In this document: piece by piece, positions 1 through 31,633 of the stretch | Position numbering within the stretch: the first letter of the stretch is position 1 | Layout: each line of letters begins with the position of its first letter | Virus record (IMG/VR): IMGVR_UViG_3300032220_001305 | Location: 1 to 31,633 of that record | Source of the DNA: a virus | Length of the DNA stretch: 31,633 nucleotides | Strand: one strand, 5' to 3' | Program-made: the position numbers and the translations under genes | Notes under the pieces: model-generated | Told to the model about the DNA's origin: nothing | The model's database searches: none | What the model saw: only the letters and a program-made list of their open reading frames with translations

Positions 1-72
1 CCCGGAATGCGCAGTCCTGGCAAGCCGTCCGCGATTTCCCCGTCAATGCGGCGCACTTCGGCATCGTGCGCG
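1..72. repeat. Left copy of 72-bp terminal direct repeat
   Basis: Bases 1-72 are identical to bases 31562-31633. This is the usual sign of a circular or circularly permuted genome written out as a linear record. The repeat lies inside the gp10-like gene, which reads through the join without a break. It is either assembly overlap or physical terminal redundancy; the short length favours assembly overlap. Confidence 0.95.
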
Positions 73-578
73 TCCCGGCCGTAGTTCGTCGCGCGAAGGC
101 GGACGGTGCGAACGAGAATCCACAAGGGTTCGCCGCGATAGACCATAAGCCAGCCGTCACGGGCGCGGAGGCGGAAGAATTTCATCCCCTCGGAATCGTG
201 CAAAAGCGTAAGAGGCCCGCCCGGGAACCGCTCCCGCGCGCGCGACCCGGGTACAGGTATCCGCAGGTATTCCATAAACCGGGGACGAATCACGCCGCCC
301 GGGAGGTAGCCGGAGCCCTCGTCTTGGACGCGGGCGTACCGGATGACGGGCTCCGTGCGCCCCGCGATGAAGCCCGCCCGGATGGCGTCGGGGTGAAACT
401 CTACGAGGGGTTCCACGGAGCGGGCGAGCGAGCCGCCCACCCTGGCTTGCGCGAAGGTCGCCGCGTCGGCCGCCATCCGCTGCGCGACTTTCGCGGCGTA
501 TTGTCCCAGGGCGGTTTGCGCCCGCTCGCCAAGGGCAAGGAGCGCCCCCGGCAATTCGTCCAGGGTCAGCGACGCCAC
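1..578 (-). CDS. HK97 gp10-like head-tail connector / tail completion protein (runs over the join)
   Basis: Leftward gene from a GTG at 578 that overlaps the stop of the connector gene. It leaves the window at base 1 and, on the circular molecule, ends at a TAG at 31558-31560, giving about 193 residues. The N-terminal third is an Ala-rich helix, followed by a stretch holding PLVEFHPDAIRAGF and YARVQDEGSGYLPGG, then a basic C-terminal part. Length, fold pattern and position directly after a gp6-like connector and before a tail-terminator-like gene fit the HK97 gp10 family, which completes the head-tail joint. The family call rests on position and general pattern, not on a decisive motif. Internal ATGs exist, but the GTG gives the tight coupling seen throughout this genome. 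Confidence 0.7.
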   Translation of the reverse strand, partial: MASLTLDELPGALLALGERAQTALGQYAAKVAQRMAADAATFAQARVGGSLARSVEPLVEFHPDAIRAGFIAGRTEPVIRYARVQDEGSGYLPGGVIRPRFMEYLRIPVPGSRARERFPGGPLTLLHDSEGMKFFRLRARDGWLMVYRGEPLWILVRTVRLRATNYGRDAHDAEVRRIDGEIADGLPGLRIP

Positions 579-1183
579 GGGAGCTTGTACGCCGCAAGCT
601 GCGCGCGGAGGTCATCCGGCCACGTCTCCGGGCGGTACGTCTCGGAGGGCTGCCCGACCCCGGATTCCCCCTGCCGGCCGCGTCGCCGGTCCACGTCCAA
701 GGAGAAAGCCACAAGGCGCCCGGCCGCGTCTTCCACGGCGCCGGGAACCGTGGTCCAGCCGGCAACGTAGGTCACGCGGTACCACGATTCCGCCGACCAA
801 CGCGCGCCCTTGATGGCGTCGATGCGCACGCGGGCGGGGTCCGAGCCGTCGCGGAGGGCGTAGTAATCGGCCTGGACCGTCGTCCACGTCGAACCGTCGC
901 CGGATTCCTCGATGGACGTGACGGACGCCACCGGGGAGAACTGCGGCACAAGCCGGGATTCGTCGGACCACGGGTTCCACGCCCAATCGTAAGGGCCGAA
1001 GGTCCAGACGCGCGACGCCGAATCCCAATCCTCGCCCCCGGCGGGGAAGCCAAGGTGGTGCAGAATGGCCGCCGACAGCGCGTCAATCCGCGCCAGCACG
1101 GCGGAATCGTCAAGCGGGACCACGGGGCCGGAGCCCTGGTATCGCGCGCGGTAAACGTCAAGGGTGACGAGGCGGACGGTCAT
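566..1183 (-). CDS. Head-tail connector protein (HK97 gp6-like)
   Basis: A 205-residue structural protein. The N-terminal half is helical (VLARIDALSAAILHHLGF), followed by beta segments and the signature-like stretch WYRVTYVAGWTTVPGAVEDA, typical of gp6/YqbG-type connectors that form a ring under the portal. The C-terminus, with a Trp-Pro-rich end, may contact the next ring. The start is the ATG at 1183, because a TAGGAT hexamer lies 5 bases upstream and the reading frame above it looks non-coding. The gene heads the tail-proximal part of the late block and overlaps the gp10-like gene by 13 bases. Family assignment is from pattern recognition; position supports it. Confidence 0.75.
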   Translation of the reverse strand: MTVRLVTLDVYRARYQGSGPVVPLDDSAVLARIDALSAAILHHLGFPAGGEDWDSASRVWTFGPYDWAWNPWSDESRLVPQFSPVASVTSIEESGDGSTWTTVQADYYALRDGSDPARVRIDAIKGARWSAESWYRVTYVAGWTTVPGAVEDAAGRLVAFSLDVDRRRGRQGESGVGQPSETYRPETWPDDLRAQLAAYKLPWRR

Positions 1184-1188
1184 GGCGC

Positions 1189-1194
1189 ATCCTA
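1189..1194 (-). promoter_or_regulatory. Candidate leaderless -10 box (TAGGAT) for the connector gene
   Basis: TAGGAT on the minus strand ends 5 bases before the ATG at 1183, so transcription would begin at or next to the start codon. No clear -35 was found 16-18 bases upstream. The spacing matches the boxes before the genes at 16016, 9167, 4676 and 31548. Confidence 0.45.
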
Positions 1195-1236
1195 CCACGG
1201 CGCGGCGCCGGGCGCCCGTAGGTGTTTCCACGGTTA

Positions 1237-1242
1237 TACGTT
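1237..1242 (+). promoter_or_regulatory. Candidate leaderless -10 box (TACGTT) for the opposed small gene
   Basis: TACGTT on the plus strand lies 6 bases before the ATG at 1249, the same layout as the minus-strand leaderless boxes. An overlapping alternative is TATACG. No good -35 is visible. The 1184-1248 interval also holds GC-rich self-complementary sequence around 1207-1219 (GGCGCC repeated). Confidence 0.35.
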
Positions 1243-1248
1243 GGGGCC

Positions 1249-1530
1249 ATGCACGACCCCATCACCGCCGGCGCCTATCACCTTTCGTCCCTTGCCTCTG
1301 GCTTACGCCGACAAGCGGAGGCCGCCCGCGTCCGTGGCTTTGACGCGGTGGCGCTCCAAGGCGCGGCCGATGCGGCGGAAATCGCATCCGCGGCGGTGCT
1401 GGTCTGCGCGCAAGCTGCGGCCACGCGCGAAGAGCGCGAAATCCAAAGGGCGGCGCGGTGGGCCGCCTTCGCCGCGCTCGGAGGCGGGCTTGTCGGCGGC
1501 GCCGTCGCGGGGTTGCTTGCCCGGCTTTGA
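1249..1530 (+). CDS. Small single-membrane-helix protein on the opposite strand (moron-like)
   Basis: A 93-residue protein of unknown function and the only rightward gene inside the late block. Residues 1-65 are a charged, Ala-rich helical region (LRRQAEAARVRGFDAVALQ); residues 68-93 form one hydrophobic segment rich in Gly and Ala (WAAFAALGGGLVGGAVAGLL), predicted to be a C-terminal membrane anchor. The minus strand here has no competing frame, which supports coding on plus. The ATG at 1249 is preferred to a GTG at 1222 because a TAnnnT box sits 6 bases upstream. A hairpin with a U-rich tail follows at 1605. Own start signal, own terminator and reversed orientation resemble a moron. A lysis role (pinholin or holin-like) is possible because the lysis genes are about 1 kb away, but it is not shown. 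Confidence 0.65.
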   Translation: MHDPITAGAYHLSSLASGLRRQAEAARVRGFDAVALQGAADAAEIASAAVLVCAQAAATREEREIQRAARWAAFAALGGGLVGGAVAGLLARL

Positions 1531-1604
1531 CGGCGGCGGGGCCCCGTGCTACGGCTTACCCACGGGCGGCGAACATCTAAGGCGCGTCGTCCGTAGGGAT
1601 GGCA

Positions 1605-1645
1605 CCCGCCCCCGCTCGGAATGGTCCGGGCGGGGGGTTTCTCTT
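1605..1645 (+). terminator. Rho-independent-like terminator after the opposed gene
   Basis: CCCGCCC at 1605-1611 pairs with GGGCGGG at 1628-1634, followed by GGG and then TTTCTCTT. It lies 75 bases after the stop of the plus-strand gene. The 16-base loop is long, so strength is uncertain. Confidence 0.5.
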
Positions 1646-1653
1646 AGAGAAAC
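1637..1653. repeat. Perfect 7-bp inverted repeat enclosing a stop codon
   Basis: GTTTCTC and GAGAAAC flank TTA, which is the TAA stop codon (1644-1646) of the minus-strand gene. It overlaps the tail of the plus-strand terminator. It could act as a weak hairpin at the convergent 3' ends of both genes. Confidence 0.5.
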
Positions 1654-1985
1654 GCCGGGATGGTCGCGCCGGGCACCGGGGCGGCGCAGATTGCCCGGAG
1701 GAGCCCGCCTTGGACGGACGGCGCCGACGCGGACAGGAGCGCGGCAAGCTGTGGCGTGGTCTGGCTTAGGCCGGAAACCGCGATGGCCTTGACCGTCGGG
1801 AGCGTGCAGCGAACCTGCCATCCCGCGCCGGAGCCCACGATATCGCGCACGAAGTCCGCGACGCCCGCGGCCTCTTCGTCCGTTAGCGGGTCGGCGTGCG
1901 AATGGTGGCCTAAGTCAGCCGAGCCCCATGCAAGGCGCCAACGGCGGCCGACAGCAAGCGCGGACTCCACGGCGAAAAGCTCCAC
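1644..1985 (-). CDS. Hypothetical late protein (113 aa)
   Basis: Unrecognised leftward gene, last of the fibre-lysis segment. The likely start is a GTG at 1985, one base after the stop of the preceding small gene; a longer TTG-started form from 2027 would overlap that gene. The protein is soluble, with a central acidic helix (PLTDEEAAGVADFVRDIVG) and a C-terminal half rich in Ala, Leu, Ser and Pro. No catalytic motif, signal peptide or membrane segment is seen. It ends at a TAA inside a short inverted repeat, where the opposed gene also terminates. A small structural or lysis-accessory role is possible from position only. Confidence 0.6.
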   Translation of the reverse strand: MELFAVESALAVGRRWRLAWGSADLGHHSHADPLTDEEAAGVADFVRDIVGSGAGWQVRCTLPTVKAIAVSGLSQTTPQLAALLSASAPSVQGGLLRAICAAPVPGATIPAFL

Positions 1986-1986
1986 G

Positions 1987-2178
1987 TCAGACGCCGCGCG
2001 CGGATGTCGAATGCGCGGCGGCCACAAGGGCGTCGGCCTCTGCGTCCCCTCGCACGTCGCGCACTACGTCGGCGCACGCCAGAACGGCCACGGCGACCGC
2101 GGAGCGCACGCGCGCCACGCGCACCGCCGGGTCAATCGGTGCGCCTCCGGCGTGGATGTGCTGCGGAGGTTGTGCCAT
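1987..2178 (-). CDS. Small hypothetical protein (up to 63 aa)
   Basis: A short leftward frame between the holin/spanin-like gene and the 113-residue gene. From ATG 2178 it overlaps the upstream gene by 47 bases; GTG codons at 2124 and 2118 would start it just after that gene's stop and give about 43 residues. The conserved-looking part is a hydrophobic, Val/Ala-rich helix followed by an acidic stretch (RDVRGDAEADALVAAA). The stop lies one base before the next gene's GTG, the close packing expected of a translated gene here. Function unknown; it could be a small lysis accessory. Confidence 0.45.
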   Translation of the reverse strand: MAQPPQHIHAGGAPIDPAVRVARVRSAVAVAVLACADVVRDVRGDAEADALVAAAHSTSARGV

Positions 2179-2479
2179 CGTGGGCGCGTGCAAGGGCTGC
2201 GACGGAGAGCGCAAGGTCATGGACGGCATCTTCGATGGCCTCCATCCGACGAAGGAGAATGACCGCGCCATCGGGACCGCGCGCGGCAAGGGGGGACAGG
2301 TCTACGTCTGGACCGGCGGCCCGACGATTGCGCACGTGTTCCGCGGTCCACGCGGCAACGCCGGCAGCCAGGGCGGCGCCAAGGTATCCCCACGGGTCCG
2401 AGCCCGGAGGTGGGCCGCCGACAACGGGCGGCGCGGCGGCATCCTGCGCGAAGGCCAAGGCCAAGAATAGCAGCATCAT
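2132..2479 (-). CDS. Small membrane protein after the endolysin: holin- or spanin-like
   Basis: A 115-residue protein. Residues 1-16 form a short hydrophobic N-terminus (MMLLFLALAFAQDAAA) that reads as a signal peptide or first membrane helix with possible cleavage after AFA. A second hydrophobic helix lies around residues 31-47, and residues 74-100 form a coiled-coil-like helix (LRRMEAIEDAVHDLALSVAAL). The tail is basic (RRRR). Start ATG 2479 overlaps the endolysin stop (ATGA). Small membrane proteins next to an endolysin are usually holins or spanins; the coiled coil favours a spanin-like or Rz-like part, the two helices favour a holin. The sequence alone does not decide. Confidence 0.65.
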   Translation of the reverse strand: MMLLFLALAFAQDAAAPPVVGGPPPGSDPWGYLGAALAAGVAAWTAEHVRNRRAAGPDVDLSPLAARGPDGAVILLRRMEAIEDAVHDLALSVAALARAHDGTTSAAHPRRRRTD

Positions 2480-2895
2480 TCCGCAATCTCCCAATGCGGG
2501 CCATCGGGGAAGCGTACCCAATCGCCGCCCCAAACGAGGCGCAAGCCGGGGAACAACCCCTCCCGCTGCATCGTGGCCCATTCGGCTTTCACAAGCGGGG
2601 CGAAAGCGTGGTACGCCGGCCAATCCCAAGTGACCGCGCCGCCGACAAGGGGCGCCACGTCAACCGCGCGCGACGGCTGCGCGTTGTGCTTCGACGCGGG
2701 CCACCGAAGGCGGGAGGTGCCGGCGGCGAAGGCGGCATCCTGCTCCGGCTTTCCCCGGAAGCCGCAAAGCACGGTCAAATCCGAGGGCAAATCGGGCCGG
2801 AGAATCACCCGCTCGAAGAGGGCGCGGAGGGCCGGATGGCAGGTCGCAAGTCGGCCAAGCGACCGCGCGCCCCATTGGTAGCGCGGGCCGTTCAT
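2476..2895 (-). CDS. Endolysin, M15-type peptidase (L-alanyl-D-glutamate peptidase-like)
   Basis: A 139-residue enzyme that would cut the peptide part of peptidoglycan at lysis. The zinc-site pattern of family M15 is present: SKH near residues 68-70, VDV with Asp79 a few residues later, and the C-terminal PHWE (around 133-136) supplying the second His. The N-terminal CGFRG and the WGGDW motif before PHWE also fit phage M15 endolysins such as that of T5. There is no signal peptide, so release would need the holin-like neighbour. The start is ATG 2895, overlapping the upstream stop as ATGA; a longer frame from 3189 would cover two other genes. Single-domain length matches the family. Confidence 0.9.
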   Translation of the reverse strand: MNGPRYQWGARSLGRLATCHPALRALFERVILRPDLPSDLTVLCGFRGKPEQDAAFAAGTSRLRWPASKHNAQPSRAVDVAPLVGGAVTWDWPAYHAFAPLVKAEWATMQREGLFPGLRLVWGGDWVRFPDGPHWEIAE

Positions 2896-3086
2896 CCGGC
2901 GTCCCCGTCTTCGTCGGCCGGGGCCGTGCCGTCGCGCTCGGAGCGCAGCGCGTCCAGCACAAGCGCGGCCGCGCCGACAAGCGCCGAAATCTCGCCCGGC
3001 GTCAAGCGGCCATCCACAAGGGACATTCCCACCATGCCGATAAACCGCGCGATTTTGCGGCGCGTGGACCGCGTAAGCCGCTTCAC
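2892..3086 (-). CDS. Small hypothetical protein (64 aa)
   Basis: Unrecognised. The basic N-terminus (MKRLTRSTRRKIARF) leads into a helix with GMVGMSLVDGRLTPGEISAL, then a hydrophobic Ala/Leu helix and a very acidic C-terminus. It sits between the 66-residue gene and the endolysin with ATGA overlaps on both sides, so it is translated together with them. The fold may be a short helical bundle. A membrane-associated lysis regulator is conceivable because of the mildly hydrophobic centre, but there is no clear membrane segment. Confidence 0.65.
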   Translation of the reverse strand: MKRLTRSTRRKIARFIGMVGMSLVDGRLTPGEISALVGAAALVLDALRSERDGTAPADEDGDAG

Positions 3087-3283
3087 GACCGGCCCAGCGC
3101 GGCCACGGCTTCCGCAATCGGCCGGGCGACGGCGCGACAGTCCGCGGCGGGCGGGGAGGTCGCGGAGGCCGGGTCATAGCTCGCCACAAGGGCGTCGGCG
3201 TCGGCCTCGGTCATGCGCAGCACCACAACCACGGGCGCGGAGCCGTCGTCATCGGTGACGGTGTAGCAGTCCACGATAACCAT
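3083..3283 (-). CDS. Small hypothetical protein (66 aa)
   Basis: Unrecognised. It begins with a beta-rich segment (MVIVDCYTVTD), continues with a short basic/acidic helix (LRMTEADADALVASY) and ends in an Ala-rich helix. Start ATG 3283 overlaps the fibre-like gene's TAA stop as TAATG; its own stop overlaps the next start as ATGA. It belongs to the fibre-lysis run, so a chaperone or tail-accessory role for the fibre is possible, on position only. Confidence 0.65.
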   Translation of the reverse strand: MVIVDCYTVTDDDGSAPVVVVLRMTEADADALVASYDPASATSPPAADCRAVARPIAEAVAALGRS

Positions 3284-4386
3284 TAGATGACCTCCATCAC
3301 GGAGATACGAAGCCGGCTAATCGTCATCGACGAATTGAGCGTCGCGGAGCCGAAAAGCTCGAAGGCGATTTTCGGGTCAGTCCCAAGGCGAAGCCCGCCG
3401 CCGTTGGTGAAGGAGAAATCCTGGCTTCTGCGGCGTCCGAGGTACGTATGTGCGTCGGGATTGGCGGGAAGCGCGGTCAAGCCGTGGCAGATTTCGATGC
3501 CTTCCGGGCATCGCATGAGCGACGCGGACCAAGCCGTAGGCAGGGTGCCGGTGGTGGTGTCGTTGGTGTGATTCGTTGCGCCGGAATGGTAGGTCCGCGC
3601 GTTGATGCTGTATACCGTTCCGTTGTACGTAAGCCGGCTTCCGATGTTGCTATTCGTCGTGGACCCGGAAGCGGTGGACACCATCATGATGTGCGCCGCA
3701 GCGTTGGTCGCAAGGCCCCCAATGGACCCCTGCGCCTCAACCGCGAAGATGCGCCGGAAGACGCTGGAAACGCCCAACGCGGACCAATCCGGGTCAAAGA
3801 GGATTGACCGTTGGCCCGTTGTGGTGACCGCGAAAACAAGCCCCTGACCGTTCGTTGGGGTGATGCTTCCGGTTCCCGTTCCGTCGATGCCGGTCAGAGT
3901 TAGGAAGGCCGCCCCGCCGACCGTCAGGTTGATGCTTCCCGTGGTCCCCGTGGTGGCGGATGCCGTGTCTACGGTGGTGAGGTCGTAGTCAGCAACGACC
4001 TTCCAATCAAGCGAGCCAAGCGCCGGGCGCACCGCCACCGACAGCACCACGTCGGCCACCTGCCCGTCGGCGCCCGTGCCGCGGAGACGGACGGCGTAGG
4101 ACCGGCCATCCGAAAGCCCGGAGGCAATCGAGACGGAGTAGGGCCCCGCGCCGCTCCCGGTGACGGTCGCGGTGACGGCGCCGCCCGCGGAGGGCGTGAC
4201 GGTCGCCGTGACGGTCACCGAATCAGACCAAGAACCGATGGAGGTGCTGCCAAGCGACGTTGTGCCGGAGGACAAAACCTGCGGCGTGGGCGTCGAAGGC
4301 GGGGTGAGGTCGGGACCACCGCCGCCACCACCACCGCCGGACGCGCCGCCGGCCATCGCCAGCATGGACGGGATGCAAACGCGCAT
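3283..4386 (-). CDS. Putative tail fibre / receptor-binding protein
   Basis: A 367-residue protein with an extracellular-fibre look. Residues 1-15 are followed by a run of eight glycines and a Pro/Thr-rich linker (about 17-35). About 40-125 is a Ser/Thr/Val-rich beta domain resembling an Ig-like or fibronectin-type module. About 135-367 is a Thr/Gly/Asn-rich beta domain with aromatic residues that could be a jelly-roll or concanavalin-like binding domain. No enzyme motif is seen. Its start overlaps the previous stop as TGATG. It lies well away from the tail-tip genes at 23-25.5 kb, next to the endolysin. The fibre role is inferred from composition. Confidence 0.6.
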   Translation of the reverse strand: MRVCIPSMLAMAGGASGGGGGGGGPDLTPPSTPTPQVLSSGTTSLGSTSIGSWSDSVTVTATVTPSAGGAVTATVTGSGAGPYSVSIASGLSDGRSYAVRLRGTGADGQVADVVLSVAVRPALGSLDWKVVADYDLTTVDTASATTGTTGSINLTVGGAAFLTLTGIDGTGTGSITPTNGQGLVFAVTTTGQRSILFDPDWSALGVSSVFRRIFAVEAQGSIGGLATNAAAHIMMVSTASGSTTNSNIGSRLTYNGTVYSINARTYHSGATNHTNDTTTGTLPTAWSASLMRCPEGIEICHGLTALPANPDAHTYLGRRRSQDFSFTNGGGLRLGTDPKIAFELFGSATLNSSMTISRLRISVMEVI

Positions 4387-4676
4387 CACGATTGCCGGGA
4401 CTGGACGGTGACGGTTCCGCTCCCGCCGTGGCGGCGCGCCTTGATGACCCGCGACCCCGAAAGCGGGCCGCCCCACTGGCCTACCAGTGTCCACGTATCG
4501 GCGGCGACGTGGACCCAATCCGAAGACCCGGGCCCCTGAACTTCGCCTTTGTGGGTGTCGAAGAGCACGAACAGAGCGGAGGCCAGCTTGGAGACGGTGA
4601 TTTCCGTTCCGGTGGTGGCGTCCACCGCCGCCTCGGTCTTGGTTTGATTCGGCACGTCGTCAAAGGTCGTAGCCAT
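4386..4676 (-). CDS. Hypothetical structural protein (96 aa)
   Basis: A 96-residue protein, Thr/Val-rich at the N-terminus (FDDVPNQTKTEAAVDATTG), with a beta-rich centre (SSDWVHVAADTWTLVGQWGG) and a basic end. It is probably a small virion protein such as a head-decoration or fibre-base component, because it lies between the capsid genes and the fibre-like gene. The start is ATG 4676: a TATGGT box is placed 6 bases before it, and no ribosome-binding site is present, so a leaderless transcript is likely. Family not recognised. Confidence 0.65.
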   Translation of the reverse strand: MATTFDDVPNQTKTEAAVDATTGTEITVSKLASALFVLFDTHKGEVQGPGSSDWVHVAADTWTLVGQWGGPLSGSRVIKARRHGGSGTVTVQSRQS

Positions 4677-4682
4677 AGGGGC

Positions 4683-4688
4683 ACCATA
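4683..4688 (-). promoter_or_regulatory. Candidate leaderless -10 box (TATGGT, extended by TGC)
   Basis: TGCTATGGT on the minus strand, with the hexamer 6 bases before the ATG at 4676. No -35 match is found 17 bases upstream because that interval is taken by a strong hairpin. The TGC just before the hexamer may serve as an extended -10 element; the same TGC precedes the boxes at 16023 and 21053. Confidence 0.5.
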
Positions 4689-4692
4689 GCAC

Positions 4693-4718
4693 GCGGGGGC
4701 GACAGATGCCGCCCCCGC
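4693..4718 (-). terminator. Strong 9-bp hairpin between the decoration-like gene and the next unit
   Basis: GCGGGGGCG (4693-4701) and CGCCCCCGC (4710-4718) are perfectly complementary around an 8-base loop. It lies 17 bases after the stop of the decoration-like gene. There is no U run after it on the minus strand, so it may stabilise the mRNA 3' end or slow polymerase rather than terminate by itself. Confidence 0.5.
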
Positions 4719-4734
4719 CGGTCAAGGGGGGGCG

Positions 4735-5091
4735 TCAGTTGATGGGCTGGACGAACCACGTAACCGCGGCCTCGGTGGCCTTTCCGCTGCCGCCCTTGGC
4801 GATGACGAACTTGAGATTCCCACCCGCGGCGACGATGGCGTTCGCCGGGTCCACGGTGAGGGAAATCGACGTGTCCGCCGTGAGGGCGCCCTGATTCGCG
4901 GCGCGGGAATCGTAGCCGGTGGTGCCGGTAACGTCCGAATCCACGTAATCCGTATTGTCGGCGGCGATGCCGTCGAAGTCCACGATGCGGACTTCCACGA
5001 TGCGCGCGCGGTAGGGGATGACGACGCCGACTTCGGCGGTGCCGGCCGCGTTGGTGACCACGGTCCCGGAGGTGAAAGAAGCGTACTGCAT
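4735..5091 (-). CDS. Putative capsid decoration / stabilisation protein
   Basis: A 118-residue beta-rich protein directly after the major capsid gene, the usual place of a head decoration (cement) protein. It has alternating Val/Ile segments (VGVVIPYRARIVEVRIVDFDG), an acidic loop with several Asp/Asn residues, and a C-terminal beta stretch (NLKFVIAKGG). The start is taken as ATG 5091, which has GGAG 6 bases upstream; a GTG at 5103 would add four residues. A hairpin between this gene and the capsid gene probably lowers its transcript level relative to capsid. The function is inferred from position and size. Confidence 0.6.
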   Translation of the reverse strand: MQYASFTSGTVVTNAAGTAEVGVVIPYRARIVEVRIVDFDGIAADNTDYVDSDVTGTTGYDSRAANQGALTADTSISLTVDPANAIVAAGGNLKFVIAKGGSGKATEAAVTWFVQPIN

Positions 5092-5110
5092 TGGATTCTC
5101 CACGAAGGGG

Positions 5111-5139
5111 AAACCCGCCCCGGCATAAGCCGGGACGGG
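5111..5139 (-). terminator. Terminator-like hairpin after the major capsid gene
   Basis: Minus-strand stem of 11 positions with one mismatch: CCCG/C/CCCGGC region 5129-5139 pairs with 5114-5124 around a TTAT loop, followed by GGG-free TTTCCCCTT. It lies 12 bases after the capsid stop. Partial read-through would give high capsid and lower downstream expression. Confidence 0.65.
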
Positions 5140-5150
5140 CGGGGGCAGGG

Positions 5151-6794
5151 TCAGATGTCGAGGCCGTAGACGCGCAGGGCGGTCTTGCGGGCGCTCGGAA
5201 CCGGGTTGAAGAACCGCTCATGGTAGATGCGGCTCACCTGCACGGCGTCGGTGCCGGGGATGTTTTCGACCTTCGTCGAACCGTGGCCGGGGCCCTGGAC
5301 GCGGACGATGGCGGACATCGCGGCCAGGAACGCGGCGTTCTTGCCGCCCGTCGCGTTCGGGATGCCGGCGGTGGAGTAGGAGCCGGAGCCGACGAAGGCG
5401 TGCCGGTAGATGGGCGTGCCGTCGTAGAGGCGGCCGACAAGCCACGGATTCGCGGGGTCGGAAACCGGGGTGACGAACACCTGACCGCCGGCGGTCAACG
5501 TGTTCAGGGCCATCAGGGCGCGGGCGGCCTGGAAGTCGAGCACGTAGCCGGTGCCGGGAAGGTAATGGTACTGCTCCCGGATGCGCGCCATCGCCAAGTT
5601 GTGGAACTTGACGAAGCCGGCGACCGTGGCGAGCCATTCGGTTTCGGAGGCCATGCCGAAGGTGCCGTCGTCAAGGTCGTTGGACTGGTCCGAAGCCATG
5701 CCGACAAGACCATCGCAGGTCAGGAGCATATCATCGGTGCCGCCGGACTCGGCCAGAACGCGCCCGTCCACGTCGATAGCGGCGGTGGTGGTGGCGGTGG
5801 ACTGGCCGATAAGAGCCAGACCGGCGGCGCCGTAGACGTGCGACGCGGGGGCCGACTCGGATTCGCCGTGCAGGAACAGGAGGTCGCGGGTCGCAAGCTC
5901 AGCCAGGATGGCGGCGCGCTGGTGCGTTTCGAGAACATCCCAGGTCACGCGCGGGTCGATGAGGTCCACGGCGTCGATGATGCTGGAGTGCACGCCGCGG
6001 GCGCCCGTCACGCTGGCCTTCGAAACGGCCAAGTCGGTGAGGGCGTATTGGCCGAAGACGTTCGAGGTCTGCCGGCCCTGCTGCCGGAATCCGCCGATGC
6101 CGGTCAGGAGGCGAACCGAAAGGTTCTCGGTGGCGTGAAGCGAGCCGCCCATCACGGGGATGGAGAGGCCAAGGCCGGCCTGCGAAGCGGTCGCCGTGAG
6201 GTCCATCACGTCGGCCATGATGTCCTCCGCAACCCAGTCAAGCCACGCGCCGGAGGTCGCCGCGGACGAAGACGCCAGGGTGCCGGCGGCGCGGTTGCCG
6301 ATGTTGGCGAGCACGCCGGAGAGGGCGGATTCCAGGGCCGGGCGGATGGACGCCGGGGCGCTGCGGACGGCGGCCGAAGCCTCGCCGATTTCGCGGGAGA
6401 GCGGGGCGAGCCCGCCGCGGTAGCCGACGCGGGCGAGGGCGGCCAGCTTGCCGAGGGGCTTCCGCGCGGCGGCGGCAGCCTTGGCCTCCGCCTCCGGGAG
6501 AAGGCCAGCGGCGGACTTGTCGAGAAGGCCGGGCTTGGAAACCCGCAGCAGGGCGGGCATATCGCCGACGCGGATTTCGGTGTCGGTGGTCACCGGGGCG
6601 AGCGACAGGCTGCCATCGGCGTTGCGGAAGGCGTCCAGCCCGCCGGCCTTGGCCGCGGGGGCGGCGCCGCCGGCAAGGGCGGCCTGCACGGAAGCGGCGA
6701 GGTCGGCCGTCTGCGTGGACGTGGTGTCCAGCTTGGCGGCGATTTCGGTGATGGCGGCGCGCACGCCGTCCGGGGTCGCGAGGTCGAGCGGCAT
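5151..6794 (-). CDS. Major capsid protein, HK97 fold, with N-terminal scaffold-like region
   Basis: A 547-residue protein. Residues 1-55 or so are Ala-rich helix (delta/scaffold-like), and a further Ala-rich helical part runs to about 180. The remaining part has HK97-fold features: FGQYALTDLAVSKASVTGARG near the middle, ATRDLLFLHGES (the region of the A-domain/spine helix), FHNLAMARIREQYHYLPGTGYVLD and a C-terminal PNATGGKNAAFLAA/ERFFNP stretch. It follows portal and prohead protease, as in HK97-type modules. The start ATG 6794 has an AGGAG 7 bases upstream and a full promoter at 6817-6845, fitting the most abundant virion protein. At 547 residues it is long for the family, which leaves room for a cleaved N-terminal region. 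Confidence 0.85.
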   Translation of the reverse strand: MPLDLATPDGVRAAITEIAAKLDTTSTQTADLAASVQAALAGGAAPAAKAGGLDAFRNADGSLSLAPVTTDTEIRVGDMPALLRVSKPGLLDKSAAGLLPEAEAKAAAAARKPLGKLAALARVGYRGGLAPLSREIGEASAAVRSAPASIRPALESALSGVLANIGNRAAGTLASSSAATSGAWLDWVAEDIMADVMDLTATASQAGLGLSIPVMGGSLHATENLSVRLLTGIGGFRQQGRQTSNVFGQYALTDLAVSKASVTGARGVHSSIIDAVDLIDPRVTWDVLETHQRAAILAELATRDLLFLHGESESAPASHVYGAAGLALIGQSTATTTAAIDVDGRVLAESGGTDDMLLTCDGLVGMASDQSNDLDDGTFGMASETEWLATVAGFVKFHNLAMARIREQYHYLPGTGYVLDFQAARALMALNTLTAGGQVFVTPVSDPANPWLVGRLYDGTPIYRHAFVGSGSYSTAGIPNATGGKNAAFLAAMSAIVRVQGPGHGSTKVENIPGTDAVQVSRIYHERFFNPVPSARKTALRVYGLDI

Positions 6795-6816
6795 TTGCGG
6801 ACTCCTATCGTTGGGC

Positions 6817-6845
6817 AGGGTAGCGGCACAAAAGCCGCGTGTCAA
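6817..6845 (-). promoter_or_regulatory. Sigma70-type promoter for the major capsid gene
   Basis: TTGACA (6845-6840), 17-base spacer, TACCCT (6822-6817). Start of transcription would be near 6810, leaving a short leader with AGGAG before ATG 6794. The -35 box overlaps the protease stop codon. The spacer holds GCGGC/GCCGC as an inverted repeat, which could be an operator. Confidence 0.7.
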
Positions 6846-7933
6846 GGACGCCGCATCCACGCGGCGAGGTGGTCAATCGGAGAGGCGCCAAGCCACGCGG
6901 CCAGCGCATCGGGGGCGGTCTGCTCGCCCTTGGTTTCTGCATCGGCGGAATCCATGGACGTAACCAGCGAATCGGACCAAGCCACGGCCGGGTCACCGCC
7001 CCACAGCGCCCACGCCACGCGGCCGGGCGAGGGATAGCCGGGCTCGTCCGGGCGGAAGCCTTCGCCCTCTTTGTCGGCCTCATGCCGGGCGAGCCACGCT
7101 TTCATCGCGCGGGCTTTCTCCGGGGAAATGTCTTCCCCGTCGGCCATCCGCCGCGCCCATGCCACAGTTTCCGGCTGCAACCCGTCCCCGGATTCTCCCG
7201 CTTCGTGCCATTCGAGGCCCCGGCGGAGTTCTTCGCGGACGCCCTCCGGGGGCGAGAAGTCGATACCGGGGTAAGCCGGGGCGAGGGTCGCGGCCTCTTC
7301 GGCGGGCTCTTCCGGCGCGGGCGCGGCGGGCATCCCCTCCAAGAGCGCCCGAAGCGGGTTGTATTCGATTTCCCGGTGTGCCTGGACCACCGCCGCGGGG
7401 AGGTCCATGCCGTGCGCAAGGTGCAGATGCGAGACGAGGGCGCGGAACAGGGAAGCGCCGGCCGTGTCTTCGTCGCTATCGTCTTCGTCCATGCCGAGCG
7501 TCATTCCCGACACGCGGGAATCGGCGTCCGCTGCGACGGAAACCAAGGACGCCTCGTACACTTCCAGTTCCCGCGCGAAGGTCTTACCGGATTTCTCTTC
7601 CCATTTCGCAGAAAAGCCGATGGAGACGCCCCAAAGGAAGCCGCCGTCCACAAGCGCCTTCGCCTCTTCGGCGTCGGGCGTGGGCGCCCATCGGATTCCG
7701 CCGGCGCTCATCACGCCGTCTTCGATACGAAGGTCCGTCCACGCGCCGACAACCCGGGCGCGGTCATGCTCCCGCAGCACCGGCATTTCCCCGGCGGCGC
7801 TCATGCGGACGCGGGCGCCCTCGAAGTCTACGACAAGCGCGCCATCATACGCCTTGCCGGAGTTGAGAATGTAGCGCCCGCCGCCGTTCTCAGCGAGCGA
7901 GAAGCAGGCGCGGCCCTTGGGATTGCGTCGCAT
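6842..7933 (-). CDS. Prohead protease (HK97 gp4-like) with C-terminal Trp-rich domain
   Basis: A 363-residue protein. Residues 20-140 match the HK97-type (family S78) maturation protease: LREHDR with the candidate catalytic His56, WGVSIGFSAKW (about 101-111) with the candidate Ser, and EASLVSVAADADS, the usual conserved ending. It would cleave the capsid N-terminus during head maturation. Residues 140-225 are an acidic linker. Residues 228-321 are a separate helical domain (LRRGLEWHEAGESGDG, TVAWARRMADGE, AWALWGGDPAVAW) seen in a number of phage structural proteins; its role is unknown to me. ATG 7933 overlaps the portal gene by 44 bases, and there is no better ATG before the conserved region. 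Confidence 0.85.
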   Translation of the reverse strand: MRRNPKGRACFSLAENGGGRYILNSGKAYDGALVVDFEGARVRMSAAGEMPVLREHDRARVVGAWTDLRIEDGVMSAGGIRWAPTPDAEEAKALVDGGFLWGVSIGFSAKWEEKSGKTFARELEVYEASLVSVAADADSRVSGMTLGMDEDDSDEDTAGASLFRALVSHLHLAHGMDLPAAVVQAHREIEYNPLRALLEGMPAAPAPEEPAEEAATLAPAYPGIDFSPPEGVREELRRGLEWHEAGESGDGLQPETVAWARRMADGEDISPEKARAMKAWLARHEADKEGEGFRPDEPGYPSPGRVAWALWGGDPAVAWSDSLVTSMDSADAETKGEQTAPDALAAWLGASPIDHLAAWMRRP

Positions 7934-9167
7934 CGGTTGCCCCGGCCGGAATCTCAATCCCGGCAAGTTGGTAGGCGGTGGCGACGGGTAGCCCGTTGCG
8001 CACGTGGATTTCTGCAAGCTTGGCCCGCCGCTCTTGGTCTTCGATTTCGGCATCCGCCGCATCGCCAGACCAATCCGAGGCAAGGTAAAGGTCGGTCGAA
8101 CCAAGCCGGTCCATTAGCGGCTGGAACGCCGTCCAGACCACGCCGGAAAGCGCATGGAGCATCGCCCGGTATGCACGGTGCTGCTCTTTCGCGGCCGAAT
8201 CGTTGGTGACGCTGCGATTCCAGAGAACCGGGGCCAATCCGAGCGCGCGGATGATGCTATCCAGCATGGCGTTTTGCAGCGCCAATACATCGGTTTGCTC
8301 TTTGCTTTCCGGCAAAGACTCGAATTCAGCGCCCCGGAGCGCGACGTGATAGCCGGTCGTCTCGTAGAACCGCCGCATAAGCCGGAGAGAGCCGGCCACC
8401 TCATCCGGCGGGGTTTCTCCCGGCCAGCGAAGGCCAATCGAGGCAATCGGGCCGCGGGGCCGGTCGCGGAGATACGCCGCGTCACGGGCCGCGCGCTCGA
8501 AGTCGGGGTAAAGCGGCGCCAGCGGAGAGACGCCGAAAACGCCATCCTGGCCTGTTCCGTAGCGGTTGACCGCCGCGTGCAGGATGTTCGACGGCGCGAT
8601 GTACCGCGTCCCGTCGGGCCCCTCGTAGCGGTAGGCCGTTACCGTGGCTTCCGCGCGGTCGAGTTCGGCGTAAAGGTCCGTCGCATCCCGCAAGACGAGC
8701 ACGCCCGCGCGCGGGGTGACCGGGGTAGGACGGCCCAAAACCTCGACAAGCGCGTTCCCGGTTAGGAGCACGTCCGCGATTAGGCGCTCGACAAGCTGTT
8801 CACGGGTGAAGCCGGGCGCGGAGTCCAGAAGCGCGAAGACGGGGTGCTCCCGCGGCGTCGGGTCGGCCTCGGTGCGCACAATGACGGGCCGCGCCGCAAT
8901 CTCCCGAGCGATGCCGGCGACGGCGGCCAGCGCATCGGGGTTGGCGAGAATGGCAAGCCGGAGCGCGTCCGTCTGCTGTGACCGCGTGGCGACGTAGGGC
9001 CCGGCCGCGTAGTAGTCGGCGGGGATGGCCGCGGGAACGCCGGGCGCCCCGGGCTTTGCCGGCAGTTGCTTTTGCGGACGCATCGCGCCGCCAACCCACG
9101 CGAAGAGCGAACGGACGGCCAACGTCCAATCAAGCCGGGCGGGGGAAATGTCGGCAGGGCCGCGCAT
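7890..9167 (-). CDS. Portal protein, HK97 family
   Basis: A 425-residue portal subunit that forms the dodecameric DNA gate at one capsid vertex. Family traits: an N-terminal Ala/Pro segment, ALRLAILANPDALAAVAGIAREIA followed by HPVFALLDSAPG, LIADVLLTGNALVEVLGR (the usual 'lltGNay' motif), IAPSNILHA, and the C-terminal FESLPESKEQTDVLALQNAM/ALGLAPVLW region typical of HK97 portals. The start ATG 9167 has a promoter whose TAGCCT box lies 6 bases upstream. The protein is followed by protease and capsid, in canonical order. The gene before it is RecT, not terminase, which is unusual. Confidence 0.9.
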   Translation of the reverse strand: MRGPADISPARLDWTLAVRSLFAWVGGAMRPQKQLPAKPGAPGVPAAIPADYYAAGPYVATRSQQTDALRLAILANPDALAAVAGIAREIAARPVIVRTEADPTPREHPVFALLDSAPGFTREQLVERLIADVLLTGNALVEVLGRPTPVTPRAGVLVLRDATDLYAELDRAEATVTAYRYEGPDGTRYIAPSNILHAAVNRYGTGQDGVFGVSPLAPLYPDFERAARDAAYLRDRPRGPIASIGLRWPGETPPDEVAGSLRLMRRFYETTGYHVALRGAEFESLPESKEQTDVLALQNAMLDSIIRALGLAPVLWNRSVTNDSAAKEQHRAYRAMLHALSGVVWTAFQPLMDRLGSTDLYLASDWSGDAADAEIEDQERRAKLAEIHVRNGLPVATAYQLAGIEIPAGATDATQSQGPRLLLAR

Positions 9168-9173
9168 GGCCGG

Positions 9174-9202
9174 AGGCTACCACGCGCGGCCCACGGCCGC
9201 AA
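9174..9202 (-). promoter_or_regulatory. Leaderless promoter for the portal gene
   Basis: TTGCGG (9202-9197), 17-base spacer, TAGCCT (9179-9174), then 6 bases to the ATG at 9167. The spacer and -35 contain GCGGCC-GTG-GGCCGC, a perfect 6-bp inverted repeat that could be a repressor site or a hairpin at the RecT 3' end. Confidence 0.6.
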
Positions 9203-9211
9203 GCCGGGCGG

Positions 9212-10042
9212 TTACTTGGCTTCCCCCTCATCGGCGCCCACGCGGGCGAGGTCGCCGGCCGGGAGGTCGTCGGGGGCGAAGTCCGGGGGAAGCTCCGGCA
9301 GCATCCGCTGTGCCGGCGGCGCGGTGATGGCGGCGGGCTGCACCTCGGCTTCCGCCGTCTCCGTATCGTCGGGGAGGTCGAGCGGGAGCGCGCCGCGGGC
9401 CACCACCTCCCGAATCGCGGCGCCTTGCGCCATCTGGACGGGCCACGCTTTCCACGGCCCAACGTCTGCCACTCGGGAGACACGGCGGCGGGCGGCGATG
9501 GTCCCGACCGGCACCCAAAGCGCGACGCGGGCGGCGGGCGCGGGCGGGCGGATGACGACAACTACGCCAGCGAGGTCATCCCAAGACGTGACGGCGGCCG
9601 TCGGGTCCGAGGGCGGGCACGAAAGCACCTCCCCGAAGTCCACGCGGAGGCCGGGGAGGTCGGCGCGGGACACGGGGACCGTGTGCACGCCCCATCCGGC
9701 GCGGGCGGCGATGATGCTCATGCCCCGGTGTGTCAAGCGCCATTGGAGTTCGGGCGCTTCGTCGCGGCGCGCGGCCTGCGGGACCAAGTAGACCGCGGGC
9801 GCGTGACCGCCGGGGTAGAGGTCGGCGAGGGCGCATTGGGCGATGGCGCCCGCCACGCTGGCCGGAGTGCATCCGTAGAGCGCCGACGGGTCGCGGGCGG
9901 CGCGGGCGGCGGCGGCGAAGGCCAGACCGACGCGGGCGGCGGCCTCGGTGGCGCGCGGGTGATGGGCGAGGATGGCGCGGGCGGCGGACTCCACCTGCGC
10001 GCGGAAGATGGCGGCCGGGGGCCGGTTCTGGACTTCGCTCAT
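9212..10042 (-). CDS. recT: RecT-type single-strand annealing protein
   Basis: A 276-residue annealing protein, about the size of RecT. The conserved core runs from about residue 45 to 215: YGCTPASVAGAIAQCALADLYPGG, then YLVPQ, LQWRLTHRGMSIIAARAG (the 'gYrG.i.lA.r.g' region) and VGPWKAWPVQMAQGAAIREV near the end of the fold. The C-terminal 50 residues are acidic and Pro-rich, as is common. It pairs with the exonuclease encoded just upstream (ATGA overlap) to recombine or circularise phage DNA. An AACAGGAG ribosome-binding cassette lies 6 bases before ATG 10042, and a promoter-like pair lies inside the exonuclease gene at 10109-10137, so RecT may be made in excess. Confidence 0.85.
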   Translation of the reverse strand: MSEVQNRPPAAIFRAQVESAARAILAHHPRATEAAARVGLAFAAAARAARDPSALYGCTPASVAGAIAQCALADLYPGGHAPAVYLVPQAARRDEAPELQWRLTHRGMSIIAARAGWGVHTVPVSRADLPGLRVDFGEVLSCPPSDPTAAVTSWDDLAGVVVVIRPPAPAARVALWVPVGTIAARRRVSRVADVGPWKAWPVQMAQGAAIREVVARGALPLDLPDDTETAEAEVQPAAITAPPAQRMLPELPPDFAPDDLPAGDLARVGADEGEAK

Positions 10043-11004
10043 TCGGGGCTCCTGTTCTGGACTTTGAGCGCACCGCGCTTGTCTGCGGTGAGGCGGTGCG
10101 ACGGGGTTAGGATAGCATTGGCCCCCGCGCCCGTCAAGCGTGCAAGGATGCGGGGGCGGAGGTCGGCAATCGCGGCGGCGGCTTCGGACTCTTGCGCCCT
10201 GGCCTCTGCGAAGGCGGCGACCAACGCGGCGTCTTCGTCGGTGCCCTCGATGGTGGCCGGTCGGGGCGGAAGCCGGGAACGAAGCTCGGCAAGGCACGCC
10301 GCGCTTGCGTCCGGGTCGGGCTCCCGGCGCTCCAAGAGGATGCGGCGGCGGGCCGCGCCGACGTGGGCCACCACGCGCGTAGCCCAGCGAAGGCCGGCGG
10401 GCGTCGCCTCGATGCGCACCGCCCGACGCCACGCCCACCCGGACGAAGCGACAAGGACCACGGCGGCCACGGTAACGCCGACGGCGTGAAGCGCGTACAT
10501 CTGGCACGCAGCTTGCACGGCGTACTGCGGCGGGACGGGCACGCCCTCTGCGTCGGGGTCGCGCACGGTGGCGTCTTCGTCGGGCCAAGCGTCCAGGGTG
10601 CGCGGCGCCTTCGTCTCGATGGCGATGCGGGCGCCGCCGGGCTCGATGCCGAGCGCATCGGGGGTGACCGCCAGCCAGCCAGCGCGGGCCCGGAGAAGCG
10701 GAAGCCGGGGAACAGCATCGGAATCCGGCGACCAAAGGCCGTCCGAGCCCCACAAGTGCACCCCGGCCTCTGCCGCCCAAAGCGCGGCGGCGGTCGCTTC
10801 GACAAGGTGCCCGCGCCGGGCGTCGGCCTCTGCCGGCGGGTTGCCACCACCGACGGCGCCGGCCGCCCACGAATCCCACGGGGACGCCCACGGGGAGAGG
10901 CCGACCAAGCCCGCCGCGTCCGATGCGCCCACCTCGAAGGCGGGGGCGCCGCTGCGGCGGTCGGCGGCCCATTCGGCGCGCGTGGTGTAGATGCGAAGGC
11001 TCAT
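10039..11004 (-). CDS. YqaJ / lambda-exonuclease-like recombinase nuclease
   Basis: A 321-residue nuclease of the PD-(D/E)XK class. Motifs in order: VGLSPWASPWDSW (33-46), GHLVEATAAALW with Glu69, Asp116 in LAVTPDALGIEP, the catalytic IAIETKAP with Glu130 and Lys132, and PPQYAVQAACQMYAL with Gln160/Gln164. This order is that of YqaJ viral recombinases, which make 3' single-stranded tails for the annealing partner. RecT follows immediately. The C-terminal part (230-321) is helical and basic and may contact DNA or RecT. ATG 11004 overlaps the upstream stop as ATGA. Family call is from motifs; partner gene strengthens it. Confidence 0.85.
   Translation of the reverse strand: MSLRIYTTRAEWAADRRSGAPAFEVGASDAAGLVGLSPWASPWDSWAAGAVGGGNPPAEADARRGHLVEATAAALWAAEAGVHLWGSDGLWSPDSDAVPRLPLLRARAGWLAVTPDALGIEPGGARIAIETKAPRTLDAWPDEDATVRDPDAEGVPVPPQYAVQAACQMYALHAVGVTVAAVVLVASSGWAWRRAVRIEATPAGLRWATRVVAHVGAARRRILLERREPDPDASAACLAELRSRLPPRPATIEGTDEDAALVAAFAEARAQESEAAAAIADLRPRILARLTGAGANAILTPSHRLTADKRGALKVQNRSPE
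10109..10137 (-). promoter_or_regulatory. Promoter-like pair inside the exonuclease gene
   Basis: TTGACG (10137-10132), 17-base spacer, TATCCT (10114-10109), 67 bases before the RecT ATG. The -35 side shares CGCTTGACGGGCGCGGG exactly with the promoter at 11729-11757. Because it lies in coding sequence it could be chance, but the exact 17-base match argues for function. Confidence 0.5.
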
Positions 11005-11405
11005 GCGGCATCCCGGGCGGCGGCCCGCAGGGCGGCAATCTGACGGGCCGTCAAGCTGTGGCAGGTGGTCCAATGGTCGGCCACCACGTCCCACGCTTCG
11101 ACGGTGCCCGTCCCGAGGGCCACGCGGAAGCGGCGGCAGTTCGAGCCATCGGCGTAGGTGCGAACCGCGCGCGCCGTTCGAAGCTCCGTGTAACGCTGCG
11201 CGTAGTACGTGGACCCGTCCGAGCGGTCGGAAACGCGCTTCCACGGCGCGCCAACGCCGGCCAAGGTGCGCCCGGGGGCGGTATCGGCGAAGGCGTGCTC
11301 GATGGTCCGACCCTGGTACCAGCCAGGGACATCGAAGCGAAGGCCGGAGGGCTCGAAGCACGGGGGGCAGCGCAAGTAAAAGGATTCGGTGATGGTGGCT
11401 TTCAT
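11001..11405 (-). CDS. Hypothetical early-type protein (134 aa) with N-terminal CPPC
   Basis: Unrecognised protein in the recombination unit. It has CPPC at residues 13-16, aromatic and basic segments (YYAQRYTELRTARAVRTYADG, CRRFRVALGTGTVEAWDVV) and a C-terminal helix (LTARQIAALRAAARDAA). The CPPC pair plus Cys86 and Cys116 could bind zinc, but spacing is irregular. Start ATG 11405 is preceded by AACAGGAGCAAGCC, the ribosome-binding cassette repeated in this genome; its stop overlaps the exonuclease start as ATGA. A DNA-recombination accessory role is suggested by that coupling only. Confidence 0.65.
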   Translation of the reverse strand: MKATITESFYLRCPPCFEPSGLRFDVPGWYQGRTIEHAFADTAPGRTLAGVGAPWKRVSDRSDGSTYYAQRYTELRTARAVRTYADGSNCRRFRVALGTGTVEAWDVVADHWTTCHSLTARQIAALRAAARDAA

Positions 11406-11434
11406 GGCTTGCTCCTGTTGGGTGGTGGGGGCGG

Positions 11435-11677
11435 TCAGACGGAGGCGCGAGCGGCGGCGTCGGCGGCAACCTCGGCGGCGGCCTTGGCCTCGTCGGCGGC
11501 GGCCCAGGCGGCGGCGTCGGCGGCGGCGTCGGCGGCGCCCCCGGCGGTGGCCTTGGCGGCGGCGGCGGCGGCTTCGGCGGCGGCTTTCCAAGCGGCGGCG
11601 GCGGCGAGGGCGGCGGCGGCAACGCGAAGGCGCTCGATGGCGAGGGTGCGGGTGGCGGTGTCGAGGGTGGCGGTCAT
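11435..11677 (-). CDS. Alanine-rich helical protein (80 aa, 55% Ala)
   Basis: First gene of the recombination unit. Of 80 residues, 44 are alanine. Residues 1-18 are ordinary (MTATLDTATRTLAIERLR); the rest is almost all Ala with regularly placed Lys, Glu, Asp and Trp (Trp at 30 and 58), which would form a long amphipathic helix broken once at Gly-Gly (about 46-47). There is no membrane signal. The DNA is a near-continuous GCC/GCG triplet run. It is probably a real gene: it has a strong promoter at 11729-11757 and an AACAGGAG cassette before ATG 11677. Possible roles are a coiled-coil or DNA-mimic accessory for recombination; none is shown. Triplet expansion may have shaped it. Confidence 0.6.
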   Translation of the reverse strand: MTATLDTATRTLAIERLRVAAAALAAAAAWKAAAEAAAAAAKATAGGAADAAADAAAWAAADEAKAAAEVAADAAARASV

Positions 11678-11728
11678 GGTGGCTTCTCCTGTTGCGCCGG
11701 GCGGCTCCATCGCCCCCCCGACACAAGC

Positions 11729-11757
11729 ATCATATGCTCGCACCCCGCGCCCGTCAA
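11729..11757 (-). promoter_or_regulatory. Strong sigma70-type promoter of the recombination unit
   Basis: TTGACG (11757-11752), 17-base spacer, TATGAT (11734-11729). This is the closest match to consensus in the window. It drives the Ala-rich gene, the 134-residue gene, exonuclease and recT. A 45-base leader carries the AACAGGAG cassette. Confidence 0.75.
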
Positions 11758-11777
11758 GCGGTTGACATACGCTTGAC
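11753..11777. promoter_or_regulatory. Inverted repeat overlapping the -35 box
   Basis: GTCAAGCG (11753-11760) and CGCTTGAC (11770-11777) are perfect inverted copies, 9 bases apart, directly after the terminase stop. One arm contains the -35 TTGAC of the promoter above, so a protein bound here would block it. No repressor gene is identified. Confidence 0.5.
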
Positions 11778-11780
11778 AAG

Positions 11781-13598
11781 TCACCCAGCGGCGCGGGAGA
11801 AGAGCGACAGCGCCCGCTCGGCATCGGCCAGCGAAAGCCCGCCCGTGGACGCGCTTTCCAGCCGTAGCAGCGCCTTTGCCAGCGCGTCGGGGCCGTCGTC
11901 ATGCGCGCCGCCGGGCCACGCTTCGACTTGCCGCAGAGCTTCCCGGCCGCCTTCATGGGAGCGGATGGACGTGGCCAGCACCGCCACGCCGTTGTTTAAC
12001 AAGGGAACCACGCCGGAAATACAGGCGTCCTTAGCCCGGCTTTCGTGGATGGCGATGGGCTCCATCGTGGACGGGAGGCCGGCGGCTTTGCGCTTGCGGC
12101 GCATATCGGCGTGGTACTCGCCTTGCAGGCACGCGCCCCCGCCGCCGTTGCTTTCGTACACCACCTCCACCACGGGGATGCCAGCGGCCCGCCACCGCGC
12201 CCACGCGGCCCACGCCCGCTCGGCTTGGTCCTCTGGCTCTTCGCGCGTGGCCGACCATTCGAGCACCACGTAAAGCCGTTCACCCGTCGCGCGGTCGTCT
12301 CGCATCGCGACCACGGCGAAGCCGGCGAAGTCCCGGGCGGTGCTGCCTTTTTTCCGGCTTGTGGTCGGGTCGAGGTGGACCACCGCGCGGGAGAAAGCCG
12401 GAAGCGGGATGCGCCGGGCGGTGTCTCCGTAGCCAATGACGACATCCCGCCCGTCCAGCGTACACCACCGGAACGAATCGGGGCGGAATGCGCCGCCGCC
12501 CGAAGCAATCGGCGCGTTCTGTACGTCTTTGAGAAAGCTCGGGAGCCCAATCGAAACAAGCCGGAGCATCGCCCGGTACAGCGGAAGCCGGTGGGGGTCG
12601 AGCACTTCGGCTCCGGCGTCCATCTCGTCACGGTGCTGCCGGTAGAAGTCGAGGGCCGCGCGCTCCCTTTCCCGGGCGGGTGAAGCCGGGTCCGTCAAGA
12701 GCGCCCGCCATTCCGCCCACCGGCTACCCTCTTGGATTTCGCCCGATTCGACGCCGACCGGCCATCGGACGATACCCCGGAAGGACGCGCCATCCCAAGC
12801 CGGGTCACGTTGGAGACGCGCCGACACGGCGTCGGGGTGAAGCCGGGTCGCCATGAGGCAGACCGCCAAGCCGCCGCCCTGCGGACCCAGGTTCAGCACG
12901 TCCGAGTTGAGCTTTTCGTGCATCGCATCGCGCGCGGCCATTGACCCTACGTCGTCTGGCTTTTCGAGGTCGTCAAGGAGAACCAGCGTCGGCCGGTGCG
13001 TACCCCGCAGAAGGCCCCGGATGGTGCCGCCAATCGAACGGACGGAGACATAGGAGACGCCCGCGGGGAAGCCAAGGACGGCCCCACGCTTGACCGCGCC
13101 ATCTCCCATGTTGCCGGCCCACGCGACATCCCCATAAAGCGCGGCCAGCATCGGCGACGCGGCGGGGTGCCCGGGTGAGAGCATCGCTTGGAGCGAGACG
13201 GAAAGCGCGGATGCGTGCGCGGACTCCGGGCCGATGATGACCACGTAGGGCTCCCGCCCGGAGCGCACCGCCCGGTCAAGCGCGGCAATCGCCACCGAGG
13301 TTTTGCCGGTCCCGCGCGGCGCTTCCCATGCGGAGCGCGCGATGGGGTCGGCCTCGGCATCGGCCCCGGCTTGCGCGGCGCGGGCCTCGAACGGCGGGAG
13401 CGCATCGAACCACGCCAGGATGGCACGGTGCGACGGGGCGAAGGGCGCGGCGGCGATGCCCGGCCAGCAAAGCGCCATGTATGCGGCCAAGTCGCGGTCG
13501 CAGCGGAACCGAAGCCACGCCAGCCCGGCGGGGCCCGCGCCCGCGGCGGCCGTCACAAGGTCGGCCAGCGGAAGCCGGAGGATGTCGGCGGGCGTCAT
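11781..13598 (-). CDS. terL: Terminase large subunit (ATPase and nuclease)
   Basis: A 605-residue packaging motor. Walker A is APRGTGKTS at 93-101, Walker B TLVLLDDLE at 204-212, followed by a motif III-like LMATR (248-252). The nuclease domain shows Asp410 in VVHLDPTT, Glu482 in VVYESNGGG and Asp568/Asp571 in HDDGPDAL, the usual acidic triad. The N-terminal LCWPGIAAAPFAPSHRAI is the adaptor region seen in several TerL families. It translocates DNA through the portal and cuts it. ATG 13598 overlaps the methyltransferase stop as ATGA. No small subunit is certain; one of the small genes upstream may be it. The next genes are recombination genes rather than portal. Confidence 0.92.
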   Translation of the reverse strand: MTPADILRLPLADLVTAAAGAGPAGLAWLRFRCDRDLAAYMALCWPGIAAAPFAPSHRAILAWFDALPPFEARAAQAGADAEADPIARSAWEAPRGTGKTSVAIAALDRAVRSGREPYVVIIGPESAHASALSVSLQAMLSPGHPAASPMLAALYGDVAWAGNMGDGAVKRGAVLGFPAGVSYVSVRSIGGTIRGLLRGTHRPTLVLLDDLEKPDDVGSMAARDAMHEKLNSDVLNLGPQGGGLAVCLMATRLHPDAVSARLQRDPAWDGASFRGIVRWPVGVESGEIQEGSRWAEWRALLTDPASPARERERAALDFYRQHRDEMDAGAEVLDPHRLPLYRAMLRLVSIGLPSFLKDVQNAPIASGGGAFRPDSFRWCTLDGRDVVIGYGDTARRIPLPAFSRAVVHLDPTTSRKKGSTARDFAGFAVVAMRDDRATGERLYVVLEWSATREEPEDQAERAWAAWARWRAAGIPVVEVVYESNGGGGACLQGEYHADMRRKRKAAGLPSTMEPIAIHESRAKDACISGVVPLLNNGVAVLATSIRSHEGGREALRQVEAWPGGAHDDGPDALAKALLRLESASTGGLSLADAERALSLFSRAAG

Positions 13599-14656
13599 GC
13601 GAATAGCCCTTGCTGTTCCGGCGGTGTCCAGGCGGGCGGGCGCGACAGGGTAAGCCATTCCGCCTGCTGTTTCGAGAAGGTCCGCTTCTGCCCCCGCCGC
13701 TCCCCGTCCACGCGGACGGCGTGCCATCCTTCCGCGGTCAGGTCGGCGATGGGTTCGGCCTCGGAGATTGCGACCGTTGCCCCGGCCGCCGACCACCGCC
13801 GGGCAAGGGCGACCACCTCCGAGCGCGGGAGGTCGTGACCGTAGCCCGTTGTCCCCATATAGGGCGGGTCCGTATAGGCGACCGTGCCGGGCGGAAGGTC
13901 GGGGCCGGGCTCGATGCCGCGGGCGTCGGGGGTGATGGTGGCGGGCATTGGCGGCGGCGACTGCCAACCCATGAGCGCGGCGATTGCCCCCGGACGCCCA
14001 CGCGCCTGCTCGTCATCAAAGCCGCTATCCGGTTCGCCGCGACGGTATGCCGCCTGCTGCATGAACATCGTTCGCGCCACCTCCCGCGGGTCCACGCGCC
14101 GGGCGTCGGTTGCTACGGTCGCCCCCATGCCTGGAATGCCGGCCACGGCGGAGGCCAAGGCCCGGCGAGACACGGCGCGCCCCGCAGACCCGTCAGGCAC
14201 CTCTTCCCGTGAACCAATGTAGTCATAGCCAGTCAAGCCCTTGGAGACGCTGCCCGGAATGGTTCTGCTTGTAATGAAGATATGCCGCGCCACCTCCCGC
14301 GGCGGCACGCCAACGTCGCCGGGGTCGGCGCCCCGCGGCGGCCCCTCTGCCCGTAGCCTCTCCCAGAGCGCCCGGGGCTCTTCGTCGGCCCATCCGCGGA
14401 TGATGGCGGCGGCGGCGCGGGCCAAGTCGGCGTCGCGGTACGCCTCCAAGAGCAGGCGCACGCCGGGGTCTGGCTCGCACCAAAGATAATGAGCGGCGCC
14501 TTGCCCCGGGCGGAAGCCAAGGATGCGCAATATGGCATCCGCGTACCCGGTCTTCGCCCCCATGCGGGAGACGGGCGGCCGTGCGTGGCGGCGGTGAAGC
14601 CGGAGGCTAAGCGCGGCGGTGCCGGCGCACAACTCGACAAAGAGGGGACAGGTCAT
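13595..14656 (-). CDS. DNA adenine methyltransferase, D12 class
   Basis: A 353-residue enzyme. The AdoMet motif I is FVELCAGTAALSL (6-18), and the catalytic motif IV DPPY is at 263-266 (VAYTDPPYMG), followed by the C-terminal EWLTLSRP. Motif I before a long central target-recognition part and then DPPY is the Dam/D12 (alpha, N6-adenine) order. The central 180 residues carry many Arg and Pro. The target site cannot be read from the sequence. No restriction enzyme is encoded nearby, so it is an orphan, likely protecting phage DNA. It is co-translated with terminase. GATC is nearly absent from the genome, which may relate. Confidence 0.85.
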   Translation of the reverse strand: MTCPLFVELCAGTAALSLRLHRRHARPPVSRMGAKTGYADAILRILGFRPGQGAAHYLWCEPDPGVRLLLEAYRDADLARAAAAIIRGWADEEPRALWERLRAEGPPRGADPGDVGVPPREVARHIFITSRTIPGSVSKGLTGYDYIGSREEVPDGSAGRAVSRRALASAVAGIPGMGATVATDARRVDPREVARTMFMQQAAYRRGEPDSGFDDEQARGRPGAIAALMGWQSPPPMPATITPDARGIEPGPDLPPGTVAYTDPPYMGTTGYGHDLPRSEVVALARRWSAAGATVAISEAEPIADLTAEGWHAVRVDGERRGQKRTFSKQQAEWLTLSRPPAWTPPEQQGLFA

Positions 14657-14796
14657 TCGCCGTCTTCCCCCGTCGGTTCCGGCGCGGGCGCGGAGAGCGC
14701 GTCAAGCTCGCAATCCGGCGAACACCACGCGGCGAAGTATTCGGCGGGCGCCATGAAGGTTTGCCCGCAGCGGCAGCACGTAGCGATGGCGGTCAC
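14653..14796 (-). CDS. Zinc-finger peptide (47 aa)
   Basis: A short protein, with CRCGQTF at residues 8-14 and WCSPDC at 24-29, giving a C-x2-C ... C-x3-C pattern that fits a treble-clef or zinc-ribbon knuckle. The acidic tail has ALSAPAPEPTGEDGE. The start is a GTG at 14796 overlapping the previous stop as GTGA; its own stop overlaps the methyltransferase ATG. Such small zinc proteins in phages usually bind DNA or a partner protein; which one is unknown. Confidence 0.7.
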   Translation of the reverse strand: MTAIATCCRCGQTFMAPAEYFAAWCSPDCELDALSAPAPEPTGEDGE

Positions 14797-15119
14797 GACT
14801 CCCCCATCACGCGGCGGATGGTGTCGGCGCGCGCCGCTTCGGCCACAAGCGCGGCCATCGTCGCGGCGGCGGGGTCGGCCTCGGACTCTGCCCCGCCCCA
14901 AAGCTGCGGATAATCGGCCCACAACTTCGCGACGGAGGCCAGCTTGGTAGGGTCGGGCGCCGACGATTCAGCCAGCGACCGCGCCGCGTTGGCGACGGCC
15001 TGCCGCAAGAGCGCGCCCACCTCGTCACGGCCGGGGATGCCGGCGGAATCCAGAAGGGCAAGCGCATCCGCAACCTCGGCTTGCGCCTCCCCAATGCGGG
15101 AAGTCGGGCCGTCCTTCAC
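14793..15119 (-). CDS. Helical protein, possible small terminase subunit
   Basis: A 108-residue all-helical protein. It holds QAEVADALALLDSAGI, an Ala-rich helix (LLRQAVANAARSLAES), PTKLASVAKLWADYPQLWGG and an Ala/Met helix. It starts with GTG 15119 in a GTGA overlap. Small terminase subunits are helical, of this length, and lie upstream of terL in the same operon, so this gene and the two HTH genes nearby are the best candidates. No HTH is clear in this one, so the suggestion is weak. Confidence 0.65.
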   Translation of the reverse strand: MKDGPTSRIGEAQAEVADALALLDSAGIPGRDEVGALLRQAVANAARSLAESSAPDPTKLASVAKLWADYPQLWGGAESEADPAAATMAALVAEAARADTIRRVMGES

Positions 15120-15424
15120 GCGGCACCATCCCGGCGGCCGACGGCGGCGGCGATGGCGGACGCGGCGTAGACGGCGGGGCGCTGGCCGGCGGCGCGGGCG
15201 CGGTCCACGATGGCGGCCATCTCGCCCGCGTCAAGGTGCACGTCAACGGACACGCGGACGGCGGGCGGCGCCGGGTTCGCGGCGAGGCCCCGGCGCTCAC
15301 GCCAGATGCGCACGGCTTGGCGAGACACACCCCACCGGGCGGCGAGGTCGCAATCGCGAAGGCCGGCGGCATGGTCCGCGCGGCGGGCGGCGTCTACGGA
15401 ATCGGGAAGGTCGCGAAGGGTCAT
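15116..15424 (-). CDS. HTH + RHH-like DNA-binding protein (paralog 2)
   Basis: A 102-residue protein. A helix-turn-helix lies at about 23-46 (LRDCDLAARWGVSRQAVRIWRERRGL). After a linker ANPAPP, residues 56-95 read as a ribbon-helix-helix-like segment (VRVSVDVHLDAGEMAAIVDRA). It shares the HTH, the exact linker NPAPP and the IVDRA helix with the gene at 15762-16016, so the two are paralogs. Likely a transcriptional regulator or a DNA-recognition subunit such as small terminase. ATG 15424 overlaps the previous stop as ATGA. Confidence 0.75.
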   Translation of the reverse strand: MTLRDLPDSVDAARRADHAAGLRDCDLAARWGVSRQAVRIWRERRGLAANPAPPAVRVSVDVHLDAGEMAAIVDRARAAGQRPAVYAASAIAAAVGRRDGAA

Positions 15425-15765
15425 GGGGTCACCGGGGCGGGAGATGGGCGGCGCATGAGGCGGGCGGCGGCGTCGGCCTGTTTCCTGGCTTCCGCGATTT
15501 CGGCCGCCATTTCCGCCCGGCGGTCTTCGCGGCGCAAGCGGGCGAAGGTGCGTTCGAGGCGGACGGCGCGGGCCACGGCGGCGCCGTAGACGGTCGCCGG
15601 GTCGGCGTCGGCCGGGAGTCGCGCGCGGTCGGCGGCTTCTCGAAGCTCACGCGCAAGCCGGAGATAGGCGGCAGCGGAGGCCGGGTCAACGCCCCCGCGG
15701 CGCGCCGACACTTCGGCGACGCGCGCAAGCTCGGCTGCGGCGTGGGCGCGGGCGGTGTCGCTCAC
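15421..15765 (-). CDS. Helical hypothetical protein (114 aa)
   Basis: Unrecognised all-helical, highly charged protein: ARAHAAAELARVAEVSARRGG, LRLARELREAADRARLP, then a long Arg/Glu-rich helix (LERTFARLRREDRRAEMAAE) that is likely a coiled coil. It begins with GTG 15765 (GTGA overlap) and lies between two HTH/RHH-like paralogs, so it may oligomerise or assist them. No catalytic motif. Confidence 0.65.
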   Translation of the reverse strand: MSDTARAHAAAELARVAEVSARRGGVDPASAAAYLRLARELREAADRARLPADADPATVYGAAVARAVRLERTFARLRREDRRAEMAAEIAEARKQADAAARLMRRPSPAPVTP

Positions 15766-16016
15766 GCGGCGCCCAGAAGAAGCGAGCGCGCCACGGCAGC
15801 GACGGGCCGGCGCTCGATGGCGGCGCGGTCCACGATGGCGGACGCCACGTCCGGCGCAAGCGAGACACGGAGACGGGCGCGCGGCGGTGGCGCGGGGTTC
15901 GCTGGCAGCCCGGCGCGCACACGGGCGGCGCGGGCGCGCGGTAGGGAGAGGCCAAGGGCGGCGCCGATTTCGGCGTCGGAGAGGCCGCGGGCGTGAAGGT
16001 CGTGAAGCGTGGTCAT
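15762..16016 (-). CDS. HTH + RHH-like DNA-binding protein (paralog 1), first gene of the leftward block
   Basis: An 84-residue protein. Residues 1-37 contain an HTH (LSDAEIGAALGLSLPRARAARV), then ANPAPPPRARLRVSL and a ribbon-helix-helix-like part with IVDRAAIERRPVAAVARSLL. It is the first gene of a chain of seven genes joined by 4-base overlaps ending in terL. The ATG at 16016 is 6 bases after a TACGGT box, so its mRNA is likely leaderless. Its place next to the GTAGCA repeats makes it, with its paralog, the best candidate to bind them and control the divergent promoters. That link is inference. Confidence 0.75.
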   Translation of the reverse strand: MTTLHDLHARGLSDAEIGAALGLSLPRARAARVRAGLPANPAPPPRARLRVSLAPDVASAIVDRAAIERRPVAAVARSLLLGAA

Positions 16017-16022
16017 GGCCTT

Positions 16023-16051
16023 ACCGTAGCACCGTGCCCCGGGCGCGTCAA
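16023..16051 (-). promoter_or_regulatory. Leaderless promoter of the leftward block
   Basis: TTGACG (16051-16046), 17-base spacer, TACGGT (16028-16023), then 6 bases to ATG 16016. The -10 box overlaps one GTAGCA repeat (16026-16031), so repeat-binding protein would compete with polymerase. Confidence 0.7.
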
Positions 16052-16504
16052 GCGGGGCGCCTCTGCTACCAGAAACACGTAGCGGCGAGAGGGGCATTAC
16101 CTTGTTGCTACACTCCCGCGGTATCACTTGGGCCGGCCGAAACGCGGCGGACGGTCGGCGTAATCCGGGAGGGTGATGGTTGCAGACACGCTCTGCTACG
16201 CGCTACCGGAAAAGGGTACATATGTAACGGGGAGAAGGAGGGGTGAGGAGGGGCCCGGGGGTCGCGCGCGCGCACAAGGGTATGTGTTTTTGGCGTAGCA
16301 GGTGTAGCAGCGCCGAAAATGACGCTTTGACTACGTGTGTCGTGCTACCGTCCCCCTGGTAGCATGCGCGTAGCAAGTGTAGCAGTAGCATAAAAGGTAT
16401 AGAGAAAGAGAGAGAGAAGGGGGGTGCCGCTGCGCGGCGCCGTGCCGGTCGTTCCTTGGCTTTCGCTATCTCTCGCTTGTCGAGACGCAGTAGCGCCCTG
16501 CTAC
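16026..16504. repeat. Cluster of twelve GTAGCA/TGCTAC repeats (iteron or operator array)
   Basis: GTAGCA occurs on the plus strand at 16026, 16295, 16304, 16359, 16370, 16379 and 16385, and as TGCTAC at 16064, 16106, 16194, 16343 and 16499. Two pairs spaced 9 bases form near-identical 18-mers at 16294 (CGTAGCAGGTGTAGCAG) and 16369 (CGTAGCAAGTGTAGCAG). Chance expectation for a hexamer on either strand in 480 bases is below one. The array fills the gene-free stretch between the divergent blocks. It resembles replication iterons or a multi-site operator. No homolog was recognised. Confidence 0.75.
16391..16438 (+). other. Purine-rich A/G tract and hairpin in the divergent region (possible unwinding element)
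   Basis: Directly after the densest repeats comes a stretch of almost only A and G (16395-16424, GAGAAAGAGAGAGAG core), much richer in A than the surrounding genome, then GCCGC-TGC-GCGGC as a 5-bp hairpin (16426-16438). Low-GC purine tracts beside iterons are typical of replication origins. The rest of 16129-16555 holds a second purine run (16230-16250) and alternating GCGCGCGC (16264-16272), but no supported gene. Confidence 0.4.
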
Positions 16505-16509
16505 ACCGC

Positions 16510-16538
16510 TTGACGCCGCGGGGGCGCCGCGCTACCCT
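16510..16538 (+). promoter_or_regulatory. Sigma70-type promoter of the replication block
   Basis: TTGACG (16510-16515), 17-base spacer, TACCCT (16533-16538). Transcription would begin near 16545, giving a short leader with GGTGAGG before ATG 16556. One TGCTAC repeat (16499-16504) lies just upstream of the -35. Confidence 0.75.
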
Positions 16539-16555
16539 GCCCCGGTGAGGTTCGT

Positions 16556-17776
16556 ATGGGATGGATTGACGACGTGCGACAGGCGCCCGTAGCGCGCGCG
16601 GTGGCGGGGCTCGGACTGCCCGCCCGGACGGCGCACGGCCGCGCGACGTTCGGCCCGTGCCCGGCCTGCGGCGCAACCCGGCGGGGCGGCTCGGACCCGC
16701 GGCCCCCGGTGGCCGACCTCGGACGCGCGTGGCATTGCCACGCCTGCCAAGCGAAGGGCGGCGCGCTCGAAGTCGCCGCCGCGTCCATCGGCGCCGACCT
16801 CCGGGCCGGGTCCGCGGACTGGCCGCGTTTGCGGGAGACGTGCGCATCCCTTGGCTTGTGCGAATACGCCCACGCCCCGGGAGAGGCCAAGAAGGCCCCC
16901 ACAATCGCCCGCGCTCCCGAGCCGGCCCCTGCACCGCCCGAACGCCTTCCCGCGTCCCAGGTGGCCGCCTTGTGGGACGCCGCGTGGCCCTGCGACTCCG
17001 GCGCCGCCGCCGGATGGTGGGCCGCCCGTTCGGCCCGCGACGGATGGCGCGGCGACCCCGTGGCGCGCGCCGCCCGGGCGCGGTCACTTTCGGTGGCGCG
17101 GGTCTGCCCGCCGGGGCTTTGCGAGGTGGGCGATACTGTCTTCGCCCCGCCCGATTGGGCGCGGGTGGGCCGGGTGACGTGGGGCGAGGGATGGCCGCTG
17201 CTTCTGCCCGTCTACGACGCGCGCGGGGAGCTTGTGGCGCTCCGGGCGCGGCGGTGCGCGTGGACCCCGGACGGCGAGCCGAGGGGGCCGCATCGCTGGA
17301 CCGGCGATTCTTGGCTTCCCTACGCCGGCCCGGACGCGAAAGAGGTTTCGCCCATCGGCGGCGGATGCCGGGGCGCAGTCTACGCCGACCCCGCGGCCGT
17401 CTCCGTCCTGCGCGGCGGGGGCGCCTTCCGCCCCGGTGACCCCGTGCTTTGCGGCCGGGATTGGTCCCCGGGCTCCGTCGTTTGGTCCGGCCGCGCCGTC
17501 ATTGTCGAGGGCGGGCCCGATTTCCTTCGGGCATCCACCGCCGACGGCCGCCTGCGGCTCGCCAAGTCGGGCGAATTCTACGAGGTGGACGCGGTTTTCG
17601 GCGTGTTCTCCGGCGCATGGCCCGCCGACGGCCCCGGATTTGACATCGCGGCAACCCTTCGCCACGCTACGCTTGTCCAGATTTCGACGGACGGCGACGG
17701 GCCCGGCGACAAGTACGCCGCCGCCATCGCCGCGACGCTGGACCGCTTCACCATCCCGAACAGGAGAAAGCCATGA
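16556..17776 (+). CDS. DNA primase (zinc ribbon + TOPRIM)
   Basis: A 406-residue primase. The N-terminal zinc ribbon has CPAC at 35-38 and CHAC at 61-64 (RAWHCHACQAKGGALE), the DnaG/CHC2 type. A proline-rich linker follows (about 110-130). The C-terminal TOPRIM shows VIVEGGPDF with Glu318 and Asp322, and ISTDGDGPGDKY with Asp379/Asp381, the metal-binding set. It would make RNA primers on phage DNA. It is the first gene of the rightward block and is joined to the DUF927 ATPase by an ATGA overlap, so the pair probably works as primase and helicase/loader. There is no helicase domain in this protein itself. An AACAGGAG cassette at its 3' end serves the next gene. Confidence 0.85.
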   Translation: MGWIDDVRQAPVARAVAGLGLPARTAHGRATFGPCPACGATRRGGSDPRPPVADLGRAWHCHACQAKGGALEVAAASIGADLRAGSADWPRLRETCASLGLCEYAHAPGEAKKAPTIARAPEPAPAPPERLPASQVAALWDAAWPCDSGAAAGWWAARSARDGWRGDPVARAARARSLSVARVCPPGLCEVGDTVFAPPDWARVGRVTWGEGWPLLLPVYDARGELVALRARRCAWTPDGEPRGPHRWTGDSWLPYAGPDAKEVSPIGGGCRGAVYADPAAVSVLRGGGAFRPGDPVLCGRDWSPGSVVWSGRAVIVEGGPDFLRASTADGRLRLAKSGEFYEVDAVFGVFSGAWPADGPGFDIAATLRHATLVQISTDGDGPGDKYAAAIAATLDRFTIPNRRKP

Positions 17777-19560
17777 GCAGCAGCATTGACGACTTCTTCG
17801 TGGAAGACGAGCCCGCGCCCGTCACCCGGCCCCGGCTTGTGCCCGCGGGCGAAACCCCGCCGACCTTCGCCCCGCCCGGCCACGTCGCGCCGCCGCCCGG
17901 CGGATGGGCGGTTGATGAGTCGGGCGTCTGGAAAGAGACGAGAGACGAGAACGGAAGCCGCTTCGTCATGGTCTGCCCGCGCGCGGTCCACGTCCAGCGG
18001 CGCATCGTGGACATTGACGACGGCGCCGCAATGCTGGAGGTCGCTTGGCACGACGGCCGCGGGTGGCGCAGCATCACGCGCCCCCGGTCGGCGTTCCTTG
18101 ATTCGCGAAAGCTGGTTGCGCTGGCCGATGACGGATTGCCCGTCTCGTCAGTCAACGCGCGCGGCGTGGTCGAATACATCGGGGCCTATGCCGAGTCTGA
18201 CGAGGTGCCCCTCGGACGGGTCGCGCGCCGCTGCGGCTGGACCGGCCCCGACTTCGCGGGCTTCATCTTCGGCGCGGAGTGCATCGGGGAAGCCGGGGGC
18301 GAAGCGGTCGAGCTTTACGCCCCCGACCTCCCCGCGCCCGTCCACGCGGTCGGGAGCGCCGGCACCCCGGACGGGTGGCGGCAGCTTGGGCCGGTGCTGG
18401 CCGACCTTCCGATTGTCTGGCTTGCCATCCTGGCCTCTGCCGCGTCCCCCCTTGTCTCCGTCTATTCGCAGGTCGGATGGATTCTCGACATCTGCGGCTA
18501 CACTTCACGCGGAAAGACGACGGCGCTAAACGTCGCGGCGTCGGTTTGGGGCCGCCCCGGTGAACAGGGCTACATCATGCCTTGGACGGGGACGGCCACG
18601 TACAAGGAGCGCGCCGCCGCCGCCCTGAAACACTTGCCCGTCATGCTTGACGACTCGAAGAAGGTGCCGGAGCGGGAGCGGGAAGCAACCATCGGAAGCA
18701 CGCTTTACGTTCATGCATCGGGCATCGGCAAAGGCCGGGGGACCGTGACCGGCGTCCAACGCTCGGCTTCGTGGTGTTCGTGGATGCTTTCGACGGGGGA
18801 GGCCGAAATCACCAGCTACGCGCCGAAAGACGACGGCGCCCGCGCGCGTACCATCGTAGTCCGGGGCGAGCCCTTGGGGGCCGACGGTGCCGCCCGTGCT
18901 GCCGCCATCGCGCGCATCATCGGGCCGGAGTGCCGCGCGCCCCACTACGGCCACGCCGGGCCGGCGGTCATCCGGTGGGCGCTCGCCCGCGGGGCGGACG
19001 CCGTGCGCGCGCGGTGGGCCGACCTCCGGGACCACTACGCGGGGCAGCTTGCCGCCGACGCGGGGGCCGTCGCCGGGCGCCTTGGCGCGGCCGTGGCATC
19101 GCTTCGGTTGGCTGCGGAGGCCATGACGGACGCCGGCTTCCCCGTGCCGCTCGCCGATGGCGGCGAATACGCGGCGGTCCTTGTCGCGCTCGAAGGGGCG
19201 CGCCGGTCGGGGCAGGATGCGGACAAGCCGCGCGCCACCTTGGCGGCGGTCTGGACCCGCGCCGTGGCCGCGCGGCACCGCTTCTGGCATTCGGCCGCCG
19301 CGGACCCGCCGCCGGACGGGTGGGCCGGCGCGTGGGATGCCTCGGAAGCGTGGGCGCAGGTGGCCGTGCGTCCCGATGTTCTTGACCGCTGGCTCACGGA
19401 GGCCGCCGCCGACCGTGGCGCCGTCATCGGCGAATGGCTCGCCCGCGGTTGGCTTCTGCCTGACGGCCAAGGCCGGGCAACGCGGAACGTGCGCATCGCG
19501 GGATTGCAGGCTCGGTGCTACGTTTTCCCGCGGGCCGTGCTCGAAGACGTGGCTGGTTAG
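17773..19560 (+). CDS. DUF927-type ATPase (helicase-like replication protein)
   Basis: A 595-residue protein. The core is a DUF927-type ATPase: the N-terminal 40 residues are Pro-rich, 130-175 include YIGAYAESDEVPLGRVARRCGW, and ICGYTSRGKTTALNVAASVWG carries Walker A (242-250); VMLDDSKK (290-297) is the Walker B. Further motifs are LYVHASGIGKGRG and WMLSTGEAEI. DUF927 proteins are found in phages and mobile elements with primases and are thought to be replicative helicases or loaders; the helicase activity is inferred. AACAGGAG lies 6 bases before ATG 17773. The region after about 430 is helical and less typical. Confidence 0.82.
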   Translation: MSSSIDDFFVEDEPAPVTRPRLVPAGETPPTFAPPGHVAPPPGGWAVDESGVWKETRDENGSRFVMVCPRAVHVQRRIVDIDDGAAMLEVAWHDGRGWRSITRPRSAFLDSRKLVALADDGLPVSSVNARGVVEYIGAYAESDEVPLGRVARRCGWTGPDFAGFIFGAECIGEAGGEAVELYAPDLPAPVHAVGSAGTPDGWRQLGPVLADLPIVWLAILASAASPLVSVYSQVGWILDICGYTSRGKTTALNVAASVWGRPGEQGYIMPWTGTATYKERAAAALKHLPVMLDDSKKVPEREREATIGSTLYVHASGIGKGRGTVTGVQRSASWCSWMLSTGEAEITSYAPKDDGARARTIVVRGEPLGADGAARAAAIARIIGPECRAPHYGHAGPAVIRWALARGADAVRARWADLRDHYAGQLAADAGAVAGRLGAAVASLRLAAEAMTDAGFPVPLADGGEYAAVLVALEGARRSGQDADKPRATLAAVWTRAVAARHRFWHSAAADPPPDGWAGAWDASEAWAQVAVRPDVLDRWLTEAAADRGAVIGEWLARGWLLPDGQGRATRNVRIAGLQARCYVFPRAVLEDVAG

Positions 19561-19582
19561 TTGTCAGGAGATTGTTAACCGC

Positions 19583-19611
19583 TTGACGCTGGACGGGGGC
19601 CGCCATACTGT
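19583..19611 (+). promoter_or_regulatory. Sigma70-type promoter for the early accessory genes
   Basis: TTGACG (19583-19588), 17-base spacer, TACTGT (19606-19611), 22 bases after the ATPase stop. The upstream CCGCTTGACGC is the same extended -35 as at 16510. The leader includes AACAGGAG at 19646-19653 before ATG 19663. Confidence 0.75.
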
Positions 19612-19662
19612 GCTTGTGTCGGCGGGCGGTGCAGCCCGCGACGCAAACAGGAGCAAGCCAGT

Positions 19663-19890
19663 ATGGAACTCACCCGTTCGACCTACCTTCTTTCCTGCTA
19701 CGTCTCCACGTACTCCCGCGGCGGCAAGCTCACCGACTACGACGCGGCCAAGGTGGCTTGCGCTGCCGGTGCCAGCATCGCCGACGTTTACACCGCCGCC
19801 GCCGCCCTCGGCGTCTCCATCGTGTCGGCCTGCGAGGATCACGACACCGACGCCCCCGGCATCGGCGACTGCGAAGGGCGCGACGCATGA
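19663..19890 (+). CDS. Hypothetical early protein (75 aa)
   Basis: Unrecognised. It has an N-terminal Ser/Tyr-rich part (LTRSTYLLSCYVSTYSRGG), a KLTDYDAAKVACAAGASIADVYTAAAALGV helix pair and a short acidic end. The central region reads like a small helix-turn-helix (GASIADVYTAAAALG), but it is weak. First gene after a strong promoter, with an AACAGGAG cassette 9 bases before ATG 19663, so it is probably well expressed early and may act on the host. No homolog recognised. Confidence 0.7.
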   Translation: MELTRSTYLLSCYVSTYSRGGKLTDYDAAKVACAAGASIADVYTAAAALGVSIVSACEDHDTDAPGIGDCEGRDA

Positions 19891-20057
19891 CGCCGCTTCC
19901 CTACCCGCCCGCGCCCACGATGGCCCGCGCCGCCCTCGGCATCCTGGCCTTCGCCGCCGCCATCGGCGCCACCATCGCGCCCGCCCCGTACCACGTTGCC
20001 TGGATTCCGCTCGCCATCATCGGCGCGTGGGGCCTTGGCGCCTTCCTTCCGGAGTAA
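19887..20057 (+). CDS. Small protein with two membrane helices (56 aa)
   Basis: A 56-residue membrane protein. After a Pro-rich N-terminus (MTPLPYPPAPTM), residues 13-30 (RAALGILAFAAAIGATIA) and 36-54 (HVAWIPLAIIGAWGLGAFL) are two membrane-spanning helices joined by a short loop, giving a hairpin. ATGA overlap with the preceding gene. Such early two-helix proteins could change the host membrane, for example in superinfection exclusion, or be a second holin; nothing in the sequence settles this. It lies in the early block, far from the lysis genes. Confidence 0.7.
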   Translation: MTPLPYPPAPTMARAALGILAFAAAIGATIAPAPYHVAWIPLAIIGAWGLGAFLPE

Positions 20058-20063
20058 GCTGTC

Positions 20064-20690
20064 ATGCGCTACCATCCCGACTACTCCCCCGAACTCGAAG
20101 ACGGGCCCGCCCGCCCGCGCTTCTGCCGCCACCCCACCGAGTATGGCCCCTGCGGCGCGTGCCAGGATTGCGCGCCGGAGGATGCGGAAACCGAAGAGGC
20201 TCCGCGCCTCACCGCCACGCGCGCGGAGCTTCGTGCCGCGCTTGGATTCTTCCCGGCCGACCGGGACGCGCTCCCGGCCGGCGCCGCCGAAGACGAACTC
20301 GACGTTGCCGCCCTCTGGCCTTCGCTGTCAATCGAAGGCGCCATCCGTACCCTTGGCGCGGCGCACCCGCCGGAGCGCGCCTTGGCCGTCGCCGTCGCCA
20401 CCGCGGAGGCCATCATGGCCCGCTATGTCCCGCCGGATGAAGACGAAGAGCGGCCGGAGTTTCCGAGGCCCCCCGCCGAAACCTTCGCCGACGCCTGCGC
20501 GGCGCGTGATTGGTGGATGACCGTCGCGGCCCGGGGTGCGCGCCCGTCAGACGCCTACATGGCCTCCCAGCGCCACCACGTCGCCGGCTTGGCCTCCGCC
20601 CTCGCCGCCGCCGTCCTTGGCGCCGACCCGGCCGAAGAGCGCCGCCGCCAGCGTGCCGACCTCCTGGCTGCCTTGGAGATGACGCCGTGA
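20064..20690 (+). CDS. Hypothetical protein with N-terminal Cys/His cluster (208 aa)
   Basis: A 208-residue protein. The cluster RFCRHPTEYGPCGACQDC (about 19-36) has four Cys and one His and should bind zinc. Then come acidic, Ala-rich helices (TATRAELRAALGFF, LPAGAAEDELDVAALW) and a C-terminal helical part with ARDWWMTVAARGARPSDAY and ADPAEERRRQRADLLAALEM. No enzyme motif is recognised. GGAG lies upstream of ATG 20064, and its stop overlaps the next start as GTGA. A zinc-dependent DNA- or protein-binding role is likely. Confidence 0.7.
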   Translation: MRYHPDYSPELEDGPARPRFCRHPTEYGPCGACQDCAPEDAETEEAPRLTATRAELRAALGFFPADRDALPAGAAEDELDVAALWPSLSIEGAIRTLGAAHPPERALAVAVATAEAIMARYVPPDEDEERPEFPRPPAETFADACAARDWWMTVAARGARPSDAYMASQRHHVAGLASALAAAVLGADPAEERRRQRADLLAALEMTP

Positions 20691-21019
20691 CGTGGGCCGC
20701 CTGGACCGCCGCAGAGCTTCGCCGTGGGCTCGAAATCGCCGCCGACACCGCCCTTTCGTGGCGCAAGGTCGGCGCGGTCATGGCCTCCGAAGGCTACGCC
20801 CTGCGCGGGCCGCAAGCCGTCCGCAAAACGCTTGTGCGCGCCGGGGCGCCGGTTCGTGCTGATGTGCGCCGGAAGCGGGCGCCGGAGGATGCGCCGTCCA
20901 AGCGCGGCGCGAAGGCCCCCGGCCTTGTGGCCTTCACCGTCTCCCGGCCTTCGCGCGTGATTGTCGAGCTTATCGCGGGCGGAATCCGGGTCGATATCCG
21001 GCCCATCCGCGGCGAATAA
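20687..21019 (+). CDS. HTH-like protein A (110 aa), paralog of 22162-22554
   Basis: A 110-residue protein whose first 50 residues match the N-terminus of the gene at 22162: LRRGLEIAADTALSWRKVGAVM versus YRVGLEIAADPRLSWAEVAAEM, followed by AVRKTLVRAGAPVRA versus AVSNTLRPAGAPLRA. This is an HTH-like segment. The second half differs: it is basic and ends with a beta-rich stretch (VELIAGGIRVDIRPIRG). Starts with GTG 20687 (GTGA overlap). Probably a DNA-binding regulator or an architectural protein. The duplicated domain with different tails points to distinct roles for the two copies. Confidence 0.7.
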   Translation: MTWAAWTAAELRRGLEIAADTALSWRKVGAVMASEGYALRGPQAVRKTLVRAGAPVRADVRRKRAPEDAPSKRGAKAPGLVAFTVSRPSRVIVELIAGGIRVDIRPIRGE

Positions 21020-21029
21020 CCCGCGGCGC

Positions 21030-21058
21030 TTGCCTTATGGCGGGCGCCGTGCTACCAT
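21030..21058 (+). promoter_or_regulatory. Promoter before the RuvC sub-block
   Basis: TTGCCT (21030-21035), 17-base spacer, TACCAT (21053-21058). GTGC precedes the -10. GGAAAGG at 21061-21067 is the ribosome-binding site for ATG 21075. Confidence 0.6.
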
Positions 21059-21074
21059 TCGGAAAGGGTGCAGT

Positions 21075-21296
21075 ATGGACTTCGATTCGCTGGTGCTCCC
21101 GCCGTGGACTTGGCGGGACGTTGGGACCGCCGAAAAGCGCATCGTCGCGCTTTCGGTTTGCGGCGCGGTGCGCTGGTACCTCGAAGAGCGCGGCGGCGCA
21201 TGGAGCGCGTACCCGGCGCGCACGCCCGATAGCGTGACGGCCTATGATATGCCTCCCGAGCGCCTTTCCGCGTGGCTCGCCCGGGTGACGCTGTGA
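21075..21296 (+). CDS. Hypothetical early protein (73 aa)
   Basis: Unrecognised 73-residue protein rich in Trp, Val and Arg: PPWTWRDVGTAEKRIVALSVCG, then a short helix (AVRWYLEERGGAWSAY) and a C-terminal PERLSAWLARVTL. It starts 8 bases after GGAAAGG, and its stop overlaps the next start as GTGA. First gene of the sub-block that ends with the MazG-like gene. No motif points to a function. Confidence 0.65.
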   Translation: MDFDSLVLPPWTWRDVGTAEKRIVALSVCGAVRWYLEERGGAWSAYPARTPDSVTAYDMPPERLSAWLARVTL

Positions 21297-21622
21297 CGCC
21301 GGGCCGGATGGAAGTTCGCAGCATCTACGAGCTTCTTCTTTTCGACCTCGCCTTCGCCCGCTGGTCGCGTTGGCGGGCCCGTTCCGCGATGGTGACGGGC
21401 CACCGCGCGGACGCGGCGGAACACTTGGCACAAGCCAGGGCGGCATTCCAGCGCGCGGAAGTCGGCTTCGCATCCCTGTCTGCGCTTGTCGCCGAATCCA
21501 CCGGCGCCGACCTTGCCGACGTGCACCGCCACCTCGGAAAGGCCGCCGAAGCCATCGAAGACGGCCGCCGCTATACCCGCGACTTTCACCCGGATGAGCA
21601 GAATGCTTACCGTCGGCGTTGA
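21293..21622 (+). CDS. Hypothetical helical protein (109 aa)
   Basis: Helical, rich in Ala, Arg and Glu: SIYELLLFDLAFARWSRWRAR, DAAEHLAQARAAFQRAEVGF, then VHRHLGKAAEAIEDGRRYT. Likely a small helical bundle. GTG 21293 gives a GTGA overlap with the preceding gene, and its end overlaps the RuvC-like gene by up to 29 bases. It may help the resolvase or bind nucleic acid; this is positional inference. Confidence 0.65.
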   Translation: MTPGRMEVRSIYELLLFDLAFARWSRWRARSAMVTGHRADAAEHLAQARAAFQRAEVGFASLSALVAESTGADLADVHRHLGKAAEAIEDGRRYTRDFHPDEQNAYRRR

Positions 21623-22130
21623 CCCCGGCGTTGACGGCGCCGCCGTCGCGCTCCGTTGGGATGGGCCCTTCGCCCTCCCGGTTTATGCGGCCCGATTCTC
21701 GGACCACTACCGCCCGCGCCCGCGCGCCCGCGCCCATGAGCGGCAGACCGAAATGGTGCGCGCGCTGGCCGATGTTTTCCGGGCGGCGCGCACCGCCGTC
21801 AACGCAAGCCCGGAGCCGCTTATCGTCGCGGTCGAGGCCGCCGCCGGCCGCCCGGGGCAAGCTCAGATTGCGCAGGGCGCGAACGCCGGAATCGCCGCCG
21901 CCTTCGCTTACACCCTGCAAGCCGACCGCTACGAAGTCATCGACCCCGCCGCGTGGACGCGCCACCTCGGCTTGCACGGCGAGCCCGGCGCCCGCAAGAC
22001 CACGCTAACCGCCCTTCGGCTTTCGTGGCTTCGCTACCGCCATCCGCGCGTTGCGGATTTCGTCGGCGACCATGACGGCCTTATCGATGCCGCCTGCATC
22101 GCGCTTTACGCCCGTGAAATGCCGGTCTAA
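21594..22130 (+). CDS. RuvC-like Holliday-junction resolvase
   Basis: A 178-residue enzyme from ATG 21594, or 175 from ATG 21603. Counted from the second start: Asp7 in VGVDPGVDGAAVA (the ribonuclease-H-fold first strand), Glu78 in IVAVEAAAGRPG, and Asp158/Asp162 in VGDHDGLIDAACIALYA, the RuvC catalytic set. It would cut branched DNA from recombination or replication before packaging. Basic patches (RPRPRARAHERQ) fit DNA binding. Together with the exonuclease and RecT it completes a phage recombination set, although those two are in the other block. Confidence 0.85.
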   Translation: MSRMLTVGVDPGVDGAAVALRWDGPFALPVYAARFSDHYRPRPRARAHERQTEMVRALADVFRAARTAVNASPEPLIVAVEAAAGRPGQAQIAQGANAGIAAAFAYTLQADRYEVIDPAAWTRHLGLHGEPGARKTTLTALRLSWLRYRHPRVADFVGDHDGLIDAACIALYAREMPV

Positions 22131-22161
22131 CCCCGGCCAAACCAAAAACAGGAGAAGCCAG

Positions 22162-22554
22162 ATGAACTACGCTCGCAAACATTGGGATTCTACCGATTAC
22201 CGCGTCGGCCTCGAAATCGCCGCGGACCCGCGCCTTTCGTGGGCCGAAGTCGCCGCCGAAATGACCGCCCGCGGGCGCCCGCCCCGTTCGGCTCATGCTG
22301 TGTCGAATACCCTGCGTCCGGCCGGCGCCCCGCTGCGCGCCGTGGCGAACGTCTTGCGCAAGGCTGGCACCCCGCCGCGCGCCACGGCCACCACCGAAGC
22401 GGAGCCCGCGCCGCTCTTCCCGACCCCGGCTTCCGCCCCGGCGGCCCTCCCCGACGCCGTGTCTGCCTTCGTCGCGCACGTCCGCGCCACCGCCCGCGCG
22501 GAGGTGTTCGCCGCCATCCGCGCCGCGCTGGCCGAAATCGAGGCCGCGTCGTGA
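22162..22554 (+). CDS. HTH-like protein B (130 aa), paralog of 20687-21019
   Basis: A 130-residue protein with the same N-terminal domain as the gene at 20687 (see motif there), then a partial repeat of the linker (AVANVLRKAGTPPRA), a Pro/Ala-rich region of about 25 residues and a C-terminal Ala-rich helix (FVAHVRATARAEVFAAIRAALAEIEA) likely to oligomerise. An AACAGGAG cassette at 22147-22154 lies 7 bases before ATG 22162. DNA-binding regulator is the most likely role. It could be an iteron- or operator-binding protein; there is no proof. Confidence 0.72.
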   Translation: MNYARKHWDSTDYRVGLEIAADPRLSWAEVAAEMTARGRPPRSAHAVSNTLRPAGAPLRAVANVLRKAGTPPRATATTEAEPAPLFPTPASAPAALPDAVSAFVAHVRATARAEVFAAIRAALAEIEAAS

Positions 22555-22718
22555 CCCCGCGCCTCTGGCAGTCCATCATCGAATACCGCGGCCGGTGGAA
22601 ATGGTCGGCCCGGTATTTCGCATACGGCGACCCCGTGCCCTACGAGGTGCACGCCACGGCGCCCACCCGGGAGGCGGCAGAGGCGGCCCTCTTCGAATGG
22701 ATGCGGAGGTTCGGATGA
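22551..22718 (+). CDS. Small hypothetical protein (55 aa)
   Basis: A 55-residue protein rich in aromatic residues: LWQSIIEYRGRWKWSARYFAYGD, then VHATAPTREAAEAALFEWMRRFG. Pattern beta-beta-helix, common in small phage proteins. GTG 22551 overlaps the previous stop (GTGA), and its own stop overlaps the next ATG (ATGA), so it is translated in the same run. Function unknown. Confidence 0.7.
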   Translation: MTPRLWQSIIEYRGRWKWSARYFAYGDPVPYEVHATAPTREAAEAALFEWMRRFG

Positions 22719-23041
22719 GCGCCGACCGCGCGCAGCTTGCGGCTCTTGCCGCCCGGCTTGCGCCCGAGCCCGACCCCGCGCCCGCCGATGGCGACGTTTG
22801 GGCCGAAATCATCGCACGGACCTCGGACCCGCGGTTGCGCGCGTTGTACGTGGAACGTCGGGCGCAGGGAATCGCGCGGTACGGCGTGCCGCTCCAACGC
22901 TCGAACGGGCGAAGCCATATCGTGGACGCGCTGCAAGAGGCCGTGGACCTCGTGGCTTACGCGGAGGCGGCCGGCTATCCGCAAGTCGCCGCGGAAGCCG
23001 AGGGCATCATCCGCCGATTGTTGGAGCTATTGCGCGGGTAG
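22715..23041 (+). CDS. MazG-like nucleotide pyrophosphohydrolase-type protein
   Basis: A 108-residue protein. The core ERRAQGIARYGVPLQRSNGRSH (about 46-66) followed by DALQEAVDLVAYAEAAG is typical of phage MazG-like/dUTPase-like all-alpha pyrophosphohydrolases; the Glu and Asp of DALQEAVD are the expected metal ligands. It would act on nucleoside triphosphates and shape the nucleotide pool. Only one such helix pair is seen, so the protein may work as a dimer. It is the last rightward gene, and its stop overlaps the convergent tail gene by 15 bases; no terminator is visible between them. Confidence 0.7.
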   Translation: MSADRAQLAALAARLAPEPDPAPADGDVWAEIIARTSDPRLRALYVERRAQGIARYGVPLQRSNGRSHIVDALQEAVDLVAYAEAAGYPQVAAEAEGIIRRLLELLRG

Positions 23042-24658
23042 GAAGACCAACCGACCCCGCGCCGTCCGGCTTCCCCAATCGACCTCTTCGGGAATCCAGA
23101 CGGCCGGGGTATCCTGCGCGGTCGCGCCGCCCCCGATGGGGATGGCGGCCGACGTGACGCGCACGATATCGCCCGGCACCCAACCGACGGCGGCGCCCCA
23201 AAGCTCCACGCCTTCGACCTCGAAGGCCACGCGGCACGCCCACGGCGCCACGCGGCGGTCAAGGTCTTGCGCGATGGGCGCGGTTTCGCCGATGACGTGC
23301 TGGTTTAGGTCCAGCGGCGCGGGCGAATACTGCGCGGGGCGCGTGACCGGCCGGAGGTTGGACCGGCCTAAGACGTAGACCTCTGTTGGATTCCCGGCGG
23401 CGCCGACGGCGTGATACGTGGCGTGCGAGAAAGGCAGCGCCCGATATTCGGCGTCGCAACCGGCGGCCCGGACTTTGTGCCTCCCGAGGGCCACGATGTT
23501 GGAGTCGTTGACCACGCCGGCTATGACGGTCGCGCCAGCGGAAGCCGGAACGATGGCCGCCCGCAGCGTTAGTTGGCCTTGGCGCGTGACCGGCCAGATG
23601 CCGAGGGGCGCGGCCCATGCGTAAAGGTCCGCCCCGGATTCCCATTCCACGCGGGTCTGAATCGCGGTCCACGGGTCCGAGCCAACCGAAGAGGTGTAGA
23701 CAAGCGCCGACCATCGGTTCGCATCGGTGGCGTCAATCTCCCCGTAGGGGATGCCCTGGGCCCACGCGGACGGGAGGCGGTCATAGGGCCCATTCGCCAG
23801 GGATACGCCGGTCGAAGTCCAGACGGACTGGATGACCGTGAAGGGGTGCCCCGCCACCACGGCGACGGGGTAGACCTCGGAAGCGATGGCGTAGGACGTG
23901 GCGAACGGCGGATTGGCCGGCGTCCCGCCCGGCATCTGCGGATAGGTCAGGGTTTGCAGCTTGGCGCTGGTCTTCGCCGCGAAGTAGACGAAGCCCTCCG
24001 TTCCATTGGCCTTCGCCAGCACCGCCGCCGCAATCGGCGTCGAATTCGCGAAGTCATAGCCGAGCGTGAAAGACGTGGTGCTCCCCACGTCAAGCTCGGT
24101 GGAAACGCCAGGGGTGAAGCCGGATGCGAGCGTTGTATATTCGGCCTTGACCGTCGCCAACGTGAAGTCGTCAAACGGGACCATACCAAGGCGGACCCTC
24201 TGCGGCGCCTTCCGGCCCACGCCGTCGAAGAGCGGCGCCGAGTAGGTGCTCCCGGTCGGGATGCGGTCGAGGGTGTAGGCGACCAAATCCGAAACGTCGA
24301 TTCGGACCCTGGTTTGGTCACCAATGCCGCCCATCGAATAGTCAAGGATGCGCCCGCGCCAAATGCGTTCCGTGCCGCCGGAGAATTCCGCGAACACGGA
24401 GACGACAGAGCCGAGCACCACTTGGCCCGTGATGGCTTGGTATTCGGCGGGCGTGGCGGCAATCTCGAAGGACATCACCGGAAGCGAACACTGCCACGTC
24501 CGAAGCTGCAAACCCCACCCGGATACCACCGGCATCCGCGTCATGGCCCACCCGCCGGAGCCGTCCGAGGTGGCGACGGTCGCGCCGGCCCACGAAAGCC
24601 GGATGCGGATGGACTCGCCCGCTTCGATGGCGGCGACGAAGGTTGACGACCAACTCAC
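23027..24658 (-). CDS. Tail tip / hub protein
   Basis: A 543-residue beta-rich protein, the last gene of the leftward block. N-terminal half: AGESIRIRLSWAGATVA, WQCSLPVMSFEIAATPAEYQAI, then TERIWRGRILDYSMGG and RVRIDVSDLVAYTLDRIP, a pattern met in baseplate hub proteins of siphophages. The C-terminal half is a mixed beta region with AAGCDAEYRALPFSHATYH and WVPGDIVRVTSAAIP. No lysozyme or peptidase domain is seen. Start is GTG 24658, GTGA overlap with the upstream gene. Position after tape measure and a distal-tail-like gene supports tail tip; the family is not firmly recognised. Confidence 0.65.
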   Translation of the reverse strand: MSWSSTFVAAIEAGESIRIRLSWAGATVATSDGSGGWAMTRMPVVSGWGLQLRTWQCSLPVMSFEIAATPAEYQAITGQVVLGSVVSVFAEFSGGTERIWRGRILDYSMGGIGDQTRVRIDVSDLVAYTLDRIPTGSTYSAPLFDGVGRKAPQRVRLGMVPFDDFTLATVKAEYTTLASGFTPGVSTELDVGSTTSFTLGYDFANSTPIAAAVLAKANGTEGFVYFAAKTSAKLQTLTYPQMPGGTPANPPFATSYAIASEVYPVAVVAGHPFTVIQSVWTSTGVSLANGPYDRLPSAWAQGIPYGEIDATDANRWSALVYTSSVGSDPWTAIQTRVEWESGADLYAWAAPLGIWPVTRQGQLTLRAAIVPASAGATVIAGVVNDSNIVALGRHKVRAAGCDAEYRALPFSHATYHAVGAAGNPTEVYVLGRSNLRPVTRPAQYSPAPLDLNQHVIGETAPIAQDLDRRVAPWACRVAFEVEGVELWGAAVGWVPGDIVRVTSAAIPIGGGATAQDTPAVWIPEEVDWGSRTARGRLVFLPAQ

Positions 24659-25521
24659 GGGCGCATCCGCGGGATTCGTCCCCCGGCTTGTGCCGGCGCG
24701 TTGAAGGCGCTGCGTTGGATGGCGTCCAGCGCACCGGGCGCGACGCCCACGCCTTCGGGCCGGAACCGGCGGAACACGTCCCCGAGGGTTACCGACGTGG
24801 CGGACGGGGTGACGCCGGAGCCAGCCAGCACAATGCCGCCCACCTGAAAGGCGTCATGCAAGGCCGTCAAGTCGGCCGGACTCTGCACAAGGTCTAAGGC
24901 CAGGGTGAACACGAAGCCGCGTTCGGACTGGAACAGGGGCCGCGCCGCTTCGGGGGCAAGCCGGAGCGCGGGAAAGCAGCCCCAATGCCGGACGATGGGC
25001 GACCTAAGCCGGTGGTCATAGGCCACCTTCCCGTCAAGCGTCAAGGTCGGCGCGCTAAACGAAGCGACCGTCCCGCCCTCCCGCCGGAATTCGGGGAGGG
25101 CCGACGAAAGCACAACCCGGTCATCCGCCGCGGGCGCGGCCGACGGCGCCAACCCGGACAGGATGTTCGTCCCGAACAGGCTTAGGCCGGTGCTGTACGG
25201 CGCCGTCCCCGTCACCGGGTAGGCATAGGCGGCGGCCTCGTCAAGCGCGAAGGTGACCGCGCCGCCGCTTTCAAGGTGCCATAGAAGCGACTCGGCTTCA
25301 TCCCGCCAAGTCGAGCCGGCCGCCCGCTCCGAACGGCGCTCCACCACAATCCGGACACGTTCATACCCGGCATGAATGGCGGTCTTTACGCCGCCGTCCA
25401 GGGACACGGCCGAAGAGCGCGCATAGACCGTATCCACCTGCAAGTCATTCGGCGCGACGAAAGCGGAGAGCTTGCGCACCGGGGAGGCGGGGTCAGGGTA
25501 GAACCAGAGGGCGCCGGCCAT
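24655..25521 (-). CDS. Distal tail-like protein
   Basis: A 288-residue protein just after the tape measure, where siphophages place the distal tail protein (Dit) that joins tube and tip. It starts MAGALWFYPDPASPVRKL, contains YERVRIVVERRSER and WHLESGGAVTFALDEA, and a second half with RRFRPEGVGVAPGALDAIQ. It is mixed alpha/beta with no enzyme motif. ATG 25521 is used; TAGGCT 5 bases before it may be a leaderless -10 box overlapping the tape-measure stop. The Dit role is inferred from position and length. Confidence 0.6.
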   Translation of the reverse strand: MAGALWFYPDPASPVRKLSAFVAPNDLQVDTVYARSSAVSLDGGVKTAIHAGYERVRIVVERRSERAAGSTWRDEAESLLWHLESGGAVTFALDEAAAYAYPVTGTAPYSTGLSLFGTNILSGLAPSAAPAADDRVVLSSALPEFRREGGTVASFSAPTLTLDGKVAYDHRLRSPIVRHWGCFPALRLAPEAARPLFQSERGFVFTLALDLVQSPADLTALHDAFQVGGIVLAGSGVTPSATSVTLGDVFRRFRPEGVGVAPGALDAIQRSAFNAPAQAGGRIPRMRP

Positions 25522-25526
25522 GCGAC

Positions 25527-25532
25527 AGCCTA
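25527..25532 (-). promoter_or_regulatory. Candidate leaderless -10 box before the distal-tail gene
   Basis: TAGGCT on the minus strand, 5 bases before ATG 25521; the TAG is also the tape-measure stop. No -35 is found. It is the weakest of the set and may be chance. Confidence 0.25.
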
Positions 25533-28274
25533 ACCCACAACGCGGCCGAATGGGCGCCGACCGCGCTCGACAGCGAGCACAAGCGCCGATTCCCCGATGG
25601 GCCGGAAGGGGAAGTCCAGAGACGGCCCACGGTCGCCACCGGCCAACCGTTCGACGGTGCGCGCGCTTGCCGCCTGCGTTGTCGCGCCCGACGCCGGGAC
25701 CACGGTTTCCCCGCGATGGAGCATCATCCATCCGTCTTCCGCGACATACGCCGCGCCCGATGCAAGGCCCCGCCGCCGACGCCGCCGCTCCCGGCGTTCC
25801 TGCCGGTCTTCCCGGCTTTCCCGGTCGAACGGATTGATGCGCTCGAAGAATTCGAGAAGCACGGAGCCAAGTTCGCGCGCAATCTCGAAGGGGAGTTTGA
25901 GCAGCGCGGGGATAAGCTCGGTAACGATTGCCTTTCCGAGCGCGGGCAGAACCCGGATAAGCAGTTCGGGAAGCTCTTCGATGCCCTTTGTGATGCTTTC
26001 GATGCGCGCTTCCTGCGCACGCTGGACCCCGGCGGCGCCCTGCTCGCCAAGCCCGGCTAAGCCGTTGGCGACCGCGGAGGCCGATTGCAGGATTTGCTTT
26101 GCGCCGGGAGGTGCGACGGCCGCCGCGAATTCCAAGGCCGTGCCGCCGCCGCCCGCGAAGGATGCACCCGCTTGGATTATGCCCTGCCGGCGGGAGGCCC
26201 GTTCCGCCGCCGCCCGTTCGGCGCGCTCCGTCTCCGCGCGTTGCTTGGCGATGGCCTCTGCCGCGTCAACGGCGGCCAGCCCGGCGGCCCGCTGTGCTTC
26301 GGCCTGCTCAACCCCCGCGGCGCGGGCGGCATCGGCAAGGGCGTTGATTTCGGCGCGCTGGTTGGCATAGGCCAGGGCGACCCGTTCGGCGTCGGTGAGT
26401 TGCGCGCGGGCGAGGTCGGCTTGGATTTCGCCCAACCGGGTAAGCGCGTCTTCGCCCTCTTCATAGGCCGTCAAGAGTTCGGAAATCAGCGCATCGTCGG
26501 TGAGAGGCACCGCCGCTTCGGCCGCCCGGTCGGCGCCGCCTGCACCGCCACCGGGCCGTGTGCGCAATTCCGTGGCCCGCGAAACAAGCGCGTCCACCTC
26601 GTCTTCGGTGCCGGCCACAAGGTCGCGCAAGAGAAGCCGGTATCCGTCAATCGCGCCGGAGAGGGCGCCGGAGACGCCGCCGCGGATGGCGTCTTGGATG
26701 CCGTCCACCGCGGAACGAAGGGCCTCCGCGGCGCCGCCACCTACGCCGGTCACACCGGCCACGGCTTCCGCCGCTTCGGCCGCCAAGGCCAGCACACGGA
26801 GGGGCGCAACCAACGCCGTCAAGAGCGACGCCGCCGCGCTTGCGATGCCGGCGATTGTGGCGTCCACGATTTGGCCGATGTTGTCGAGGGCCGCGCCCGC
26901 GGTTTGCGCGGCGACCACGCCAAGGCCGGCCAAGAGACGCGCGCCGTCTTCGACCACCGGGGCAAGGTCTTCCGCGACGGCGACCACCACGGCGGACACG
27001 GCCAACTTTGCCGCTTCGAGCGCGCGGTTTGCCTCCTTGATTTGCTCCACCCCGGCGGCGGAGAAGCCAAGGTCTACCCCGTCCGGGATTTCGCCAAGCG
27101 TCGCGGCGAGGTCTTCGGCCGCGCGGACGGCGGCGACGGCCCCGCCCACAAAGACGGTTGCGGCGGCGGCGGCGCCCAAGAGCCCGGCGGCGGTCGCGCC
27201 CGCGGGCGTTAGGGCGAATTCCAGGGCGCCCACAAGGTCACCCGCGGCGCTTGCGGCGCGCTCGGCACCGGGCGAGAACACGCCGACGGCGCCGGCCAGA
27301 CCTTTCAGCGCGGTATCGGCCTTGCCTGCGGCCTGTTGGATGCCTTGGAGCGAGACGCCGCCACCACCGGGGCCACCCGCGCCGCCCATCGCGAAGAGGC
27401 GGTCAAAGTAGCTCGACAGCACGCCGCTTCCGATGGTCGTTGTCCGGGTTCCGCGAACGCCGAAGGCATCGGGCGCCACGCCGCGCGCGCGGATGGACGC
27501 TTCCTGCCGGTCGGCGTCGGCGGCCACTTGCTCCCGGCGGCGCTGGAGAAGGGCGAGCCCTTCTTCGTCCACGTCGTTCCGCTCTTGGAGCTTGGCGATT
27601 AGGGCGTCAATCGCCCGGATTTCTTGGTTTGCGCGGCCCCGGATGTTCCCGAGGCGCACACGTTCGTCAGCATCGCGCTGCTTCGCAAGCTCCCTTTCGA
27701 GCCCGCCGACTTCTCGGGCGGCGGCGCGCTCGGCTGCGGCCCGCTCCTTCGCGGCCTCTTTCACCGCGGCGGCGGCCTCTTCTTCGGCGCGCGTCCGGGC
27801 CTCTACCCGGTCGGCCACGTCGCGAAGGGTTTGCGCCTCCCGTTGTCCCTGCGCGGCGAGGATGGCGGATTCGCCGCGGAGCTTCGCCGATTGTTGCGCA
27901 AGCGTGGCGATTTGGTCGGCGGTCAACCCGGCTGCGCCGCGCACGGTGTCGAGGGTTTCGGCGGCGGCCAGCATCCGGGAGGCCAAATCCTCCCCGGACT
28001 TTGCGGCTTCGGAGGCCCGGCGTCGCACTTGGTCCGCGGAGAGGGCGTAGCCGTCAAGCGATGCGCCCGCGCCGTCGGCCCCCACCTGCACCCGGCCAAG
28101 CGAAGCCCGGAAGCGTTGGGCCGCGGAGTCGGCGCCGTTCGCCTGCATCTCGGCAATCGAGAGGGCGCGCGTCAATGACGCGGCCTGCGCGGCGGCTTCG
28201 TGCGCGGAATCCGCAAGGGCGCCAAGCGCGGCGGTCTTCCCGGAAAACTCGATGACGTATCGAACGGGCGTCAT
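25530..28274 (-). CDS. Tape measure protein
   Basis: A 914-residue protein that sets tail length. From ATG 28274 (ATGA overlap with the chaperone-position gene): Ala-rich helices with coiled-coil pattern to about residue 290, a Gly/Ala-rich segment, a hydrophobic membrane-like stretch (TAAGLLGAAAAATVFVGGAVAAV) near 375-400, more Ala-rich helices, and a C-terminal basic run followed by YVAEDGWMMLHRGETVVPASG, a motif often found near the end of tape measures. At about 0.15 nm per residue the tail would be about 135 nm. No peptidase or transglycosylase motif is evident. Confidence 0.88.
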   Translation of the reverse strand: MTPVRYVIEFSGKTAALGALADSAHEAAAQAASLTRALSIAEMQANGADSAAQRFRASLGRVQVGADGAGASLDGYALSADQVRRRASEAAKSGEDLASRMLAAAETLDTVRGAAGLTADQIATLAQQSAKLRGESAILAAQGQREAQTLRDVADRVEARTRAEEEAAAAVKEAAKERAAAERAAAREVGGLERELAKQRDADERVRLGNIRGRANQEIRAIDALIAKLQERNDVDEEGLALLQRRREQVAADADRQEASIRARGVAPDAFGVRGTRTTTIGSGVLSSYFDRLFAMGGAGGPGGGGVSLQGIQQAAGKADTALKGLAGAVGVFSPGAERAASAAGDLVGALEFALTPAGATAAGLLGAAAAATVFVGGAVAAVRAAEDLAATLGEIPDGVDLGFSAAGVEQIKEANRALEAAKLAVSAVVVAVAEDLAPVVEDGARLLAGLGVVAAQTAGAALDNIGQIVDATIAGIASAAASLLTALVAPLRVLALAAEAAEAVAGVTGVGGGAAEALRSAVDGIQDAIRGGVSGALSGAIDGYRLLLRDLVAGTEDEVDALVSRATELRTRPGGGAGGADRAAEAAVPLTDDALISELLTAYEEGEDALTRLGEIQADLARAQLTDAERVALAYANQRAEINALADAARAAGVEQAEAQRAAGLAAVDAAEAIAKQRAETERAERAAAERASRRQGIIQAGASFAGGGGTALEFAAAVAPPGAKQILQSASAVANGLAGLGEQGAAGVQRAQEARIESITKGIEELPELLIRVLPALGKAIVTELIPALLKLPFEIARELGSVLLEFFERINPFDRESREDRQERRERRRRRRGLASGAAYVAEDGWMMLHRGETVVPASGATTQAASARTVERLAGGDRGPSLDFPFRPIGESALVLAVERGRRPFGRVVG

Positions 28275-29239
28275 ACCGGGCTCCGGGCGGCGGCGGCAGC
28301 GTGGCCCGCGGCGAAGCGGTAGGCCGTGGCGACCATCGCCCGCGCCGGCGGGGTGAGGCCGGCATAATCCGGGCGGTGCTCGAACGGGAGGTCCGCGCCG
28401 ACGAAGGCCAGAATAGAGGGCGTCGAAATCCACGGGCCAAGGAAATCGGCGGCGGCCAGAACATCCCGGTACGCGACGCGGAGCACCTCGGCAAGCGCGG
28501 CCAAGTCAATCTCGCCAACCCATACATCCCCGGCTTCCGCGTGCCAGTCCACCGCCACCGCGACCGGGCGCCACGCGGGCGGCTCTTCGCCCTCGGCTTC
28601 CCAGCGCCACCGAACCGCGCGGGCGGCATCCGCAGCGAGGATATCCCACCGGGCGGGCGCCTCTTCGCCGGGGGCGTCCTTCGTCGCGCGGCGCAGGTAA
28701 TCCCACGCGGCCGTCGAAAGCGCGCGGGGTAGGCCGCCTTCCAACTCAATCGAATCGAGGGCGCACACCCCAACCCACCCGGCGGCCGTGGCGATGGCCT
28801 CCCCGGTCGGCGGTGCCGGGGGCGGTGGCGACGCGGCGCAGAGACGCGCGGCGATGGCCTTTTGGAACGTGGCAAAGGCCAGCATACGCGCGGCTTTCTC
28901 ACGAATCGGCCGGGGCAGCAAGAGCGCCCACGGCGCGCGCGGACGGCCGCCGCGGGGCTGTTGCAGTTCGGGGACGGCCGCCGCGTCCACCGCCTGGAAC
29001 ATCGGTTCGCCGCCCTCGCCACGCGCGACAACGCCGACAACGGCTTCGATTACGGCATCGTCAAGGTCACCCGGCTTCCCCTGGAACACGGCCGCCAATG
29101 CCTCCCGGTGCGCCGCCTCTTCCCACGGGAGAAGGCAGCGGAAGCACGCATCCCAAAGACCCCGCGAATCAAGCCGGGTCAGGGATTCCGCCCTATGGAC
29201 TTGCCACGGGCGGGCGCTCCGGGGGTCCGTCAACGTCAC
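28271..29239 (-). CDS. Protein in tail-assembly-chaperone position (322 aa)
   Basis: A 322-residue protein between the tail tube and tape measure genes, where most siphophages encode tail assembly chaperones made by a programmed frameshift. Here it is one long frame and no slippery run is visible near its end. Segments: WDACFRCLLPWEEAAHREAL, VIEAVVGVVARGEGG, a Pro-rich stretch at about 155-165, and a Trp-rich helical C-terminus. Start GTG 29239 (GTGA overlap). It may be a chaperone fused into one product or an unrelated tail protein; the family was not recognised. Confidence 0.55.
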   Translation of the reverse strand: MTLTDPRSARPWQVHRAESLTRLDSRGLWDACFRCLLPWEEAAHREALAAVFQGKPGDLDDAVIEAVVGVVARGEGGEPMFQAVDAAAVPELQQPRGGRPRAPWALLLPRPIREKAARMLAFATFQKAIAARLCAASPPPPAPPTGEAIATAAGWVGVCALDSIELEGGLPRALSTAAWDYLRRATKDAPGEEAPARWDILAADAARAVRWRWEAEGEEPPAWRPVAVAVDWHAEAGDVWVGEIDLAALAEVLRVAYRDVLAAADFLGPWISTPSILAFVGADLPFEHRPDYAGLTPPARAMVATAYRFAAGHAAAAARSPV

Positions 29240-30225
29240 GCGGCGGTGCCCTGCGTCTGGACGGCGGCCGAAAGCGCGTTGATCACGGTGCATTTCGCGC
29301 CGTAGGTGCCGCCGCCGTGGGCCGCGACGCGCACGCGCAGTTCAGCGAGGCCGACGCCGTTGATGCTTTCGGAGTGCTCGATGACCTGGGCATTTTCGAG
29401 CGCCCACGAAACCGACCGCGCGCCGTTCGTCAGCGTGAGAGTGACGGTGCCCTGCGTCTCCGCAAGGAGGTCCGTCAGAAGCGCGAAGCTCGGCATCGGC
29501 ATCACGAATTCGATGGTAGCGCCGGTGTTCTGCCCCGGGTACTGCTGTGCGATGCCGACTTCGCCAAGGTGTTGCAGGTCGGGGCTCAGATTCCGGTTGT
29601 ATTCCACGGTGGCCGACGTGACGTTGTACGTGTTGCCGAGGATGGAAACCGTAGTCGCCTGCTTCGCGAACGGGATGGTGGCCTTCGTCCGGGAGAACGA
29701 AGCGGGCGTCTGAACCGGCGTGCCGGTCCAGTCGGTTTCGACGTTCCCGAAGAGGCGCATCGTTTCGACGCAGTAGCCGCCCGCCTGGATTTCCCAGCGG
29801 ATGGACGCCACCTGCCCGCCGGAGAATTCGAGTTCGGAGAAGGTGCCGTCCTCTTCGGCCATCTCGACAACGCCGCCAAGGGTCGCGGGCTGGTCAATGT
29901 CGAGGGTGAAGGTGTGCGTATACGGGCCGCTGCCGGTGGTGGCGACGGAGCCGACGCCAGCGCGGAGAAGCATCCCGTCATTGTCCATGTCCATCGGCTG
30001 GCTAAACTCGAAGTCCACGTACTTCTTCGAGACGAAATCAAGCCGGGTGAGGCCCGAATCGTCCAAACCGAGGTCGGGAACGGCCGTCACGTCGGCGCGC
30101 ACGATGGGCGCGGAGAGGCCGGAAGGCGTGGTCCAGTAGAGCGGGGCGGACGTGGTAACCCCGTCCCCATAGGCGGATTCGGCGCAAAGGCCGATTGCAA
30201 GCGAGCGACCGACAAGGCGGGCCAT
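29236..30225 (-). CDS. Major tail tube protein
   Basis: A 329-residue beta-rich protein with the traits of phage tail tube proteins: an N-terminal VGRSLAIGLCAESAYGDGV, the EFSQPMDMDNDGMLL region, then TLDIDQPATLGGVVEMAEEDGTFSEL, and a C-terminal Ig-like extension (AELRVRVAAHGGGTYGAK). It stacks in rings around the tape measure to form the tail. Start ATG 30225 has GGAG 6 bases upstream. It precedes the chaperone-position gene and follows a DUF2341-like gene, unlike the standard order where it directly follows the tail terminator. Confidence 0.8.
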   Translation of the reverse strand: MARLVGRSLAIGLCAESAYGDGVTTSAPLYWTTPSGLSAPIVRADVTAVPDLGLDDSGLTRLDFVSKKYVDFEFSQPMDMDNDGMLLRAGVGSVATTGSGPYTHTFTLDIDQPATLGGVVEMAEEDGTFSELEFSGGQVASIRWEIQAGGYCVETMRLFGNVETDWTGTPVQTPASFSRTKATIPFAKQATTVSILGNTYNVTSATVEYNRNLSPDLQHLGEVGIAQQYPGQNTGATIEFVMPMPSFALLTDLLAETQGTVTLTLTNGARSVSWALENAQVIEHSESINGVGLAELRVRVAAHGGGTYGAKCTVINALSAAVQTQGTAA

Positions 30226-30237
30226 TGTGACTCCGAA

Positions 30238-31014
30238 TCAGGCAGAGGGGAGGCGGAAGCGAAGAGCGACAAGCCGGATAAGCCGGCGCAGGGTGCCGCC
30301 GGTTTCGACCGTCAGGCGAAGCCGGTACGTGTTCGTGTCCCCGGCGGAAATCCACGGGAGGATGTAGAAATCGGCGCCGTCGTGAATGATGCGATGGAGC
30401 GCTTGCACGTATCGGGCCGTGGCGTCGGTGCCGTTGGAGTCGAGAACTTCCACGCGGAACCGGCGGGGCGCCTCGTTTTCGGTGCTGTCATTCAGCGTGG
30501 CGTCGGCCGCAAACGCTTGGAGCGCGCCGGTCAGCGAGACGGCCACCGGGCGGTAGTCGGTGCTGGCCAAGTCCACGGATTCCAGGGTATCCCCCTGGAC
30601 TACGCCGGCCCGGGTCGGGGTGTCGCCGATGGTTTCGGAGGCGAAGAGCCCGCCGCCATACATCGTGTCCGCGGTGTCGGCAACGGACGAATCCGAGAGG
30701 GCCGGGGCCGCTTTCTTGACGTACATATAGACGACGTGGACATCCGAGGTCGTGACCCCAGAGGGCGTCGTGAACTGGACCCGATATTCGGCGGTCTGGT
30801 TGGCGTAGGAGAATGACGCCCGATTAAACGCCAGCGGGCCGCCGGTCGCATCGGCGAAGCGGACGCTGTACCCGTTGGAATCGACAGAGGACCAGAACCG
30901 GCGCAGGGCCGGCGTGATGCTCACCTGTACCCGGATGGCGGTGGACGCGGCAGCGCCCGGGGAAACCGCGATGGGCCAGCGATAATACGAGACGGGGGAG
31001 AATGCGAAGGCCAA
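30238..31014 (-). CDS. DUF2341-like tail-associated protein
   Basis: A 258-residue protein. Residues about 30-115 show a DUF2341-like pattern: WSSVDSNGYSVRFADATGGPLAF, then TAEYRVQFTTPSG and TSDVHVVYMYVKKAAPALS, matching the usual 'DIRFTDADG ... IYMYYGNPSA' layout. DUF2341 occurs in fibres and cell-surface proteins as a beta-sandwich, possibly a sugar-binding module. The C-terminal part is beta-rich with RRLIRLVALRFRLPS at the end. Start is TTG 31014, two bases after the preceding stop (no ATG is available). It could be a receptor-binding or minor tail protein. The domain match is by eye. Confidence 0.6.
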   Translation of the reverse strand: MAFAFSPVSYYRWPIAVSPGAAASTAIRVQVSITPALRRFWSSVDSNGYSVRFADATGGPLAFNRASFSYANQTAEYRVQFTTPSGVTTSDVHVVYMYVKKAAPALSDSSVADTADTMYGGGLFASETIGDTPTRAGVVQGDTLESVDLASTDYRPVAVSLTGALQAFAADATLNDSTENEAPRRFRVEVLDSNGTDATARYVQALHRIIHDGADFYILPWISAGDTNTYRLRLTVETGGTLRRLIRLVALRFRLPSA

Positions 31015-31015
31015 G

Positions 31016-31456
31016 TCAAGCCCCCAAGGGTGTACGGTAGTCGGCGGACAACGTGCCGAAGACGGCGACGTGCCCTTCCTCGTAAGCGATGGACAGCGAA
31101 ATCGAGGGCGCCGGGGAGGTCGCGTCAAGCGTCGAATCCCGGACGGCTACCCCGATGGCTTCCGCGACCCGGGAGGCGACGGCGGCCATATCGGCGCCCG
31201 CGGCCACGGCGACGATGGCGGCCACCTCGTAGGTGGCGGAAACCGTCTCGTCAAGCGCGGAGGGCGAGGGGGAAACCGACAGCGAGATGGGCCACGCTGC
31301 GATAACCGAGCGGCCCGCCGGGGGCTGCAACCGCGTCGGGCGCCCGGTGTACGCATCTGGCTTCTGCCCGGTCGCCGGCACGCCCTCGAAGGCGAACGTA
31401 AGCCCGCCCAATAGGACGCGCACGGCCGCCAAGCGTTCGAGGGCGTACAGGGTCAA
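31016..31456 (-). CDS. Tail terminator-like protein
   Basis: A 146-residue protein between the gp10-like gene and the tail genes, in the tail-terminator (gpU-like) position. It has an N-terminal helix (LYALERLAAVRVLLGG), a central acidic/Ala-rich helix (MAAVASRVAEAIGVAVRD) and a C-terminal strand (ISLSIAYEEGHVAVFGTLSADY), a pattern shared by such proteins (helix, sheet, helix, sheet). Start is TTG 31456, overlapping the stop of the small upstream ORF as TTGA. Recognition is by pattern and position only. Confidence 0.6.
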   Translation of the reverse strand: MTLYALERLAAVRVLLGGLTFAFEGVPATGQKPDAYTGRPTRLQPPAGRSVIAAWPISLSVSPSPSALDETVSATYEVAAIVAVAAGADMAAVASRVAEAIGVAVRDSTLDATSPAPSISLSIAYEEGHVAVFGTLSADYRTPLGA

Positions 31457-31548
31457 GCGCGCACCGCGGGCGCGAAGATGGGGCCGCCATCCGCGCCGTC
31501 CCCGGCCGAACAGGAAGCAAAAACCATGACGATGCGGTGGCGGCCCAT
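31453..31548 (-). CDS. Small ORF of 31 codons with its own promoter
   Basis: A short frame reading MGRHRIVMVFASCSAGDGAD and 11 further residues, ending as TTGA with the next start. It is too short to name, but it begins 6 bases after a TAGACT box with a TTGCCA -35 at 18 bases spacing, and it couples to the tail-terminator-like gene. It may be a leader peptide that carries a leaderless ribosome to the TTG-started gene rather than an independent protein. Confidence 0.4.
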   Translation of the reverse strand: MGRHRIVMVFASCSAGDGADGGPIFAPAVRA

Positions 31549-31554
31549 GCGCGG

Positions 31555-31584
31555 AGTCTACCCCGGAATGCGCAGTCCTGGCAA
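31555..31584 (-). promoter_or_regulatory. Leaderless promoter before the 31-codon ORF
   Basis: TTGCCA (31584-31579), 18-base spacer, TAGACT (31560-31555), then 6 bases to ATG 31548. The TAG of the -10 box is also the stop codon of the gp10-like gene. Part of the -35 lies in the terminal repeat. Confidence 0.55.
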
Positions 31585-31633
31585 GCCGTCCGCGATTTCC
31601 CCGTCAATGCGGCGCACTTCGGCATCGTGCGCG
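31558..31633 (-). CDS. C-terminal end of the gp10-like gene (repeat copy)
   Basis: The same gene as at 1-578, seen again because the terminal 72 bases are repeated. Stop TAG at 31558-31560. It is not a second gene. Confidence 0.85.
   Translation of the reverse strand, partial: AHDAEVRRIDGEIADGLPGLRIPG
31562..31633. repeat. Right copy of 72-bp terminal direct repeat
   Basis: Exact copy of bases 1-72; see that entry. Removing one copy gives a 31,561-base circle. Confidence 0.95.

Follow-up and report, generated by a model that had tools for sequence, protein, structure and literature searches.

A GTAGC iteron array upstream of a primase-helicase operon as the probable replication origin of a GC-rich tailed phage

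What is the function of the gene-free stretch between the leftward gene start at 16016 and the rightward gene start at 16556 of IMG/VR virus record IMGVR_UViG_3300032220_001305, in which one short word recurs in both orientations? The window, i.e. the whole analysed stretch of 31,633 bp with a GC content of 70%, carries an identical 72-bp direct repeat at 1-72 and 31562-31633, and this terminal repeat makes it probable that the record represents a complete, circularised genome. A preliminary description had reported twelve hexamers (GTAGCA/TGCTAC, seven direct and five inverted) at 16026-16504, and proposed a new iteron or operator array. According to our analyses the array is very probably the replication origin of the phage, used by its DUF927 Rep-like helicase and working like the rep-ori of SaPI/PICI elements (Table 1).

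The twelve hexamers (7 on the plus, 5 on the minus strand) are confirmed by exact count, against seven copies in the remaining 31 kb. The whole window thus holds 19 copies, while shuffled sequences contain 3.35 on average and 10 at maximum. When every 5-7-mer is scored in 450-bp windows over the whole genome, GTAGCA (n = 11, -log10 P 21.6) forms the top short-repeat cluster, with the best unrelated k-mer reaching about 8, and the same scan detects no second short-repeat array in the window. The clustering described earlier therefore stands, but not the hexamer as its unit: the sixth base after GTAGC is variable (A or G; one GTAGCA is replaced by GTAGCG in the relative L006), and the conserved core is the pentamer GTAGC, present in 16 copies at 16026-16535 versus about 39 across the rest of the genome. 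Outside the array the density of GTAGCA is about 25-fold lower. Same-strand spacings in the array are 9, 11, 9, 7 and 6 bp, and the two pairs spaced 9 bp (16295/16304 and 16370/16379) yield the near-identical 18-mers that had been noted before (94% identity). Neither a similarity search against known-phage DNA nor an Rfam search returns a match for the array region.

Table 1. Features of the proposed origin and its surroundings (positions of the window; iteron strands in brackets)
Feature	Position	Strand	Basis or remark
Paralog of the small HTH/RHH protein	15116..15424	-	48% identity
Small HTH protein, first leftward gene, C-terminal half RHH-like by eye; rival binder	15762..16016	-	
Array of 16 GTAGC/GCTAC pentamers in two orientations, flanked by divergent promoters; proposed replication origin	16026..16535	.	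counts, conservation, comparison
Leftward promoter TTGACG-N17-TACGGT; outermost left pentamer overlaps -10	16026..16054	-	inspection
Left iteron group 16065(-), 16079(+), 16107(-)	16065..16111	.	invariant in five relatives
Iteron pair 16195(-), 16202(-)	16195..16206	-	pentamer count, relatives' alignment
18-mer with iterons 16295 and 16304, 9 bp apart	16293..16310	+	18-mer comparison, relatives
Densest iteron cluster 16344(-), 16359(+), 16370(+), 16379(+), 16385(+)	16344..16389	.	same-strand spacings 11, 9, 6
Candidate DNA unwinding element (ATAAAAGGTATAGAGAAAGAGAGAGAGAA)	16371..16420	.	most AT-rich 40-mers genome-wide
Iterons 16490(+), 16500(-), beyond the AT-rich stretch	16490..16504	.	pentamer count, relatives
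Rightward promoter TTGACG-N17-TACCCT; outermost right GCTAC within -10 (16531)	16510..16538	+	inspection
Primase-like gene, first in rightward operon	16556..17776	+	zinc-finger-like CxxC...HCxAC motif by eye
Rep-like initiator helicase (DUF927) whose C-terminal domain is winged-helix-like; proposed iteron binder	17773..19560	+	profile, sequence, fold

The repeats are kept in related phages, the array being present in all five close relatives that cover the region (contigs L002-L006); the contig of a further relative, G006 (L012/L033), ends short of it. In the alignment of the window with these five contigs, all 80 pentamer columns are invariant, whereas 47 of the 432 other columns of the same stretch vary (hypergeometric P 2e-4). 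Random sets of 16 five-column blocks lack variable columns in 0.13% of trials, and when the motif positions are rotated, variable columns are absent in 4 of 510 cases. The compared sequences are close, and the strength of this conservation as evidence is therefore moderate, not overwhelming. Four of these relatives, L002-L005, carry an inserted gene for a C5 cytosine methylase (PF00145 in L002, at L002:953-1879) between the primase gene and the array, which is itself intact. Promoters with GCGCTACCCT lie on either side of this gene, and the -10 region with GCGCTACCCT occurs twice in the methylase-bearing relatives.

The 40-mers with the highest AT content in the whole genome touch the densest iteron cluster, and the stretch that contains them (16371-16420) is flanked unevenly, by this cluster on one side and by only two iterons beyond it. 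For PICI origins, an AT-rich region between two iteron sets has been described (PMC6092414). GC skew is uninformative for origin mapping in the window because gene orientation confounds it.

The candidate binder of the iterons is encoded by the second gene of the rightward operon, whose start lies 1.2 kb beyond the end of the array. This protein matches PF06048 (E 4e-37) and a PHROG primase/helicase family (E 3e-78), and its residues 65-591 match the SaPI Rep 8tch by sequence (E 8e-23), with SCCmec Cch matched as well. Foldseek searches with its AlphaFold2 model (mean pLDDT 80) return as best matches the 'initiation of replication protein' of SaPIbov1 (8tch, E 5e-26) and Cch (5dgk, E 3e-22). 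The modelled C-terminus displays a strand-helix-helix-hairpin order, which is typical of winged helices; in addition, the DNA-binding relaxosome protein of pCW3 is matched over stretches of about 110 alignment columns, a match that would fall on the helicase C-terminus. SaPI Rep recognises its iteron origin via the C-terminal domain, and the C-terminal domain of Cch2 binds 5-nt iterons (PMC7581432). The primase-like gene preceding the helicase has no match to a library family. Among genome contigs, a search with the helicase sequence alone finds no match, and a search with the helicase alignment finds one contig, from a Sphingomonadaceae MAG (L119); together with the promoter style this gives a weak hint of an alphaproteobacterial host.

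An association between such helicases and short-repeat arrays extends across the family. Scanning IMG/VR with the helicase alignment yields 79 loci, and 58 of the 74 distinct loci tested possess a strong array (score against a first-order Markov background with a threshold of 10, which was set after a first look; shuffled loci mostly score 4-7). Control segments farther off on the same contigs exceed the threshold in 4 of 98 cases. The array starts within 100 bp past the helicase stop in 45 of the 58 array-bearing loci, and the commonest same-strand spacing across the family arrays is 9 bp (105 of 320), a value also seen in the window. Named elements display the same pattern 3' of the helicase gene: THSA-485A (GGTAACCGA iterons 9, 11 and 9 bp apart), FP_Epona (TAGGTGAAAC iterons spaced 9 and 12 bp), phiRg507T2_3 (an array of GTAACAAAA iterons) and PT1028, SaPI-like by gene content (AGTTCCC at 9 and 11 bp plus inverted copies).

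The window deviates from most loci in that its array precedes the primase-helicase operon instead of following the helicase; the usual origin site 3' of the helicase (19561-20060) was searched and contains no array. L045 and L046 (about 37% identity), the closest helicase relatives in which an array is clear, likewise possess their 14 and 12 GTAAC copies, mostly TTGTAAC, upstream of the primase. In the helicase tree, which was flagged for long branches and unusual composition, the window and seven neighbours (L045-L049, L051 and L119) form one clade with a support of 100, and a single relocation would therefore explain the upstream arrangement in this clade. Its members L047, L049 and L051 have weak arrays only. 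Local DNA alignments of the window array with L045, L046, L048, L049 and L119 score at or near the shuffled level, for which reason homology is not claimed for the origin sequences; the origins of the window and L045 would be homologous by position and architecture only. GGTCG and GTAAC repeats are interleaved in the origin regions L048:916-1586 and L119:591-1100, the mixed array of L119 scoring just under the threshold; the two families perhaps serve different proteins or represent a transition from one iteron to another. Outside the window's clade, dense arrays upstream of a DUF927 helicase occur at L108:1853-2291 (ACTCAAC, 19 copies) and L109:1568-1754 (CTATGGC, 12 copies).

The location between divergent promoters could also point to operators, with one of the small HTH/RHH proteins (15762-16016 or 15116-15424) repressing both promoters via GTAGC and the array having no role in replication. 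Such a protein is encoded by the first leftward gene, pentamers lie on both -10 boxes, and another precedes the rightward -35. As stated earlier, one hexamer overlaps the leftward -10 (16026) and one is positioned just before the rightward -35 (copy at 16499, -35 at 16510). However, L045-L050 possess TTGACN-N15/16-GCTA before their primase although their iterons are GTAAC or GGTCG. Since GCTAC recurs at promoters beside other iterons, the -10 overlap seems to reflect how promoters are built in this phage group and is no proof of operators, and the GCTAC within the rightward -10 probably serves as a promoter element, not as an iteron. Moreover, the majority of copies are located away from any promoter with a -35, and arrays of this build accompany the DUF927 helicase in different phages, with no requirement for such a regulator. 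Searches with the HTH/RHH paralogs match only in the same close relatives, and no homolog is detected within about 3.5 kb of the L045/L046 arrays, although for a protein of 84 aa this is a weak test. Mycobacteriophage stoperators and RHH heptad arrays likewise consist of numerous short, asymmetric sites in two orientations; they differ in being genome-wide or promoter-centred and in following the gene for a repressor, not for a helicase. A purely regulatory array is thus improbable. The paralogs at 15116-16016 and the HTH-like pair at 20687 and 22162, both put forward as binders in the preliminary description, are less likely to bind the repeats than the DUF927 helicase, because such arrays accompany the helicase family without detected HTH/RHH homologs nearby. 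From 'iteron or operator', the iteron part is upheld by the family arrays and the conservation, whereas the operator part is weakened by the promoter consensus.

The frequency of TTGACN-N15/16-GCTA at the promoters of this phage raises a further explanation, namely that the GCTAC copies are -10-like motifs for a host sigma factor without a dedicated binder. By inspection, though, TTGAC stands at the right distance for just 2 of the 16 pentamers. Several same-strand copies at 9-11 bp within 95 bp make no sense as promoters, and the relatives' arrays use unrelated words, which leaves this explanation very remote. A general sigma70 scan misses both divergent promoters because their -10 is GC-rich.

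Further small DNA-binding candidates and promoters were observed elsewhere in the window. The two related HTH-like proteins (20687-20959 and 22162-22554) have no Pfam or PHROG match and are 45-50% identical to each other's copies in L033. Promoters at 11690-11757 (-) and 19583-19650 (+) have a common CGCTTGACG -35 and a leader starting with GCTTGTGTCGG just after the -10, followed by a GC-rich hairpin-like sequence, a short spacer and the start codon. The second site is kept in L006, and the pair possibly represents a common leader element.

With the DUF927 pri-rep-ori of SaPI/PICI (SaPIbov1 Rep 8tch; PT1028) the window shares a homologous Rep with a C-terminal DNA-binding domain, a primase neighbour, short iterons in two orientations with same-strand spacings of 9 and 11 bp, and an AT-rich neighbour. 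Unlike PICI origins, which are located immediately 3' of rep, its array is placed between two divergent promoters, 5' of the operon for primase and helicase; the iteron word is GTAGC, the genome is that of a tailed phage with 70% GC and, in contrast to PICI satellites without structural or packaging genes, it encodes its own terminase, portal, head and tail proteins. The SCCmec protein Cch shares the DUF927 fold with the window's helicase. The C-terminal domain of Cch2 recognises 5-nt iterons (AAGTG; PMC7581432), but Cch2 represents a different helicase family, with a putative origin that comprises only three iterons and lies downstream of its gene. THSA-485A, FP_Epona and phiRg507T2_3 resemble the window in having iterons 9-12 bp apart beside a homologous helicase and differ in the array following the helicase, in low to mid GC and in other iteron words. 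The array, as judged from these sequence comparisons, is best regarded as a relocated SaPI/PICI-style Rep origin and not as the wholly new kind of element suggested before; since the position 3' of rep was tested and holds no array, it is a relocated variant and not a strict member of the PICI origins.

In the mechanism we propose for this origin, an oligomer of the DUF927 helicase would bind the GTAGC iterons via its C-terminal winged-helix domain and melt the DNA, presumably beginning at the AT-rich stretch. Rep would then self-load as a hexameric helicase, independently of any host loader, and recruit the primase encoded just upstream of it, so that copying of the genome would start at the array. 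Because the origin is situated between divergent promoters, Rep binding may also feed back on the early and the leftward transcription.

Autoregulation by iteron-binding initiators is common among iteron plasmids, and the iterons could here double as operators through which Rep represses or switches the divergent promoters, an addition to the origin function and no exclusive alternative to it. Iterons and promoters are interleaved across 510 bp, and the iterons at 16065 and 16500 are close to the two -35 boxes. In most relatives, by contrast, the arrays are located 3' of the helicase, away from the helicase promoter, and regulation is therefore probably not the ancestral role. Such dual use is a tentative proposal, and an HTH protein may likewise act on these promoters from the array. 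It is similarly conceivable, if somewhat speculative, that the move of the iterons between divergent operons made the origin a switch, by which Rep couples replication to early and leftward transcription.

Dozens of viral contigs have similar arrays beside homologous helicases, as do several named tailed phages, and the iteron word differs in many of them. These arrays constitute a large natural set for learning how the C-terminal domain of Rep reads its iteron. Their comparison suggests where satellites and phages swap replicons, and indicates that one clade shifted its origin to a regulatory position.
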